Assembly: GCA_037147175.1 (NCBI GenBank)
Contig: JBAWVS010000008.1
Coordinates: forward strand, 1-61,516
Direction of reading: 5' to 3'
From: a bacterium
GTDB lineage: Bacteria; Cyanobacteriota; Vampirovibrionia; Gastranaerophilales; UBA9971
DNA: 61,516 nucleotides
The notes below the pieces were generated by a model that made no database searches, had not been told where the DNA came from, and was given only the letters and a program-made list of their open reading frames with translations. A program made the translations under genes and the position numbers. This document shows positions 1 through 61,516 of this stretch, piece by piece (position 1 is the stretch's first letter; every line of letters starts with the position of its first letter).

Positions 1-245
1 CTAGTATCATTATTTTCCAAAGGTGATAAATTAGCTTTTTCCCATATTGTTTTTAAATATTTTTCTCTTGATTTATGTGCATCTCTTGTTAATTTAGCTC
101 TTCTTCTTTTTCTGTTTTCTGAAACATCCGCATATTCTGGGTTTATAAGCATAGATTTTAATTGTTTTATCTCATGTCCGACCCTAACGCAAATTCCTAT
201 GCTGGCTTTACCTAAATCAAATCCAAAGACAAGCTTTTCTTTCAT
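1..245 (-). CDS. cas9: Type II CRISPR nuclease Cas9, N-terminal fragment cut by the window edge
   Basis: Too short for a routine ORF list because the gene runs off the left end; 81 codons are visible from an ATG at 245. Residues 7-17 (FGFDLGKASIG) match the RuvC-I motif, with Asp10 in the catalytic position. About 30 residues later comes an Arg/Lys-rich helix (NRKRRRAKLTRDAHKSREK) that fits the Cas9 bridge helix, followed by an IW...NL segment that recalls Francisella-type (II-B) Cas9. Cas9 is the RNA-guided DNA endonuclease of type II CRISPR systems; HNH and the remaining RuvC motifs would lie outside the window. An AAGGAA ribosome-binding site sits about 10 bases before the ATG. No CRISPR array or obvious tracrRNA is seen inside the window. 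A shorter RuvC/bridge-helix relative such as IscB is the main alternative. Confidence 0.8.
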   Translation of the reverse strand, partial: MKEKLVFGFDLGKASIGICVRVGHEIKQLKSMLINPEYADVSENRKRRRAKLTRDAHKSREKYLKTIWEKANLSPLENNDT

Positions 246-313
246 TATAATTATTCCTTATCTATAATAAGTATATTAAAGATTAATTTTCTCTTTATAA
301 TAATACTTCAAAT

Positions 314-342
314 ATAATATACAAATAAAACAAGTTTATCAA
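314..342 (-). promoter_or_regulatory. Putative sigma70-type promoter of cas9
   Basis: Reading leftwards, TTGATA (342-337) is followed after 17 bases by TATTAT (319-314). This places a start site near 306 and leaves a leader of about 60 bases before the Cas9 ATG at 245. It is a box match only; no start site has been mapped. Confidence 0.5.
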
Positions 343-456
343 AAATTTATGCAACTGTTATTTTCTGTTACTTTTTATACTTTTCTCTGTGGGATTTATA
401 TTTTTATCATGCCGGAATAAAAGCATATTAATTTGGTTTTAAATGCGGTCTGAATT

Positions 457-1296
457 TTAATCGCTGGTTAACTGGTCATTTGATATTTGCAAATTTTTGT
501 TTGAAGCTAAAAAATTATTTTTGGACACAATTTTTTTACCACTTTCTTTTTCAAGCTGTTTTCTTGCATCTCCTGCAATTTTACCGCCTTTTTTTGCAAC
601 TTCATGATTTTCCTTAAATCCCTGCGCATTTGTATTTTTTGCAATTTCTGTTGTTGAAGCTTCACCAAGCATTGAAAAGATAAGCTCAAGGTCGGTCATG
701 TGATCTCTTAAATTTTCTCTTTTTAATCCTTTATAATCTTTATATTCGGAAGGTGTCATTCCAAAAGTAGCTTTTGCAATTTCGGCAGTTAATATCGAAT
801 ATTCTTTACCTTCGATTACTCCTCTTTTTTGCCATTCGTCAGTTAATTCTTCCCTTAGGGCAATTCCTCTGACTCTTTTTTCAATCCAACTGTCAGGATA
901 ACCTTTGGCTTTGTATATTTCTTTCATTCTTTGCTGTGCAAGTTCAGGGTTTTCAATTTCCTGTACTCTTTCATAACCAACTTTTGCAAGCCATCTCTTG
1001 AATGGTTCAGCTTTTTTACTTGGAATAGATTGAATTATACGGAAAACACCTTCTGTATTTGAACAATTAAGTTTTTGTTTTCCGCCTTCTGTTTCAATTG
1101 GAAGGGGGGTGACAATTTGTCCCCACCCTTCGGAAAGTTCGGGATCTCTTTTTTTAATTTTTTTTATATAATCTGTCGGATTTATGCTGTCTGTTAATAC
1201 TTCTACAACATCAACAATTGAAAAATACCATTCATCATTATGAAGAGTTCTTCTGATTTTTTTTCCCTCGAAAATAATCAATTTATTTTCTGTCAT
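457..1296 (-). CDS. Bro-N domain (phage antirepressor-like) protein
   Basis: A 279-residue protein. The first ~110 residues (IIFEGKKIRRTLHNDEWYFS, then a block with TEGVFRIIQSIPSKKAEPFK) match the Bro-N domain found in phage and prophage antirepressors and in many accessory-genome proteins. The middle (~115-215) is a charged helical region that includes ELTDEWQKRG. The end is Lys/Asn-rich with a KKGGKIAGDARKQLE segment. Bro-N proteins bind DNA, and the role here is probably regulatory, but no target is evident. It lies behind cas9 on the same strand with 211 bases between them and is surrounded by gene debris, which fits an accessory or prophage-derived patch. The ATG at 1296 has only a weak upstream purine run (AAGGGTAAG). 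Confidence 0.8.
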   Translation of the reverse strand: MTENKLIIFEGKKIRRTLHNDEWYFSIVDVVEVLTDSINPTDYIKKIKKRDPELSEGWGQIVTPLPIETEGGKQKLNCSNTEGVFRIIQSIPSKKAEPFKRWLAKVGYERVQEIENPELAQQRMKEIYKAKGYPDSWIEKRVRGIALREELTDEWQKRGVIEGKEYSILTAEIAKATFGMTPSEYKDYKGLKRENLRDHMTDLELIFSMLGEASTTEIAKNTNAQGFKENHEVAKKGGKIAGDARKQLEKESGKKIVSKNNFLASNKNLQISNDQLTSD

Positions 1297-1561
1297 TTCT
1301 TACCCTTTTATTTAAATAATTAAAAAAATTTTATCATGCAAAAATGTTTTAATAGAAATAGATTATAATGGTTTTCTTATTTTTTCCAATAAAAACAACA
1401 TATTATAGGATTTTTTACTTGAAACAAAATCCAAAATATTTTGAGCTATAAATTCTATTTTCGCCCCCGATGGGGAGAGTTTTTAAAAAAGAGTTTCGGC
1501 GATTTCCGTTGAAGCTCTTTTTTTATGCTCGACGCTATTTCGACGCCCTCGACGCTTTTGG

Positions 1562-1777
1562 GATAAGCATATAAATTGGTGGCATTATAACAATTTACAT
1601 CAATATGATTCTATACAAAATTTGCCAAATAATTGGCTGTATAGTGATATAAATCAAATTGTTCAAGCTATGTCAAATTATGCAACGATTCAAGGAATTT
1701 CTTGTAATACAGTTGATGATGTCAAAAATAATTTTGAATTAATGAATCTGTATATTACAAACAGTTGGCACTCTTAA
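1562..1777 (+). pseudogene. C-terminal coding remnant of unknown protein
   Basis: An open frame without a credible start reads as aromatic/Asn-rich protein: DKHINWWHYNNLHQYDSIQ, then NNWLYSDINQIVQAMSNYA, and ends ...LYITNSWHS at TAA 1775-1777. Its amino-acid composition is protein-like, unlike the neighbouring DNA, so I read it as the 3' end of a gene that lost its front half. I do not recognise the family. The open frame continues upstream past 1500, but there it no longer looks like protein. Confidence 0.35.
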
Positions 1778-1799
1778 TATAATTTTAGCAATAATTAAA

Positions 1800-2100
1800 T
1801 TAAAAGTTATTTCTTGCCTCCTGTTTTAAAAAATAACCAATAAATATAAAAACTCCAATAATATACAATAGTGTAAGAACAACAAATGTATTTAAAACAG
1901 CATGCCTGAAAATAAAATAGCAAATATACAGCCTCTAAAAAATCTTAAATTTCCTATAATACAGGGCTTTGTGTTCTGTTGTAACTCTATATCAGGCATT
2001 CTCATTCTCTTTTCAATTTTGTATTTTTAAATAACCCAAATAATAAGGCTTTTAAAAGCTCTGGTTCAATGGAAATATTTATAAAATTGGAAAAATTCAT
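1800..2100 (-). pseudogene. Tiny overlapping frames, possible decayed small membrane protein
   Basis: Three small pieces read leftwards. A 32-codon frame (2100-2002, starting MNFSNFINI) overlaps by ATGA a 37-codon frame (2005-1892, starting MRMPDIELQQN and ending in a hydrophobic stretch). A shifted frame then continues to 1800 with a strongly hydrophobic helix (TFVVLTLLYIIGVFIFIGYF) and the tail LKQEARNNF. Joined by one frameshift, the last two would give a small membrane protein. Either this is a decayed gene or the pieces are chance frames in AT-rich DNA. Confidence 0.25.
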
Positions 2101-2143
2101 CAGATTCGCTCTTATTTTTGAAAAACGGTTATGTGTAGTATTT

Positions 2144-2202
2144 ATACATACTAATTATTATGCATAATCACATCAACTATACAAGCATAAAAATACATAC
2201 TA
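2144..2202. promoter_or_regulatory. Direct-repeat operator upstream of the ribbon-helix-helix gene
   Basis: The 10-mer ATACATACTA occurs at 2144-2153 and again at 2193-2202. Each copy is followed within a few bases by TATGC plus CATA or GTATA. The first copy also belongs to an inverted repeat (TAGTAT...ATACTA). Small ribbon-helix-helix regulators commonly bind such repeats and control their own gene, and these lie directly in front of that gene. Confidence 0.4.
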
Positions 2203-2239
2203 TTCTATGCGTATATTAAGTACACTTGGTGTGATAATA

Positions 2240-2419
2240 ATGTCAAAAACCGATAAAATACTAGAACTTACAAGAAATAAGACCAAAAGAACAACATTAA
2301 TGTTTAATCCTGAATTATGGAAATTATTTAAAACCGCTTGCGAACAAGATAATACAAAACCAACCCCAAAAATGGAAAAATGGATTTTAAATTATCTTGA
2401 GGAAAAAGGTTTGTTATAA
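2240..2419 (+). CDS. Small ribbon-helix-helix DNA-binding protein
   Basis: About 59 residues from ATG 2240. A short basic N terminus (MSKTDKILELTRNKTKR) precedes a beta strand (TTLMFNPELW) and two helices (KLFKTACEQDN; PKMEKWILNYLEEKG), the layout of CopG/ParD/ParG-type ribbon-helix-helix repressors. In-frame starts also exist at 2207 (ATG) and 2231 (GTG). I prefer 2240 because the operator repeats end at 2202, which leaves no leader for 2207. No toxin partner follows, so a plasmid-type or orphan regulator is more likely than a complete toxin-antitoxin pair. Confidence 0.6.
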   Translation: MSKTDKILELTRNKTKRTTLMFNPELWKLFKTACEQDNTKPTPKMEKWILNYLEEKGLL

Positions 2420-2543
2420 ATCTATTAATATCTGAATTTTCAAAGGCAAAAGTATGCAATTTTTAAGAAGCTGTCTTTTATAGACAAAATAAAGAATTCA
2501 TCAATAACATTTTTCCGAAGATAGTCCAAAGTCAGATTAGTTT

Positions 2544-2585
2544 ATAGAAAAAAGCTTTAGGCAGAACCTAAAGCCTTTTTTCTAT
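2544..2585. terminator. Bidirectional intrinsic terminator
   Basis: A stem of about 17 base pairs (ATAGAAAAAAGCTTTAGG against CCTAAAGCCTTTTTTCTAT, one bulge) with loop CAGAA and A/T runs on both sides. It lies between the convergent ribbon-helix-helix and FadL-like genes. Confidence 0.75.
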
Positions 2586-2647
2586 ATCAAAAACTTCGAA
2601 CAACTAAATATATTTTTGTTTGATTTTTTCGGTCAACCTATAAGAGA

Positions 2648-3967
2648 TTAAAATTTATACCTAAGGCTACAAACAGCACTTTGTTCGCCCATAGTAGTTT
2701 TTACCTCTGTATTATTCACAGGACCTGAAACACTTTGGAACTTTCCTTGACTTGTGTTTTTTATCCCTAAAACATAAGCTAATGAAACATCAATTTTGTC
2801 TGTTATTTTGTATGTTGCACCGGCTGTGATGTGATTTTGTATAATAGCAGGTGAACCCAATACAAAGAATGTATCATGATCTCTTATAGGGTTATTATTA
2901 TACGAATACCCCAGCCTTAAACTAAGGTTTTTATTAACTTCATATTCTCCGCCTGTACTAAAGACATATATACTTTTATACCCGTATCCTTGTACAGCAC
3001 TGGTATTCGGGTCAAATCCGGCATCCTTGAAACCCTGGGTATTTGAATAGTTAATATATCTTGCATCGGTCATTAATTTTAATTTTGGTATTCTGGAATA
3101 ACCAAGACCTACACTGGCAATCATGGGAAAGTTAAGCCTGAAATTATAATTACGATTGTTGCCAAGCTCATCAAGACCTTTAAAGTGAAAATTTCCCATC
3201 CATTGAGGACTTTTTAAAGAAGCCCCTGCGTGAATTCCGTTGTTCTCATAATAGATTCCGCCTTGAACTCCGGCTCCTGCAGTCCATGAAGTATTAGAAT
3301 TCGGGTAAGTTTTGTATCCGTCAGCGTTTGCATCATCAGGAACTGCACCGGCAAAAGGACTCGAATTTAAAGAAGCAATATCAAGTACAGGCGCAATACC
3401 AACAGACAAACTTTTTGTTACTTTGTAAGCAAATGCAGGAGAAACCTGAACAAGCACATATTTTGTTTTTATTTCTCCAAAACCGTAACCGTTAGGAGGC
3501 TGTGATGTTAAAATCGGATTAGTTGATGTTTTTGGGAAATATACTCCAAAACCACTGACTACATTGGCAGAAACACCGGTCGCCCATTTATTATTTTTGT
3601 CCTTATATACATAGGCAAAACTTGGTAGAGGCATAATGTCTAATTTACTTCGGGTACTGTCTTCCAAATGCGTTGAGGGAACTCCTGCTCCAAACGCATT
3701 AGGCTCTACAGAGGATTTCAAATGGAGATTTACAAACATAACTTCTCCATTTATTTGAGCTTGTGAAGAATCAAGTCCGGTAATTGTAGCAGGATTCCAG
3801 TATAAAGCTCCTGAAGCATCAAGAGGCATAGCTGTGGATGTTCCTGCCACACTCTGGTTTATAGCTCCCACTCCTGTAACAACATGTCCGGCCGTGGCAT
3901 TTGCAGAATTAGCTGCAACGATTAAACTAACAAACAAAAATAGTAATGTAAAAACCTTTCTCAACAT
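2648..3967 (-). CDS. FadL/OMPP1-family outer-membrane transport protein
   Basis: About 439 residues. A Sec signal peptide (basic MLRK, hydrophobic FTLLFLFVSLIVAA, then NSANA) is followed directly by the FadL hallmark region, with AINQSVAGTSTA and ALYWNPATITGL carrying the NPA motif. The rest alternates polar and aromatic residues as in a 14-strand beta barrel, and the protein ends in LRYKF, a typical outer-membrane C-terminal Phe signature. FadL proteins take up long-chain fatty acids or other hydrophobic compounds across the outer membrane; the substrate here is unknown. The start is the ATG at 3967, with AAGGTGG 6-7 bases upstream; a TTG one codon earlier is less likely. It is monocistronic and ends at the terminator near 2560. 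Confidence 0.88.
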   Translation of the reverse strand: MLRKVFTLLFLFVSLIVAANSANATAGHVVTGVGAINQSVAGTSTAMPLDASGALYWNPATITGLDSSQAQINGEVMFVNLHLKSSVEPNAFGAGVPSTHLEDSTRSKLDIMPLPSFAYVYKDKNNKWATGVSANVVSGFGVYFPKTSTNPILTSQPPNGYGFGEIKTKYVLVQVSPAFAYKVTKSLSVGIAPVLDIASLNSSPFAGAVPDDANADGYKTYPNSNTSWTAGAGVQGGIYYENNGIHAGASLKSPQWMGNFHFKGLDELGNNRNYNFRLNFPMIASVGLGYSRIPKLKLMTDARYINYSNTQGFKDAGFDPNTSAVQGYGYKSIYVFSTGGEYEVNKNLSLRLGYSYNNNPIRDHDTFFVLGSPAIIQNHITAGATYKITDKIDVSLAYVLGIKNTSQGKFQSVSGPVNNTEVKTTMGEQSAVCSLRYKF

Positions 3968-4478
3968 CAAATTCCACCTTCTTATCCAACTCTTAATACA
4001 AACTATTGTTAATAAATCATGTTCTTTTTAACACAGTATAAAGTATATTGTAAAAAGAGTAAACTTTTTATTTATATTCAAAAAAACTCTTTAGAGCCAA
4101 ATATAAAAACATTAATAATTAGATGTGTAGCCTATCAGTCAGCAAATATAAAGATGTTATGAAAAAATTCAAAATCATTTTTTATATAATTATATTTTAT
4201 AAAGATTCAAGCTGCGTGTAAAAGCTGTTTAATTAATAAAACATTGGTTTTATCTGCGTTAATGATTCTAAAACAAACTAACAAAAGCTGCTTTTCGCTA
4301 AAACTTTTAAAATTTCTTTTACAGACAAGAGAAGTGTTTCATTAATAATATTATTTTAAATATCGTCCAAATAGAGGAGAAATTTTGACGCTATTTGGAA
4401 ATTATTTAACTAATTTAATAAGTTACTTGATATAGACAGAAAAATTAAACTTTATCAAAAAAATTATCATCTAAGTCT
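3968..4478. other. Intergenic, no gene seen
   Basis: About 510 AT-rich bases between the porin gene and the MerR-type gene, holding the porin promoter region and the 3' flank of merR. A 20-codon frame at 4158 (MKKFKIIF...) has no ribosome-binding site and is not credible. I see no RNA gene or repeat. Confidence 0.5.
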
Positions 4479-4868
4479 TCATACATATGTATTCTCTTTT
4501 AAATATATTTCACATTTTTCACAGGTTTTTTTACAGGTTTTTTGTGAAAATTCCCAACACTTTTTCTTTTGTCCGCTAAGTTCACAACATTTTGAACGCT
4601 TTTCTTGTGAACATTTTTTTAATTTCCAACAAGGAGTGAAATCAAGAAGTCTTTTAATGCCAGGTATACTCAAATTTTCTTCATGAATAAGCTTTCTCAA
4701 ACATTCAATTCTTGTTAAATCATTTTTTGAAAACATTCGTTTCCCGCCATGTCTTTGTGGCTTTATTAAACCTTCAGCCTCGTAAATTCTCAAGGTTCTT
4801 GGATGAACATTAAGAATTTGTGCGGCAATTCCCATTGAATATACAGGTAAATTTTCGTTAACTTCCAT
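4479..4868 (-). CDS. MerR-family transcriptional regulator with cysteine-rich tail
   Basis: 129 residues. Residues 8-75 form a MerR winged helix: YSMGIAAQILNVHPRTLRIY, EAEGLIKP, a wing with KRMFSKNDL, and IECLRKLIHEENLSI. This N-terminal part resembles HspR-type regulators. The last ~50 residues are unusual: about ten cysteines in CWKLKKCSQEKRSKCCEL, CWEFSQKTCKKTCEKC, enough to bind metal or an Fe-S cluster. It is transcribed divergently from a DUF5320/NifX-like pair, and a perfect 24-base palindrome lies between them, so it probably controls that pair and itself. The effector (metal, redox or cluster status) is inference. Confidence 0.8.
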   Translation of the reverse strand: MEVNENLPVYSMGIAAQILNVHPRTLRIYEAEGLIKPQRHGGKRMFSKNDLTRIECLRKLIHEENLSIPGIKRLLDFTPCWKLKKCSQEKRSKCCELSGQKKKCWEFSQKTCKKTCEKCEIYLKENTYV

Positions 4869-4932
4869 TTCTTATCACAATACCTATTACTATTGATTTT
4901 ATTATATCAGAAAATTTATAAATATTAAACTA

Positions 4933-4967
4933 ACTTGACAATTATAATTGTCAAGTGTTATTATAAT
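4933..4967 (+). promoter_or_regulatory. MerR-type operator/promoter with 20-base spacer
   Basis: A perfect 24-base palindrome spans 4933-4956 (arms ACTTGACAATTA). It contains TTGACA (4936-4941), which pairs with TATAAT at 4962-4967 across a 20-base spacer. Overlong 19-20 base spacers bound by a dimer on a palindrome are the hallmark of MerR-activated promoters. By symmetry the palindrome also gives a TTGACA reading toward the merR-type gene. Confidence 0.65.
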
Positions 4968-5012
4968 CGTAATTGTTATTATGAGTTGTTAGAAAAAATA
5001 AAGGAGACTACT

Positions 5013-5249
5013 ATGCCAAATTTTGACGGGAATGGTCCTTCAAGAACAGGACAGAGAAGAAGATGCAGAAAAGGCCGAATGATGAACGATAATAGTAGAA
5101 TCAAATTTAACAAAGAAACCGTTATAATCAGCTGCGGCAATTCTAAAATCAAATCAGCGACTGATGAGTTAAATTTAATAAAAGTAGAAAAACAGACTAT
5201 TGAATCAAGACTCAAAGCCCTTAATGAAAGAATTTTAGAACTAGAATAA
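5013..5249 (+). CDS. DUF5320-like small protein
   Basis: 78 residues. The N terminus MPNFDGNGPSRTGQRRRCR follows the MPGFDGTGP..G pattern of DUF5320 proteins, which often sit beside NifX/NifB-like genes in anaerobes. The C-terminal third (ELNLIKVEKQTIESRLKALN) is a coiled-coil helix. The ATG at 5013 is preceded by a good AAGGAGA site at 5001-5007, which decides against an earlier in-frame start at 4935. Function is unknown. It is the first gene of a two-gene unit with the NifX-like gene 21 bases downstream. Confidence 0.75.
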   Translation: MPNFDGNGPSRTGQRRRCRKGRMMNDNSRIKFNKETVIISCGNSKIKSATDELNLIKVEKQTIESRLKALNERILELE

Positions 5250-5270
5250 AAAAAGAAAGAGGAGATAAAA

Positions 5271-5621
5271 ATGAAATTTGCAATACCTACCGAAAATGAT
5301 AAATTATGTATACATTTTGGAAGCTGTAAGATATTTACTTTCATTGAAGTTGATGATAATTCAAAAGAGATTATTTCAAAAGAAACTATAGCTCCTTCAG
5401 GACAGTGCCATGAATATATGGTTCCATGGGTAAAAGAAAATGGCGCTAATATTATTATTGCAGGAGGAATGGGTGTACCTGCCCAAAAAATGCTTAAAGA
5501 GCAAGGAATTACAGTTATTATTGGAGCACCAACCGAAGCGCCTGAGCTTCTTGTTTCAAATTACTTGAACGGTGTTTTGAAAACAATTTCAAATTCTTGC
5601 AGTTGCGGCTGCAACCACTAG
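5271..5621 (+). CDS. Dinitrogenase iron-molybdenum cofactor-like (NifX/NifB C-terminal) protein
   Basis: 116 residues with the fold signature of the NifX/NafY/MTH1175 family: MKFAIPTENDKLCIHFGSCK at the start, IIAGGMGVPAQKMLKEQGI in the middle and a terminal Cys cluster (CSCGCNH). In nitrogen fixers relatives carry FeMo-cofactor intermediates; stand-alone versions in anaerobes are thought to handle Fe-S or Mo-S clusters. No nif genes are present, so a role in nitrogen fixation is not implied. The upstream site is AGGAGA. It is co-transcribed with the DUF5320-like gene from the MerR-type promoter and ends at a strong terminator. Confidence 0.85.
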   Translation: MKFAIPTENDKLCIHFGSCKIFTFIEVDDNSKEIISKETIAPSGQCHEYMVPWVKENGANIIIAGGMGVPAQKMLKEQGITVIIGAPTEAPELLVSNYLNGVLKTISNSCSCGCNH

Positions 5622-5657
5622 AGAGAATTTTTAAAAAACAAAAAATATCTTTATCTT

Positions 5658-5696
5658 AACGGATACAGTCAATAAAACTGTATCCGTTTTTATTTT
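5658..5696 (+). terminator. Intrinsic terminator
   Basis: A perfect 12-base stem (AACGGATACAGT / ACTGTATCCGTT) with a 7-base loop, followed by TTTTATTTT. It ends the DUF5320/NifX-like unit just before the convergent YaiI-family gene. Confidence 0.85.
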
Positions 5697-5700
5697 AGAT

Positions 5701-6156
5701 TTATTTGTATTTTAAACGTTTTACCAGCTGCTGATCAAATGTATTTGCGAATTTCTGTTTATCTTTAGTGCTAAAAGGTCTTGGTCCGCTTGTCTGAATA
5801 CCAGTATCCCTTAATTCACTCATAAAATTTCTTACAGAAAGCCTTTCTCCAATATTAGCGTGCGTAAAAAGAACGCCATGAACACTTATTACGACAATTC
5901 CTTTTGGAACAAGCATGGCGGCAAGAGGTATATCCTGAGTTATAACCAAATCCGCATTATTAGCGTTCTCAGCTATATATTCATCCGCCACATCCGGACC
6001 TTGAGAAACTTTTACTGTAGAAATAAAAGGCGATTGAGGAATTGAAATAATTTTATTCGAAACAAATACTGTTTGAATACACCGCTTGAGTGCAGCTTTT
6101 ATAATGATATCTTTAATTTCGGACGGACAGGCATCCGCATCAACCCATATATTCAT
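5701..6156 (-). CDS. YaiI/YqxD family protein (DUF188)
   Basis: 151 residues, close to the family's usual length. The diagnostic opening is MNIWVDADACPSEIKDII, followed by VITQDIPLAAML and the C-terminal GPRPFSTKDKQKFANTFD. The family has a PIN-like nuclease fold with conserved Asp residues, but its biochemical role is not established. It is monocistronic and convergent with the NifX-like gene. Confidence 0.9.
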   Translation of the reverse strand: MNIWVDADACPSEIKDIIIKAALKRCIQTVFVSNKIISIPQSPFISTVKVSQGPDVADEYIAENANNADLVITQDIPLAAMLVPKGIVVISVHGVLFTHANIGERLSVRNFMSELRDTGIQTSGPRPFSTKDKQKFANTFDQQLVKRLKYK

Positions 6157-6492
6157 TTAACTTCCACTATCTATTTTCAGACTTTTCAAATACTCATTAT
6201 AGAACCCTTAATCTCAATATTATTTTACATTAAATATATCCCCGAACTTTTATTTGGTCATTAAATTTTTTAAGTATGATACACTAAGTAACAAATAAAA
6301 AATCTTAACGTTTTCGTCATTCTGAGTAAAAATCGAAAAATACGAATATAGTTGAAGATTGAGAGTTTTATTTAACTCGGCATAACTGTTTAAAATTTTT
6401 GTTACCTACTTAATACTTGTCTTTTTTTAAACTTGTTTAATAATATAATTGGTAGTAAAAATATATTTTAATTTCAAAGAAAGAGAATCAAA
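6157..6492. other. Intergenic, holds promoter of the zinc-ribbon gene
   Basis: About 335 AT-rich bases between divergent genes. A TATAAT at 6444-6449 may be the -10 of the downstream gene, but no good -35 stands in front of it. Near 6319 the words CGTCATTCTGAG look like a worn copy of a widespread palindromic intergenic repeat. Nothing else is seen. Confidence 0.4.
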
Positions 6493-6825
6493 ATGTTCAA
6501 TCAAAATTTCACAGACCAAGAATTACAATGCGCAGATTGTGGGCAAGGTTTCACATTCAGTGCTGAAGATCAAGAATTTTACGCTCAAAAAAGATATTCT
6601 ACCCCAAAAAGATGTGCATCTTGCAGAGCAAACAGAAAAGCGAATGACTCACGCGGTGGCGGCGGCGGATATGGCGGCGGCGGCAGAGGCGGATACGGTG
6701 GCGGATCCAGCAGACCTCAGTTCAGTGCTGTTTGCGCTGGTTGCGGCATAGAAACAACTGTTCCTTTTGAGCCTAAAGGCGATAGACCTGTTTACTGTTC
6801 TGATTGTTTCAGAAACAACAGATAA
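6493..6825 (+). CDS. Double zinc-ribbon protein with Gly-rich linker
   Basis: 110 residues. The first half has CADCGQGF...CASCRANRK, matching the probable zinc-ribbon family (zf-trcl). A linker of GGGGYGGGGRGGYGGGS follows. The second half has CAGC, exactly 17 residues, then CSDC, the CxxC-x17-CxxC motif. So there are two independent zinc sites joined by a flexible RGG-like linker, a layout seen in nucleic-acid-binding proteins. The target is unknown. The ATG at 6493 has a weak AAAGAAAGAGAA site upstream. The gene is monocistronic and ends at a terminator. Confidence 0.85.
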   Translation: MFNQNFTDQELQCADCGQGFTFSAEDQEFYAQKRYSTPKRCASCRANRKANDSRGGGGGYGGGGRGGYGGGSSRPQFSAVCAGCGIETTVPFEPKGDRPVYCSDCFRNNR

Positions 6826-6846
6826 AAATATAACTCTATAATATTT

Positions 6847-6900
6847 AAAGAAAATCTCTTAAAGTAAATTACTACCGCTTTAAAGAGATTTTTCTTTTTA
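6847..6900. terminator. Bidirectional intrinsic terminator
   Basis: AAAGAAAATCTCTTAAAG pairs with CTTTAAAGAGATTTTTCTTT around a 13-base loop. A- and T-rich flanks serve both the zinc-ribbon gene and the convergent recQ. Confidence 0.8.
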
Positions 6901-6909
6901 TTATCAAAT

Positions 6910-8724
6910 TTATCCATTTATGGCATTTAAAAAAGCTAAGCCGTATTTTTTCAGCTTGTGTTCCCCCACTCCCGATATTTCTGACATATCATCAAGGGTT
7001 TCGGGTTTGTTATTTACCATTTCTATTAGGGTTTTGTCATTAAAAATAATATATGGCGGCATATTTTCATCACGAGCGAAAGATAATCTGATTTTTTTAA
7101 GTTCATTGAACAATTCAACATCAGCGTCAGCAGTTAGTACGGCTTTTTTTGCAGGAGCTGGTTTTTTAAGTTTAACTTTGCTTTCTAAAATAAATTTTCT
7201 TAATTCAACCTTTTGCTTGCCCCTTAAAACATCATTAGCCTCGAGATTGGTTTTTAGCGTTGAATATTGCATGTCCATCTCGACAAATCCTAATATGGCA
7301 ACTTGCCTGATAATAGACTTCCATTGAGATTCTGAGACATCTTTGCCGATACCAAAAGTGCTTAGTTTGTCATGCTTGAATTTTTTCACTTTTTCGTCAT
7401 CTTTGCCCAACAAAATATTTATTATATGCCCTCCCCCGAAGCCATACCTGTCTGTTTGGGTTCTATAAATACAGGACAAAACTTTTTGGACATCAACCGT
7501 TGCATCATAAGTTACAGGCGGTTCTAAACAGTTATCACAATTTTTACAATCGTTTTTTAATTCTTCTGCAAAATAATCCAATAAAATCCTTCTTCTGCAA
7601 TTAACTGTTTCAACATAGCCTATCAATGTGTTTAATTTTTGATGTTCAATTCTTTTCTGCTCTGGAGATGACGTAGAGCTTTCTATAAATTGTTTTAACT
7701 GAACAATATCTTTTAACCCGTAAACCATCCATGCATCAGCCGGCAAACCGTCACGACCTGCACGACCTGTTTCTTGATAATAAGATTCTACGCTTTTAGG
7801 CAAGTCAAGATGTGCGACAAATCTTACATCAGGTTTGTCAATTCCCATACCGAAAGCAATTGTTGCAACCATTATCATTGATTCTTCTTTAATAAATTTT
7901 TCCTGATTTTTCTCTCGTATTTTTTTATCTAAACCTGCATGATAAGGCAGAGCGTTAAATCCTTCTTTTTTTAAATACGCTGCGACTTCTTCAACCCTTT
8001 TTCTTGAAATACAATAAACAATACCTGAATCATTCCGATGATCTTCTTTAATAAAATTTAAAAGCTGTTTTTTTTCGTTATCTTTAATTTTTATTGTGTA
8101 TTCAATATTTGGTCTGTCAAAGCTGGATACAAAAACTTTTCCGTTTTCAAGATTAAGATTTTTTATAATATCTATTCTCGTTAGTTCATCAGCAGTAGCT
8201 GTTAATGCAATTCTTGGAACATTGGGGAATATTTCTTTTAGTGCTGAAAATTTGGTGTATTCAGGTCTAAAATCGTGTCCCCATTGCGATACACAATGAG
8301 CTTCATCAATTGCAAAAAGTGAAATTTTAGATTTTTTCAAAAGATTTAAAAAGCCTTCTGTATTCAATCTTTCAGGTGAAACATATACCAGATCCAGCTC
8401 ATTATTAAATATTTGTTCCTCAACCAAATTTGATTTTTCGGCGTTTAAAGTTGAATTCAAAACAGAAGCTCTGACACCCGCTTGTTTTAGAGCGTTGACC
8501 TGATCCTGCATAAGTGCTATTAGAGGAGAAATAACAACTGTAATTCCTTCAAAGCAAAGAGCGGGTATTTGAAAACAAAGAGATTTTCCTCCGCCTGTAG
8601 GCATCAAAACAAGACCATCATTTCCATTTAAAATATGTTCAATGATTTCCTGTTGTTTGCCACGAAATGTTTTATATCCAAAAACCTTATATAAAATTTC
8701 TTGAGGATTTTTTAAAGACAGCAA
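6910..8724 (-). CDS. recQ: ATP-dependent DNA helicase RecQ
   Basis: 604 residues, the usual length. It carries Walker A (LMPTGGGKSLCFQIPAL), the DEAH box in AIDEAHCVSQWGHDFRPEY, helicase motif VI (QETGRAGRDG), a zinc-binding RQC region with four cysteines (CRRRIL...CKNCDNCLEP) and a C-terminal HRDC domain (ISGVGEHKLKKYG). RecQ unwinds DNA 3' to 5' in recombination and repair. The start is a TTG at 8724; no ATG lies in frame between it and the preceding stop. Confidence 0.95.
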   Translation of the reverse strand: MLSLKNPQEILYKVFGYKTFRGKQQEIIEHILNGNDGLVLMPTGGGKSLCFQIPALCFEGITVVISPLIALMQDQVNALKQAGVRASVLNSTLNAEKSNLVEEQIFNNELDLVYVSPERLNTEGFLNLLKKSKISLFAIDEAHCVSQWGHDFRPEYTKFSALKEIFPNVPRIALTATADELTRIDIIKNLNLENGKVFVSSFDRPNIEYTIKIKDNEKKQLLNFIKEDHRNDSGIVYCISRKRVEEVAAYLKKEGFNALPYHAGLDKKIREKNQEKFIKEESMIMVATIAFGMGIDKPDVRFVAHLDLPKSVESYYQETGRAGRDGLPADAWMVYGLKDIVQLKQFIESSTSSPEQKRIEHQKLNTLIGYVETVNCRRRILLDYFAEELKNDCKNCDNCLEPPVTYDATVDVQKVLSCIYRTQTDRYGFGGGHIINILLGKDDEKVKKFKHDKLSTFGIGKDVSESQWKSIIRQVAILGFVEMDMQYSTLKTNLEANDVLRGKQKVELRKFILESKVKLKKPAPAKKAVLTADADVELFNELKKIRLSFARDENMPPYIIFNDKTLIEMVNNKPETLDDMSEISGVGEHKLKKYGLAFLNAING

Positions 8725-8801
8725 TTTTAAACGTCCAAATTATGATTCACTAAAATAAATATTAACATGAACCTCTCTTTCAACATTACGGTTTAACTTT
8801 T

Positions 8802-8829
8802 TTGTTACCTGATTAAAAAATGCTATACT
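8802..8829 (+). promoter_or_regulatory. Putative promoter of the polysaccharide locus
   Basis: TTGTTA (8802-8807), a 16-base spacer and TATACT (8824-8829), about 30 bases before the first glycosyltransferase start. This is the only good promoter match in front of a run of same-strand genes extending to about 15.7 kb. Confidence 0.45.
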
Positions 8830-8859
8830 TATAACGTAGTTTAAGGCTTGTGTAGAATA

Positions 8860-9654
8860 ATGAGCAATCCAAAAGTATCTGTAATAATCCCTTGTTACAA
8901 TCAGGGCATCTATATAGATGAATGCGTCGAATCTGTTTTGTGTCAGACATTTGATGACTTTGAGATAATTATTATCAATGACGGTTCCAGCGATGATTAT
9001 ACAAACAAAATTTTATCCGACTACAATAAACCAAAAACAACAGTTATAAATTCAGTTAATCAAGGGCCTTCCGTGGCAAGAAACACAGCAATCGTCCATG
9101 CTAAAGGCGAATACATACTTCCTCTTGATGCTGACGACAAACTGGCTCCCGAATATCTAGAAAAAGCTTTAAAGGTTTTTGAACAACAGCCTGAAATATC
9201 CGTTGTTTACTCGTTAGGTCAATACTTTGGCGCAATAAACAGGCTTTGTTCTTTTAAACCGTATAAATTTCCTGATTTTTTACTGGGGAACGTTGTTTTT
9301 ATAACAGCTTTATACAAAAAATCCGACTGGGAAAAATACAAAGGCTACAACAAAAACATGATATATGGCTGGGAAGATTTTGATTTCTGGCTGTATTTTG
9401 TAGCTGACAATAAGAAGTTTTACAGAATTGAAGAAACTCTTTTTTATTACAGGCGGCTTGAGATTTCAAGAACAACCGGTGTTAAGGACGAAAAGAGAAT
9501 ACACTGTTTTATACAGATTTATAAAAATCACCCTATGCTTTATTTTAAAAACATTTTCAAAATACTGAAACTTTATTTTTCACAAAAACACAATTATTAC
9601 AGACTAATTATAAGATACATTAAATATTTGAAGCTTATTTCCTCAAAAAAATGA
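8860..9654 (+). CDS. Glycosyltransferase family 2
   Basis: 264 residues with a GT-A fold: VSVIIPCYNQGIYIDECVES, IIINDGSSDD for nucleotide binding and LPLDADDKL as the DxD-type metal site. A basic, aromatic C-terminal tail (KIYKNHP, LKLYFSQKHNYY) may touch the membrane. It likely adds a sugar during O-antigen or capsule synthesis. The ATG at 8860 is chosen over an in-frame TTG four codons earlier. It is first in the polysaccharide locus, 39 bases before rfbF. Confidence 0.88.
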   Translation: MSNPKVSVIIPCYNQGIYIDECVESVLCQTFDDFEIIIINDGSSDDYTNKILSDYNKPKTTVINSVNQGPSVARNTAIVHAKGEYILPLDADDKLAPEYLEKALKVFEQQPEISVVYSLGQYFGAINRLCSFKPYKFPDFLLGNVVFITALYKKSDWEKYKGYNKNMIYGWEDFDFWLYFVADNKKFYRIEETLFYYRRLEISRTTGVKDEKRIHCFIQIYKNHPMLYFKNIFKILKLYFSQKHNYYRLIIRYIKYLKLISSKK

Positions 9655-9693
9655 TAATATAAATTGTAGTTATCATTTTGTTTGGAAAAAATT

Positions 9694-10470
9694 ATGAAAG
9701 CTGTTATTTTAGCCGGCGGTCTTGGGACAAGGATTAGCGAAGAATCCCATTTAAAACCAAAGCCGATGATTGAAATAGGCGGAAAGCCTATCTTGTGGCA
9801 TATTATGAAAGTTTATTCACATTACGGAATAAATGATTTTATTATATGTACGGGTTATAAAGGCTATGTTATTAAAGAATATTTCGCAAACTACTTTCTT
9901 CATCAATCAGATATTACTTTTGATACTTGCAGTAATAATATGAAACTACATAACCACCAATCCGACCCCTGGAAAATAACTGTTGTAGACACAGGCGACA
10001 AGACAAATACAGGCGGAAGATTAAAACGGATTAAACCCTATATAGAGAAAGATGAAACTTTTTGCTTAACCTACGGTGACGGGGTAAGCAATGTAAACAT
10101 AAAAGAATTAATTGATTATCATTATGAACGCAAAGTTACTGCAACAGTTACGGCTGTCCAGCCACCGGGCCGTTATGGTTTGCTTGAAATTAAAGACGGA
10201 ATGGTTAAAGATTTCCAAGAAAAGCCAAAAGGCGACGGCAACTGGATAAATGGGGGATTTTTTGTATTCGGGTCTAAAATTTTTGATTATCTTGACTCAG
10301 ATATAACCTCTCTTGAATCAGAGCCAATAAAGCTTCTTGCACAAAAAAATGAGCTTGCCGCTAGAAAACATAATGATTTTTGGCTTCCCATGGACACAAT
10401 GAGGGATAAAATAAGGCTCGAAGAGCTATGGGAAAGCGGTAATGCTCCGTGGAAAATCTGGAAGGACTAA
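9694..10470 (+). CDS. rfbF: Glucose-1-phosphate cytidylyltransferase
   Basis: 258 residues. Nucleotidyltransferase signature MKAVILAGGLGTRISEES, KPMIEIGGKPILWHIM, the metal-binding LTYGDGVSN, GRYGLLEI, and the typical RfbF ending DFWLPMDTMRDKIRLEELW. It makes CDP-glucose from CTP and glucose-1-phosphate, the entry to CDP-dideoxyhexoses. The expected partner RfbG (CDP-glucose 4,6-dehydratase) is not in the window, so either it lies elsewhere or CDP-glucose is used differently. The ATG at 9694 is favoured over a TTG at 9682. The next gene begins 12 bases after the stop. Confidence 0.93.
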   Translation: MKAVILAGGLGTRISEESHLKPKPMIEIGGKPILWHIMKVYSHYGINDFIICTGYKGYVIKEYFANYFLHQSDITFDTCSNNMKLHNHQSDPWKITVVDTGDKTNTGGRLKRIKPYIEKDETFCLTYGDGVSNVNIKELIDYHYERKVTATVTAVQPPGRYGLLEIKDGMVKDFQEKPKGDGNWINGGFFVFGSKIFDYLDSDITSLESEPIKLLAQKNELAARKHNDFWLPMDTMRDKIRLEELWESGNAPWKIWKD

Positions 10471-10481
10471 AAGGAAAACAG

Positions 10482-11033
10482 ATGAAGTTTACGGAAACAA
10501 AATTAAAAGGTGCTTATATTATAGAGATAGAACCTCTTGAAGATGAGAGAGGTTTTTTTTCACGCTGTTTTTGTAAAAAAGAATTTGAAAAATTGGGCTT
10601 AAATTCTGATATTGTTCAGTCAAACATATCTTTTAACCACAAAGCCGGTACTTTAAGAGGTATGCACTATCAAAAACCGCCTTACGAAGAAGTAAAAATT
10701 ATCAGTTGTCATGTTGGAGCTATTTATGACGTAATTGTAGATATCAGACCAGCTTCAGAAACCTATTTACAATGGTTTGGAGTAGAATTATCTGCTGAAA
10801 ACCGTAAGATGTTGTACATTCCAACAGAATTTGCTCATGGATATCAGACGTTAGTTGATAAAACTTTGGTATCTTATAATGTTACAAATTTCTATGCTCA
10901 AGGCTACGAAGCTGCTATCAGCTGGAATGATCCTTTGATAGGAATAAAATGGCCTGAATGCGAAAATAGAATTATTTCAGAAAAAGACTCCAAAAATAAA
11001 ACTTTTAGTGAATTCAAGGAGAAATATCAATGA
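10482..11033 (+). CDS. dTDP-4-dehydrorhamnose 3,5-epimerase-like (RfbC family) cupin
   Basis: 183 residues matching the RfbC cupin family: EDERGFFSRCF near the start, SNISFNHKAGTLRGMHYQ (the His in LRGMHYQ is conserved), VGAIYDVIVDIRPAS, and PTEFAHGYQTL. Such enzymes epimerise 4-keto sugars on a nucleotide carrier. Next to rfbF it may act on a CDP-linked rather than a dTDP-linked sugar, which is inference. AAGGA at 10471-10475 supports the ATG at 10482. Its stop overlaps the aminotransferase start by ATGA, so the two are translationally coupled. A decayed relative of its C terminus lies about 1.1 kb downstream. Confidence 0.88.
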   Translation: MKFTETKLKGAYIIEIEPLEDERGFFSRCFCKKEFEKLGLNSDIVQSNISFNHKAGTLRGMHYQKPPYEEVKIISCHVGAIYDVIVDIRPASETYLQWFGVELSAENRKMLYIPTEFAHGYQTLVDKTLVSYNVTNFYAQGYEAAISWNDPLIGIKWPECENRIISEKDSKNKTFSEFKEKYQ

Positions 11034-12157
11034 CGATAAGACTTTTTAAACCCTGTGTAGGGGAAGAAGAGCTTGAAAATATTAAGGCTGCATTTTCTCG
11101 GGCATGGCTCGGACTTGGTCCACAGGTAAAAGAATTTGAACATAAATGGGCGGATTTTATCGGCTGCAAAGAAGCAATAGGCGTGAACTCCTGCACGGCA
11201 GCTCTTCATCTGGCTTTATCCGCATACAAGTTCTCTCCGGGGAAAAAGGTACTGGTTCCTGTTATGACGTTTGCTGCTACTGCAATGGCGGCTTTATATA
11301 ATAACCTTGAACCGGTTTTTGTAGATATAGATGAAGAAACTTTAGGGATTTCGCTTGAAGATCTTGATAAAAAATATGATAAAGACTGTGTAGCTGTTAT
11401 ACCTGTTCATTTTGGCGGGCATCCCGTCGAAATGGATAAATTAATGAACTGGGCAAAATCGAAAAACTTGAAAGTAATTGAAGACTGTGCCCATACAGCC
11501 GGTGGTGAATATAAAGGTAAAAAACTCGGAACCTGGGGAGATATCGGCTGCTTCAGTTTTGAAGAAAAAAAATGTATGACATCAGGTGACGGCGGAATGA
11601 TTTGTTCTGACGATCAGGAATTAATTAAACCTCTAAGACATTCAAGATGGATAGGTATAAATAAAGACACCTGGCAAAGACTGAGTGAAAACACGGACAG
11701 TACTCCTAACGTTCTTCACTGGTATTATGAAATATCCGATATAGGCTATAAATACAACATGAATGATCTTGCCGCCTCTATTGCACTTGCACAGCTCTCA
11801 AAACTTGATTATATGAATCAGAAAAGAAGAAATATTCTCCAAAAATATATAGACGGTGTCAAGGATTTGAATTTTGCAAAAATAGGTTTGCCTTATCAAC
11901 TCGAAAACTCGTCTTACCATATATTTATGCTCCGGATTCAGGAAAGGGACAAATTCCTTAAATACATGACTGAAAAAGAAATTGCGACAGGAGTTCATTA
12001 TATGCCTTTAACTATGCATCCGCTGTTTTATAAGTACAAAAACGAAACACCTGTGGCTGACCGTATTTGGAAAGAGTTTGTAACGCTTCCGTTATTCCCT
12101 GACCTGAAAAATGAAGAGACTGAATATGTTATAAATGCAATTAAAAGCTATAAATAG
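11030..12157 (+). CDS. DegT/DnrJ/EryC1/StrS family sugar aminotransferase
   Basis: 375 residues. PLP-dependent type I fold: VNSCTAALHLALSAY, PVMTFAATAMAALYN, VIEDCAHTAGGEYKGKKLG, and the Schiff-base lysine in CFSFEEKKCMTSGDGGMI, aligning with the family's SFxxxKxxxxGEGG. The C-terminal half (KYNMNDLAASIALAQL, GVHYMPLTMHP) is also typical. It probably transfers an amino group to a 4-keto nucleotide sugar made by the upstream enzymes, although vinylogous dehydratase relatives (usually His in place of Lys) exist; the lysine here argues for a transaminase. The start overlaps the upstream stop by four bases. Confidence 0.9.
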   Translation: MTIRLFKPCVGEEELENIKAAFSRAWLGLGPQVKEFEHKWADFIGCKEAIGVNSCTAALHLALSAYKFSPGKKVLVPVMTFAATAMAALYNNLEPVFVDIDEETLGISLEDLDKKYDKDCVAVIPVHFGGHPVEMDKLMNWAKSKNLKVIEDCAHTAGGEYKGKKLGTWGDIGCFSFEEKKCMTSGDGGMICSDDQELIKPLRHSRWIGINKDTWQRLSENTDSTPNVLHWYYEISDIGYKYNMNDLAASIALAQLSKLDYMNQKRRNILQKYIDGVKDLNFAKIGLPYQLENSSYHIFMLRIQERDKFLKYMTEKEIATGVHYMPLTMHPLFYKYKNETPVADRIWKEFVTLPLFPDLKNEETEYVINAIKSYK

Positions 12158-12282
12158 AAAACGTTTATAATACCGATTATTCGGACGGTGTAAGATGGGA
12201 TGACCCTGTTTATAATAAAAAGTGTTGTAAGTGTATTAACAGAATTGTTTCATGTAATGATATAGTTTTAAAATCGGAGTAA
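12154..12282 (+). pseudogene. Remnant of an RfbC-type epimerase C terminus
   Basis: Immediately after (and overlapping) the aminotransferase stop, one frame reads ENVYNTDYSDGVRWDDPVYN and ends NRIVSCNDIVLKSE at TAA 12280-12282. It lines up with the C terminus of the intact epimerase 1.1 kb upstream (AAISWNDPLIGIKWPECENR). Only about 42 codons remain, without a start. The remnant's 3' end supplies the GGAG ribosome-binding site for the methyltransferase gene that follows. It is most simply the scar of a deletion or recombination that removed an epimerase. Confidence 0.7.
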
Positions 12283-12285
12283 ATA

Positions 12286-13437
12286 ATGGATTTAATTAAA
12301 TGTTGTCCTATCTGTAAATCAGAGAAAATCGAGATGTTTTTGGAGCGTGATAATGTTCCTGTTATTCAAAACTTTGTTTTGAAAGAACGTGAAACTGCCC
12401 GAAATATAGATAGAGGTGATATAAAATTAGCAATATGTAATAATTGTGAATTTATTTTTAATACAAGCTTTGATTTGTCTAAGCTTAAATATGGAGACAA
12501 TTATGATAATGCTTCGACATTTTCCAAATATTATCAAGATTATATTGAAAAATTAACTAATAATCTGCTTTATGAAGAAAAAGTTCAAAATTGCAAAATA
12601 ATAGAAATTGGCGCAGGCAATGGGGCTTTTCTTCATAAATTAGTTGAAAAAGATGAATCAAATAATTCGGGTATCGGTTTTGATCCAAGTTTTAAAGGTG
12701 ATTTTCAGGAAATAGAGAATAAACTGATTTTCAGGAAAGAATTTTATGGAGAAAAACATGCAAATTTAAATGCAGATGTTGTAATATTAAGACATGTTCT
12801 GGAAGTTATTCCTGAATTGTTTGAAGTTTTAAAAACTATAAGAAAAAATTTAAGCAATTCTACCAATGCTAAAGTTTATCTTGAAACTCCTAATATCGAA
12901 TGGAAATTGGAAAACAAAGCCATTTGGGATTATTGTTATGAATATTTTGGATATTTTAGTGAAAAATCTCTTAAATATGCTTTTGAAGCCGCAGGTTTTA
13001 AAGTTGACTACATAAAAAAAATTTTTGAAGGACAGTATTTATGGATAAAAGCAAGTGTTGATAAAGAAAATTCTTTAAAAGATTTGGCATTAAATTATGT
13101 AAAAACAGAAAAACAAATTTTAGCGAAACTTAAATTACAACTTGAAAATTTAAAACAAAACGGAAATATTGTTGTATGGGGCGCAGCAGGTAAAGGCGTT
13201 ACTTTTTTAAATTTAGTCGACAAAGACTGTAAACTTGTTGATTTTTTAGTCGATATAAACCCTAATAAACAAGGCAAACATATTGTAGGGACAGGGCATA
13301 TAATAATTGCCCCAGAAGAAATCCACAAATATAATATAAAAACAGTTATAATCATGAACTCGAACTACAAAAATGAAATTGAAAATATAATAAAAAATTT
13401 GAATTTAAAATTAAATCTAGTAGAAATGGAGTTATAA
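12286..13437 (+). CDS. Class I SAM-dependent C-methyltransferase (NovU/TylCIII-like)
   Basis: 383 residues in three parts. A zinc-binding N terminus (CCPICKSEK ... CNNCEF) comes first, then a SAM-binding core with motif I IIEIGAGNGAFL and the GFDPS acidic loop. The C-terminal domain contains VVWGAAGKGVTFLN, typical of sugar C-methyltransferases that act on nucleotide-linked 4-keto sugars to make branched deoxysugars. It fits the preceding sugar-modifying genes. GGAG lies 7 bases before the ATG. Confidence 0.88.
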   Translation: MDLIKCCPICKSEKIEMFLERDNVPVIQNFVLKERETARNIDRGDIKLAICNNCEFIFNTSFDLSKLKYGDNYDNASTFSKYYQDYIEKLTNNLLYEEKVQNCKIIEIGAGNGAFLHKLVEKDESNNSGIGFDPSFKGDFQEIENKLIFRKEFYGEKHANLNADVVILRHVLEVIPELFEVLKTIRKNLSNSTNAKVYLETPNIEWKLENKAIWDYCYEYFGYFSEKSLKYAFEAAGFKVDYIKKIFEGQYLWIKASVDKENSLKDLALNYVKTEKQILAKLKLQLENLKQNGNIVVWGAAGKGVTFLNLVDKDCKLVDFLVDINPNKQGKHIVGTGHIIIAPEEIHKYNIKTVIIMNSNYKNEIENIIKNLNLKLNLVEMEL

Positions 13438-13511
13438 AAGCTGTAATTATACGGTACCAGTTGTACAATTATAATTATTTTGGCAGTTTATATAAAATTG
13501 AGAGGATACAC

Positions 13512-14066
13512 ATGTTTGTAAACTTAACTGATAATATACCTTTGAATTCGAGAATATGTATATATGGATCATTAAAAGTAGGCATTTTCCTTAAGAGACT
13601 TCTTGAATTAACCAGAAAAGATGTAAAAATTGTGTGTTTCTTAGATTCTTTTAAATCAGGCATTATTGATAATCTTGAGATCATAAACATAGCAGATATT
13701 AAAACAATTGAATCTGAATATGACTTGATTGTAATTACATCAGCCAATCTTCATTCGATACATGATATTTTGCAAACTTATAATATTCAAAATTTTACCT
13801 ATATTAACCATAAAGCTTTTGACTGGCTGGTTAATTTTATTGATAATGTTATATGTTTTGAACATCCTTCAGTCATAAAGATTTCTGAAGATTTTATGAC
13901 TAATAATTCGGAAAAGTTCAATAAAGTAAAATCTATTCTTGAATCTGATGAAGATAGAAAACTCTATGATCTTGTAATAAATGCAAAATCCAATAAAGAA
14001 GGCTATGATAAACTTTTTGAGTATATTATTAAAACTTTGGATAAGGCAAATACTGAATATTTTTAA
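13512..14066 (+). CDS. N-terminal half of a split FkbM-type protein (Rossmann-like domain)
   Basis: 184 residues from ATG 13512, which has GAGAGGA 5-6 bases upstream. The first ~110 residues look like a small nucleotide-binding fold (RICIYGSLKVGIFLKRLLEL, IVCFLDSFKSG, DLIVITSANLH), as placed in front of many FkbM methyltransferases. The last 70 residues are helical and end ...NTEYF at TAA 14064. The same frame stays open after this stop and at once gives the methyltransferase motif, so this is probably the first half of one gene interrupted by a nonsense codon. A separate small protein is the alternative. Confidence 0.7.
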   Translation: MFVNLTDNIPLNSRICIYGSLKVGIFLKRLLELTRKDVKIVCFLDSFKSGIIDNLEIINIADIKTIESEYDLIVITSANLHSIHDILQTYNIQNFTYINHKAFDWLVNFIDNVICFEHPSVIKISEDFMTNNSEKFNKVKSILESDEDRKLYDLVINAKSNKEGYDKLFEYIIKTLDKANTEYF

Positions 14067-14084
14067 TTTATTAATCAGGAGGCA

Positions 14085-14681
14085 ATTAAAGTTGTTTTTG
14101 ATTGTGGCGCAAATGATGGAGATACATCTGTAAAATTTTTAAATCATTTTCCAAAAATAGAAAAAATTTATGCATTTGAACCGCTATATAAAATGTTTGC
14201 TAAAAAACCATTTTCAACAACTATTTCTAATTCTGATAAAATTGAAATGTTTGAATATGCTCTTTGGGATAGCAAAAAAACAATACAGTTAAAAAATCAA
14301 GGATTTGGTTCTCACCTGATATTTGATAATAACCGGGAAAATAATTCGAAAAATAAATTTAAAGATATTGAAACAGAACTATATCACTCAGTTCAAACTA
14401 TTTCGATAGACGAATTTATGCGTGAAAATAACATAAATAAACTTGATTTTGCTAAATTTGATGTAGAAGGGGCTGAATTAGGTGCGTTAATAGGCGCTAA
14501 AAACACTCTTATAAAAGACAGACCACAATTGGCAGTATGTTTATATCACAAAAATGAAGATTTTTATGAAATTCCATTATATTTAAACAGTATACTAAGT
14601 AATTATACTTTTAAATTCAGTCAGGAATTTCGGACTTCACTTTTATATGCTATTCCTAATGAACTATATAATTCAAATTAA
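14085..14681 (+). CDS. FkbM-family methyltransferase, C-terminal half without a standard start
   Basis: It is in the same frame as the upstream half. Reading past TAA 14064 gives FINQEAIKVVFDCGANDGD, i.e. SAM motif I (VVFDCGANDGDTS), then IYAFEPLYKMF, IDEFMRENNINKLDFAKFD, VEGAELGALIGAKN and a Tyr-rich end. This is a complete FkbM catalytic domain (sugar O-methylation). A strong AGGAGG stands at 14077-14082, but the codon where Met is expected (before KVVFDCG) is ATT at 14085, only two bases away. The first ATG, at 14193, would remove the SAM site. So it is either a broken gene or one starting at AUU. Confidence 0.6.
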   Translation: MKVVFDCGANDGDTSVKFLNHFPKIEKIYAFEPLYKMFAKKPFSTTISNSDKIEMFEYALWDSKKTIQLKNQGFGSHLIFDNNRENNSKNKFKDIETELYHSVQTISIDEFMRENNINKLDFAKFDVEGAELGALIGAKNTLIKDRPQLAVCLYHKNEDFYEIPLYLNSILSNYTFKFSQEFRTSLLYAIPNELYNSN

Positions 14682-14747
14682 CTCTATTTAAGCTCTGAAT
14701 ATTTGGTTAAAATTATAAATGTTCAGATATTATAAAGGACTAGAATA

Positions 14748-15668
14748 ATGCAAAATGAATCTGAGCAACAAAGACTTATTAGTGTTGGTATATTTACTTA
14801 TAACAGACCTGAAGGGCTAAAAAACACTCTTGAGTACATAACAAATCAAACATATAAAAATCTTGAAATAATAATTTCTGATAATTGTTCACCTGATTCT
14901 CAAGTTGAGAAAATCGCAAAAGAATACGCTGAAAAAGATAACAGGATTAAATATTTTAAACAGAATAAAAATATTGGAGTAGTTTATAATTTCAAATTTG
15001 TACTTGAAAAAGCTTCCGGTGAATATTTTATGTGGGCGGCGGATGATGATGAATGGCATCCCGAGTTTATTGAAATTTGTCTGTCAAAAGTAAAAAACAA
15101 AGAATCTGTTTTTACAGGTTTTAAGTCTTTATATAGAGAAAATCAGAAAACAGAAATATTTAAAATGCCCGACTTGAGCGACAAATTATCTTTGCACAGG
15201 CGTATTATAAATTTTTTAAATGCACATTCAGACATTATGTTTTATGGTTTGCACCACAGAGAAAGTATTTTATATTTTTTAAAAACTAAATGGGATTTTG
15301 ATAAAGTTAGTTATTATTTTATTTTAAAACTACTGATAAATAACGATTTTATTATAATCCCTGACAAAATATATTTTACAGACGGTATTGAAGGAACTGA
15401 ATACAAATGTAAACCCTTGAAACCCCAAAAAGGCAGATTATTAGAATATCGCCCTTTTTTATCTGAATGTATTAACTTGATTTTGTGGTCAAAAAAATTA
15501 AAAGCAAATGAAAAATTGTCTATAATCAAAACATTGATAAAAGTAGTATCTATGTGGTTTCAACTTCGCGAAAAAGATTATAGACCAAATCAGGTTAAAC
15601 TGGTTAAGTTTATTACACTTATTCTAAAAAGGGTTTTCAAAATCAAAGAGCTTATAATCCTGCATTAA
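14748..15668 (+). CDS. Glycosyltransferase family 2
   Basis: 306 residues. GT-A start LISVGIFTYNRPEGLKNTLE, then IIISDNCSPDSQV, and the metal-binding MWAADDDEWHPEF. The C-terminal third is helical and basic. It resembles O-antigen/LPS glycosyltransferases. AAAGGA stands before the ATG. It ends 7 bases from the convergent kdsC and closes the plus-strand polysaccharide run. Confidence 0.87.
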   Translation: MQNESEQQRLISVGIFTYNRPEGLKNTLEYITNQTYKNLEIIISDNCSPDSQVEKIAKEYAEKDNRIKYFKQNKNIGVVYNFKFVLEKASGEYFMWAADDDEWHPEFIEICLSKVKNKESVFTGFKSLYRENQKTEIFKMPDLSDKLSLHRRIINFLNAHSDIMFYGLHHRESILYFLKTKWDFDKVSYYFILKLLINNDFIIIPDKIYFTDGIEGTEYKCKPLKPQKGRLLEYRPFLSECINLILWSKKLKANEKLSIIKTLIKVVSMWFQLREKDYRPNQVKLVKFITLILKRVFKIKELIILH

Positions 15669-15675
15669 TCACCTA

Positions 15676-16206
15676 TCAAACAAGAGTTTTATCTTTAATT
15701 CCTGAAAGGATAAAATCGGAAATCTCTCTTACCGCACCTCTGCCACCGTCTTTTGAAGAAATAAAATGACAAATTTTCTTAACTTCTTTTGCTGCATCAT
15801 TGGGGCAAAAAGCAAGCCCGACCTTATCAAGAATACAAACATCAGGCATATCATCGCCAACATAAGCAATTTCTGACAAATCAAGATTATATTTTTCCAT
15901 TAAATCCTGTAAAGCATTTAATTTATTTTTTGCTCCCTGATAAACATGGGTTATATCGAGGTCTTTTGCTCTTCTGTCAACTACTGTAGTTTTTCTTGCA
16001 GTGATTATAGCGGTTGTAAATCCTTTATAATTCAACATAACAATGCCATGACCATCTTTTGCGTTGAAAATCTTTAATTCTTCGCCACTTTCAGAATAAA
16101 TTATTTCCCCGTTAGTCAACACACCGTCAACATCAAAAGCCACAAGTTTTATTTTTGCAAGTTTTTGTTCAAGATTGTCTATTTTTTGGTTCTGAATCAT
16201 TGTCAT
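15676..16206 (-). CDS. kdsC: 3-deoxy-D-manno-octulosonate-8-phosphate phosphatase KdsC
   Basis: 176 residues, the normal size for this capless HAD phosphatase. Motif I VAFDVDGVLTNG with two Asp, motif II ITARKTTVVDRRAKDL, motif III AYVGDDMPDVCIL, and GGRGAVREISDFIL near the end. It dephosphorylates Kdo-8-phosphate to Kdo for LPS inner core. It overlaps kdsD by ATGA, so the two are co-translated. Its presence indicates an LPS-bearing outer membrane. Confidence 0.93.
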   Translation of the reverse strand: MTMIQNQKIDNLEQKLAKIKLVAFDVDGVLTNGEIIYSESGEELKIFNAKDGHGIVMLNYKGFTTAIITARKTTVVDRRAKDLDITHVYQGAKNKLNALQDLMEKYNLDLSEIAYVGDDMPDVCILDKVGLAFCPNDAAKEVKKICHFISSKDGGRGAVREISDFILSGIKDKTLV

Positions 16207-17186
16207 GCCACCCCTGCTTTTAAAAGACTGTGAATATGAAGGATTCCTTCCGGAATTCCATTTGGTTTAGTTATTATTAAAGAAGTTATAGAAAATTTTT
16301 CCATAATTTGCAGAGCCTGTGCAGCAAAAGCATCTTTTTCAATGATTTTTGCCCCCATAGTCATTACATCTTTAACTTTTAAACCGGAAATGTCGGTGTA
16401 TTTTTGCAAAGCTCTTCTTATGTCACCATCTGTTAACAGCCCTTTTAAAATTCCGTTTTCATCAACAACTATAGTTACTCCGAGTTTTTTGTCGGTGATT
16501 TCACGAATAGCTTCACGAAAATCGTTTTCCATACTAACAACAGGCAATTTTTCTTCTTTGATCATAAGGTCTTCGACTTTCCAAAAAACACCTTTTCCTA
16601 AAGAGCCTGAAGGATGAAAAAGTAAAAAATCTTCGGCACTGAAGCCTCTTTTTTCCAGAAGACATACTGCAAGAGCATCTCCCATAGCAAGAGTAGCTGT
16701 AGTACTTGCAGTAGGGGCGAGATTAAGAGGACAGGCTTCTTTTTCCACTGAAACATCAAGAGTAACCTCGCTTTTTTTAGCAAGTGTTGAATTTAATTTT
16801 CCTGTCATTGAAATCATTTTCACGCCAAATCTTTTGATTAACGGCAAAAGCTGAAGTAATTCAGAAGTTTCCCCGCTGTTTGAAATCGCAAGCACTATAT
16901 CTTCTCTTGTTATAACACCGGAATCACCGTGAGTACTTTCTGCAGGATGAAGAAAATATGACGGAGTTCCTGTACTGGAAAAGGTTGCTGCAATTTTTTT
17001 TCCGATAAGTCCTGATTTACCCATGCCTGTAACGATAACTCTTCCTTTACAGTTATAAAGCAAGTTTATAGCTTCTTCAAAGGGCTGTCCAAGTTTTTCT
17101 ATAAGATTTGTAATTGATTCTGCTTCAATTATAAACACTTCTTTAGCTAGCTTAAGTATATTTTCTGTTTCAAGAATATTTGACAC
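16203..17186 (-). CDS. kdsD: Arabinose-5-phosphate isomerase KdsD/KpsF
   Basis: 327 residues. An N-terminal SIS domain (VIVTGMGKSGLIGKKIAATF, SSTGTPSYFLHPAESTHGD, ISNSGETSEL) is followed by two CBS domains (from ~205: DLMIKEEKLPVV; LLTDGDIRRAL). It converts ribulose-5-P to arabinose-5-P, the first step to Kdo. I place the start at GTG 17186 because GGAGG (17197-17193) is then 6 bases away; the TTG at 17192 directly abuts that site and is too close. Confidence 0.92.
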   Translation of the reverse strand: MSNILETENILKLAKEVFIIEAESITNLIEKLGQPFEEAINLLYNCKGRVIVTGMGKSGLIGKKIAATFSSTGTPSYFLHPAESTHGDSGVITREDIVLAISNSGETSELLQLLPLIKRFGVKMISMTGKLNSTLAKKSEVTLDVSVEKEACPLNLAPTASTTATLAMGDALAVCLLEKRGFSAEDFLLFHPSGSLGKGVFWKVEDLMIKEEKLPVVSMENDFREAIREITDKKLGVTIVVDENGILKGLLTDGDIRRALQKYTDISGLKVKDVMTMGAKIIEKDAFAAQALQIMEKFSITSLIITKPNGIPEGILHIHSLLKAGVA

Positions 17187-17569
17187 TTCCAACCTCCGAA
17201 ATTTATTAAAGGCTTATACCATTATTACTCTTTAAGGATAAATTGCAATTTATTACTATTAAACCTATTACAATTCAAATCTCAATTAAAATCATTACTT
17301 TTTTAAAAAAACTATAAAGTTTTGTTAAGAATGTCCGATATAGATAATGAGATACGTTTCTCAATTTTGGAATGGTAAAGACTTTGTTTTTGCTTTAGAA
17401 GCTGTCTTGTTAAAATCAGAACCGCCTTGTCAAACAAGCCGTTTATGATTTTAACCGCAGTCCCTAAACGAGCCTTAAAAGCTTATATATATTAATTTTA
17501 ATATTTTAGCAAGATCGGCTCTTATATTGACACCCCAAAATGATATGAATGTTTATTGAGGAAATTTGG
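17187..17569. other. Divergent intergenic region with a structured element
   Basis: About 380 bases between kdsD and the TPR gene. No coding sequence is evident. It contains the nested inverted repeat at 17409-17455 and AT-rich promoter DNA for both sides. Confidence 0.5.
17409..17455. repeat. Nested inverted repeat upstream of the TPR gene
   Basis: A perfect 10-base outer stem (GTTAAAATCA / TGATTTTAAC) encloses an inner hairpin CTTGT-caa-ACAAG that continues past one C-C mismatch with two G-C pairs. No T-run follows, so it is not a standard terminator. As RNA it would be a two-stem element in the leader of the TPR gene, ending about 115 bases before its start. It could be a protein-binding leader, a small RNA piece or a mobile palindrome. 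Confidence 0.45.
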
Positions 17570-19231
17570 ATGCTGAAAGAAACCCTATACAGCCAAATCC
17601 CTGTTTATTCAGGCGCAGATATTAATCATATTTTGGATTTAGCCCAAAAATCACATGAAAATTATCTTATAAGATCAAATCAAAATGATCTTGATAAAGC
17701 TCTCGTGTACTATCTTGAAGCTATGGAAATCAACCCTTCTATCCCCCATGTTTATTATAAACTTGCCAGTTTATTGTGGGAAAAAGGTGATATTGATATA
17801 AATTCTGCTATACAAAAATGCAAAAAAGCAATCGAGCTTGATCCAAAATCCTCTAATGCAAGACTTTACCTCGGATATTTTTTGAAAGCAGCGGGGAATT
17901 ACAAAGAAGCTGAAAAAGCTTTTAAAATTTCTATCAAACTCGCAGGATTAAAGTCTTCTAAGCCAAGAATTGCCCTGGGTCTAACAATAATACAAAGATT
18001 GCAACAAACAGAATTCAGTTTGCCTTCTTTTATCTACGGGATTCATTATTTTTTATCGGGAGTAATAACTGCATCCTACGATTATGACATAATCAGAATG
18101 CTTTATAAGAGCAATGCTGAGGATTTTTCTATCTTCTGGCATAAATTTAATGCGGGCTTTTATAAAAAGACCGGAAATTATGCAAAAACTATTGAAATTT
18201 ACGAAAAAGCGGCATTTTGTACAGGCAAAAAAGATTTATTTTACTCAAAAATTGGCGATCTTTTAGTGGAACTTCAAAATCCCCAGAAAGCAGCCGATTT
18301 TTATAGAGAAGCTCTTTTAACAGCTCAGGATGATATTGTCCTATGGGCAAAACTTGCTGAAGTTCTTCAGAATTTCGATAAAAATAATATGGAAGAAATA
18401 ATCGACTGTTATAAACAAATTGCTCGATTAGAACCTATAAATTCGAGTTTGTTCTACGAATTAGGACATTTATATCTCAGAAAAGAAGATAAATTCAGTG
18501 CGGTTAATTCCTTTAAGAGGGCTATTGAACTCGAACCTGATAATGGTTTTTATCATAATAGTCTTGCTTATGCGCTTGTTCAGCTTCAGGATTATGACGG
18601 AGCAATTTCCGAATACCAGAAAGCAATAAGACTGAACCCCGATAATGAATGGACTTCTATAGTTTCTCAGGCTCTCGGTGCAATTTATCATCAGGTTAAA
18701 GATAATATGGATGCAACTATTGTTGCATACCAAACAGCAATAGTGCTTGACCCGAAAAATATAGATGCTTTTATAGCCCTCGGAGAAGTATATCAAGACA
18801 GAAACGATCTTGATAACGCTATTGACTGTTATTGCAATGCGATAAAACTTGATCCGGATATTCCAAAATTATATTGCAATTTAGGATTGGCACTGTGGGA
18901 AAAAGATTGTATCGAAGAATCAATAATTGCTTATCATAAAGCTATAAGTTTAAATCCGAAATATGAAATAGCTTTCAATAATCTTGGAGTTGTTTATCTT
19001 GATGGAACAAACAGTCCTGAAGAAGCTGTTATTATGTTTACAAAAGCAATAAAACATAATCCAAACTATGCTCTTGCTTATTACAACAAAGGAAGATGCT
19101 ATCAAGCCATGAAAAACAAATCAGGTGCTGCTAAATATTATCAAATGGCAATAGATATAAATAAGCTTACAGAAGAAATCGACGAAAACGAAATACAGGA
19201 TCGTTTATACAGCCTGTTTTCGGTTATTTAA
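17570..19231 (+). CDS. Tetratricopeptide-repeat protein
   Basis: 553 residues, almost entirely TPR units of 34 residues: for example DKALVYYLEAMEINPSIPHV, YKEAEKAFKISIKLAG, FSAVNSFKRAIELEPDNGFY, DGAISEYQKAIRLNPDNEW, NAIDCYCNAIKLDPDIPKLY and EESIIAYHKAISLNPKYEIA. There is no signal peptide or membrane helix, so it is a cytoplasmic protein-protein scaffold. The ATG at 17570 has GAGG upstream and is preferred over the ATG at 17549. It is convergent with the response regulator gene. Partner proteins are unknown. Confidence 0.88.
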   Translation: MLKETLYSQIPVYSGADINHILDLAQKSHENYLIRSNQNDLDKALVYYLEAMEINPSIPHVYYKLASLLWEKGDIDINSAIQKCKKAIELDPKSSNARLYLGYFLKAAGNYKEAEKAFKISIKLAGLKSSKPRIALGLTIIQRLQQTEFSLPSFIYGIHYFLSGVITASYDYDIIRMLYKSNAEDFSIFWHKFNAGFYKKTGNYAKTIEIYEKAAFCTGKKDLFYSKIGDLLVELQNPQKAADFYREALLTAQDDIVLWAKLAEVLQNFDKNNMEEIIDCYKQIARLEPINSSLFYELGHLYLRKEDKFSAVNSFKRAIELEPDNGFYHNSLAYALVQLQDYDGAISEYQKAIRLNPDNEWTSIVSQALGAIYHQVKDNMDATIVAYQTAIVLDPKNIDAFIALGEVYQDRNDLDNAIDCYCNAIKLDPDIPKLYCNLGLALWEKDCIEESIIAYHKAISLNPKYEIAFNNLGVVYLDGTNSPEEAVIMFTKAIKHNPNYALAYYNKGRCYQAMKNKSGAAKYYQMAIDINKLTEEIDENEIQDRLYSLFSVI

Positions 19232-19241
19232 ACAGCACTTT

Positions 19242-20246
19242 CTATTGATTACTTGTGAATAAGTCAATATTCTTTATTTCTTCTTTTGCATTTAATGCAA
19301 TTTTAAGAAAAGCTTCTACAACTTTAGGAGAAAATTGAGTTCCTGCTGCTTTTTTTATTTCTTCAACTGCTTTTTCATGAGAAATTCCTTTACGATATGC
19401 TCTGTCGGAAGTCATCCCGTCATAGGCATCTGCAATTGCAATTATTTGTGCTTCTATAGGAATTTCCTCCCCTGTTACTCCATAGGGATAACCATTTCCA
19501 TCATACTTTTCATGGTGAAAATTAACAATCCTAATAACAGAGCGCAACTGTTTAATTTCTTCAAGTATTTTAACGCCTGTTAGAACATGTTTCTTTATTT
19601 CGTCAAACTCTTCCGCATTAAGATTATCCGGTTTATTTAAAATATTTTCAGATACTCCTATCATTCCTATATCATGTAAAAGCCCTGCAAGCTCCAGCTC
19701 ACTAAGATCTGTATCGGACAAACCAAGAGCTTCACCTGTTTTTAGCGAATAATAAGTAACTCTTTTGCTTCTACCAAAGGTATAATGGTCTTTTGCATCA
19801 AGTGCTTCAGTAATTGCAGAAATAGTTCCGGAAAACAATTCTTTTAAATCGAGTGCAAGACTCTGATTATCAATATTTAACTGATAAACTTCAAAACTTG
19901 CTTCAATTACATTTAATAAATCATTGGCATTCCACGGTTTTCCCAAATATCTGTGAATTTTGCCTTCATTAATAGCTCTGATTAAGCTGGAGGAATCAGT
20001 ATAAGCAGTAATCAAAATTCTTACCGCATCAGGAGCATAATTTAAAGTTTTTTTGAGAAGCTCAACGCCATCCATGCCGGGCATTTTTTGATCAGATATA
20101 ATCATATCAATCTTATTGCTTTTGAGAATTTCAAGCGCCTCAAATCCTGAATTGGCAAGAAACACATTATAATTGCTTCGCAAAGTTCTTTTGAACAACT
20201 GCAAATTATCTATTTCGTCATCTGTAACCAGTATATTATATTTCAT
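19242..20246 (-). CDS. Response regulator with HD-GYP c-di-GMP phosphodiesterase domain
   Basis: 334 residues. Receiver domain at 1-120 with the acidic pocket ILVTDDE, phospho-acceptor in IISDQKMPGMDG, T in LITAYTD and K in LGKPW. The HD-GYP domain (~140-325) keeps HDIGMIG, HHEKYDGNGYPYG and IADAYDGMTSDRAYRKG, so it should hydrolyse c-di-GMP. The cognate kinase is encoded 3 bases upstream on the same strand, and a PilZ protein lies just beyond, giving a compact c-di-GMP signalling group. Confidence 0.93.
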   Translation of the reverse strand: MKYNILVTDDEIDNLQLFKRTLRSNYNVFLANSGFEALEILKSNKIDMIISDQKMPGMDGVELLKKTLNYAPDAVRILITAYTDSSSLIRAINEGKIHRYLGKPWNANDLLNVIEASFEVYQLNIDNQSLALDLKELFSGTISAITEALDAKDHYTFGRSKRVTYYSLKTGEALGLSDTDLSELELAGLLHDIGMIGVSENILNKPDNLNAEEFDEIKKHVLTGVKILEEIKQLRSVIRIVNFHHEKYDGNGYPYGVTGEEIPIEAQIIAIADAYDGMTSDRAYRKGISHEKAVEEIKKAAGTQFSPKVVEAFLKIALNAKEEIKNIDLFTSNQ

Positions 20247-20249
20247 TTA

Positions 20250-21902
20250 TCACAATACTTCTGTTTGCTTTCCACTATTTTCTTCATTTTGAGCCGTCCA
20301 ATTAATCGGGATTTCTATTATAAATTTGGTTCCTTTACCTTTTTCGCTTTCTACTTCCATTTTACCATTATGACTTCTAATTATTTTGTAACAAATTGAT
20401 AACCCTAAACCTGTCCCTTCTCCTACCGGTTTTGTGGTAAAAAACGGATCAAATATTTTTGGAATTACATCTTCGGCAATACCTGCGCCTGTGTCTTCAA
20501 ATTCTATTATTACATTTTGATCTTCAATCTTTGTCCTTATATAAATATTGCCGTCACCTTCTATGGCTTGTGTTGCATTATCAAGAATATTCATAAATAC
20601 TTGATTTATTTGTCCTGCATAACACATAACATTTGGAATCATTCCGTATTGTTTATTGATAGTAACTCTGCCCTTATATTTACTTTCAAGAATATTTAAA
20701 GCACTGTCTATTCCTTCATGAATATCAACTTCTTTAATCTGCGCTTCATCAAGTCTTGAGAAATTTTTAAGGTCAATTATAATTTGTTTTGAACGTTCGG
20801 CACCGTCGTAACAGCTTTTGAGCAGCAATTCAAGATCCTCCACGATAAAGTCATACTCAAGGTCTTGTTTTAATTTTTCTACTTCTTTAAATTTATCTTC
20901 GGGGAATTGTTTTTGAATAGCTTCGTATTTGTTAATTATTTCAATAAAATCATTTGAGTATTTTTTTAAGTGCAAAAGGTTACCGTAGATAAAATTAATC
21001 GGATTATTTAGTTCATGGGCTACACCTGCAACCAGTTGTCCGAGTGATCTCATTTTTTCATTATGAACAATCATTGACTGGGTATCTTTTATCTCTTTAT
21101 TGGCTCTTTTAAGCTGAATATTTATTTTGCTCAAATCATGTGTTCTATCCAGAACTTTTTGCTCAAGTGAATTATAAAGATCACTGAGTTTATCTGCCAT
21201 ATCATTAAAAGCTTTTGAAAGCAAACCTATTTCATCATCAGATTTTACATCTGTTCTGTATTTTAAATTACCCTGTGAAAATTCTTCAGCTCCCTCTACG
21301 AGCTTTATTATCGGACCGGTAACATTTTTTGCAAGTATAAAGGCCGCACAAAAACCAAAAATTATAAATACCAATGAAAGTGTTAAATTGCCTCTTATCA
21401 AAAGGTCTATAAGATTTACTATAGAGCTGTTATTATAAAATGAAATTACAAGCATTTTATTGCCAAGATTATAACTATTTTGTTGAATATCTTCAAAATT
21501 AAGATTAGTAAACTTTTTGGAAAATCCTCCGTCCAGCCATAGATTATTCATATTTGCCTTTGTTCCGACAATATTATCAACAGTGGTCCATACATATTTT
21601 TTAGTATTTTTATCTATTAATGCTGCATATAGAACCATATTGTTTTCAACAAGATTTTTTGCCAATTTATAAGAATTACTGAAATCACTTCCTGTATTAA
21701 GATCAATATTTGCAGAACTGTACAAAATATTTGAAATTGAGGAAAATTGTTGATTTTTATCAATTTTAAACTGCCTAAGAATCGGTGCTGCGGCAGAAAG
21801 ATTATATGCAGAAATAAAAAGGACTGTAATAAAAACAGAAACGCCAATAATAAGCGTAAATTTACTTACTAATGCTACTTTTGTTCCTTTTACTTTTTTC
21901 AT
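20250..21902 (-). CDS. Membrane sensor histidine kinase (HAMP, HisKA-like, HATPase)
   Basis: 550 residues. TM1 at ~10-32 (FTLIIGVSVFITVLFISAY), an extracytoplasmic sensor of ~130 residues, TM2 (~168-190, LSLVFIIFGFCAAFILA), HAMP (VTGPIIKLVEGAEEFSQGN), a coiled coil, the H-box LVAGVAHELNNPINFIYGN with the phospho-accepting His, and the ATPase domain (DTGAGIAEDVIPKIFDPFFT, GTGLGLSI). It autophosphorylates and passes phosphate to the adjacent HD-GYP regulator. The signal is unknown. Confidence 0.93.
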   Translation of the reverse strand: MKKVKGTKVALVSKFTLIIGVSVFITVLFISAYNLSAAAPILRQFKIDKNQQFSSISNILYSSANIDLNTGSDFSNSYKLAKNLVENNMVLYAALIDKNTKKYVWTTVDNIVGTKANMNNLWLDGGFSKKFTNLNFEDIQQNSYNLGNKMLVISFYNNSSIVNLIDLLIRGNLTLSLVFIIFGFCAAFILAKNVTGPIIKLVEGAEEFSQGNLKYRTDVKSDDEIGLLSKAFNDMADKLSDLYNSLEQKVLDRTHDLSKINIQLKRANKEIKDTQSMIVHNEKMRSLGQLVAGVAHELNNPINFIYGNLLHLKKYSNDFIEIINKYEAIQKQFPEDKFKEVEKLKQDLEYDFIVEDLELLLKSCYDGAERSKQIIIDLKNFSRLDEAQIKEVDIHEGIDSALNILESKYKGRVTINKQYGMIPNVMCYAGQINQVFMNILDNATQAIEGDGNIYIRTKIEDQNVIIEFEDTGAGIAEDVIPKIFDPFFTTKPVGEGTGLGLSICYKIIRSHNGKMEVESEKGKGTKFIIEIPINWTAQNEENSGKQTEVL

Positions 21903-21949
21903 AAATTCATACTGACCTTCAATATAATTATTATAAATTTTATTTAAAG

Positions 21950-22138
21950 TTAAGTGTCTTCATTGTCATCAGATTCTTTTCCGGCAAATTTTTTCGAATG
22001 TCTATAATTGTTTTTTTTATTTGAATTGTTTGCCGTTTCTAAAATTTTTCCTATAAAAAACCCGAAAAGACCCGCGATTATAGCTCCCAAAACACTGTAT
22101 AAGCACGCATATATTACTGTATTATAGTCAAGAGACAT
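21950..22138 (-). CDS. Small single-span membrane protein
   Basis: 62 residues: one hydrophobic, glycine-containing helix (CLYSVLGAIIAGLFGFFIGK), then a Lys/Asn-rich cytoplasmic tail ending in acidic residues (KESDDNEDT). It lies between the PilZ and kinase genes on the same strand and is probably in their operon. I do not recognise the family. Confidence 0.55.
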   Translation of the reverse strand: MSLDYNTVIYACLYSVLGAIIAGLFGFFIGKILETANNSNKKNNYRHSKKFAGKESDDNEDT

Positions 22139-22197
22139 TTCTTTTAATAATACTATAGATCCTATTCCTAATATAGTGCAGCAAGAAAAAATTCCTG

Positions 22198-22893
22198 CTA
22201 TTTGGGCTGATAATTTGATGATTTATTGCCTCCATTTTGCTTTTTATATTTTGACTCTATTTCGCGCTTAAAACAAAATTGTATAATAGTTGTTTTATCA
22301 AAATTCGAAATTGTTTTAAATTTGCCGGAGAAAGTAAATTTTTTATTTTCTTTCTCTACCCTTAAAACATCAAATAAAGTATTTATTTCTTTTTTATTTG
22401 GCAAAGTAAACCGTGCATTTAATACACAGTTTATATTAGCGGTTTGTTTATCGAGAACAAAAGGCAAACTTTGGCTGCACGGAATGCTGACTGTCGCAGA
22501 TAACCAGTCAACATGGGAGATAAATTGCATTCCGCCTCCTCCGATATTAATTATTACTGCTTTTTCTTCATTATTTTCATCAGCCTTTTTTAGCAATACA
22601 GGTATATTTGTTTTTATACGGGGATATTCTCTCTTCTGGATATATTTAAACTTTGGCGGATAGGCAAAAAATATATTATTGCTCTCTATTTTGTTTATTT
22701 TTGAAATAAACAAAATCATATAATCTTCTGCGGAAATTAATATTTCCAACTCTAATCCCGGTGTCATCATTAAGGTATTATTAATTTCCGCGACAAAGTA
22801 ATCTTCTTGCACAGAAGTTATTAGTCCCATTGAAAAATTTTCTATATTACCGGGAATTATTTTAATTTTTTGATTTTCTTTTATAGGATTCAT
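22198..22893 (-). CDS. PilZ-domain protein with YcgR-type N terminus
   Basis: 231 residues. Residues ~1-85 resemble the PilZN/YcgR beta domain (IKIIPGNIENFSMGLITSVQ). The PilZ domain opens with KREYPRIKTNIPVLL, which has the RxxxR c-di-GMP motif. The second motif, normally D/NxSxxG, reads NIGGGGMQF with Gly in place of Ser, which may weaken or alter binding. PilZ proteins are c-di-GMP receptors acting on motility or polysaccharide export. It lies in the same strand group as the HD-GYP regulator. No clear ribosome-binding site precedes the ATG. Confidence 0.78.
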   Translation of the reverse strand: MNPIKENQKIKIIPGNIENFSMGLITSVQEDYFVAEINNTLMMTPGLELEILISAEDYMILFISKINKIESNNIFFAYPPKFKYIQKREYPRIKTNIPVLLKKADENNEEKAVIINIGGGGMQFISHVDWLSATVSIPCSQSLPFVLDKQTANINCVLNARFTLPNKKEINTLFDVLRVEKENKKFTFSGKFKTISNFDKTTIIQFCFKREIESKYKKQNGGNKSSNYQPK

Positions 22894-23115
22894 GTCATAA
22901 AATATACAATAAATTACCCTAAAAGTGAATATTTATAAAAGCATTAGACAAAATACTTACTTATAAAGCAGTATTAAATTATCAGTATTTTTATCAACAT
23001 CAGGATTATAGCTTTTTATTAGAAACAAATAAATAATACTATCAAGAAAAAACCGTAGCCTATACGGAATTTTAATATTTTTAAACTTTAAGATTCGGAG
23101 TTGGAGTTTTAGGAC

Positions 23116-23802
23116 ATGTCAAAATTGAAATATTTTTATAAAAGCGCAAAAAGTTTAGTTGCTGCCATTATGTTAATTTCTATTCTTAACGGACAGCCAA
23201 CTTTTGCTGAAAATTACACCAATGATGAACTAAATACCATTAATGTATACGAAAATGTTTCCCCTTCCATCGTTTCAGTTGATGTTGATATAAATGACGG
23301 AATATCAAGCGGAACAGGATTTATCGTGGATCAGGCAGGAACAATTTTAACTAGCGGTCATGTTATAGAAGGACATAAAAAAATAAAAATAACACTGTCT
23401 AACGGAGAAAAATACGACGGACAAATTATAAGCGACACAGAAACCGGAGATTTTGCACTTATTAAAATAAAACCCAAAAAAAATCTTTCCGTAATTAAAC
23501 TTGGTGACTCTTCAAGAATCAAAGTGGGTCAAAAAGTCCTCGCAATCGGAAATCCTTTTGGTTTTAGCAGAACCCTTACTGAAGGCATAGTCAGCAGGGT
23601 TGATAAAACCAAAAACAAAATCCAAACAGACGCAGCCATAAATCCCGGCTGCTCAGGCGGACCTTTATTAAACACTGACGGAGAAGTTATAGGAATCAAC
23701 CAGTCTATTTATAATCCCGACAATAATAAATCAAATATAGGAATTGGCTTTGCCATCCCCGTAAATCTTGCAAAAAACTTTATAAATGAATCTAAAAAAT
23801 AA
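23116..23802 (+). CDS. Exported trypsin-like serine protease (HtrA/Deg type, no PDZ)
   Basis: 228 residues. Signal peptide (KSLVAAIMLISILNGQPTFA), then a chymotrypsin fold with His in LTSGHVIEG, Asp in TETGDFALIKI and Ser in NPGCSGGPLLN. DegP-family proteins usually have GNSGGP; here Cys precedes the nucleophile. The protein stops after the protease domain (GFAIPVNLAKNF) without a PDZ domain. It probably acts in periplasmic protein quality control or signalling. It is monocistronic and convergent with the cyclase gene. Confidence 0.88.
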   Translation: MSKLKYFYKSAKSLVAAIMLISILNGQPTFAENYTNDELNTINVYENVSPSIVSVDVDINDGISSGTGFIVDQAGTILTSGHVIEGHKKIKITLSNGEKYDGQIISDTETGDFALIKIKPKKNLSVIKLGDSSRIKVGQKVLAIGNPFGFSRTLTEGIVSRVDKTKNKIQTDAAINPGCSGGPLLNTDGEVIGINQSIYNPDNNKSNIGIGFAIPVNLAKNFINESKK

Positions 23803-23833
23803 AAAACCTGCTTAAATAAATTGATGCAATATT

Positions 23834-25117
23834 CTATAACATCGAAACCCCTGCAGTGCAAGCAAGCCATAATAAAAATATGCTCATATAAAAATTCTGC
23901 ATAAAAAACAAAGTTGAAGGCGCATAGTTATTTGGCAAAACGTATAAACATAAATACAAAAGCACTACTATAAACGGAACAATAACAATATTTTTAAACT
24001 TTAAAACTTTTTTTTGAAAAAACGAGATAGAACGTCCCACTATAAATGAGCTTATTACAAAGCTTCTCAGCCACATCCATGGATTAAGACTTGCGATAAA
24101 TTCAGGTTTGGCAAAAGGGTTTAACGCAGACATATTTATATTATACAAAGTCAAATTGAAATAATAACCGATATAATTAAACAAATTTTTCGAAAAATCA
24201 GTCTCCAAAATAAAATTTGTAACCATTGCAAAGATAAAAATAAGCAAAGCGATAAAAAAAGGATTTTCTCCCTGAAAATTTTTAGAATTTTTAGAATTTT
24301 TATTAGTTTTAAAATTTTTATTAATTTGAGAATTTTTATCAGTTTTAAAATTTTGAATTAAATTTGCTATAAAATTTGTTTTTTCTATCTTTAAAGGCTT
24401 TTCTTCTTTTAAAGAGTTTGCTATTCTATTTAGCTTTTCGTCAGACGAAACTTTTTTATTTAAATTCTCGTTAAGTCGCTGCTCTATTGATTTTTCAGAG
24501 GATTTAAATTCGGGATTTTTAATGGGAGCCTGAATATTGTAATCTATATTAGGGATAAGAAATCCTGCAGGTTTCATTAAAGTTTCTGCTCTTTTGCACA
24601 ATCTGTAAAGATTTAGCGCGCCTGCATTTTTAGGGAGTTTTATTTCTCCCATATCTTCAAATCTTACATTATCAACCTTGTCATAACTTGATATAGACAT
24701 ATCCCTGAATTCTTTTGTGACAAAAATTTCACCGGGGGTTGTAACGGGCTCAATTCTTGCAGTAATATTTACCAGCGTGCCATGAACATTTGACTTTCCG
24801 GAAACAGGATCAAAAGCTAATTCGAACTCTCCAAAATTGCCTGCAATTCTGGGATTTAATTTTTTAATACCAAAAGACTCAAAATCAATTTTATTAAACG
24901 CCTCTCTGTATGCAAGAGCCATATTAATTGCCGTTTCGGCTTTGTCATAGATGGCAAATATTGCATCGCCCCATGTATTCCAAATAATTGCCGATTCTTT
25001 ATAAGTTTTTAATTCTTCAAAAATTACAGGAATAATTTTATTAAAAAAAATTTTTAAATCAGCATCTTTTAATGCACTGTATTTTTCTATATCAGTAAAT
25101 ATTACATAACCATACAT
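23834..25117 (-). CDS. Class III nucleotide cyclase fused to a multi-span membrane domain
   Basis: 427 residues. Residues 1-175 form a class III cyclase domain: FTDIEKYSAL (first metal Asp), NTWGDAIFAIYD (second metal Asp) and HGTLVNITARIEPVTTPGEI with the Asn and Arg expected for catalysis. A low-complexity Lys/Asn linker follows (~200-280; FKTDKNSQINKNFKTNKNSK). The C-terminal 150 residues are a hydrophobic domain (ENPFFIALLIFIFAMVTNFI, FNYIGYYFNLTLY, KPEFIASLNPWMWLRSF) homologous to the whole protein encoded just upstream. Having the catalytic domain at the N terminus and the membrane domain behind it is unusual. Whether it makes cAMP or cGMP cannot be told. Confidence 0.8.
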   Translation of the reverse strand: MYGYVIFTDIEKYSALKDADLKIFFNKIIPVIFEELKTYKESAIIWNTWGDAIFAIYDKAETAINMALAYREAFNKIDFESFGIKKLNPRIAGNFGEFELAFDPVSGKSNVHGTLVNITARIEPVTTPGEIFVTKEFRDMSISSYDKVDNVRFEDMGEIKLPKNAGALNLYRLCKRAETLMKPAGFLIPNIDYNIQAPIKNPEFKSSEKSIEQRLNENLNKKVSSDEKLNRIANSLKEEKPLKIEKTNFIANLIQNFKTDKNSQINKNFKTNKNSKNSKNFQGENPFFIALLIFIFAMVTNFILETDFSKNLFNYIGYYFNLTLYNINMSALNPFAKPEFIASLNPWMWLRSFVISSFIVGRSISFFQKKVLKFKNIVIVPFIVVLLYLCLYVLPNNYAPSTLFFMQNFYMSIFLLWLACTAGVSML

Positions 25118-25141
25118 ATATCAAATACTATCCTACATTGC

Positions 25142-25771
25142 TTACCAGTCAAATTTATCCGTATATTTTATCTTTGGAGTGCCTTTATTGTTGCTGTATA
25201 TCCCGATTTTTTCACTTCTCAACAAGTAATCTGCATATACTACACCGAGGACAAGTCCTATAATGCAAACAAAGACCAGCACAAAAATATTAATATAAAA
25301 TTTTTGTATTACAAAATTTAAAACCTGCTGTGAAAATTCGGTTAAATAAGGGCAAGCGTACAAACATAATTGAAGAACACCTATTATAATTGCAGCAAAA
25401 GCAATATTTTTTGACTTTATTATTTTTACATGCAAAAGAGTTCCCGTCTGACCTACGACAAATGAGCCTAAAGTAAAGCCTCTTAGCCACATCCACGGGT
25501 TAATAATTGCCATAAATTCAGGAGTCATAGGATTTACAAGCACAGGTATCCTTATGTAAGGATGATTTTTAAAAGCAGGTTGAAGGACAGAATTTAACCA
25601 GTATAAGCTTAAATTAAAATAATAGCCGCACCAGTTAAAGAAAATTTTTGTACCGTCTAAGTCCAGCAAATAATTTATAAGATATGCCAATGAAAAAACA
25701 AGAATAGCCAGCAAAAAAGGGTTTTCTATGTGTCTTTTCTCACTATTTTTGCTTTTTTTTATCTCTCTCAA
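25142..25771 (-). CDS. Multi-span membrane protein, paralogue of the cyclase C-terminal domain
   Basis: 209 residues with about four membrane segments (ENPFLLAILVFSLAYLINYL; RGFTLGSFVVGQTGTLL; AFAAIIIGVLQLCLYAC; INIFVLVFVCIIGLVLGVV). Shared with the downstream cyclase are ENPF, GYYFNLSLY, and TPEFMAIINPWMWLRGF followed by SFVVG. I know no named family with the PEF-NPWMWLR motif. The start is a TTG overlapping the ribD stop (TTGA), with AAGGA upstream, so it is coupled to ribD. Confidence 0.7.
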   Translation of the reverse strand: MREIKKSKNSEKRHIENPFLLAILVFSLAYLINYLLDLDGTKIFFNWCGYYFNLSLYWLNSVLQPAFKNHPYIRIPVLVNPMTPEFMAIINPWMWLRGFTLGSFVVGQTGTLLHVKIIKSKNIAFAAIIIGVLQLCLYACPYLTEFSQQVLNFVIQKFYINIFVLVFVCIIGLVLGVVYADYLLRSEKIGIYSNNKGTPKIKYTDKFDW

Positions 25772-26880
25772 TTCAAATATCCTTCTATCATTATATCGGG
25801 AGAAAAAGTTTTAATTTCACCAAAACTAAATGTTTTGCTTTCAGAGATGTTTTTAATCTGAAGCCCTTCAAAAGAGCTTTTAGAAGAATTATCGCCGGTA
25901 ATTTTTGGCGCAATGAAGAAATAGACTTTATTAATAAGATTATATTTTAAAAAAGCACTGTTTAAATTTCCACCTGCTTCAACCAGAATACTAAAAATCT
26001 TTTTGTGATAGAGTTTTTGGACTAAATACTCCAAATCAATTTTATTATCCTGATTAAGCGGACATTTAATTATTTCTACATATTCAGGATAAATTTTTAA
26101 TTTATTTTTGTCAACATTTTTTGATACAGCAATAATTACTTTTGTATTATTGGCATTGTAAACTTTTGAATCAGGCGATGTTTTTAATTGCGAGTCTATA
26201 ATAACTCTTACAGGATTTCGAAAGCCTTCTTTGCGGCATGTTAAGCTTGGATTATCAACAATTACTGTGTTAGAGCCTGTAATAACAGCATCATATTTAT
26301 TTCTTAACCTTTGAACTTCTTCTCTTGCGACTTCAGAAGTTATCCATTTACTGCTTCCCGCTGAAGTTGCAATTTTTCCGTCAATAGTTGATGCAGTTTT
26401 CACGACAATAAAGGGTTTGTCTTGAGTTATATTTTTTATAAAAATTTCATTTATTTTTTCACATTCTTTGGTTAAAACAGCTTCTATGACTTCTATTCCT
26501 GCATTTTTTGCTTTTTGGATTCCTTCTCCTGAAACCAGAGGGTTGGGATCCGTCATTCCGACCACCAAAGTCTTGATTTTTTCTGCGATAATCCTGTCAA
26601 TGCAAGGAGGAGTCTTTCCGTAATGGGAACACGGTTCCAGACTTACGTAAATAGTTCCGCCTGCTGCCTTATTTCCTGCCTGATTAAGCGCATTTATCTC
26701 GGCATGAAGCTCTCCGTATCTTTCATGGCACCCTCTGCCGACCACGTTGCCGTTTTTATCAAGAACTATTGAACCCACAAGGGGATTAGGGGAAACACAT
26801 CCCTCTGCCGTCTTTGCCAGCTCAAGACATTCTTTCATGTATTTTTCGTGAATATTTTTATTATGCATATTTATTTTCAT
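25768..26880 (-). CDS. ribD: Bifunctional riboflavin biosynthesis deaminase/reductase RibD
   Basis: 370 residues, the normal length. N-terminal deaminase with zinc ligands in LHAEINAL and LEPCSHYGKTPPC; C-terminal reductase with KTASTIDGKIATSAGSSKWI and LVEAGGNLNSAFL. It performs the second and third steps of riboflavin synthesis. No other rib gene is nearby. No clear ribosome-binding site precedes ATG 26880. Confidence 0.95.
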   Translation of the reverse strand: MKINMHNKNIHEKYMKECLELAKTAEGCVSPNPLVGSIVLDKNGNVVGRGCHERYGELHAEINALNQAGNKAAGGTIYVSLEPCSHYGKTPPCIDRIIAEKIKTLVVGMTDPNPLVSGEGIQKAKNAGIEVIEAVLTKECEKINEIFIKNITQDKPFIVVKTASTIDGKIATSAGSSKWITSEVAREEVQRLRNKYDAVITGSNTVIVDNPSLTCRKEGFRNPVRVIIDSQLKTSPDSKVYNANNTKVIIAVSKNVDKNKLKIYPEYVEIIKCPLNQDNKIDLEYLVQKLYHKKIFSILVEAGGNLNSAFLKYNLINKVYFFIAPKITGDNSSKSSFEGLQIKNISESKTFSFGEIKTFSPDIMIEGYLN

Positions 26881-26932
26881 GGGATTTTTATGTAATTATT
26901 AAGGAAATTATACAACAATTAGTGAATATAAA

Positions 26933-27526
26933 ATGATAAAACTTGCAATTACCGGAAATATAGCAGCAGGAAAAACTTTAATAGAATCCTTGCTTCATGA
27001 GCTAGGAGTCATAACAATTGACACAGATGAAATTGTGCATGAGCTTCTTTCTTCAGATAAAGAAATTATTGATAAAGTTAACAATCTCTTTGATAACGAG
27101 GTTAAAGACAAAGAAGGCAAAATTAATCGTAAAAAAGTTGGTGATATAGTTTTTAACGATAAAACCAAACTCGAAAAACTTGAAAAAATTCTCCATCCTG
27201 AAGTTAAAAAAGTTGTAGATAAATTCTTTCAGGAAAATGAAAAAGAAAAAATCCTTGCTGTGTCCGTTCCTCAACTTTATGAAACAGGGTGGGAAGTTTA
27301 TTTTGATTGCGTTTTACTTGTTATTGCAGATTATAAAATCAGAAAAGAAAGGCTTTTGCTAAGAAACAATCTTTCAGAGGACGCTGCTCAAAAGAGATTG
27401 GCGGCACAAATACCGCAGGAAGAAAAAATCAGGAAAGCTGATTTTGTTATAAATAATTCTGAAGATATAGAAAATACAAGACTTCAGCTAAAAAAGGTTT
27501 TGGTAAGATTAACAAAAATGATATAA
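26933..27526 (+). CDS. coaE: Dephospho-CoA kinase
   Basis: 197 residues. P-loop LAITGNIAAGKTLIESLL, substrate Asp in TIDTDEIVHELL, the LID-region Arg pair in LLLRNNLSEDAAQKRLAAQI, and VINNSEDIENTRLQL near the end. It performs the last step of coenzyme A synthesis. It is divergent from ribD with a 52-base gap and is followed 31 bases later by the glutamine amidotransferase gene. Confidence 0.93.
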   Translation: MIKLAITGNIAAGKTLIESLLHELGVITIDTDEIVHELLSSDKEIIDKVNNLFDNEVKDKEGKINRKKVGDIVFNDKTKLEKLEKILHPEVKKVVDKFFQENEKEKILAVSVPQLYETGWEVYFDCVLLVIADYKIRKERLLLRNNLSEDAAQKRLAAQIPQEEKIRKADFVINNSEDIENTRLQLKKVLVRLTKMI

Positions 27527-27557
27527 TAAATTCATTATAAAAAGCAGGCTTTAAAAT

Positions 27558-28136
27558 ATGATACTTGTAATTGATAATTATGATTCCTTTACCTACAATC
27601 TTGTCCAGTATCTGGGCGAGCTTGGCGCAGAGTGTCAGGTTTTCAGGAATGATGCGATTTCTGTTGATGAAATAAAAAAACTTAATCCCTCGCATATTAT
27701 AATTTCTCCCGGCCCGGGAACTCCTGATGAATCAGGTATTTCAATAGATGTGATTAAAAATCTGGCAGGATCTGTTCCAATTCTCGGGGTTTGTCTCGGG
27801 CATCAAACGATTGGGCAGGTTTTTGGAGCAAAAGTTGTAAGAGCTCCTTATTTAATGCATGGCAAGATTTCTGAAATAATTCACGATACTGATGAGCCTT
27901 TGTTTGCTGATATTGATAACCCTTTTTCTGCTACAAGGTACCATTCTTTGATAATTGACAGGAATTCCGCCAAAGAAACTCCTTTAAAAATAATTGCCTG
28001 GACTTCTGATAATATTATTATGGCAGTGAGGCACAAGGATTTTAAAAATCTTGTGGGGATTCAGTTTCATCCTGAGTCAATTTTGACAAAATCAGGCAAA
28101 AAACTGCTCTCAAATTTTTTAAAATTTAAAAAATAA
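27558..28136 (+). CDS. trpG: Anthranilate/aminodeoxychorismate synthase glutamine amidotransferase
   Basis: 192 residues. Class I amidotransferase: [29 protein letters not shown], catalytic Cys in [14 protein letters not shown], and His/Glu in [10 protein letters not shown]. It supplies ammonia for anthranilate or 4-amino-4-deoxychorismate. The adjacent trpD favours TrpG; many bacteria use one protein for both pathways, and no trpE/pabB is in the window, so pabA is a fair alternative. Confidence 0.92.
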
Positions 28137-28140
28137 AATA

Positions 28141-29160
28141 ATGCTAAAAAAATATCTCTCAAAAATAAAAACAGGGCAGAACCTTACATCTAAAGAAGCC
28201 GGAGAATTGATAGAATTAATGTCTACCGGAGAAGTTTTGCCGTCTCAAATTGCTGATTTGCTTGTTTCTTTCAACACAAAAGAAATAACTTCCGAAGAAA
28301 TATTTGGTTTTGCGCAAAAAATGAGAGAAAAAGCTTTAAAAATTAACACACAAGAAGTTGATAATATTGTAGATTCTTGCGGGACAGGCGGAGATAAAAC
28401 AAATACTTTTAATATCTCAACTGCATCGGCAATTTTAACTTCTGCGGCAGGGGTAACGGTTGCAAAGCATTCTAATTTTGGATTTACGAGCAAATGCGGA
28501 AGCAGCAATGTAATTCAATCTCTTGGAATAGAGCTTTTAACAACACCTCAAGAGGTTGAAAAAAATCTGTCAAAACATAATATAGCTTTTATACATGCGC
28601 CCTACTTTCACAAATGCACTTTTCATGTAAATGCTGTCAGAAAAGAACTTGGTATAAGGACAATATTTAATATTCTCGGTCCTTTGACAAATCCAGCTTT
28701 TCCTCCCGGTCAGGTTATAGGGGTTCCGAACAAAGAATTATGCCCTAAAATTGCGGAAGCCTTAAAAAATCTTGGCTGCAAGAAAGCGCTTGTCGTAAAC
28801 GGCTTAAATCCCGTGATGGACGAAATAAGTACTTGCGGAAAAACTTTTATTTCCAGACTTAATAACGGAAAAATTGATAATTTTGAAATTCATCCTGAAG
28901 ATTTTGGGATAAAACAAGCTGAGATAGAAGCTATACAGGGTGATTCTCCTGAAGTTAACGCAAAAATCATTGAAGATATTTTTAACGGAAAAATTTCAGG
29001 AGCAAAATTAGAGATAGTTTTGCTCAACTCCGCAGCGCTTTTGTGGGTGGGAAATGCCGTAAATTCTCTTGAAGAAGGAATTAAACTTGCGGCGGAAATT
29101 ATCCAAAGCGGCAAAGCCGCACAAAAACTTAAAGATTTGAAAGTAAAAAATCAGGAATAA
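28141..29160 (+). CDS. trpD: Anthranilate phosphoribosyltransferase
   Basis: 339 residues. SCGTGGDKTNTFNISTASAI is the PRPP loop; KHSNFGFTSKCGSSNVIQSL differs slightly from the common KHGNR..SS form; ILGPLTNPAFPPGQVIGV is typical. It transfers phosphoribose to anthranilate in tryptophan synthesis. It starts 4 bases after trpG and is certainly co-transcribed. Confidence 0.93.
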   Translation: MLKKYLSKIKTGQNLTSKEAGELIELMSTGEVLPSQIADLLVSFNTKEITSEEIFGFAQKMREKALKINTQEVDNIVDSCGTGGDKTNTFNISTASAILTSAAGVTVAKHSNFGFTSKCGSSNVIQSLGIELLTTPQEVEKNLSKHNIAFIHAPYFHKCTFHVNAVRKELGIRTIFNILGPLTNPAFPPGQVIGVPNKELCPKIAEALKNLGCKKALVVNGLNPVMDEISTCGKTFISRLNNGKIDNFEIHPEDFGIKQAEIEAIQGDSPEVNAKIIEDIFNGKISGAKLEIVLLNSAALLWVGNAVNSLEEGIKLAAEIIQSGKAAQKLKDLKVKNQE

Positions 29161-29216
29161 ATCAACTTTACAAAGAGGCAAATACGGATTTTTAGGCTTA
29201 ACTTTAATTTTGCAGA

Positions 29217-29387
29217 CTAATAAACTTCAAAAATCCTTGTATCAGTGCCGCCTTCACCTATTTTAAACTTTACGGGTTTTAGGCATTTCGGGCACCAACC
29301 TGCATAAGCGGTTCCATCTTTGTTTATATAAATTCTGTTATATACATTACAGCACCTAAAAAGAACGCTGATAAATTTTTTTTGCAT
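29217..29387 (-). CDS. Small cysteine-containing (putative zinc) protein
   Basis: 56 residues from ATG 29387 (an in-frame TTG at 29402 is less likely). Two cysteine pairs, LFRCCN and WCPKCLKPV, flank INKDGTAYAG, and the end reads GEGGTDTRIFEVY. This looks like a small rubredoxin-like zinc knuckle, though the first pair is adjacent Cys-Cys rather than CxxC. Function is unknown. Confidence 0.65.
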   Translation of the reverse strand: MQKKFISVLFRCCNVYNRIYINKDGTAYAGWCPKCLKPVKFKIGEGGTDTRIFEVY

Positions 29388-29869
29388 TTTGTAATATCCC
29401 AAAAAAATTTTATTTTTATTACTTAATTATATTTTATCAATTAATTTTCTCAAACAAAAGTAGGAGGTTTTTAAACTTTCATCAATTAAGTTTATGATTA
29501 AATTTTAGTGATTTTTTTGGTAAAAAGGCATGCATTAAGCTTGGAAAGCCTAAAATTAAAGCATTTTGGCTATAAATACATAAAATAACATTATAACACC
29601 AGCTTTCATAAAAATAGACGATGTTATACGAAAGATGGACTGTTAATATTTACATGTACTCCTTAGAAGACGACGATACACATATCCCTATCTAGCTATG
29701 CTTTCTTGAAAAAGATCATAGCTTTTTTATTGGAAATTTTTATTTACAAAATTTTTAACCGGACAAATTCTAATACACTCGAATTGCCGAATAAATTAAT
29801 CGGCCGGACATTGCGAAGAAGCACAAAGGGCTAATATGGCAATCTATTCAGGTTTAAATTAAAATCAAA
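29388..29869. other. Intergenic with orphan terminator
   Basis: About 480 bases between two minus-strand genes. The only clear structure is a plus-strand hairpin plus T-run at 29694-29730, which ends no annotated gene. No coding frame is convincing. Confidence 0.5.
29694..29730 (+). terminator. Orphan intrinsic terminator, possible 3' end of a small RNA
   Basis: AGCTATG (29694-29700) pairs with CATAGCT (29717-29723), followed by TTTTTAT. No plus-strand gene lies within 500 bases upstream, so it may end an unannotated small RNA, or be fortuitous. Confidence 0.5.
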
Positions 29870-30190
29870 TTAATATTCAAAAAATCGGCAAAAATCTACA
29901 TCATCAAAATTGCACAGCAATATATAAACAGGGTCATCTTCTTCTATTTTTTGAAACCCGTAATCATCAAAAAGCCAGTATTTAGGGCTTACACCTGATG
30001 AACGTACTATACCTTTTTCTTTTAATATGTTTAACTTTTTCTTAACTATATCAATCTTTAAATTAATTTTTCTGGCAAGTTCAAGAGCAGTAATTCCTTC
30101 GGCAAAAGTTCTGTTTTGAGGATTGCTGAACATAAGTTCAAGTCCTACTAATCTCAATATCTTATCATCCTGCGCTAATACACTTGTCAT
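29870..30190 (-). CDS. Small winged-helix DNA-binding-like protein
   Basis: 106 residues. The centre reads as a winged helix-turn-helix: ITALELARKINLKIDIVKKK, LNILKEKGIVRSSG, then YWLFDDYG as the wing. The acidic end (EEDDPVYILLCNFDDVDF) is unlike common MarR or ArsR proteins. Probably a regulator; the target is unknown. Confidence 0.65.
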   Translation of the reverse strand: MTSVLAQDDKILRLVGLELMFSNPQNRTFAEGITALELARKINLKIDIVKKKLNILKEKGIVRSSGVSPKYWLFDDYGFQKIEEDDPVYILLCNFDDVDFCRFFEY

Positions 30191-30491
30191 TTTAAATAAT
30201 ACTCTTTCAACTGTTGTATATATTGAATTAACTGGGATTACTTATTTTTACATGCTACATGTCGGCATGTTTTTAAAAAAACTACAATAAAAACTTTATT
30301 GTCGTAAAAAAACTTAATATTACTTTTATATTGTTTATACCGCTTCAAAAACAAATTCAGAATTTTAACAACCTTCAGAAAAGCGCTATTCTCTAGTGGG
30401 AGCGTTATTTTCGGAAACGATGAGTTTTCGAAAATACAAACTCATTTTAGTTTATACTCCACTAAAAAAATTTTTATGGCAATATTTTTAT
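30191..30491. other. Divergent intergenic region before tilS
   Basis: About 300 bases. It contains two small hairpins: ACATGC/GCATGT followed by TTTTT (30250-30274) and ACAATAAA/TTTATTGT (30284-30302). The first resembles a weak terminator. An in-frame ATG at 30420 would extend tilS by 24 residues but gives an atypical N terminus. Confidence 0.4.
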
Positions 30492-31871
30492 ATGTCATCA
30501 AATAGTTTAAAAATTAAAGAAAAGGTACTAAATTACCTGAAGAAGTATAATCTGACGGATAAAAACCAGATACTTCTTCTGGGCTTTTCCGGAGGGATTG
30601 ATTCCGCCTGCCTTCTCGATGTTTTGTTCGGGTTATCTCAAGAATACGGATTCAAGCTTATAGCAGGGCATTTGAATCATAATTGGAGAGGAAAAGAATC
30701 GCAAAAAGAGGAATTAAGCGCAAAACAATTTTGTTTAGAAAGAAATCTTGAATTTTTCAGTGAAACACTGCCTGAAAATCTGCCTCACACAGAAGAAGAA
30801 GCACGAAACCAGCGTTATAAATTTTTTAACAAAATTTCTGCATCGACAAAAGCAACTGCAATAATAACAGGTCATACTCTTTCGGATCAAATAGAAACTG
30901 TTCTTTACAGAATAATTAAAGGTACAGGGATTTCAGGACTCAAAGGCATACCCGAAGTCAGATATCAGGATGAATTTCCTGCTATATACAGACCCTTGTT
31001 GGAAATATTACGAGAAGAAAACATTGAATACTGCAAAGAAAATAATATTACTCCAAGCCTCGACTCAAGTAATCTTCAGGAAAAGTATTTAAGAAATAAA
31101 ATCAGGTTAAATCTTATACCTGAACTAAAAACATATAATTCCGGCATAGAAAACGCCATTCTGAGGCTTTCTACGATTTCAAAAGAGTCAGAAGAGTTAA
31201 TAGAAGAATATTTAAGCTTGATAAATACTGACATATCTTTAGAAAAAAACGTTATTTCTACTCCGAAGTTCTTAAACCTATCTCATTCTTTACAAAAAAG
31301 GATTTTATTTGACTTTTTTATAAAAAATAATATTGAATATAATTATGAAAAAATTGCAGAAAACCTGAATTTTGTTAAAGAAAGTTCAAATTTGAAATCA
31401 GGAAATACAATTTCTCTGCAAAAAAACAGGTGGCTGTTTGTTTCTTCATCAGAAATAAGAATAATTGACCATATCACATCCGATAAAATTCCTGAAATTA
31501 CAGCTGTAAATATTAACGGGGATACGTTTTTTTCCTCATTGAACCTGACACTTAAAATCAAGACATGGGAAGGTGAACCACCGAAAGAATTCCCGAAAAA
31601 AACAGATAAAAAAGCTTATGTGGATTTGAACAGTATAAAACTCCCCTTGGTTTTGAGAACAAGAAGAGAAGGCGACAAAATTCAGCCTTTCGGCATGAAA
31701 GAGAAAACAAAACTCAAAAAATATTTGATAAACAAAGGGATTCCAGAATTTGAAAGGGATAAGCTTTTGCTGCTTGCGAATGAAGATGAAATTCTCTGGG
31801 TTCCAAACGTAGGAATTAGTGAATTATTAAGAGTTAATAAAATTCCCACCCATGAAATAAATATAATTTAA
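30492..31871 (+). CDS. tilS: tRNA(Ile)-lysidine synthase
   Basis: 459 residues. PP-loop LLLGFSGGIDSACLLDVLFG, HLNHNWRGKESQKEE, ITGHTLSDQIETVLYRIIKG, and the C-terminal domains with RTRREGDKIQPFGMKEKTKL and WVPNVGISELLRV. It modifies C34 of tRNA-Ile(CAU) to lysidine, which is essential for AUA decoding. The start at 30492 matches the family N terminus, but no good ribosome-binding site is seen. It heads tilS-hpt-DUF3326. Confidence 0.93.
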   Translation: MSSNSLKIKEKVLNYLKKYNLTDKNQILLLGFSGGIDSACLLDVLFGLSQEYGFKLIAGHLNHNWRGKESQKEELSAKQFCLERNLEFFSETLPENLPHTEEEARNQRYKFFNKISASTKATAIITGHTLSDQIETVLYRIIKGTGISGLKGIPEVRYQDEFPAIYRPLLEILREENIEYCKENNITPSLDSSNLQEKYLRNKIRLNLIPELKTYNSGIENAILRLSTISKESEELIEEYLSLINTDISLEKNVISTPKFLNLSHSLQKRILFDFFIKNNIEYNYEKIAENLNFVKESSNLKSGNTISLQKNRWLFVSSSEIRIIDHITSDKIPEITAVNINGDTFFSSLNLTLKIKTWEGEPPKEFPKKTDKKAYVDLNSIKLPLVLRTRREGDKIQPFGMKEKTKLKKYLINKGIPEFERDKLLLLANEDEILWVPNVGISELLRVNKIPTHEINII

Positions 31872-31918
31872 AAATTTTAGTATAATTTAATTAAATATAG
31901 TTGAAAAAGGAAAGAAAA

Positions 31919-32467
31919 ATGCAGGTAATTTTAGATAAAAACGAATCAGAACTCGTAGAATTGTTTTCAGAAGATGCCATTCAAAATCGCATAAGAGAAC
32001 TGGCAAAAGAAATCAACAATACTTTTCCTAAGAACGAAGAGTTAGTGGTAATTGCGGTTTTAGCAGGATCTATTTTGTTTGCATCTGACTTGATAAAACG
32101 TCTTCATATGCCAATTCAGTTCGAATTTGTAAGACTTTCCAGTTACGGAAATGACCAAAAGTCATCCGGAAGGGTAAAACCTGTGGATTTAACTCTTCCA
32201 AGCCTTGAAGGGAAAAATGTTTTAATAGTTGAAGATATTGTAGATACCGGGCACACAGCAAATTTCATGATAGATTATATAAAATTACAGCATAAGCCTG
32301 CAACTATTAAATTTGCAACGCTGTTGGACAAAGTTTGCGCAAGACAAAAACATGTCGACATTAGTTATAGCGGATTTGAAGTAGATAATAAATTTGTAGT
32401 TGGCTATGGGCTTGATTACCTTGGTTATTTAAGAAATCTGCCTTACATTGGATATTTTCCCCAATAG
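31919..32467 (+). CDS. hpt: Hypoxanthine(-guanine) phosphoribosyltransferase
   Basis: 182 residues. PRPP-binding motif NVLIVEDIVDTGHTANFM; also VIAVLAGSILFASDLIKRL and VGYGLDYLGYLRNLPYIG. It salvages hypoxanthine and guanine. AAGGAAAG precedes ATG 31919, deciding against the TTG at 31901. It follows tilS, a very common arrangement. Confidence 0.94.
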   Translation: MQVILDKNESELVELFSEDAIQNRIRELAKEINNTFPKNEELVVIAVLAGSILFASDLIKRLHMPIQFEFVRLSSYGNDQKSSGRVKPVDLTLPSLEGKNVLIVEDIVDTGHTANFMIDYIKLQHKPATIKFATLLDKVCARQKHVDISYSGFEVDNKFVVGYGLDYLGYLRNLPYIGYFPQ

Positions 32468-32473
32468 GTTTTT

Positions 32474-33505
32474 ATGAAAAACAATGATTTTATAGCAGCC
32501 TGCATAATTCCAACAGGCATAGGCGCTTCTATTGGCGGTTATGCCGGAGATGCTTCACCTTATATAAATCTCCTGTCAAAGGTTTGTCCGATAATAACCA
32601 ACCCTAATTCGGTAAATGCAGCTGTTTTTTCAGGTATAAACGATAATATCCTTTATACGGAAGGATATGCGATTGATATGTTTTTCAAGGAAGAAATTGC
32701 ACTTATACCCTCCAAATTCAATAAAATCGGGGTCATTTTTGACAAGGCTATCCCTAAAAAGGTTTTAAATGTCCATATAAATACCCTCAATGCAGTAAAA
32801 TCGACTTATGGTATTAATATTTTATGTTACGAAATAACTGAAGAAAATACAGGCGTAGCTTTCAATGTTTCAGAGTCGGGAATTTCTACAGGGAACTTGA
32901 AAAATCCTGACACATTGATAAATTCTGCCCGCAAATTAATAAACAAAGGTGCAGAAGCTCTTGCTGTCGTCTGCTATTTTAATACACCGGAAGATTCTGA
33001 TTATGCTAAAGGCAATGGAATAGACCCTGTAGGCGGAATAGAAGCAATAATTTCTCATATTTTAACGAGGGAATTTAAAGTTCCTGTCGCTCATGCCCCT
33101 GCTTTTGACGAAAATTCTCTTGTTATAAGCTCAGATATCGTTAATAAAAAAGCATCTGCGGAATATATTACGCCTACTTTTCTTCCCTGCGTACTGTTAG
33201 GACTTTACAATGCACCTAAAATCCTTGAAATTTCGCCATTTAAAGACCAGACATTGCAATTTAATAGTTCGTTTATAATTTTAGAAAGTCTAAAAGCACT
33301 CGTAATGCCTTATGATTGCCTGGGAGGAGTTCCTGTCTTAAAGGCTATAGAGAAAAATATTCCTATAATTGCCGTAGAGGAGAATAAAACAATATTAAAT
33401 ATAACGCCTAAATCACTTGGCATCGAAGAAAAAGTCATAAAAGTTAAAAATTATCAAGAAGCAGCAGGGTTTTTGCTTGCAATGAAAAACGGGATCTACT
33501 TTTAA
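32474..33505 (+). CDS. DUF3326 protein
   Basis: 343 residues. The N terminus (CIIPTGIGASIGGYAGDASP, NPNSVNAAVFSGINDNILYT, EGYAIDMFF) is diagnostic of DUF3326, a family mainly known from cyanobacteria and plants. Other conserved blocks are DPVGGIEAIISH, HAPAF and ALVMPYDCLGGVPVL. Its function is unknown. It begins 6 bases after hpt, so the two are co-transcribed. This gene is one of the better hints of cyanobacterial kinship. Confidence 0.85.
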   Translation: MKNNDFIAACIIPTGIGASIGGYAGDASPYINLLSKVCPIITNPNSVNAAVFSGINDNILYTEGYAIDMFFKEEIALIPSKFNKIGVIFDKAIPKKVLNVHINTLNAVKSTYGINILCYEITEENTGVAFNVSESGISTGNLKNPDTLINSARKLINKGAEALAVVCYFNTPEDSDYAKGNGIDPVGGIEAIISHILTREFKVPVAHAPAFDENSLVISSDIVNKKASAEYITPTFLPCVLLGLYNAPKILEISPFKDQTLQFNSSFIILESLKALVMPYDCLGGVPVLKAIEKNIPIIAVEENKTILNITPKSLGIEEKVIKVKNYQEAAGFLLAMKNGIYF

Positions 33506-33583
33506 CATGCAAAAAAGACTTTTCCTAATGTAGTTATGTTTTGATAAAATAAAAAAGTCATTAAATTTAGGAGTTCGGGAAAA

Positions 33584-33808
33584 ATGTCAGATAAGAAAAT
33601 TTTAGCTACTATTCCTCGCAGTGCAACCGAAGAAATTCAGGTTCAATTAAGCGAATACAAAGGCAAAAAATACCTTGACTTGAGAATTTTCTACACTACA
33701 GACGGAGGAGCGACATGGCTTCCTACCAAAAAAGGTGTTGCTATTTATCCTGAGAACATTGAATTACTAAAAGAAGCTATTGAATTGGCACAGAAAGAAT
33801 TTGAATAA
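33584..33808 (+). CDS. PC4/p15-like transcriptional coactivator family protein
   Basis: 74 residues: EEIQVQLSEYKGKKYLDLRI, FYTTDGGATWLPTKKGVAIY, and the helix NIELLKEAIELAQKEFE. This is the bacterial PC4-like fold, a single-stranded nucleic-acid-binding dimer. AGGAGTTCGGG precedes the ATG. The stop at 33808 is one base from the proposed priA start. Confidence 0.85.
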   Translation: MSDKKILATIPRSATEEIQVQLSEYKGKKYLDLRIFYTTDGGATWLPTKKGVAIYPENIELLKEAIELAQKEFE

Positions 33809-33809
33809 C

Positions 33810-36284
33810 TTGAATCAGCCTAATAAATATGCTCAGGTAATAGTTGACATCCAAAGCCTTGATACGAAGACTTTTAGCTATCTTATACCGGAAGAATTAC
33901 AGGATATAATAAAAATCGGTCTGCCTGTACTTGTGCCTTTCGGGAATCAGGGAGTGGTTAACGCTTTTGTTGTCGGCTTTAGCAATTATTTACCTGCCGA
34001 AATAAAAGCAAAATATATTTACGAAATACTAGATACCGAGCCGTTTTTTGATCTTGATTATCTGCAATTTGCAGAATGGGTGGCTAATTATTACTGCTGC
34101 AACTTGCAAAATGTTTTAGAAACAGCAATTCCATCAAACTTTCTTTCAAAATCAAAAAGAATTGTCTCCTTGATAAACTATTCAGACGAATTTTCGGGAA
34201 TTAAAATCAACGCCAATCAGGAAAAAATTATTTCCGTTCTTAAGGAAAGACAAGAAAAATCAGTAATAAGTGTCTTTAGCCTGCAAAGAAAGACAAAAAT
34301 CTCTTCTGCAGCCTTTTATGAGAGTTTAAGAAAACTAAGAACGGCTAATATTATAGAAATTAATACTCTGATTGAGGCAAAATCATCAAAACCAAAGCTG
34401 GAAAAATTTGTAAGGTTATCAAAGAAATATTTTGAGAACAAAACCGAAAATTTAACACCAAAACAATTAAATATTCTGCAAAAACTTGAAATTTTAGGCG
34501 GAGAAAGCAAGCTGAGCGAGTTTTTGAAAGAAGCTAAAACTACGTCTCCAACAGTAAAAAAAATATCCGAGACCGGAAAAATCGAAATTTTTCATAAAGA
34601 AATCTATCGAAACCCTCTAAAAATATTTGAAAATCAGGATAAAGATGAATTTTTGACGTTAAACGACTCTCAGAAAGAAGCTTTATACAAAATTACCGAG
34701 TCTATGGAATCCAATAATGCTGAACCACTACTGCTTTACGGAATCACAGGATCAGGAAAAACAGAAGTATACTTGCATGCTGCAAAAGCTGCTCTTGAAA
34801 AAGGCAAAAATGTTATAATTCTCGCACCTGAAATTCTCCTCGCTTCCCAGCTTGCAAAGAGAATTTCTGCAAGGTTTGGTGTAGAAAAAGTAGCACTCTG
34901 GCATAGCAATATTTCGGAAGGCGAAAGATTTGATGTGTGGGAAAAAATAAGAAGCGGAGAAGTAAAAATTGTAGTCGGCGCAAGGTCAGCAATCTTTGCA
35001 CCAGTCAAAAATCTCGGACTTATAGTGATTGATGAGGAACATGAATCAAGTTATAAGCAGACCTCTCCAACACCTAGATACAATGCGAAAGCCCTTGCCT
35101 TTGAAAGAGCGAGAAGAACAGGTTCTGCATTGGTATTGGGCAGTGCAACTCCTGATGTTGTAACCTATTATAGAGCCAAAAATACAGAAAGAATAATGCA
35201 TTTGCCGGAAAGATTCGGCAGAGGAGAGCTGGCATGTGTTTCTGTTATTGATATGAGGGAAGAGTACAACACAGGAAATAAAAGCATTTTTTCAAGAGTA
35301 TTGAAGCATAACCTAAAAAGAAACCTTGAAAAAGGCAAACAATCAATACTTCTCATAAATAGACGCGGGTTTTCTACTTATGGACAGTGCGCTAACTGTG
35401 GATTTGTAGCGGAATGCGAAAGCTGTTCAATACCTTTGATACTTCATAAAACTACAAATAAGCTCAGATGCCATTATTGCAACTTTGAAAAAAATGTTTT
35501 GAATACTTGTCCCGAATGCGGAAGCGGTGCGATAAAATATTCCGGACTTGGAACACAACGGGTAGAGGAATTATTCAACAAAGAATTCCCTCAAGCAAGA
35601 GCTGCCAGAATAGACAGCGACATTATGTCTAAGAAAAACGCTCATATCGAAATCCTTGAAGCTTTTACTCATGGAGAAATCGATGTGCTTATAGGCACTC
35701 AGATGATTGCAAAAGGACTTGACATAGCAAACGTAACTCTTGTAGGGGTTTTATCTGCTGATTCTTTATTCAACATGCCGGATTTTAGGGCAGGAGAAAG
35801 AGGATTTCAACTTCTTACTCAAGTTGCGGGAAGAGCAGGCAGGGGGGATTTCAAAGGGAAAGTTTATTTCCAGACTTATTCGCCGGAATATTTTGCGATA
35901 CAGCACGCTAAAGAGCAGGATTTTGTGAGTTTTTACAACTATGAGATGCAGGGAAGAAATGAACTTTCCTATCCGCCTTTCAGTTATTTAATCAGGCTTA
36001 TTATTAGTTCCGCAAACGAAATAAAAGCACGAAAAATCTCCGAAGAAGTTGCATATAAGCTTAAGGTTCTGACAGAATCAAGGGGGATAGATGAGAGACT
36101 GGAAGTCCTAGGGCCTTCTGCCTGTATTATTTCCAAAATCAAGGATGAATACAGATTTCATATAATTATTAAAAACACAATGGGTGATAATGGGCATTTT
36201 ATGATAACAAATTATTTAAAAACCCTTAATATTCCTTCCGAAGTGAAGTTTTTAATCGATGTCGACCCATCGGATATGATTTAG
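33810..36284 (+). CDS. priA: Primosomal protein N' (replication restart helicase PriA)
   Basis: About 824 residues. An N-terminal DNA-binding domain (VIVDIQSLDTKTFSYLIPEE), Walker A LLYGITGSGKTEVYLHAAK, DEEH in LIVIDEEHESSYKQTSPTP, and the zinc region with CANCGFVAECESC, CHYC and CPECGSG. Motif VI is in LLTQVAGRAGRG. PriA restarts stalled forks. No ATG is available; TTG codons in frame lie at 33780, 33801 and 33810, and I choose 33810, just past the PC4-like stop. Confidence 0.94.
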   Translation: MNQPNKYAQVIVDIQSLDTKTFSYLIPEELQDIIKIGLPVLVPFGNQGVVNAFVVGFSNYLPAEIKAKYIYEILDTEPFFDLDYLQFAEWVANYYCCNLQNVLETAIPSNFLSKSKRIVSLINYSDEFSGIKINANQEKIISVLKERQEKSVISVFSLQRKTKISSAAFYESLRKLRTANIIEINTLIEAKSSKPKLEKFVRLSKKYFENKTENLTPKQLNILQKLEILGGESKLSEFLKEAKTTSPTVKKISETGKIEIFHKEIYRNPLKIFENQDKDEFLTLNDSQKEALYKITESMESNNAEPLLLYGITGSGKTEVYLHAAKAALEKGKNVIILAPEILLASQLAKRISARFGVEKVALWHSNISEGERFDVWEKIRSGEVKIVVGARSAIFAPVKNLGLIVIDEEHESSYKQTSPTPRYNAKALAFERARRTGSALVLGSATPDVVTYYRAKNTERIMHLPERFGRGELACVSVIDMREEYNTGNKSIFSRVLKHNLKRNLEKGKQSILLINRRGFSTYGQCANCGFVAECESCSIPLILHKTTNKLRCHYCNFEKNVLNTCPECGSGAIKYSGLGTQRVEELFNKEFPQARAARIDSDIMSKKNAHIEILEAFTHGEIDVLIGTQMIAKGLDIANVTLVGVLSADSLFNMPDFRAGERGFQLLTQVAGRAGRGDFKGKVYFQTYSPEYFAIQHAKEQDFVSFYNYEMQGRNELSYPPFSYLIRLIISSANEIKARKISEEVAYKLKVLTESRGIDERLEVLGPSACIISKIKDEYRFHIIIKNTMGDNGHFMITNYLKTLNIPSEVKFLIDVDPSDMI

Positions 36285-36406
36285 GGACTATGTTTAAAAT
36301 AAGATTAGACGCTGAATTCAATAGTTTTATCTTTCGGAATTTATTAAAATATAAAATTCAATAATGCTCATGCTAAAATAATAAAAAAACAAATGAGGAC
36401 AGGTAC

Positions 36407-37945
36407 ATGAATAAAAGAACAGTTTTATTAACAATATTAGACGGGTGGGGAATAGGATCGCAATGCCCTACAAACGCAATTGCTGCAGCTAATGATAAAA
36501 ATTATCAGGCTTTAGTAGCACAATATCCGCATACAAAACTTTTTGCCCATGGCGAATATGTCGGACTTCCTGAAGGACAAATGGGAAATTCAGAAGTAGG
36601 ACACTTGAATCTCGGTGCAGGAAGAATTGTTTATCAGGATTTAACCAGAATAAATAAATCCGTAAAAGACGGTGATTTTTTCGAAAAACCCGAATTTTTA
36701 AACGCTATAGAACATGTTAAAAAAAATAATTCCGCCCTTCATCTTATGGGACTTGTCAGTGACGGTGGCGTTCACAGCTCTATGGGACATCTTTTTGCTC
36801 TGATTGAACTTGCAAAAAAACATAACCTTGAAAAAGTTTACGTTCATGCTTTTCTAGACGGACGCGACACACCTCCAAAAAGCGCTTACACTTATCTTGC
36901 ACGGGTAGAAGAAAAACTCGGGCAGGAAAATCTTCCGCGCATTGCTACTATTAGCGGAAGATATTATGCAATGGACAGGGATCAAAGATGGGAAAGAGTA
37001 GAAAAAGCTTATAATTGCCTGATTTTAGGTGAAGGAAATAGTGCGGCAAATTCTGCTGAAGCAATTCAGGCTTCTTACGACAACGATCTTTCCGATGAAT
37101 TTGTATTGCCTACCATTACAGGTAGTGAAGATTCCAGACTTAAAGACAACGATTCGATAATTTTCTTTAACTACAGACCCGATAGAGCAAGAGAAATCAC
37201 AAGAGCCATAAACATGCCTGAGAACGATTTTTCGGGATTTGACAGAAAAAAAGTTATTAAAAATATTTATTATGTCTGCATGGCTCAATATGATGAAACT
37301 TTTGGACTTCCGGTAGCCTTTCCTCCTCAAAGTATGAAGGGACTTCTGGCAGATGTTCTGGAAGAACACGGAATTAAACAGTTTAGAACTGCTGAAACAG
37401 AAAAATATGCCCACGTAACTTTTTTCTTTAACGGTGGAAAAGAAAAAGCTTATGCTACTGAAACAAGAGTTCTTGTTCCTTCTCCTAAAGTTGCAACTTA
37501 TGACTTGCAGCCTGAAATGAGCGCTTCAAAAGTTGCAGATGAAGTTGTAAAAGCTCTTAATTCAGGAGAATACCGGTTCATTATGGTAAATTTCGCAAAT
37601 CCCGATATGGTAGGTCATACAGGCATACTTGATGCAGCAATAAAAGCTATAGAAGCTATTGACGGCTGCTTGAAAAAAATAGTTGATACGGTTAAAGAGA
37701 CAGGTGTTGTTATGGTTGTTACCGCCGATCATGGAAATGCAGAATGCATGGAAGATGAGAAAACTCATAAGCCTTTTACCGCTCATACAAATAATCCTGT
37801 TCCTTTTATAATAATTAATGATCCTGACAAAATAGAACTTAAAGAAAGCGGAACCCTTGCTGATGTAGCTCCGACTATTCTTGATATTCTCGGAATAGAT
37901 AAATCGCCTGAAATGACCGGAGAATCTTTAATCAAAAAGAGTTGA
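36407..37945 (+). CDS. gpmI: 2,3-bisphosphoglycerate-independent phosphoglycerate mutase
   Basis: 512 residues, the normal length. Metal site LLTILDGWGIG, phospho-acceptor Ser in GNSEVGHLNLGAGRIVYQD, VSDGGVHSSMGHLFAL, VHAFLDGRDTPP, and the C-terminal TADHGNAECMED with FTAHTNNPVPF. It is glycolytic and Mn-dependent. GAGGACAG lies before the ATG. Confidence 0.96.
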   Translation: MNKRTVLLTILDGWGIGSQCPTNAIAAANDKNYQALVAQYPHTKLFAHGEYVGLPEGQMGNSEVGHLNLGAGRIVYQDLTRINKSVKDGDFFEKPEFLNAIEHVKKNNSALHLMGLVSDGGVHSSMGHLFALIELAKKHNLEKVYVHAFLDGRDTPPKSAYTYLARVEEKLGQENLPRIATISGRYYAMDRDQRWERVEKAYNCLILGEGNSAANSAEAIQASYDNDLSDEFVLPTITGSEDSRLKDNDSIIFFNYRPDRAREITRAINMPENDFSGFDRKKVIKNIYYVCMAQYDETFGLPVAFPPQSMKGLLADVLEEHGIKQFRTAETEKYAHVTFFFNGGKEKAYATETRVLVPSPKVATYDLQPEMSASKVADEVVKALNSGEYRFIMVNFANPDMVGHTGILDAAIKAIEAIDGCLKKIVDTVKETGVVMVVTADHGNAECMEDEKTHKPFTAHTNNPVPFIIINDPDKIELKESGTLADVAPTILDILGIDKSPEMTGESLIKKS

Positions 37946-37976
37946 TTCTTGAGTAAACTCAATATTTTTGTTTTTT
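37939..37976 (+). terminator. Weak intrinsic terminator after gpmI
   Basis: A short TTGAG/CTCAA hairpin with loop TAAA, followed by TATTTTTGTTTTTTT. The stem is short, so termination is plausible but unproven. Confidence 0.4.
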
Positions 37977-38454
37977 TATTTGTAAACAATATTTAATGAA
38001 TTAAAATATGTTAATATATTATGCCTATGTATATAGTAAATGTATCAATTTGCACGTTAATAAGAAATTCAAATAAAATTTTTAAGATTATTCTTTAATT
38101 TGAAAGGCTGAATATGACTTTATCTCTTGATAGTTTTATTAAGATAGAAGATTTTCTTAGAAAAAGTAGTGGCAATAGAAGTTATAAAAGCTTTAAAAGC
38201 GAGTGCTAAAGATTTTATTGCAAAACCCTGTACAAATCAAAGGGTTTTAAGTACAGTTAAAAGATTTTTATTAAAAAGAAAGATTAGAGCTTAAAAAAGA
38301 ATGATTTAATGTTAAACAAATGTATAAATCATTAAAGAGATTCAATATTTTTATATAAAATGATATACTTTATAGTATATTATAATGCTTTTTGTTGAAA
38401 AAAAATAAATTATTGATAATATTTTCAAATTAATTTAATTAATAAGGATTTAAA
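37977..38454. other. Intergenic with response-regulator debris
   Basis: About 480 bases of very AT-rich DNA. A 31-codon frame at 38114 (MTLSLDSFIKIEDFL, GAAAGG site upstream) and the shifted receiver-domain remnant at 38148-38294 overlap, as expected of a decayed gene. The rest holds the promoter of the downstream hydrogenase-like gene. Confidence 0.5.
38148..38294 (+). pseudogene. Remnant of a CheY-like receiver domain
   Basis: After an in-frame TAG the frame reads KVVAIEVIKALKASAKDFIA, then KPCTNQRVLSTVKRFLLKRK, ending at TAA. This matches the end of receiver domains (the AIKAGAKDFIVKPF..ERVLEAIKK pattern, including the conserved Lys-Pro). The front with the Asp acceptor is missing. It lies 160 bases before a gene with a chemoreceptor signalling domain. 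Confidence 0.6.
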
Positions 38455-40380
38455 ATGAAAGAAATTGTTTTTACAAAAGAAGAGAATTGTGTCGGCTGTA
38501 ACAAGTGCATATCTGTTTGTCCTGCAATATACGCCAATCAGGCCTATTTGAAAGATGGTCAAAACAAAATAAAAGTTGATAATAATCTTTGTATTCATTG
38601 CGGACATTGCTTAGAAGTTTGTGATCATGATGCGCGTGATTACAACGATGACACAGAGCGATTTTTCAATGATCTCAAAAAAGGTGCGAAATTATCCATA
38701 GTAGCTGCACCTGCTAACAGATTTAATTTTGATAATTACAGAAAATTATTCGGCTTCTTTAAGTCAGCAGGCGTTAATCTTATCTATGATGTTTCTTTTG
38801 GTGCTGATATAACAACATGGGCATACTTAAAAGCAGTAAGGGAAAACAATATTGATTCTGTAATAGCCCAACCATGTCCTGCTATAGTTAATTATATTGA
38901 AAAATACAAACCTTCACTTCTGGCGAAACTTGCTCCGATCCACAGTCCTACGCTATGTACTGCTGTATATATTAAAAAATATGATAATATTTCCGACAAA
39001 ATTGCTTTCCTTTCACCATGTTTAGGAAAAATTGATGAATTTGTCGATCCTAATACCAATGACTACGTATCATATAACATTACTTACAAAAAAATTAAAG
39101 AATATATTAAAGCAAACAGAATTAATTTAAATTCTTACGAAGAAATTGATTTTGATGACATCGGCTGCGGACTCGGTTTAACTTTTTCAAGACCCGGCGG
39201 TTTAAGAGAAAACGTTGAATATCATGTTCCCGGAGCCTGGGTAAGACAAGTAGAAGGCGAACACGCTTATTCTTATCTGGAAAGTTATGACCAGAGAGTG
39301 AAAAAGAAAGAAAATTTACCTTTGCTTATAGATATTTTGAACTGCACTTACGGTTGCAACCTTGGAACAGGCACAGGCAAAGATGTTCATATTGACGATA
39401 TTGACTTCAAAATGAATCCTCTAAAACAAGAACATCTTGATAAAAATATTTCAAAAAATATGTTTAAAAAATCCTATAAACTTTTTGATTATTTTGATAA
39501 AAATCTTAAACTTGGCGATTTTGTCAGAAAATATACTGATAAGTCAGGGATGACAAAAATCAAAGAGCCTACAGAAAAAGATTTGGATATTATATTTAAT
39601 CAGCTGCTTAAAAAAACAAAAGATTCCAGAAATGTAAATTGTTCTGCCTGCGGTTACGGTAGCTGCAATAATATGGCAAAATCAGTACATAATGCATCTA
39701 ATCACAAAGAAAATTGCATGTATTATAACCATGAATTCAATCTTGAATTGCTAAGAAAACAAGATGAAAGTATGGAAGAAATTTTGCAGGTTCAAAATAA
39801 AGTTCAAGAAACAGAAAAAGACAAATTAGAAACAATGTCCTTTCTAAGACAAAGAATCGGTAATATCACTGAATCCATTCTGGAAATTACAGCAGGCAGT
39901 GAAGAAAATGCAAAACTGGTAGAAAGCATTAATACAGAAGTAAATACAATACTTAAAGTTGCTGAATCGCTAAGAATAAGCATAAGTGGCGTTGATGAAA
40001 AGATTGGAGAATTCTCACATGCTTCCAAAGAAATTGTTGATGTGGCGGAAAAAACCAATTTACTTTCGCTTAATGCGGCTATAGAAGCTGCCAGAGCCGG
40101 TGAACATGGAAAAGGTTTTGCTATTGTTGCTGAAGAAGTCAGAAAGCTTGCTGACAAATCCAAAACAGTTGCAACTTCAACAAAAAGCAGTGAAGCTGAT
40201 ATTGTAAAAAATATTGAAAAAATAACTCGAGTTGCAGATGAACTTGAGGCAAAAATGACATCTTCAAGCTCAAATATTGAACAAATGGCCGCAACTATCG
40301 AAGAAATTACTGCAAAATGCAACGAATTATCCTCTGATACAGAAATCCTTAGAGAAAATATGGATAAATACACAAAATAA
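38455..40380 (+). CDS. FeFe-hydrogenase-like domain fused to a chemoreceptor signalling domain
   Basis: 641 residues, soluble. Order: 2[4Fe-4S] ferredoxin domain ([12 protein letters not shown] at 12-23; [11 protein letters not shown] at 46-56); FeFe-hydrogenase large-subunit domain (~78-305); an extra Fe-S motif (CSACGYGSC plus Cys421); a coiled coil; and a methyl-accepting chemotaxis signalling domain (~455-641) with the hairpin tip [20 protein letters not shown] and [17 protein letters not shown]. All four H-cluster cubane ligands appear present (Cys141 in QPCPAIV, Cys189 in LSPCLGK, Cys297 and Cys301 in NCTYGCNLG). The Cys that relays protons in catalytic enzymes (TSCCP) is replaced by Pro140. 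This suits a redox or H2 sensor rather than a catalyst. No transmembrane segment is present. Confidence 0.85.
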
Positions 40381-40430
40381 ATTAATCGGGTCTTGTTATA
40401 AAGACTGATATTAGTATTGCGATTAAAAAT

Positions 40431-40465
40431 AAAACCTACTTGTTTAACAAGTAGGTTTTATTTTT
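40431..40465. terminator. Bidirectional intrinsic terminator
   Basis: A 12-base perfect stem (AAAACCTACTTG / CAAGTAGGTTTT) with a 5-base loop and T/A runs on both sides, between the hydrogenase-like gene and the convergent M16 peptidase gene. Confidence 0.88.
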
Positions 40466-40479
40466 AACAAGACAAATTC

Positions 40480-41736
40480 TTAATAATTCAGATATTTTTG
40501 CGGTGCCAGAATAGAAATCACCGAATTTTTTGAAAAATACTTATTAGCTGCTTCCTGAATTTGCTGTGATGTTATTTTTTTAACTTTTTCTGCTATTGCA
40601 TCATCAAACTCAGAGCCAAGTCCCATTGCTTCATAAAATCCAAGATAATAAGATTGCTGTGAATTTGTTTCATGGAAAAACGCACGTTTTCCGAGGTAAT
40701 TATTTTTTGCATCAGCAAGTTCTTTTTCTGAAACAAGTTCATCTTTAAGTTTTTTTACTTCTATTTCAAATCCTTCAAGGCAGACTTTTATATTTTTAGG
40801 GGCAGTTCCAATGTAAATTGTAAAAAGTCCTGATTCCTTCATAGGTTCATAACTGCTTCTTACTGTATAAGCAAGCCCTTTTTTGTCTCTAAGTTCAACA
40901 AAAAGCCTTGAACTTAATCCACTTGCACCTAAAATTGTATTCAAAAGAACCATTACAGGATAATCTTCTTCTGTTATACTCGGAGCAAGCCACCCTTGAA
41001 TGATTTGAGCCTGTGCAGCATCTTCTTTTATTATCGTTACCGTTTTATTTTCTTTTATTTCGCTTATATTCTTATTATTAGCTGACTGCTCGCTGTTCAA
41101 AGCAGGATTATTTTTAATATTTCCAAATTTATTGCCTAAAGCTTTAATTATCCCTTCATGTTCTACGTCTCCAACAACAGAAATAACTATTTGAGAAGGA
41201 TTAAAAGAATTTTTAATATAAAATTCTTTTATTGAATCGATATTTATCTTATTTAGATCCTCAAGAATTTTTGTATGGCTGTATCCATAAGGATGTTCAG
41301 GATAAATATTTTTAATGAGATTATCAATTGCCTGTGTTTTTGGAGAATCAAGATCAAGCTTTATTTCTCCTTCAAGCTTTTGGGCCTCTTTATCAAGATT
41401 TGCAAATGTTGAATATTTGAGAATATCTTCAAAAATATCAAGCACTTCATCAAAATCTTCGTTCAAGAAAAGAGCTTTTGCCCTTAAATAATCCTGTTTC
41501 GCCTCTATACTAATTTCTATAGCATTTGAGTCAAGCTCATTGGCTAGATCTTCGGCACTTTTTGTATCTGTTCCCTGAAGAAGAAGTCTACTGGTAAGAT
41601 TTGCTGTTCCCGCAAAATCTTCATATTTTGTACCGGAAGTCATAAATAAATTAAGTGAAATTCGCGGAGTATTAGAATTTTTTCTGGTTATTACTTTTAT
41701 TTCGTTTGATAATTTGTCTATATTAAAAGCGGTCAT
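40480..41736 (-). CDS. M16-family peptidase-like protein, inactive-type partner
   Basis: 418 residues with the M16 fold (RISLNLFMTSGTKYEDFAGT, VISVVGDVEHEGIIKALG, LGASGLSSRLFVELRDKKGL). It lacks HxxEH; the corresponding region reads LTSRLLLQGT. In paired bacterial M16 proteins one subunit carries zinc and the other an R/Y substrate-binding pair (here likely SSRLF...LAYTVRSSY). It lies 2 bases after the active-type gene, so they probably form a heterodimer. The ATG is at 41736. Confidence 0.88.
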   Translation of the reverse strand: MTAFNIDKLSNEIKVITRKNSNTPRISLNLFMTSGTKYEDFAGTANLTSRLLLQGTDTKSAEDLANELDSNAIEISIEAKQDYLRAKALFLNEDFDEVLDIFEDILKYSTFANLDKEAQKLEGEIKLDLDSPKTQAIDNLIKNIYPEHPYGYSHTKILEDLNKINIDSIKEFYIKNSFNPSQIVISVVGDVEHEGIIKALGNKFGNIKNNPALNSEQSANNKNISEIKENKTVTIIKEDAAQAQIIQGWLAPSITEEDYPVMVLLNTILGASGLSSRLFVELRDKKGLAYTVRSSYEPMKESGLFTIYIGTAPKNIKVCLEGFEIEVKKLKDELVSEKELADAKNNYLGKRAFFHETNSQQSYYLGFYEAMGLGSEFDDAIAEKVKKITSQQIQEAANKYFSKNSVISILAPQKYLNY

Positions 41737-41738
41737 TA

Positions 41739-43088
41739 TTATTCTCCCGGTACTAGTATGGAAATCGTGGATTTATTTGGACTCAGATATTTTTTCGCTG
41801 TTTTTTGAACAAACTCCGTATTCAATGTATCAAGAGTTTTTAAGTAATCAACATGGCATGAAATATCTTGGCATACCGTTAAACAGTGCCCTATAGCTTC
41901 TCCAATTTCTGAAACTGTTTCTGCTTCTTCTGCAAAACCCACTTTAAGTTTCTTTTTCGCCTTCTCAAATTCTTTTTCGGAAATCGGCTGATCAATAATT
42001 TTTCTCAATTCGGCTTTTAAAAGTTCGAGCGCTTTATCTTTTTTATCCGGCATAAAATTTGCCTGAAGAAGAAAAACATTTCCTTCTTTAAATTCATATT
42101 GCGTTGCACTTACGACATTAAAAATCTGATCTTTTTGTTTTTCAATGAGGTTTTGGTATAGTCTTGAGCTTTTTCCTTCACCGAGAACAATACTTAATAT
42201 ATCTGCGGAAATATTTTCAGCCAGATTAACCGGTTTTGGTCCGTGGAAACCCATTAAAAGAAACCCTGTATTTATATCTTTTTTTTGATTTTCTATAAGT
42301 TTTGATTTTGTTTGCTCAATTTCCTGCGCATATTCAGGTTTTTCTGCTGATTTTATTTCTCCAAAGGCGAAGTTTTTTCTTATCAAATCAAGTATTTCTT
42401 CTGGATCCAAATCTCCAACAGCAATGGTTATCATATTATCAGGAGTGTACCATTTTTTGTAATAATTCATGATAGTATCGCGCGGCACAGAAGCGATGAC
42501 TTCTGCCGTCCCAATTACATCTCTTTTGTATGGATGCACCTGATACATAAGTTCATTCATTGCATCATAAGTAGTTGTCCAGTGATTATCGTCCCTCATT
42601 CGAATTTCTTCAATGACGACATATCTTTCACGCTTTTCTTTCACATCTGAAGACTTAGGGTCAAAGGCAGGACCAATTTCTTCTTCAGGAATTATGGAAT
42701 TAATAAGCATATCAGCATGAAGTTCAATGGCTTCTTTTAAATAAACGCTATCTTCACCTTTTGGAAGAGTTACATAGTAAAATGTATAATCTTTCCAAGT
42801 AGCTGCGTTTACTATCGCGCCTTTTGCTTCAAGGATTCTGTCAAAATCTCCTGCCGGATGAGAAGGTGTGCCTTTGAACATCAGATGTTCAAGAAAATGA
42901 GAGATTCCTGTAATACTGTCATCTTCGTTTAGTGAACCTGTTTTAACCCAGGTACTTATATTAGCAAGGTCACCCTGCTTATTTGCAATTACTATTGTGT
43001 GCCCGTTTTCAAGCTTAAAAATTTCTACAGGTTTGTCTATAAAAGGAAATTTGACTGTTTCTTTGTTAACAACCTTTGATAATCCCAT
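41739..43088 (-). CDS. M16-family zinc metallopeptidase (active-type subunit)
   Basis: 449 residues. Zinc site HFLEHLMFKG (HxxEH), with the distal Glu in VVIEEIRMRDD; VNAATWKDYTFYYVTLPKGE and NMITIAVGDLDPEEIL are typical. There is no signal peptide, so it acts in the cytoplasm unless exported another way. These peptidases degrade peptides or process precursors. It is co-transcribed with the partner gene directly downstream. Confidence 0.92.
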   Translation of the reverse strand: MGLSKVVNKETVKFPFIDKPVEIFKLENGHTIVIANKQGDLANISTWVKTGSLNEDDSITGISHFLEHLMFKGTPSHPAGDFDRILEAKGAIVNAATWKDYTFYYVTLPKGEDSVYLKEAIELHADMLINSIIPEEEIGPAFDPKSSDVKEKRERYVVIEEIRMRDDNHWTTTYDAMNELMYQVHPYKRDVIGTAEVIASVPRDTIMNYYKKWYTPDNMITIAVGDLDPEEILDLIRKNFAFGEIKSAEKPEYAQEIEQTKSKLIENQKKDINTGFLLMGFHGPKPVNLAENISADILSIVLGEGKSSRLYQNLIEKQKDQIFNVVSATQYEFKEGNVFLLQANFMPDKKDKALELLKAELRKIIDQPISEKEFEKAKKKLKVGFAEEAETVSEIGEAIGHCLTVCQDISCHVDYLKTLDTLNTEFVQKTAKKYLSPNKSTISILVPGE

Positions 43089-43547
43089 AAATTATTCTCT
43101 TTCTCTCTATGTATATTTATTATATTTGTTTATTTTACCAGAAATAAGAGCTTTATAATAATTAACTTTATTACTTTACTAATAATAAATTATAAATTTT
43201 TTATTGTAACAAAGTGTTGCAATTTTATATAAAATTCAAGAAATGGCGCAATTTCTGCTTTGCAATTTTGTTTATATTAATAAGGAACATTTTAATTCAT
43301 TGGGAAGGATTTTATAGGGAAAAGTTCGAAAGGAGAATTAAGTTTTAAAATTGAGTAATTACGAGCCTGATTATTTTAATTAGCTTGTTATTACGGGCAT
43401 TTCAAGCCTGAACTGTTAAAAGATTTCGTAAAATTATGAAATTCTTCAGTTTGGTTTGTGGTGGCAATAAAAAATCATTTAATCTTTTAGGGAAATTAAA
43501 TTAAATGTCGATTTGGGATTTTTTTAAAGAAACGGGAGGAAAGTCAG
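43089..43547. other. Long leader/promoter region with short upstream frames
   Basis: About 460 bases. It contains the shared GCAATT-N19-TATATTAAT element (43248-43281) and a long leader to the ATG at 43548. Within the leader, two short frames abut: 43436-43504 (22 codons, MKFFSLVCGGNKK) and one from 43505 (MSIWDFFKETGGKSDD) that runs past the main start in another frame. Confidence 0.5.
43248..43281 (+). promoter_or_regulatory. Shared bipartite promoter-like motif, copy 1
   Basis: GCAATT, exactly 19 bases, then TATATTAAT, followed by AAGGAA. The same boxes with identical spacing occur in front of the YkuD-like gene and the helical-protein gene. GCAATT is unlike a sigma70 -35 box, and 19 bases is too long, pointing to an alternative sigma factor or an activator site. 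Confidence 0.6.
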
Positions 43548-44423
43548 ATGACAATAATATTACCAGCGCTTTTACCGAGACCAATAAGAGATGCAAACAG
43601 ATTATTACCTGCAGCATCTATTAAAACAAGACAAAATTTTGCTGAAACCTACGCACAAGGTTATGCAGACAGTCATCCGGGAGTCATTGGTTCTAAAGCG
43701 CCTACAGCGTATTTATCATATTCAGCTCCGGCAGCCGCAGAGGCTTCTTGGTTCTCAAAAATTTCAACAGGATTTAAATCCGGATGTTCAAGCCTTTTTA
43801 ACAAACTGCCTGAATCTGTGAAAACTCCTGCAACCAACTTTATAAACTGGGGCAAAACTCCTATCAGCGATACCGGTATTTATACAAAGTTTGCCGGAGC
43901 TGCAGAAAAAGGAATTGCCAAAGTAGCTGAAGGTGCAGCAGAAGGAAGTGCCAGAGCAAGTTTTGCAAGCGGCGCTACAAAGTTTCTGGGTAAAATAGGT
44001 TCTGTTGCTAAAGGGTTTCCTTTAGTAGGTGTCGTAATCAGCACATTGTGCGAAATTCCTGCAATTTTTGATGGCTTTAAAGAAGGCAGGGGTGCTGCCC
44101 AAATTATGAAGTCAGGCGTAGCAGTGGCAGGCACAACTGTAGGAGCAATTGCTCTTGCTGCATTAGCGGCAAATCCAGTAAGTTTAACAGCTTTAGCACT
44201 TGGCGCAGTTGGTGGCATTGCAGGAAACTGGATTGGCGATAAAATAGGCGGTGGCCTGTTCGGAAGTAACAGAAATGAACAACCGGCAGCAGCTGCTCAT
44301 TCTCCCGCTCCTGCGTATGCTGCGCAACAAGCTCCAAGACAATTTGGTTCAGTAACAAATCCTAACGGAATGGCTTCATTTGATATAAATAATCCGCTTC
44401 AGGGTTTACCTCCGCTAGCTTAA
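43548..44423 (+). CDS. Uncharacterised Ala/Gly-rich protein with a glycine-zipper hydrophobic region
   Basis: 291 residues; family not recognised. There is no Sec signal peptide. The middle (~110-150) is Ala/Gly/Lys-rich and amphipathic (GAAEKGIAKVAEGAAEGSAR). Residues ~150-240 are hydrophobic with regular Gly/Ala spacing (GVAVAGTTVGAIALAALAA, LTALALGAVGGIAGNWIGDK), a glycine-zipper pattern found in proteins that insert into or assemble on membranes. The end is Pro/Ala/Gln-rich. A strong GGGAGG site lies 8 bases before the ATG. It is monocistronic, driven by motif copy 1 and ended by a terminator. It could be a secreted effector, a pore-former or an envelope protein. Confidence 0.7.
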   Translation: MTIILPALLPRPIRDANRLLPAASIKTRQNFAETYAQGYADSHPGVIGSKAPTAYLSYSAPAAAEASWFSKISTGFKSGCSSLFNKLPESVKTPATNFINWGKTPISDTGIYTKFAGAAEKGIAKVAEGAAEGSARASFASGATKFLGKIGSVAKGFPLVGVVISTLCEIPAIFDGFKEGRGAAQIMKSGVAVAGTTVGAIALAALAANPVSLTALALGAVGGIAGNWIGDKIGGGLFGSNRNEQPAAAAHSPAPAYAAQQAPRQFGSVTNPNGMASFDINNPLQGLPPLA

Positions 44424-44438
44424 ATAATTCAATATTAC

Positions 44439-44474
44439 AAAAAAACGGTTGATTTCAAGGTCAACCGTTTTTTT
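44439..44474. terminator. Bidirectional intrinsic terminator
   Basis: A strong stem AAAAAACGGTTGA / TCAACCGTTTTTT with an 8-base loop, between the glycine-zipper gene and the convergent DUF2267 gene. Confidence 0.88.
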
Positions 44475-44497
44475 CTGATATTTTTTAAAATTATTTT

Positions 44498-44911
44498 TTA
44501 CGCTGCTTTATAAAAATCTCGAACGTCTTTAGGGAGCATATGAGCAATCTCTTCGCTCTCACCCGAGCTTATATTTTCTTTAAGCGCATGAAAAACGGCT
44601 TTTGTAATCATTTCTGCGTGCAAAGGAAGTTTTTCTCTTTTAATTTCGTTATCAACAAGACTCATAAGTTCTATTTTGTGCCTGTATTTAAGACGTTTCC
44701 CTGAAAGCCTGAAATAATTTACTGCCCATACACGATTATTCCACATCCTTTTCAGATCAGTCGGAAGTTGTGCTGCCACATCTTCTTGTTCGTTTTCCGT
44801 AAGTCGATAACTGAGGAGACTTAAAACTATCTGCACTCCTCTTTCTGCTATTTCTTTATTTTCAATATTTGCAAACTGCATAACTTTTTTTATAAAGTTT
44901 TCTTTATTCAT
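44498..44911 (-). CDS. DUF2267 family protein
   Basis: 137 residues. Two tandem copies of the helical DUF2267 pattern: GVQIVLSLLSYRLTENEQED with VAAQLPTDLKRMW, and ITKAVFHALKENISSGESEE with IAHMLPKDVRDFY. The family has no established function. It has no obvious copy of the shared promoter motif. Confidence 0.8.
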   Translation of the reverse strand: MNKENFIKKVMQFANIENKEIAERGVQIVLSLLSYRLTENEQEDVAAQLPTDLKRMWNNRVWAVNYFRLSGKRLKYRHKIELMSLVDNEIKREKLPLHAEMITKAVFHALKENISSGESEEIAHMLPKDVRDFYKAA

Positions 44912-45076
44912 CTTCTCTTACCTCAAATAATACTATTTTTAGTTTATATTTAATCACTGTTTAAGCCCAAAAACATTAACTGAAAGTTGAATAATTTCAA
45001 CTTTCAGTTTTTAAAATATTTGAGAGGTCTGGTAGATAAATTTATAATAAAAAAAACAAATAAAAATTTTTCGCAC

Positions 45077-45775
45077 CTAATCTATTTGGTGATATTTTGT
45101 CTGTTCAAAACTGAATTCACCATTGCTGTCTTGAGTTAAGTTCAAAGAATTATCTTTTTCTTCAGGAAGAATATAAAGTTTTGTTCCTTGACCTTTTACA
45201 AGAGTTACAAGTTTTTCAAAAGATTTTTGAAGCAAGTTTATGCAACCCAAAGACATTCTGTTGTTAGCAAGATTACCATCGTTGAATTTATGAACTCTTT
45301 CTTTTATTAAATCTGTAGGTATCTGGTGAATTGCTAATTGAGAATCTTGTTTATTTGAAAGATTGCCGTTAGTACCGAGATAAAATATATTATTATTATA
45401 TTCCGGTTCATCATCGGCATTATTTTCTTTTAAAAAGGTATATTCTCCGGGAGGAGTGGTTTTGTGAACTTTTCCTGACATTCCAAACCCGTCAGATAAA
45501 TTGTCTCCTTTTTCTTCACCTGTTCCGACTTCAAAGCTTTGCACTTTTTGCCCTTGCGGAGTGAAAATAGTTGCAGTACTGGTTTTCTTGTCAAGAATAA
45601 TATAATTACCGTTTGGATGCTGTTGATTAAAAGTTTTAATTTTAGCCGTGTCATTTTTCAGGTTATTAATGTCGTAAATTGAAGCTGTATCGAGTTTATC
45701 AAATGCTTCTGGCGGAGATTTTCTAATAACTGCACTTGAATCGCTATTTGTAAAAGAAATTAATCCTAATCCCAT
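45077..45775 (-). CDS. YkuD-like (L,D-transpeptidase fold) protein with altered active-site motif
   Basis: 232 residues. The YkuD domain spans ~55-220: YIILDKKTSTATIFTPQGQK, GKVHKTTPPGEYTFL, His150 in QLAIHQIP, and the nucleophile region MSLGCINL (Ser175, Gly177, Cys178). The usual HGC is LGC here, so Cys and the upstream His remain but the neighbouring His is gone. L,D-transpeptidases cross-link or trim peptidoglycan outside the cytoplasm, yet no signal peptide is visible (MGLGLISFTNSDSSAVIRK). It is preceded by shared motif copy 2, 54 bases before the ATG. Confidence 0.75.
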   Translation of the reverse strand: MGLGLISFTNSDSSAVIRKSPPEAFDKLDTASIYDINNLKNDTAKIKTFNQQHPNGNYIILDKKTSTATIFTPQGQKVQSFEVGTGEEKGDNLSDGFGMSGKVHKTTPPGEYTFLKENNADDEPEYNNNIFYLGTNGNLSNKQDSQLAIHQIPTDLIKERVHKFNDGNLANNRMSLGCINLLQKSFEKLVTLVKGQGTKLYILPEEKDNSLNLTQDSNGEFSFEQTKYHQID

Positions 45776-45829
45776 ACAATTACCTCTTTGCCCCTGTATT
45801 TCCGTTTAATCCTTAATAAGTATTCCTTT

Positions 45830-45863
45830 ATTAATATAAAAACAACTTAATAAATAAAATTGC
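45830..45863 (-). promoter_or_regulatory. Shared bipartite promoter-like motif, copy 2
   Basis: On the minus strand GCAATT (45863-45858), 19 bases, TATATTAAT (45838-45830), then AAAGGAA. The stretch TTGTTTTTATATTAATA matches copy 3 base for base except its first position (A in copy 3). Confidence 0.65.
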
Positions 45864-45884
45864 TATATTGTTATGAAATTTATG

Positions 45885-45966
45885 CGTCATTGAGAGGAGA
45901 GGCTTTAGACTCGATGAGGCAATACATTTTATTTTTTTAGATTGCTTCGTTATGCTTGCAATGACG
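45885..45966. repeat. REP/MITE-like palindromic element
   Basis: Terminal inverted repeats CGTCATTG / CAATGACG enclose imperfectly complementary arms that include GAGGCAAT and ATTGCTTC around a T-rich centre. This resembles the widespread CGTCATTGCGAGG...AAGCAATC intergenic palindromes of many bacteria. It probably inserted between the two divergent promoters. Confidence 0.7.
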
Positions 45967-46015
45967 ATTTTGGCGATTTAGTAATTATAATTAACAAAAG
46001 TTTACAATTTTTTTG

Positions 46016-46049
46016 GCAATTATTTTAATGTAATTGTTTTTATATTAAT
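46016..46049 (+). promoter_or_regulatory. Shared bipartite promoter-like motif, copy 3
   Basis: GCAATT (46016-46021), 19 bases, TATATTAAT (46041-46049), then ACGGAA. It ends 59 bases before the ATG of the helical protein gene. Confidence 0.65.
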
Positions 46050-46108
46050 ACGGAAAGATTATTCGTTTTAGGTAAGTAGAAAGAGAAAGAAAGAGGAGAA
46101 AAAGGATT

Positions 46109-46675
46109 ATGGTTAACGATGTAAAAAACTGCCCAACCTTAGGACATTACGTTTTGTCTCACAAACAAGAGCTTTCAAAAGAATTTGGAGTTAATGCCGA
46201 TATTCCGTTATGGGGATCAAAAGGGCTGGTTGAATTGTATAAACAAAGAAAAGGAAATAGTTTCACAGCCTCAAAAGTTTCAGATCAGAAAGGTTCAGAT
46301 CAGAAAGGTTCATCAGACGTTGCAGCTGAACTTAAAGCAATGAGACAGCAAATTAAAGAATTAGAAGCTCAAACACCTGCAGGAATGCTAAAATCTTTAA
46401 CAAATAAAGAGAGTCAGCTTAGAAAAGAAGCAGTCGAAAGAGGAGAAAAACAAAGAGAGCAATTAGCAAAAGATGCCAGCGATACTTATAATTCAGCAGC
46501 AAGAGAAGTTGTAGCTGTTAAAGATGCAGCAGTGGAAGGGACAACAAAAGCTGTTAAAGCAGGAGCTGGTGGCACAGGAGCAGCGTTAGGCAACTTCGGT
46601 GAGTTTTTCAAAGTATGTGCTGACGGGCTTAAAGGCTTTGCTCAAGGCTTTACAGATTACGCCAATTCTAAATAA
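46109..46675 (+). CDS. Uncharacterised helical protein with Gly/Ala-rich C terminus
   Basis: 188 residues; family not recognised. A compact N terminus (~1-50, LGHYVLSHKQELSKEFG, DIPLWGSKGLVELYKQR) is followed by a tandem duplication (SDQKGSDQKGS, from two 15-base DNA copies near 46283). A long charged coiled-coil-like helix comes next (~70-130, AAELKAMRQQIKELEA), then GTTKAVKAGAGGTGAALGNF and a helical end (FKVCADGLKGFAQGFTDY). There is no signal peptide or clear membrane helix. A strong GAGGAG site precedes the ATG. Under motif copy 3, it is divergent from the YkuD-like gene. Confidence 0.7.
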   Translation: MVNDVKNCPTLGHYVLSHKQELSKEFGVNADIPLWGSKGLVELYKQRKGNSFTASKVSDQKGSDQKGSSDVAAELKAMRQQIKELEAQTPAGMLKSLTNKESQLRKEAVERGEKQREQLAKDASDTYNSAAREVVAVKDAAVEGTTKAVKAGAGGTGAALGNFGEFFKVCADGLKGFAQGFTDYANSK

Positions 46676-46692
46676 ATAATATTAATTCATAA

Positions 46693-46732
46693 AAAAAAGA
46701 GAACCGGAAAATTTTCCGGTTCTCTTTTTTAT
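46693..46732. terminator. Bidirectional intrinsic terminator
   Basis: A long near-perfect palindrome (AAAAAGAGAACCGGAAAA / TTTTCCGGTTCTCTTTTT) between convergent genes. Confidence 0.9.
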
Positions 46733-46745
46733 GTAAAAAAATACT

Positions 46746-47612
46746 TTATTTTTTCTGAAAAATCATAATATATTCATGTTTAAAGATGTTAAAACCGCCT
46801 GCAAGTGCTCTATAACGCCATAGATTACCTGTGCGTCCTTTTCCTATTTCGTTTCCTTCTATATTTTTGACTATAACTGACTTTGTTTTAAAGCCGAGTT
46901 CGTTCATTTTTTGCATACAAAGGAAACCTAACGGAATTAATTCACCTTTTGAGTACTTATCACCTATGATTAAAGCTGCGTATCTTCCGCTTTCAAGGCA
47001 ATCAAAACCATTTTTTGCAACACCTTTGAACATTTCCAGAAATTCTTCCGTGGTTTCACAATTTGAAAGGTCTTCTGTTTTATCGCTAAACTTGATAATA
47101 TCTGCGTACGGAGGATGAAGCACTAAAAATTGCGCTTTTTCCTTTCCGAAAGATTGAAGAGATTTATCAATTCCTTGTCTGGCTTCTAAAGAAGTACTAT
47201 CAGCACTTATAACATCTACGAGGTTTTTACCGCCAAGACTTTTAATGACTTCTTCAACCTGTGTGGCAAGCTCAGGTTTTAGTTCTACGCCGATACATTT
47301 TCTTCCCATGTTTATAGCTTCTATTGCGGAAGTGCCTGAACCCAAAAATAAGTCTAAAACTACGTCATCAGGCTTTGTATATCTGCTGTAAAGCTGTTCG
47401 GCAATTTGAGGAATATAATTTCCATGGTAGTTGAATTTATGACCGTTTCCCTTTGCTCTTGAAGGGAACATCCACAGCGTACCTGTGTCCACATGGTCAT
47501 AAGCCCTCCAATTGTTCAAATCAATGTCGTTGTAGGACTTTGTTTTTTTTACCGTATTTCCGCTAATAACCGTTAAATCCACAGCGGACTTTTTATTTCT
47601 TTGTACTGCCAA
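46746..47612 (-). CDS. Orphan site-specific DNA methyltransferase-like protein
   Basis: 288 residues. SAM motif I is DDVVLDLFLGSGTSAIEAIN with RKCIGVELKPE; the catalytic motif reads LVLHPPYADIIKF, i.e. HPPY in place of D/N/S-PPY. The N terminus contains HKFNYHGNYIPQIAEQL, usual before motif I in N6-adenine or N4-cytosine methyltransferases. No restriction endonuclease gene is adjacent. It may be a regulatory or anti-restriction methylase. The start is TTG 47612 with GGGGAGAG upstream. Confidence 0.8.
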   Translation of the reverse strand: MAVQRNKKSAVDLTVISGNTVKKTKSYNDIDLNNWRAYDHVDTGTLWMFPSRAKGNGHKFNYHGNYIPQIAEQLYSRYTKPDDVVLDLFLGSGTSAIEAINMGRKCIGVELKPELATQVEEVIKSLGGKNLVDVISADSTSLEARQGIDKSLQSFGKEKAQFLVLHPPYADIIKFSDKTEDLSNCETTEEFLEMFKGVAKNGFDCLESGRYAALIIGDKYSKGELIPLGFLCMQKMNELGFKTKSVIVKNIEGNEIGKGRTGNLWRYRALAGGFNIFKHEYIMIFQKK

Positions 47613-47882
47613 AGTTCTCTCTCCCCACTAATATGCTGTTTATTGCCCCTAGATACAGTTTTTCTTTAATAAAAATATAGAATTACTATAGTTGATTGTA
47701 GGGTAAATTGAATCATTATAATGGAGTATTTTGTATTAATGATTTCTATATAAAGTAGTCGTACTTTTATGTTAAATTTTTGCTTCTTTTTCTTTTTAGG
47801 TAATATAATTAAAATAAGGTGATATTAAAGAATAAGTATTTTTTATACATCTGAGTTTTAATAAAAAAAGAAAGTATTTATA

Positions 47883-50087
47883 ATGTCAGATCCATATTTT
47901 TCATATAAAAGAAAAAAATATAAAAAACAAAAGCAGTCAGAAGGTTTTAAATATTTTTTCGTAATATTTTTTGCTTCGGTGCTGGCTGCAGGTATGGCAC
48001 TCATGCTTTATTTTAACAGTTTGCCCTCTATTGCCCAACTTTCGGAATATGAACCAACTTTAACTTCTCAGGTAGTTTCCGCTGATAATGTTGTACTTAA
48101 AACTTTTGGCTCTTTCAAATCCGAAAAAGTTTCAATAAATCAAATGCCTGATAATTTAAAAAAAGCAATAGTGGCTGTTGAGGACAAAAACTTTTATTAC
48201 CACAAAGGTTTTGATCCTTTAGCGCTTGTAAGATCAACAGTGTCAAATATTGTGGCAGGGCATGTGGTTTCAGGCGCAAGTACAATAACTCAGCAGCTTG
48301 CAAGAATACTTTTTCTTAATCAGGAAAAAACTTTTGACAGAAAATTTAAAGAATTAATTATTGCTTACAGGTTAGAAAAAAGTATTCCGAAAAACCAGAT
48401 ACTTGAAATGTATTTAAACAATGTTTATCTCGGTGAAGGTGCTTATGGCGTTGAGGCAGCAGCAGAAGTTTATTTTAATAAAAAAGTTGAAGATCTTAAT
48501 CTCGCAGAATGTGCTTTAATCGCAGGGCTTCCTCAGGCACCGTCAGTATACTCTCCTTATCAGAGCATGAGACTTGCTTTGAAAAGAAGAGCAAAAGTGT
48601 TAAAAAGAATGACAGAAGAAGGTTTTATAACGGCAGAACAAGCAGGAGAAGCTAATAACGTACAAATAATTCTTAGTGAAGAAGTTCGTCGGACAGCTCT
48701 CAAAAAAGCGCCTTATTTTAATGATTTTGTAATGAGAGAATTAAAAGAAAAAGCAGGGTTAACAGAAGATGAAGTAATTCAGGGCGGTTATAAAATTTAT
48801 ACAACCTTAAACTATGACATGCAAAAAGAAGCTGAAAAAAGTCTGGTTAACGGCATGAAAGAATGGGGATTAAACAAACCTTACAATCAGGCAGCTTTAA
48901 TTTCTTATGATACAAGCTCAGGACAAATTTTAGCGTATGTAGGCGGAAAGGATTATTCAGAGAGTCAATTTGACAGGGTTTCTCAAGCAATAAGACAACC
49001 CGGATCATCTTTTAAACCGTTTGTTTATGCAACAGCAATGGAAAAAGGATTAACTCCATTTGTGAAGTACCCTGATAAACCTATAACCATAGGGAATTGG
49101 TCTCCTCAAAACTACGGCAAAAAATACAGAGGAGAAATACCTTTGTACAAAGCGCTTGCTTATTCTTCAAATGCGGTTGCCGTCAGATTAATTCAGGATG
49201 TTGGTGTAGAAGATGTTATAAGAATGGCAAACAGACTTGGTATAACGACTCCAATAGCTCATGATCCAACTATTGCACTAGGTTCAAGTGCTGTTAAACT
49301 TATAGATATGGCTACCGCTTATGGGGTATTTGCCAATGGCGGTGTAAAGGTTGACCCTTATGCTGTTGAAAGGGTTGAAACAAACACAGGAAACATCATA
49401 TACCAGTCAAATAATAATTACAGAAGAATTATTGATGTAAAAACAGTTGCTTATATGGTTGAAATGCTTAAACAAGTTGTTAAACAAGGAACAGGGAAGG
49501 CTTCTGCAATAGGCAGGCCGTCAGCAGGAAAAACAGGAACTACTGATAGCTACAGGGATGCATGGTTTATGGGATTTACTCCTGATATAGTTACGGGGGT
49601 ATGGGTTGGTAACGATAACAACACAACAAACCGCAATCTTACAGGTGGTACAGTTCCTGCGATTATTTGGCGTAATTATATGAAAGCAGCGACAAAAGAT
49701 AAACCTGTTATAGATTTCATGTATCCTGAGATACTTGTTGATAAAATTAAGGACAATACCACAGGTGAAGTTGTAAAAGAGACTACTGATAATACAGAGG
49801 GAACGCAGGACCTTCAAAATGCCCCTTCAGACAGTAAAGTAAAATTTGAGAAATCAAACGTAAACGTTGATAATTTGGATTTTGAAGATACAAAGGTTAA
49901 AAAGACAAATCTGAATAATGAGTCTCCTGACAATTCAGATCAGGAAGAATCCGCACCGGTTCCAAGAAATAATAATTCTATAAAGAATTTTACCCCTGCG
50001 CCTGTTCCGATTACTCAGGTCAGAATAAAAAAATCAGATGAGACCCCTTTACCTGCACAAAAATCTGTTGGAAATACAGGCTATTAA
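47883..50087 (+). CDS. Penicillin-binding protein 1A (bifunctional transglycosylase/transpeptidase)
   Basis: 734 residues. A basic cytoplasmic tail, TM at ~24-44, the glycosyltransferase domain with catalytic Glu100 in VAVEDKNFYYHKG and STITQQLARILFLNQ, and the transpeptidase domain with S375xxK378 in QPGSSFKPF, SxN in YSSNAVAV and KTG in SAGKTGTTDSYRDA. The last ~80 residues are Asn/Asp-rich and disordered. It builds peptidoglycan in the periplasm. The next gene starts 5 bases later. Confidence 0.95.
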   Translation: MSDPYFSYKRKKYKKQKQSEGFKYFFVIFFASVLAAGMALMLYFNSLPSIAQLSEYEPTLTSQVVSADNVVLKTFGSFKSEKVSINQMPDNLKKAIVAVEDKNFYYHKGFDPLALVRSTVSNIVAGHVVSGASTITQQLARILFLNQEKTFDRKFKELIIAYRLEKSIPKNQILEMYLNNVYLGEGAYGVEAAAEVYFNKKVEDLNLAECALIAGLPQAPSVYSPYQSMRLALKRRAKVLKRMTEEGFITAEQAGEANNVQIILSEEVRRTALKKAPYFNDFVMRELKEKAGLTEDEVIQGGYKIYTTLNYDMQKEAEKSLVNGMKEWGLNKPYNQAALISYDTSSGQILAYVGGKDYSESQFDRVSQAIRQPGSSFKPFVYATAMEKGLTPFVKYPDKPITIGNWSPQNYGKKYRGEIPLYKALAYSSNAVAVRLIQDVGVEDVIRMANRLGITTPIAHDPTIALGSSAVKLIDMATAYGVFANGGVKVDPYAVERVETNTGNIIYQSNNNYRRIIDVKTVAYMVEMLKQVVKQGTGKASAIGRPSAGKTGTTDSYRDAWFMGFTPDIVTGVWVGNDNNTTNRNLTGGTVPAIIWRNYMKAATKDKPVIDFMYPEILVDKIKDNTTGEVVKETTDNTEGTQDLQNAPSDSKVKFEKSNVNVDNLDFEDTKVKKTNLNNESPDNSDQEESAPVPRNNNSIKNFTPAPVPITQVRIKKSDETPLPAQKSVGNTGY

Positions 50088-50092
50088 ATCTT

Positions 50093-51328
50093 ATGACTAA
50101 GAATGTTGCAATAATTGGCGGTGGTCCGGCCGGTTTTATGGCTGCGCTAACAGCATTTGAAAATTCTTCGAATGATCTGCATATTGATGTTTTTGAAAAA
50201 ATTATTCCCTTAAAAACAATTCTCTGTACAGGAAACGGAAGATGCAATCTTTCTAATGAAATCTATGACTATAAAGAACTTGCTTCAAATTATCCGAGAG
50301 GAGAAAAATTTTTATATTCAGCCTTTAGTAGGTTCGGAGTAAAAGACACGCTTGACTGGCTTAACAGGCATGGTGTGGAAACTTATGTTCAGGAAGACAA
50401 AAGAATTTTCCCGAGGAGTGATAAGGCTTCTACTGTAAGAGATATGTTTATAGAAAAAGCCGAAAATCTTTCAATAAATATCTTTTCCCAAACATCGACA
50501 AAAAAAATAATAAAAAAAGAAAATAAATTTATTGTTCAGATGGAAAATTTTACTAAAGAATATGACAGTGTAATAATCGCAACAGGTGGAAGTTCTAAAG
50601 ACTTCCAAAACAGCGGTTATAATTTGGCTAAAAGCCTTGGACACAGTATAACTGAGCTAAGACCATCGCTTACAGCCTTGCGAACAAAAGAAAATTTTGT
50701 GCAGAAACTGGCAGGAGTTTCTGTCAAAAATGCTGAAATTTCCTCTTTTTTCAATAATAAACAGGTTACAAAATTTAAAGGTGATTTTGTCTTTACGCAT
50801 AAAGGCATTTCCGGTCCGTTGATTTTTAAAACTTCGGCGTATTGTGCCTATTTTGATTATTCAAAAATTAATCCGTTATTGATAAAAATAAACTTTTTAC
50901 CTGATTTGGTCAAAGACAATCTTGAAAAAGAGCTTTTATCGGAACTCAACTCAAATCCCCATAAAAGTTTAGATAACCTGTTAAAAAAATATCTTCCGAA
51001 GTCATTGATAGATGCGCTTTTGGAAGAATCAAACCTTGATAAAAATAAAAAAGGCAGTCAAATTACAAAAGAAGACAGGAAAAAAATCCTTAAAATTCTC
51101 ACAGAAACAGAATTAACCGTAATATCTACCGAGCCTGAGGGCGAAATAGTTACAGCTGGAGGAGTTTGTCTTAAAGAAATTAATCCTAAGACTATGGAAT
51201 CAAAATTTATTAAAGGTCTTTATTTCTGCGGAGAAGTTATGGACATAGACGGGCTTACGGGAGGATTTAATCTTCAGGGGTGTTGGACTACAGGCTTTAT
51301 CGCAGGAATTAGCGTTATTGAATTTTAA
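50093..51328 (+). CDS. HI0933-like FAD-dependent oxidoreductase
   Basis: 411 residues. FAD-binding VAIIGGGPAGFMAALTAF, then CTGNGRCNLSNE, IFPRSDKASTVRDMF, FTHKGISGPL, and the C-terminal VTAGGVCLKEINPKTMESKF and GLTGGFNLQGCWTTGFIAG. These blocks define the HI0933/YhiN/BaiN-like flavoprotein family, whose physiological substrates are mostly unknown. It is probably co-transcribed with the PBP gene. Confidence 0.92.
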   Translation: MTKNVAIIGGGPAGFMAALTAFENSSNDLHIDVFEKIIPLKTILCTGNGRCNLSNEIYDYKELASNYPRGEKFLYSAFSRFGVKDTLDWLNRHGVETYVQEDKRIFPRSDKASTVRDMFIEKAENLSINIFSQTSTKKIIKKENKFIVQMENFTKEYDSVIIATGGSSKDFQNSGYNLAKSLGHSITELRPSLTALRTKENFVQKLAGVSVKNAEISSFFNNKQVTKFKGDFVFTHKGISGPLIFKTSAYCAYFDYSKINPLLIKINFLPDLVKDNLEKELLSELNSNPHKSLDNLLKKYLPKSLIDALLEESNLDKNKKGSQITKEDRKKILKILTETELTVISTEPEGEIVTAGGVCLKEINPKTMESKFIKGLYFCGEVMDIDGLTGGFNLQGCWTTGFIAGISVIEF

Positions 51329-51413
51329 AAGTGTTTTTTGAAATCCTAATATTGCCGAAAACACAACAAATCAATACTTTCAGCTTTATTAACCATGTTA
51401 GCATAGTGGGATG

Positions 51414-52964
51414 TTAAACTTCTTTCATTACCTGAATTGAACGAGTTTTTGCAAGAAATGGCAGATGCTCTTCGGTAATTCTTTCTCCGGGGACAAGAAC
51501 AGGTATTCCGGGAGGACAAATAGCTATAACTTCCGCAGAAACTCTGCCAATGCTTTCTTCCGGCAAAATCTTTTCTTTCGGGCTGATATAAGCTTTTCTT
51601 GGAGTGCAGACAATTTCAGGGACATTAAGCGGCATATATTTTATATGCTCAAGATAAGTTATATCCGAATAATTTATTTTTACAATCTTTTTAATGGCGT
51701 CACAGAATGAATACAGCTCTTCTGACGTGTTTCCGATGTTTGAAAGAGCCAGAATTCCTTCATCTGTGGCAGCTTCTATAGTTATGTTGTAGTCCATTTC
51801 AAGAAGACTTTCCAGCCTTTTTCCGCTTAATCCGTCAATCTTGATGTAAATTTTTGTCGGATCTACTTGGTAAGCATCTTCTGACGAAAGACATTTTACT
51901 CCCGGTATGCAAGTAAGTATTTTTCTTGCTTCTTCAGCATTTTTAACGGCTTTATCGATTTTTTCCTGTCCGTATTTAGAAGACAAAAAAGCTCTTGCAG
52001 CATCAAGACTTGCTAAAAGCATATAAGAAGGACTTGTGGATTGAAGCATGCTAAGATTTGCTTCAATTTCTTCAATATTTATTTTGCTGTTTTTGCCAAT
52101 ATGAAGGATTGAACTTTGGGAAAAACTTCCGCCTGTTTTATGCAAAGAATGGACAACAGCATCAGCTCCGCATTCAAGAGCAGGTTTCGGGAATTTATCG
52201 TTGAATTTCCAAAGACAACCGTGAGCTTCATCGACAAGAAGCATTACGTTTCTTTGTTTACAAACTTTAGAAATAGACTCAACATCGCTTACAATGCCTT
52301 CGTAAGTCGGATTATTAATCCATACAACACCTGCGTCAGGGTTTTTGTCAAGCAAAGAGTCAATGTTTTCAGCAGTTACTGCTCCCCAGATACCCCAATT
52401 TTCGAGTTTATCAGGGATTGCCCAAACCGGATCTGCACCTGCCAGAGTTAAACCGCTTATAACTGATCTATGACAGTTTCTGCCTATAATAATCTTTTTA
52501 TTTTCTTTAGCTACCGTAAGAGCAAGTGCAATATTTCCAATAGTGGAACCGTTTATAAGAAAAAATGCTCTTTCTGATCCAAAAGCTTCTGCTGTAAGTA
52601 TTTGAGCTTTTGCAATAGGGCCTTCAGCAGGATGTAATTTGCCTAAACCGTTAAATTCATCGGTTGTATCCAAATCTATTATTTTTTGACCCAAAAGATC
52701 TTTAAATTTCGGGAAAACGCCTTCACCTCTGGCGTGTCCAGGAATATGCAAAGGAATAGTCGGATTTTTGATTACGTTTTCTAATGCATCCAAAATAGGA
52801 GTTTCAATGCTTTTCAAATCTCGAGCTCTGGCTTTTTCAGCCAAAGTAATGCTATTTATAAATTCAGCGTCCTGCTGTTTAAATTCAGTGTTAATTTGAG
52901 ACGCTAAGTGTCCTTTATGAACTTGAGATGAGAGCTTAATCTCATCGGAACTCTTTTTTGCCAA
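51414..52964 (-). CDS. Orn/Lys/Arg decarboxylase-family PLP enzyme
   Basis: 516 residues. PLP type I fold: IPLHIPGHARGEGVFPKF, LINGSTIGNIALAL, LLVDEAHGCLWKF, and the Schiff-base Lys in VVHSLHKTGGSFSQSS. The C-terminal domain has VIAICPPGIPVLVPGE. Enzymes of this form decarboxylate arginine, lysine or ornithine toward polyamines; sequence alone does not choose. The start is TTG 52964 with AAAAGGAGC 8 bases upstream. Confidence 0.9.
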   Translation of the reverse strand: MAKKSSDEIKLSSQVHKGHLASQINTEFKQQDAEFINSITLAEKARARDLKSIETPILDALENVIKNPTIPLHIPGHARGEGVFPKFKDLLGQKIIDLDTTDEFNGLGKLHPAEGPIAKAQILTAEAFGSERAFFLINGSTIGNIALALTVAKENKKIIIGRNCHRSVISGLTLAGADPVWAIPDKLENWGIWGAVTAENIDSLLDKNPDAGVVWINNPTYEGIVSDVESISKVCKQRNVMLLVDEAHGCLWKFNDKFPKPALECGADAVVHSLHKTGGSFSQSSILHIGKNSKINIEEIEANLSMLQSTSPSYMLLASLDAARAFLSSKYGQEKIDKAVKNAEEARKILTCIPGVKCLSSEDAYQVDPTKIYIKIDGLSGKRLESLLEMDYNITIEAATDEGILALSNIGNTSEELYSFCDAIKKIVKINYSDITYLEHIKYMPLNVPEIVCTPRKAYISPKEKILPEESIGRVSAEVIAICPPGIPVLVPGERITEEHLPFLAKTRSIQVMKEV

Positions 52965-53308
52965 CTATTTGCTCCTTTTAATCGCATAAAAAACCTTTAT
53001 CTTGTTGGGACCTACATGTTATTAACATTAAATTAGCTACATAGACATTATACTACATAGAATCTTAGTTATTATTTATACTTTATTAACTATTATATTG
53101 CAATATATTTTTTCTATTATTTTTTATGTTATTTAGAAAGTTGCCAATATAAGTCAGACTTGGACAAAACTCTTTATTAATGAAACTTAAAATTAGCTGC
53201 AAAAATAATAAACACCCTGAAAATAAATGAGATTTAAAAGACATAAAAATATCGTTGGATTATTTTTTAATAATCCAACGATATTAACTAAGTTTTTCTT
53301 ATGATATT
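52965..53308. other. Intergenic with terminator
   Basis: About 340 AT-rich bases between two minus-strand genes. It contains the strong terminator of the PPi-PFK gene (53247-53287) and promoter DNA for the decarboxylase gene; nothing else is seen. Confidence 0.6.
53247..53287 (-). terminator. Intrinsic terminator of the PPi-PFK gene
   Basis: A 17-base perfect stem (AATATCGTTGGATTATT and its complement) with a TTTT loop. On the minus strand it is followed by TTTTTA, so it ends transcription of the PPi-PFK gene. Confidence 0.88.
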
Positions 53309-54994
53309 TTAGACGTTGCTTTTGATTTTTGATTGTTCAAGCTGAATAGTTTCTGTTGTAATATCGGCAACCTCGCTAGGTCCAAAGTATTGGACAGGTC
53401 CCGGGTATAAATAACAATCTTCAATCGCCCATGCTTGCCTGTTTGTCTGAAGTTTTTTAAACGGTATTCCGTTTAATTCAACAAGCGCTTTTTTAATTAC
53501 CGGCTTGAATTTGCCATGACGTTTTTCCATATTCATCATGGAAGTTAAAGGGATACCGCCTGCAATCCATTGTTCGGCAGGAGCCGTAAGATTTTTCACT
53601 GACGAGATATATCCGCTTAAATCAAATTTAACAAGAGCAAAAGCGTTGTATCCGAGTGAATAACAATAATCAGCATCAAAATTGGAAGGGGCTGCGCATC
53701 TTCCTTCATAACCGAAGAAATGAGCCTGTGTTGAGAATTTTCCTTTATAAGTTCCGGCTTTTTTCATTTTAGCCAGTTTTATTTCAACCATTTCTATTAA
53801 AAGTTTTTCAGTCTCAATTCTTGAAACCTGAACGTTACCGTGAGGATCTCTGTCAAGTAAAAGCTGAATCTGTATATCTGTCGGAAGAGTAGAGAAAACT
53901 TCGCTGTTTTCTTCTTCCAGCCTTCCTTTTACAAATGCTATTTTTTGATCCCACCCGTTAAGCGTTGTATAAACTTCATCTTTTTCAATATGAGCAAGGG
54001 CATCATTGAGGTTGGAAATTAATGATTTCATTTCGGGTACAAATTCAATTAAGCCTTCAGGGATAAGCGTAACGCCAAAGTTCATGCCGTTTTCTGCTCT
54101 TTTTGCAACAATATCACAGATATCATCAACAATTTCGCTTAAAGAAGTTTTATTTTGTTCAATTTCTTCAGAAATTATAGTAATGTTCGGCTGGGTTTTG
54201 AGAGCGCATTCAAGAGCTATATGAGAAGCGCTTCTGCCCATTAATTTAATAAAATGCCAGTATTTTTTAGCGGAATTAGCATCTCGTTGGATGTTTCCAA
54301 TTAATTCGGAATAAACTTTTGTTGCTGTATCAAAACCGAAAGATGTTTCGATAGCTTCGTTTTTAAGGTCGCCGTCAATGGTTTTAGGGACACCGATTAC
54401 TTGAATGCCTGCATTTTGCTTTTTGAAAAATTCGCCAAGCATTGCTGCGTTTGTATTTGAGTCATCGCCTCCTATTACTACAACAGCCGAAATGCCCAGT
54501 TTTTTGCAGGTTTCCCATGTCTTCATGAAATGTTCTTCGCTTTCCAACTTGGTTCTTCCTGAGCCGATAATATCAAAACCACCGGTATTTCTGTATTCAT
54601 CAATATAATCAAAAGTGAATTCTATGTATTTCCCTTCCATAATTCCTGAAGGACCGCCTAAAAATCCGTAAAGTTTATTGCTTGAATCAGATTCTTTAAG
54701 CGCATCAAAAAGCCCTGCGATAACATTATGACCGCCAGGTGCCTGACCTCCCGATAAAATTACTCCCGCATTAATTGTTTTATTCTCTAAGTTACTCTGA
54801 CCTGCTTTAAAAGTTACGACAGGATTGCCGTAAAGGTTGGGAAAAATCTCCTTAATGTCTTCCATATCAGCTTCCGCTGTAGTTAGAGCACCATTTTGAC
54901 GACTCAGGCTGTTAATTCCCTGTTTTAAAGATGCAGGAAGTTTCGGTTTATACTCGCTTCTTACTTTTTCAAGAGCAGAAATGTATTTTTTCAT
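53309..54994 (-). CDS. pfp: Diphosphate-fructose-6-phosphate 1-phosphotransferase
   Basis: 561 residues, the size of the long PPi-dependent phosphofructokinases. [36 protein letters not shown] (the GGDD motif marks PPi use), [12 protein letters not shown], and [16 protein letters not shown]. It phosphorylates fructose-6-P with PPi reversibly, giving ATP-sparing glycolysis common in anaerobes. Its own terminator is at 53247-53287. Confidence 0.95.
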
Positions 54995-55053
54995 TTTTGA
55001 TTTACCTCATAGCTTTTTACTTAGCATATTTATACCATGAGGCTTTTTTATAC

Positions 55054-55734
55054 TCAACTCATTGATTTTGCTTTTTTAATTTTCATATTCATCAGATACA
55101 TGTTTTTTATTGCGGAAATTAGTTGAAGTTTAATCTCTGTAGGATTCATAGAGGTACTGCCGGAAGTACATTGAGAAGAATAAGCGCCGAAAAAACTTTT
55201 CCATCCCTGAAGACTGTTTGTTGCATCTGACTTTGCATCTATAAGCAGGTCAATTATTTCAGTATTGTTTGTATTTGTAATTTTAATATTGTCAATATCT
55301 TTCTGGGCAGAATTGCAAGCCTGTTGAGCATCATAAATAAGTTTGCATTGATCTTCTTTATACTTGATTGTCTTAGAAAAAGCCTTGTCATAAGCATCAA
55401 AACAGGGCCTGGTTTTTTCAATCAAACTTTGTTCAATAACATAAAAAGAAATATTATCTTCTTTTTTAGGGTTAATAGTATTATCTACAGGGGCTAATAA
55501 CAAGCATAAATATGAAATACAAAACCAGCTTATTCCTACAGAAAGCGTTGTAAAAATAAGACAACCCGATTTAAATCCGCCGAGTTTGTTTTTAAGAAGT
55601 TTGTAGATTAACGGAATAAGCAGGATTAAAACCAAAATTAACAGCAAAAAACCTGCCCAATAAATTGAATAATAAAAACACCAGATTGAGCCGATAAGTA
55701 GTTGAATTCCGTAAATATATTTTAAATAACGCAT
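55054..55734 (-). CDS. Membrane protein of unknown function
   Basis: 226 residues. Two or three N-terminal membrane helices (~8-47, YSIYWAGFLLLILVLILLIP; ~58-82, LIFTTLSVGISWFCISYLCL) are followed by a ~140-residue soluble domain of charged helices with three Cys (RPCFDAYDK, QCKLIY, QACNSAQKD). No family is recognised. The soluble part is probably outside the cytoplasm. It lies alone between pfp and aroF. Confidence 0.65.
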   Translation of the reverse strand: MRYLKYIYGIQLLIGSIWCFYYSIYWAGFLLLILVLILLIPLIYKLLKNKLGGFKSGCLIFTTLSVGISWFCISYLCLLLAPVDNTINPKKEDNISFYVIEQSLIEKTRPCFDAYDKAFSKTIKYKEDQCKLIYDAQQACNSAQKDIDNIKITNTNNTEIIDLLIDAKSDATNSLQGWKSFFGAYSSQCTSGSTSMNPTEIKLQLISAIKNMYLMNMKIKKAKSMS

Positions 55735-55838
55735 GGTTTTTTCTTCTTTTAACTTAAAATATTGTACGATTTTACGCCTGTATTGTCATGCTTAACTTGT
55801 TTTTCCGTATGATAATATTAATAAACTTTGAGATTTTA

Positions 55839-55853
55839 TGCTAAAATTTAGCA
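55839..55853. promoter_or_regulatory. Perfect 15-base palindrome before aroF
   Basis: TGCTAAA-A-TTTAGCA lies 30 bases before the aroF start, where a repressor of an aromatic-amino-acid gene would be expected to bind. Function is a guess from position. Confidence 0.3.
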
Positions 55854-55882
55854 CATAAATAAATTTATGAAGGAATATAAAG

Positions 55883-56917
55883 ATGATAATCGTAATGGAG
55901 CCGATAGCTACAGAAGAAGATATACAGCGCGTAGTAAAGAAAATGGAAAGCCTTGATTTTAAAATAATCTTGAATAGAGGCGAAGTAATGACAGTTGTTG
56001 CCGCTATAGGAGATAAAAGGCTTATAGATCCTGCTACTATAGCATCTATGGAATCAGTAAGAGAAGTTAAACTTATTCAAGAGCCGTTTAAACTTGCCAG
56101 CAGAGAAAGCCAGAGGGCAGATACTGTAATCGATTTAGGGTTTGGGGTAAGAATAGGCGGAAATAATCCCCCTGTTATTATGGCTGGTCCGTGCAGCGTG
56201 GAAGACAACAAAGAAGGGCTTCTGAAAACAGCTCATTCTGTAAAAGCAGCCGGAGCAAAAGTGTTAAGAGGCGGAGCTTTTAAACCCAGAACAAGTCCTT
56301 ATGATTTTCAGGGTCTGGAAGAATTGGGTCTTAAATACCTTGCAGAAGCCAGAGAAAAAACAGGTTTACTTGTCGCAACAGAAGTTATGGACAGTCAGGA
56401 TGTGGAATTAGTTGCAGATTATGCCGATATTGTTCAAATTGGCGCAAGAAATATGCAAAACTTTAAGCTTTTAAAAGCTGTAGGAAAGATAACAAAGCCG
56501 GTAATTCTTAAAAGAGGCTCTTCTGCAACAGTAAGAGAGTTTTTACTCGCAGCTGAGCATATAATGTACCACGGAAACCCTGACGTCATTCTTTGTGAAA
56601 GAGGTATAATGGGTGTGGATACGCATTTTACAAGAAATACTCTTGATCTTTTAGCAGTTCCGGTTATCAAAAAATATTCGCATCTCCCAGTAATAATTGA
56701 TCCGAGTCATGGAACAGGCAGAAGATATTTGATTTCCCCCGCTTCAAAAGCCGCTCTTGTTATAGGCACAAACGGTTTGATGATAGAAGTCCATCATGAT
56801 CCTGATAATGCTTACTCGGACGGAGCGCAGAGCTTAACGCTAGAGCAGTTTGCCGGTATGATGCAGGAACTTAAAGAACTTGAAAACGTCATTTATAAAA
56901 CGCAGAGTATAAAATAA
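55883..56917 (+). CDS. aroF: 3-deoxy-7-phosphoheptulonate synthase (type I-beta with regulatory N terminus)
   Basis: 344 residues. An ACT-like N-terminal domain (~1-70, MIIVMEPIATEEDIQRVVKK) precedes the barrel: PVIMAGPCSVEDNKEG, LRGGAFKPRTSPYDFQG, VDTHFTRNTLDLLAV and VIIDPSHGTGRRYLI. It condenses PEP and erythrose-4-P, the first shikimate-pathway step; the N-terminal domain mediates feedback inhibition in relatives. AAGGA precedes the ATG. The sdaAB gene starts 4 bases after the stop, an odd pairing. Confidence 0.95.
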   Translation: MIIVMEPIATEEDIQRVVKKMESLDFKIILNRGEVMTVVAAIGDKRLIDPATIASMESVREVKLIQEPFKLASRESQRADTVIDLGFGVRIGGNNPPVIMAGPCSVEDNKEGLLKTAHSVKAAGAKVLRGGAFKPRTSPYDFQGLEELGLKYLAEAREKTGLLVATEVMDSQDVELVADYADIVQIGARNMQNFKLLKAVGKITKPVILKRGSSATVREFLLAAEHIMYHGNPDVILCERGIMGVDTHFTRNTLDLLAVPVIKKYSHLPVIIDPSHGTGRRYLISPASKAALVIGTNGLMIEVHHDPDNAYSDGAQSLTLEQFAGMMQELKELENVIYKTQSIK

Positions 56918-56921
56918 AATT

Positions 56922-57590
56922 ATGAAATATATATCTATTTTAGACATAATCGGTCCCACAATGATTGGTCCTTCGAGTTCTCACACCGCAGGAGCGATTA
57001 GGTTGGCGCTTCTTGCCAGAAATATTTACGGTAAAAAGCCCGGATGGGTTAAATTTACTTTGTATAATTCTTTTGCAAAAACAGGAAAAGGTCATGGAAC
57101 TGACAAAGCCTTAATTGCAGGAATTTTGGGGTTCAAAGTGGATGATCCTAAAATAAAGAATTCCTATGAATTTGCCAAAGAAGAATCAATTCTCATTGAA
57201 TTTGAAACAAAAAATGATCCTGACAGACACCCTAATTCTGTGGATTTTACTTTTTATAACGAAACCAATATGTTCGTTTCAGGCAAGTCTCTCGGTGCAG
57301 GGGAGGTTGAAATTGATAATATAAAAGGATTTAAGGCAAATATTAGAGGAGATTTACCGACTTTATTTATAATCCATAAAGATAAACCGGGTATGTTGTC
57401 AAAAGTCACAGAGTTTTTGCAAGAAGCAAATGTTAATATTGCCACGCTTCACTGCGAAAGAAATGAAAAAGGAAAAGAAGCAGCAATGACTATATGTCTT
57501 GATTCAATGCCTTTAAAGGAAACAATAAAAGAAATCGAAAACATAGAAGGTGTTTACATAGTCAGAAGCATAAATGTAATCGAAAAATAG
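56922..57590 (+). CDS. sdaAB: L-serine dehydratase, beta subunit
   Basis: 222 residues. LDIIGPTMIGPSSSHTAGAI and GKGHGTDKALIAGILGF at the N terminus, with a C-terminal ACT domain (~145-222, LFIIHKDKPGMLSKVTEFLQ). With the alpha subunit it deaminates L-serine to pyruvate using a [4Fe-4S] cluster. It is followed by sdaAA after 75 bases. Confidence 0.94.
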   Translation: MKYISILDIIGPTMIGPSSSHTAGAIRLALLARNIYGKKPGWVKFTLYNSFAKTGKGHGTDKALIAGILGFKVDDPKIKNSYEFAKEESILIEFETKNDPDRHPNSVDFTFYNETNMFVSGKSLGAGEVEIDNIKGFKANIRGDLPTLFIIHKDKPGMLSKVTEFLQEANVNIATLHCERNEKGKEAAMTICLDSMPLKETIKEIENIEGVYIVRSINVIEK

Positions 57591-57665
57591 TAACAGGTCA
57601 GCCCATAATTCTGAATCTGCAAGGCAGGTGAAAGAATAACAAGATTTTGAAAAATAAGGAAAATA

Positions 57666-58556
57666 ATGAAAAATATTGAAAACTTTCAGGAATTAATTGA
57701 TATAACCAGAAATAAAAAATCAATATCTCTTGTATTTCAAGAGTTGGAGTCTTTTATGCTCGAAAAAGAAATCTCTGAACTCAGAAAAATTATGGCAAAC
57801 CATCTTGAAAATATGAAAGATGCCATAAAACAGGGTTTAAAATCTCCGCAGCTTTCTGAGAGCGGAATGTCGGGAATGGATTCTCATAAAATTTTAACAA
57901 GATATGATGAGCAATCAGGCAGACTGCCATGCAATAAGCTTTTTGGGAAAATAATCAGCTATGCTATAGCAACAATGGAAGAAAATCAGAGAATGGGCAG
58001 AGTTGTTGCCTGTCCTACAGCAGGATCATGCGGAGTCGTCCCTGCAATAATAGCAGCCTATTCGGAAGAAATGAATATAGAACTTGAAAAGCAAATTGAT
58101 TCGATGTTTATAGCAGGCGGAATAGGAAAAATTATTGCCCAGAGAATGCCTCTTGCCGGAGCTGTAGCTGGTTGTCAGGCTGAGGGAGGCGTAGCTTCTG
58201 CTATGGCTGCTGCAGCTATAGTAAATATGATGGGTGGCAATAATAATCAAGTGATAAATGCCGCAGCTCTTGCTCTTAAAAACATAATGGGGCTGGCTTG
58301 TGATCCTATCGCAGGACTTGTAGAAGTTCCCTGTATAAAAAGAAATGCTTTCTTGAGTATTCATGCTGTTACCGCTTCGGAAATGGCACTTTCCGGTATA
58401 GAATCTTATGTACCGATTGATGAAGTTGTTGATGCAATGATTCAAGTCGGAAAATTAATGTCCCCTTTAATAAAAGAAACAGGCGAAGGTGGTCTTGCAG
58501 TAACTAAGACAGCTCTGGAATTAAATAAAAAACTTGCAAATCTTTGGGATTACTAA
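57666..58556 (+). CDS. sdaAA: L-serine dehydratase, iron-sulfur alpha subunit
   Basis: 296 residues. Cluster cysteines in VVACPTAGSCGVVPA, LACDPIAGLVEVPC; also SESGMSGMDSHKIL, GCQAEGGVASAMAAAA. It is the catalytic subunit paired with SdaAB. An AAGGA site lies before ATG 57666. The oxygen-labile cluster fits an anaerobe. Confidence 0.95.
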   Translation: MKNIENFQELIDITRNKKSISLVFQELESFMLEKEISELRKIMANHLENMKDAIKQGLKSPQLSESGMSGMDSHKILTRYDEQSGRLPCNKLFGKIISYAIATMEENQRMGRVVACPTAGSCGVVPAIIAAYSEEMNIELEKQIDSMFIAGGIGKIIAQRMPLAGAVAGCQAEGGVASAMAAAAIVNMMGGNNNQVINAAALALKNIMGLACDPIAGLVEVPCIKRNAFLSIHAVTASEMALSGIESYVPIDEVVDAMIQVGKLMSPLIKETGEGGLAVTKTALELNKKLANLWDY

Positions 58557-58651
58557 TATTAAAAATAATAATTATGATGCAATACTTTTATACAAATAAA
58601 TGTTAAATAATGGCATAATATTAAGTACAAATCATAACAAAAGGATTCATT

Positions 58652-59011
58652 ATGGAATACATTAATTATATAAATGAATTTTTTTCTCATGTAAAATGCG
58701 CTAATTGTAATGAATTTTTCAATAATGATGCTATTCAGCTGGTCAGGCAGGAATCCAACAGTATTGTTGTAAGAATCGCCTGCGTTAAATGCGGAAAAAA
58801 TCTGGGACTTGCTATTCTTGGAATTGACCGTGCAGGTTATAAAAACAGCATCGGTTTTTCGGAAGATACTCATGAAAATAGCGATATGCCAATCTCCGTA
58901 AATGTCAACAACGATCCTATAACTTATGATGATGTTGTAGAAGCGCACCAATTTTTTAGCAGCTTAGGAGATGATTGGTCAAAATATTTGCCTAATCATG
59001 AAATCGATTAA
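58652..59011 (+). CDS. Uncharacterised zinc-ribbon protein
   Basis: 119 residues. A four-Cys ribbon (KCANCNEFF ... ACVKCGKNLG) at ~15-50 is followed by ITYDDVVEAHQFFSSLGDDW, probably a helical interaction motif. Family not recognised by name. AAAGGA precedes the ATG. It is convergent with rocD. Confidence 0.75.
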   Translation: MEYINYINEFFSHVKCANCNEFFNNDAIQLVRQESNSIVVRIACVKCGKNLGLAILGIDRAGYKNSIGFSEDTHENSDMPISVNVNNDPITYDDVVEAHQFFSSLGDDWSKYLPNHEID

Positions 59012-59024
59012 ATAATATAAAAAC

Positions 59025-60224
59025 TCAGGAAAGAATTTTTTGGAATTTTTCAAAAACCAGGTCTAATTGGTCTTTAGTGATTATTAGAGGCGGAGCAATT
59101 CTTATTACGTAAGTATGTGTATCTTTGCAAAGTACGCCTTCTTTTTTCAACTCTTCACAATAAGCTCTTGCTGGTTCATCAAGCTCAATAGCAATGAATA
59201 AACCTTTTCCTCTTATTTCTTTTATGTGCGGATTATTAAGAGTTTTCAGTTTTTCAAGGAAATATTTTCCGAGTTCGGCAGAATTTTGTATTAAATTTTC
59301 TTCCTTCAATACTTTTAAAGTTGCTCTTGCTACAGCGCAGCCGAGAGGGTTTCCGCCAAATGTACTTCCATGAGAGCCGGGAGTAAGTACATCCATTATG
59401 GAATTCCCTGAAAGTACCGCTGATACAGGATAAAAGCCTCCTGAAATAGCTTTGCCTACGATAATCACATCAGGATTTACATTTTCATGTTGGTGGGCAA
59501 ATAATTTGCCTGTTCTTCCAAAACCTGTCTGGATTTCGTCAAACATAAGAAGAACATTATTTTCTTTGCATATTTTTTCAGCTTCTTTAAGATACCCTTC
59601 AGGCGGAATTATTATACCTGCTTCGCCCTGAACAGGCTCAAGAAGAAATGCGCAGGTGTTAGGGGTGATTGCTTCTCTTAATGCATTTGTATCCCCGTAA
59701 GGGATTATTTTAAAGCCCTGTGTGAACGGTCCAAATCCTTCTTTATATGCAGGTTCGCTGGAAAAACTGGTAATGGTTGTTGTTCTTCCATGAAAATTAT
59801 TTTCACAAACTATTATTTCAGCGTTGTATTTATCTGTTCCTTTAACTTGGTATGCCCATCTTCTCGCGAGTTTAACAGCGGTTTCTACAGCTTCTGCGCC
59901 TGTATTCATCGGAAGGATTGCTTCTTTTCCTGTAAGCTCGGCTAATTCTTTAAGAAACATCGATAATTCCGCATTTCTAAAAGCACGTGAAGTTATAGTT
60001 AACTTACCTGCCTGTTTAATCATCGCGTCAAGTATTTTGGGGTGGCAATGACCTGTATTTAGGCAGGAAAAAGCACTAAGGCAGTCAAGATATTTATTTC
60101 CGTCAATATCGTAAACCCATACCCCTTCGCCTCTTTCTATAATAATATCTAGAGGGCTGTATGTTTTAGCGCCATATTTGTTTTCCAGTTGTATATAATC
60201 TTTTGCGGAAAGGGTTTGAGTCAT
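59025..60224 (-). CDS. rocD: Ornithine-oxo-acid aminotransferase
   Basis: 399 residues. Class III PLP enzyme: QLENKYGAKTYSPLDIIIER at the N terminus is diagnostic of RocD; MNTGAEAVETAVKLARRW, LMFDEIQTGFGRTGKLF, and the lysine in IIVGKAISGGFYPVSAV. It converts ornithine plus 2-oxoglutarate to glutamate semialdehyde. A GTGA..GGG/CCCCTCAC hairpin lies in its leader around 60250-60276, with TATAAT upstream. Confidence 0.93.
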   Translation of the reverse strand: MTQTLSAKDYIQLENKYGAKTYSPLDIIIERGEGVWVYDIDGNKYLDCLSAFSCLNTGHCHPKILDAMIKQAGKLTITSRAFRNAELSMFLKELAELTGKEAILPMNTGAEAVETAVKLARRWAYQVKGTDKYNAEIIVCENNFHGRTTTITSFSSEPAYKEGFGPFTQGFKIIPYGDTNALREAITPNTCAFLLEPVQGEAGIIIPPEGYLKEAEKICKENNVLLMFDEIQTGFGRTGKLFAHQHENVNPDVIIVGKAISGGFYPVSAVLSGNSIMDVLTPGSHGSTFGGNPLGCAVARATLKVLKEENLIQNSAELGKYFLEKLKTLNNPHIKEIRGKGLFIAIELDEPARAYCEELKKEGVLCKDTHTYVIRIAPPLIITKDQLDLVFEKFQKILS

Positions 60225-60471
60225 TTTATAACCTCTTGATGTTTTAAGTGAAGGGTAGCAATGCCGCCCCTCACTATTAATTATACATATTAATTAGATT
60301 TATTAAAAAATAGGGCTGAATTGATTAAAGCAGAACTTTTTTAGCAGCTGCTTAGTAATAAGTATCATGAAGTTCATTCAAAATCCAATATTTTTTAGTT
60401 CTTTTGATGTGGATTTTTTCTGTTTAAGTCAGCAGGTAATTAAAAAAAACGGGGTTGAATTGATGGATTTT

Positions 60472-60502
60472 GAACTTTTATTCTGCAAAGTAGTGCATAA
60501 AT
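60472..60502. repeat. Left imperfect direct repeat flanking the toxin-antitoxin cassette
   Basis: Starts GAACTTTTATTCTGCAAAG. It matches 61108-61138 at 26 of 31 positions in the same orientation, the first 13 being identical. It lies immediately left of the promoter. Confidence 0.55.
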
Positions 60503-60511
60503 TTTAGTAGC

Positions 60512-60567
60512 TTGAAAACAGACAGTACCTGTACTATAATATGTACAGGTACAATAAACAGTACAGG
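60512..60567 (+). promoter_or_regulatory. Promoter and YefM-type operator of the toxin-antitoxin operon
   Basis: TTGAAA (60512-60517), a 17-base spacer and TATAAT (60535-60540) make a near-consensus promoter. Perfect inverted repeats GTACCTGTAC (60525-60534) and GTACAGGTAC (60543-60552) flank the -10 box, and a third half-site GTACAGG (60561-60567) overlaps the ribosome-binding site. The TGTAC/GTACA cores match the known recognition words of YefM-type antitoxins, implying autorepression. Confidence 0.8.
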
Positions 60568-60579
60568 AGAAAAATAACA

Positions 60580-60843
60580 ATGGAAGCAATTTCATATACT
60601 TCTTTTAGGGCAAACTTAGCAAAAAAAATGAAAGAAATTTGCGATAATCATCTTGGAATTATAGTAACAAGAAAAGACAAAGAATCTGTTGTTGTTTTTT
60701 CACTGGAAGATTATCAGGCATTAGAGGAAACCGCTTACCTCTTAAAAAGCCCAAAAAACGCAAAAGAATTAATGGAATCTATCGAAGAATTTGAAAAGGG
60801 AGATGTTGTTGAAATGGAACTTTTCGAAAATTATGAAGATTAA
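60580..60843 (+). CDS. yefM: YefM/Phd-family antitoxin
   Basis: 87 residues. ISYTSFRANLAKKMKEICDN is the Phd/YefM DNA-binding N terminus, VTRKDKESVVVFSLEDYQAL the dimer core, and the acidic C terminus (EFEKGDVVEMELFENYED) would wrap the toxin. AGGAGA lies 10 bases before the ATG at 60580. It overlaps the toxin gene by 11 bases. Confidence 0.93.
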   Translation: MEAISYTSFRANLAKKMKEICDNHLGIIVTRKDKESVVVFSLEDYQALEETAYLLKSPKNAKELMESIEEFEKGDVVEMELFENYED

Positions 60844-61087
60844 GTTCACTCAAAAAGCCCAAAAGCAATATGAATACTGGAAAGAAAATGACTTAAAAAT
60901 TCTTAAAAAAATTAATGAGCTTATTAAAGATATTCAAAAAACACCGTTTGAAGGTTTAGGTAAACCTGAATCACTTAAGTTTAATCTTAACGGGTTCTGG
61001 TCAAGAAGAATAAATTATGAACACAGATTAGTTTATAAAATTGAGGATGAATCCATAATTATTCTTCAGTGCAGATATCATTACTAA
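60833..61087 (+). CDS. yoeB: Txe/YoeB-family mRNA interferase toxin
   Basis: 84 residues, the typical size. KIKFTQKAQKQYEYWKENDL at the start; GKPESLKFNLNGFWSRRINY, EHRLVYKIEDES and the C-terminal CRYHY carry the conserved catalytic Glu, Arg, His and Tyr. YoeB cleaves mRNA at the ribosome. The ATG at 60833 lies inside the antitoxin gene, so translation is coupled. All key residues look intact. Confidence 0.94.
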   Translation: MKIKFTQKAQKQYEYWKENDLKILKKINELIKDIQKTPFEGLGKPESLKFNLNGFWSRRINYEHRLVYKIEDESIIILQCRYHY

Positions 61088-61107
61088 ATGCAGTATTAAC
61101 AAGGCGA

Positions 61108-61138
61108 GAACTTTTATTCTACAAAATGTTGTATAAAT
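61108..61138. repeat. Right imperfect direct repeat flanking the toxin-antitoxin cassette
   Basis: Starts GAACTTTTATTCTACAAAA, 20 bases after the toxin stop. It matches 60472-60502 at 26 of 31 positions. Together the repeats bracket the whole cassette (about 635 bases). Confidence 0.55.
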
Positions 61139-61195
61139 AATTATAATTTATTTGCTAATTTTATTTCCAGTATCTTATTTTATGATTTTTAGCAT

Positions 61196-61399
61196 TTACA
61201 GATTTTCTCTTAAAATTGCAAGTCCACGTTTAACTTTATCACCAATCATACCAGGAAACTCATCAATAGAAGGTAAATTACAACCAGTTAAAAGGCAAGA
61301 ACTATGAGCCTTTTTAGAATGTTTTAAACTAGCAGCTACACGACCAGCTTTTTCTCCTATATCAAGAACAAATTCATCATTATGTCCATCATTTGCCAA
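61196..61399 (-). CDS. Uncharacterised small protein, start unclear
   Basis: 67 residues from a TTG at 61399, ending ...KRGLAILRENL. The same frame is open further upstream and looks like protein (CVTPVNREELEIFSKKGRKT) until a TAA near 61495, but no start codon is found there. The frame contains FVLDIGEKAGRVAASLKHS, SCLLTGCNLPSIDEFPG. So either translation starts at the TTG, or this is the 3' part of a gene whose front is lost or frameshifted. No family is recognised. Confidence 0.5.
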   Translation of the reverse strand: MANDGHNDEFVLDIGEKAGRVAASLKHSKKAHSSCLLTGCNLPSIDEFPGMIGDKVKRGLAILRENL

Positions 61400-61516
61400 G
61401 TTATTAACAAGAGTATTTATAGTTTTCCTACCTTTTTTTGAAAATATTTCTAATTCCTCTCTATTAACAGGAGTTACGCAAAGTAATTTAAAATATTAAA
61501 AATAAAGAATCCTGAC

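What the first reader, a model, noticed from the sequence alone, without database searches (positions are those of the whole stretch)
1..342. Cas9 gene running off the left edge, next to phage-like genes
RuvC-I (GFDLGKASIG, Asp10) and an Arg-rich bridge helix are clear, and the spacing and IW..NL after the helix recall type II-B. A promoter with 17-base spacing precedes it. A type II system in this lineage would be notable, and the visible upstream 211 bases could hold tracrRNA.
Basis: partly seen in the sequence, partly recalled or inferred. Interest (0 to 1): 0.7.

Follow-up and report, generated by a model that had tools for sequence, protein, structure and literature searches.

The report
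Cas9 locus split by insertion sequences
The gene fragment at the edge of this piece of DNA is the start of a genuine Cas9, the cutting enzyme of a bacterial CRISPR immune system; the rest of that system lies on two other pieces of the same genome, where two nested jumping genes have landed in it, and one of its 34 stored guides appears to match small single-stranded-DNA phages.

Summary
Window 3-245 (minus strand, 81 aa, running off the contig start) is the N-terminus of a Cas9. The rest was found in the same genome: contig C90 carries the remainder (HNH, RuvC-II/III), cas1 and cas2. The C8 and C90 ends overlap by 5 bases, in frame, giving a 1040-aa Cas9. Contig C13 carries the tracrRNA/anti-repeat and a 35-repeat, 34-spacer array.

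C90 and C13 are joined by two nested insertion sequences, each placed by an exact target duplication: a DDE element in the 3' end of cas2, and an IS256-family element inside it. The system is type II: cas9-cas1-cas2, no cas4 in the locus, array read against the cas genes, a promoter-like -10 box in every repeat. That is the II-C plan, not II-B; NCBIfam names the Cas9 family 'Cas9d'. The predicted tracrRNA is beyond cas2, not in window 246-456.

Relatives occur in about a tenth of sampled genomes of the order (Gastranaerophilales by name) and in Verrucomicrobiota, but in none of nine family neighbours. Spacer 19 matches the gokushovirus major capsid gene; five spacers of a relative match one microvirus.

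A new member of a known kind. Activity is untested; the insertions may have impaired adaptation.

The parts
3..245 (-). First 81 codons of cas9 (RuvC-I Asp10, bridge helix), cut by the contig end; continues on contig C90 4290..1408 (minus)
   Evidence: ORF; NF049971 E=9e-24; the remainder is the only other strong hit in the genome, profile 93-981, 809 bits; 5-base in-frame overlap ACTAG; gap-free alignment across the junction with five relatives
246..456 (-). Intergenic region upstream of cas9; may hold its promoter (TTGATA-17-TATTAT at 342-314). No tracrRNA or anti-repeat found here
   Evidence: Promoter-like sites at chance level; repeat pairing at background level
457..1296 (-). Neighbouring Bro-N/antirepressor-like gene (279 aa); not part of the CRISPR system
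   Evidence: PF02498 E=1e-11; phrog_15286 E=1e-92; not seen next to cas9 in five relatives
61469..61516 (+). Right end of contig C8: terminal sequence of an insertion sequence with the same inverted-repeat start (CAGGAGTTACGCA) as the element that interrupts cas2
   Evidence: Shared 14-15-mer with C90 and the terminal repeat read on C13; family assignment by inspection

Best explanation
Window 3-245 is the 5' end of the cas9 gene of a type II CRISPR-Cas locus of II-C layout: cas9-cas1-cas2, then tracrRNA and a CRISPR array read in the opposite direction. Inferred mechanism: each 36-nt repeat ends in an extended -10 box (TGTTATAAT) and starts a short crRNA from the preceding repeat; the tracrRNA, with its own promoter between the array and cas2, pairs with the repeat part; Cas9 loaded with this pair cuts matching phage DNA with HNH and RuvC. 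In this genome a DDE insertion sequence has replaced the last 13 residues of Cas2 and a second, IS256-family element has landed inside it. cas9 and cas1 remain readable, and tracrRNA and array are intact on the far side, so interference can in principle still work in trans, while acquisition of new spacers is doubtful. Shown by sequence: gene content, catalytic motifs, repeat, anti-repeat, both target-site duplications, the loss of the Cas2 tail. Inferred: expression, cleavage, repeat promoters, phage defence.
For: Cas9 remainder at 809 bits on C90; HNH_4 7.7e-18 and RuvC_III 1.3e-6; Asp10, Glu502, Asp581/His582/Asn605, His733/Asp736 present, with the aligned positions invariant or nearly so in 43 relatives. 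Gap-free alignment across the contig junction. cas1 TIGR03639 4.5e-47 and cas2 TIGR01573 4.8e-16; the only Cas1 in the genome. Exact 8-base duplication CAAATATC links C90 and C13; exact 7-base duplication TCAATAA flanks the inner element; full IS256-type copies elsewhere show the same ends and 8-base duplications (PF00872). 35 repeats, 34 identical and one with a single change. Anti-repeat at -29.7 kcal/mol, in the same place as in five relatives. Repeat -10 box: 22 of 33 distinct repeats match TATAAT at 5 of 6 or better, 2.8% in shuffles. Same operon in most of about 80 loci. Spacer 19 against gokushovirus capsid genes; five spacers of relative L059 against one microvirus, above every shuffled set.
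Against: The C8/C90 junction rests on a 5-base overlap plus frame and alignment, not on reads spanning it; an unassembled insert there would break cas9. The IS256 copy between C90 and C13 is inferred from its two ends, not read through. Cas2 has lost a C-terminal motif (KQMTFW) conserved in the relatives compared. No exact protospacer was found in IMG/VR for the two spacers searched. No expression data.
Confidence: 0.88

Rival explanations
1. The locus is already dead: the nested insertion sequences, and possibly another insert at the C8/C90 break, have disabled it, and it is decaying.
For: Insertions in the 3' end of cas2 separate the cas genes from tracrRNA and array; the Cas2 tail is replaced; the contig break inside cas9 is unexplained.
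Against: 960 codons of cas9 on C90 and all of cas1 are open, catalytic residues are intact, 34 of 35 repeats are identical, the anti-repeat is intact, both target duplications are still exact, so the insertions look recent.
Confidence: 0.25
2. It should be filed as type II-D (Cas9d), as NCBIfam names the protein, rather than as II-C-like.
For: NF049971 'CRISPR_Cas9d' at 809 bits against a cut-off of 375. The 2025 classification pools former II-C2 and compact Cas9d into II-D despite size differences (PMC12669027).
Against: Loci of II-D as defined there carry cas4; none lies in this locus. Cas1 fits the Neisseria-type type II model. Solved Cas9d of 747 aa scores 42.5 bits against 113-118 for II-C Cas9s. 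The zinc-ribbon motifs described for Cas9d/Cas9c2 (PMC9755519) are absent: no CxxC in this Cas9. By fold, II-C and small II-A Cas9s rank above the II-D structure 9lgi.
Confidence: 0.25
3. The C8 fragment and the C90 gene are parts of two different cas9 genes.
For: No read spans the junction; the overlap is only 5 bases.
Against: One N-terminal and one C-terminal hit in the whole genome, complementary in extent; in frame; no gap against five relatives at the junction.
Confidence: 0.06
4. An IscB/TnpB-type transposon nuclease or another RuvC-like protein.
For: Only RuvC-I and the bridge helix are visible in the window.
Against: Remainder with HNH, RuvC-II/III, cas1, cas2, tracrRNA and array; IscB model only 16.9 bits against a cut-off of 175.
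Confidence: 0.01

Closest known systems
Type II-C CRISPR-Cas (Neisseria meningitidis, Campylobacter jejuni)
   Same: Minimal cas9-cas1-cas2 set, array transcribed against the cas operon (PMC3936727), promoters inside repeats (PMC8616872), 36-nt repeats and about 30-nt spacers, Cas9 of about 1000 aa; closest solved Cas9s by sequence
   Different: Only about 150 bits over the RuvC-II/HNH/RuvC-III core and 16% identity by fold; a separate clade; this copy carries two nested insertion sequences
NCBIfam NF049971 'Cas9d' family
   Same: Full-length match far above cut-off
   Different: The published II-D hallmarks that could be tested (cas4 in the locus, zinc ribbons, closeness to the solved 747-aa Cas9d) are not met
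Vampirovibrionia (Melainabacteria) and Verrucomicrobiota relatives found here (L011-L015, L048-L124)
   Same: Same gene order; repeats ending in TATAAT in all distinct repeats of the Melainabacteria-type group; anti-repeat between cas2 and array in the five compared
   Different: 43-46% Cas9 identity at best segment; this genome's Cas9 is a separate deep branch with its own repeat sequence
   Same: RuvC-I plus Arg-rich bridge helix, array read against cas genes
   Different: No cas4 in the locus; Cas9 of 1040 aa

Membership tests
Type II CRISPR-Cas | Cas9 with RuvC-I/II/III and HNH and their catalytic residues | tested here: met
Type II CRISPR-Cas | cas1 and cas2 adjacent | tested here: met
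   the cas2 3' end is altered by an insertion
Type II CRISPR-Cas | CRISPR array with matching anti-repeat/tracrRNA | tested here: met
   C13: 35 repeats; duplex -29.7 kcal/mol; linked to C90 by an exact target duplication
Type II CRISPR-Cas | RNA-guided DNA cleavage | not testable with these tools
   Needs biochemistry
Type II-C | cas9-cas1-cas2 only, no csn2 or cas4 in the operon | tested here: met
   ORFs of C90; same order in relatives; PF01930 hits lie only on other contigs. csn2 was not searched by profile; no ORF lies between cas2 and array in the relatives
Type II-C | Array transcribed opposite to cas genes | tested here: inconclusive
   Inferred from repeat orientation (GTTTT... at the crRNA end), -10 box and anti-repeat; no RNA data
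Type II-C | Cas9 groups with II-C in a Cas9 tree | tested here: inconclusive
   II-C Cas9s score best in PDB sequence searches; no tree with all subtypes could be made; by fold small II-A SaCas9 ranks first
Type II-D (Cas9d) | cas4 in the adaptation module | tested here: not met
   definition from PMC12669027
Type II-D (Cas9d) | Zinc-ribbon motifs in REC and near RuvC-II | tested here: not met
   No CxxC in this Cas9; description from PMC9755519
Type II-D (Cas9d) | Match to NCBIfam NF049971 | tested here: met
   809 bits, cut-off 375
Type II-B | cas4 next to cas9-cas1-cas2 | tested here: not met
IscB | Match to the IscB model, no adaptation genes | tested here: not met
   16.9 bits, cut-off 175; cas1 and cas2 present

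The most novel reading that the evidence does not exclude
This Cas9 clade of Vampirovibrionia and Verrucomicrobiota is a separate type II lineage that fits neither published II-C nor II-D cleanly, makes one crRNA per repeat from repeat-borne promoters, and is used largely against small single-stranded-DNA microviruses, with guides that pair with the packaged (sense) strand: all six matching spacers (five sites) equal the antisense strand.
Probability: 0.15. Interest if true: 0.6.

Novelty: new member of a known kind. Interest (0 to 1): 0.38.

Why it matters
Gastranaerophilales are common, uncultured gut relatives of cyanobacteria whose phages are little known. The spacers tie them to gokushoviruses, a very common group of gut phages that mostly lack known hosts (the last point is my own knowledge). 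The locus also offers an uncharacterised Cas9 clade of about 1000 aa, with a predicted tracrRNA and repeat ready to test. The full-text searches made found no paper describing Cas9 in this order, in a library that lacks most subscription journals. The case also shows how a fragment at a contig edge can be completed exactly through insertion-sequence target duplications.

Tried and rejected
tracrRNA in window 246-456: rejected by duplex energy against random pieces. Relatives' repeat in the own genome: none; this array has its own repeat. First reading of the C90 end as tracrRNA: dropped when the same 54 bases turned up at other contig ends and proved to be the end of an IS256-type element. A circular 66-kb element made of C8 and C90, suggested by shared motifs at contig ends: dropped, the motif is an insertion-sequence end. 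Fragment search in genome contigs by a single protein: nothing; the alignment worked. Protospacers: exact spacers 1 and 19 in IMG/VR, none; arrays of L048, L050 and L056 against phages gave only AT-rich noise. PAM: not derivable, because the matched phages are diverged relatives of the real targets. Virus-borne relatives: one distant match in IMG/VR, of the Verrucomicrobiota type (L155), and one weak hit among phage records.

Full report
1. The observation. The minus-strand ORF at window 3-245 runs off the left edge. The window is the first 61,516 bases of contig C8 of a 2.66-Mb, 109-contig genome, so the cut is an assembly end. The 81 residues match NCBIfam NF049971, a Cas9 model, at positions 2-74 of 986 with E = 9e-24. 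Pfam and PADLOC give nothing for so short a piece.

2. The rest of the gene. Searching the genome with NF049971 gave one strong hit, contig C90 (4290 bases), profile 93-981 at 809 bits, plus the window fragment at 2-74; a third, weak hit (27.7 bits, C27) covers only profile 535-597. Read in the gene's direction, C8 ends ...GATACTAG and C90 begins ACTAGATT...: a 5-base overlap that keeps the frame and gives 1040 aa. Aligned with five full relatives at 44-46% identity there is no gap across the junction. Asp10, Glu502, Asp581/His582/Asn605 and His733/Asp736 are present, and the aligned positions are invariant or nearly so in 43 relatives. Pfam finds HNH_4 and RuvC_III.

3. Neighbours. Downstream on C90 lie cas1 (314 aa; TIGR03639, E = 4.5e-47) and cas2 (115 aa; TIGR01573, E = 4.8e-16). 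It is the only Cas1 in the genome. No cas4 lies at the locus; PF01930 matches elsewhere lie on other contigs, most of them in frames of about 1000 aa.

4. Two nested insertion sequences. C90 ends, about 70 bases after the cas2 stop, in 54 bases that recur at other contig ends. They are the 3' end of a 1375-bp IS256-family element, whose full copies on C16 and C55 have 8-base target duplications (PF00872). The duplication expected here, CAAATATC, occurs once next to the element's other end, at C13:28-61. C13 then shows a second, DDE-type element (PF01609) ending TGCGTAACTCCTG, the inverse of CAGGAGTTACGCA inside the cas2 frame of C90. Both outer flanks carry TCAATAA. So the DDE element entered the 3' end of cas2 and the IS256-type element entered the DDE element. 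The empty-site reading of cas2 ends ...KQMTFW, as in all five relatives compared except for one letter in one of them (KQMTLW); the present gene ends ...TGVTQHKLKSCYQ.

5. tracrRNA and array. C13 continues with an anti-repeat and 35 repeats (GTTTTGAATCTACCGTCTTTTCAAATATGTTATAAT; 34 identical, one with a single change) and 34 spacers of 29-32 nt. Repeat-to-anti-repeat pairing is -29.7 kcal/mol; the best in window 200-460 is -11.3, and random 191-base pieces of the window average -14.2 with a minimum of -18.5. In five relatives the anti-repeat also sits between cas2 and array, next to a conserved hairpin. Direction (array and tracrRNA against the cas genes) is inferred from repeat orientation and -10 boxes; there are no RNA data.

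6. Promoters in repeats. Of 33 distinct repeats, 22 end in at least 5 of 6 letters of TATAAT, against 2.8% of shuffled repeats; every repeat of the Melainabacteria-type group scores 6 of 6, most with the TGn extension. Repeat-borne promoters that give single crRNAs without RNase III are known from type II-C (PMC8616872). Here this is a prediction.

7. Subtype. Layout and gene set match II-C as described in PMC3936727: cas9-cas1-cas2, array opposite. In PDB sequence searches II-C Cas9s score best (113-118 bits; 747-aa Cas9d 42.5; likewise). An AlphaFold2 model of the relative in L048 (mean pLDDT 84.7) is a full Cas9; Foldseek ranks SaCas9, ThermoCas9, St1Cas9 and Nme1Cas9 above the II-D structure 9lgi, with low whole-chain TM-scores throughout, so it does not settle the subtype. 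NCBIfam nevertheless calls the family Cas9d. Published II-D loci share cas4 (PMC12669027) and Cas9d proteins carry zinc ribbons (PMC9755519); neither is found here. PMC11706934 states that II-D lacks cas1, cas2 and cas4, so the literature is itself not uniform. I favour 'II-C-like' and leave the formal subtype open.

8. Distribution. 37 of 383 sampled genomes of the order exceed the cut-off, but within the own family only this genome of ten does. Named relatives are Gastranaerophilales, Caenarcaniphilales, Termititenax, Verrucomicrobiota, Elusimicrobia and others. The Cas9 tree puts this protein in the Vampirovibrionia-type clade (38 rows, SH-aLRT 100) as a deep branch of its own; it is a quick tree and some rows have long branches. 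In G069 (L012) the system lies with a tyrosine integrase between a tRNA-Gly and a second copy of that tRNA's 3' end (98% over 48 nt), an integrative island; in the other loci this integrase was not found, apart from L084, which is the same locus.

9. Targets. Spacer 19 matches the antisense strand of the major capsid gene of gokushoviruses: 86 phage records, the listed ones all microviruses, best E = 4e-4 for the single spacer. In the six aligned, the 21 or so bases at the PAM-proximal end match fully or nearly so, and most mismatches lie at the far end. These records are homologous, so they count as one event, and 34 spacers were tried; taken alone this is suggestive. In the relative L059, five of 44 spacers match Dulem virus 215 (Microviridae) at 77-93%, against at most 70% in five shuffled sets. 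Other arrays gave no clear targets.

10. Verdict. A real type II CRISPR-Cas9 locus, completed across three contigs and carrying two nested insertion sequences. It is a new member of a known kind. Its activity, and whether the insertions have silenced it, are open.

Noticed in passing
L012 (G069:C5:46000-62000), 4694-14333: A cas9-cas1-cas2-array locus inside an island of about 9.6 kb: tRNA-Gly at 4694-4765, a tyrosine integrase at 4883-5953 and a 48-base copy of the tRNA's 3' end at 14286-14333 (98%). A mobile element that appears to carry a CRISPR-Cas system.
   Followed up: partly
L059 array (10524-13600) and PP511401.1 (L159, L160): Five spacers of one Gastranaerophilales genome match a single microvirus; spacers 15 and 42 aim at the same site. 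All equal the antisense strand, so guides would pair with the sense strand.
   Followed up: partly
G000 genome: C16:84-1459, C55:about 11354-12728, ends of C34, C40, C90, C99, C100: An IS256-family element in about seven copies explains several contig breaks of this assembly.
   Followed up: partly
window 61469-61516: The right contig end is the end of an insertion sequence with terminal repeat CAGGAGTTACGCA, related to the one in cas2.
   Followed up: partly
window 60541-61087: Two adjacent small ORFs (100 and 98 aa) that look like a YefM/YoeB-type toxin-antitoxin pair, judged by reading the sequence only.
   Followed up: no
genomes G015, G032, G068, G076, G091, G161 and others: A second family of about 1020-1040-aa Cas9-like proteins in the same order, matching NF049971 only over the HNH/RuvC core (about 150 bits).
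   Followed up: no
G371:C214 and G174:C5: cas9 copies of this family with in-frame stops or split frames, probably decaying.
   Followed up: no
window 2207-2419 (+): Small 70-aa protein with a weak, below cut-off ParG match (E=0.0018), possibly a ribbon-helix-helix regulator.
   Followed up: no
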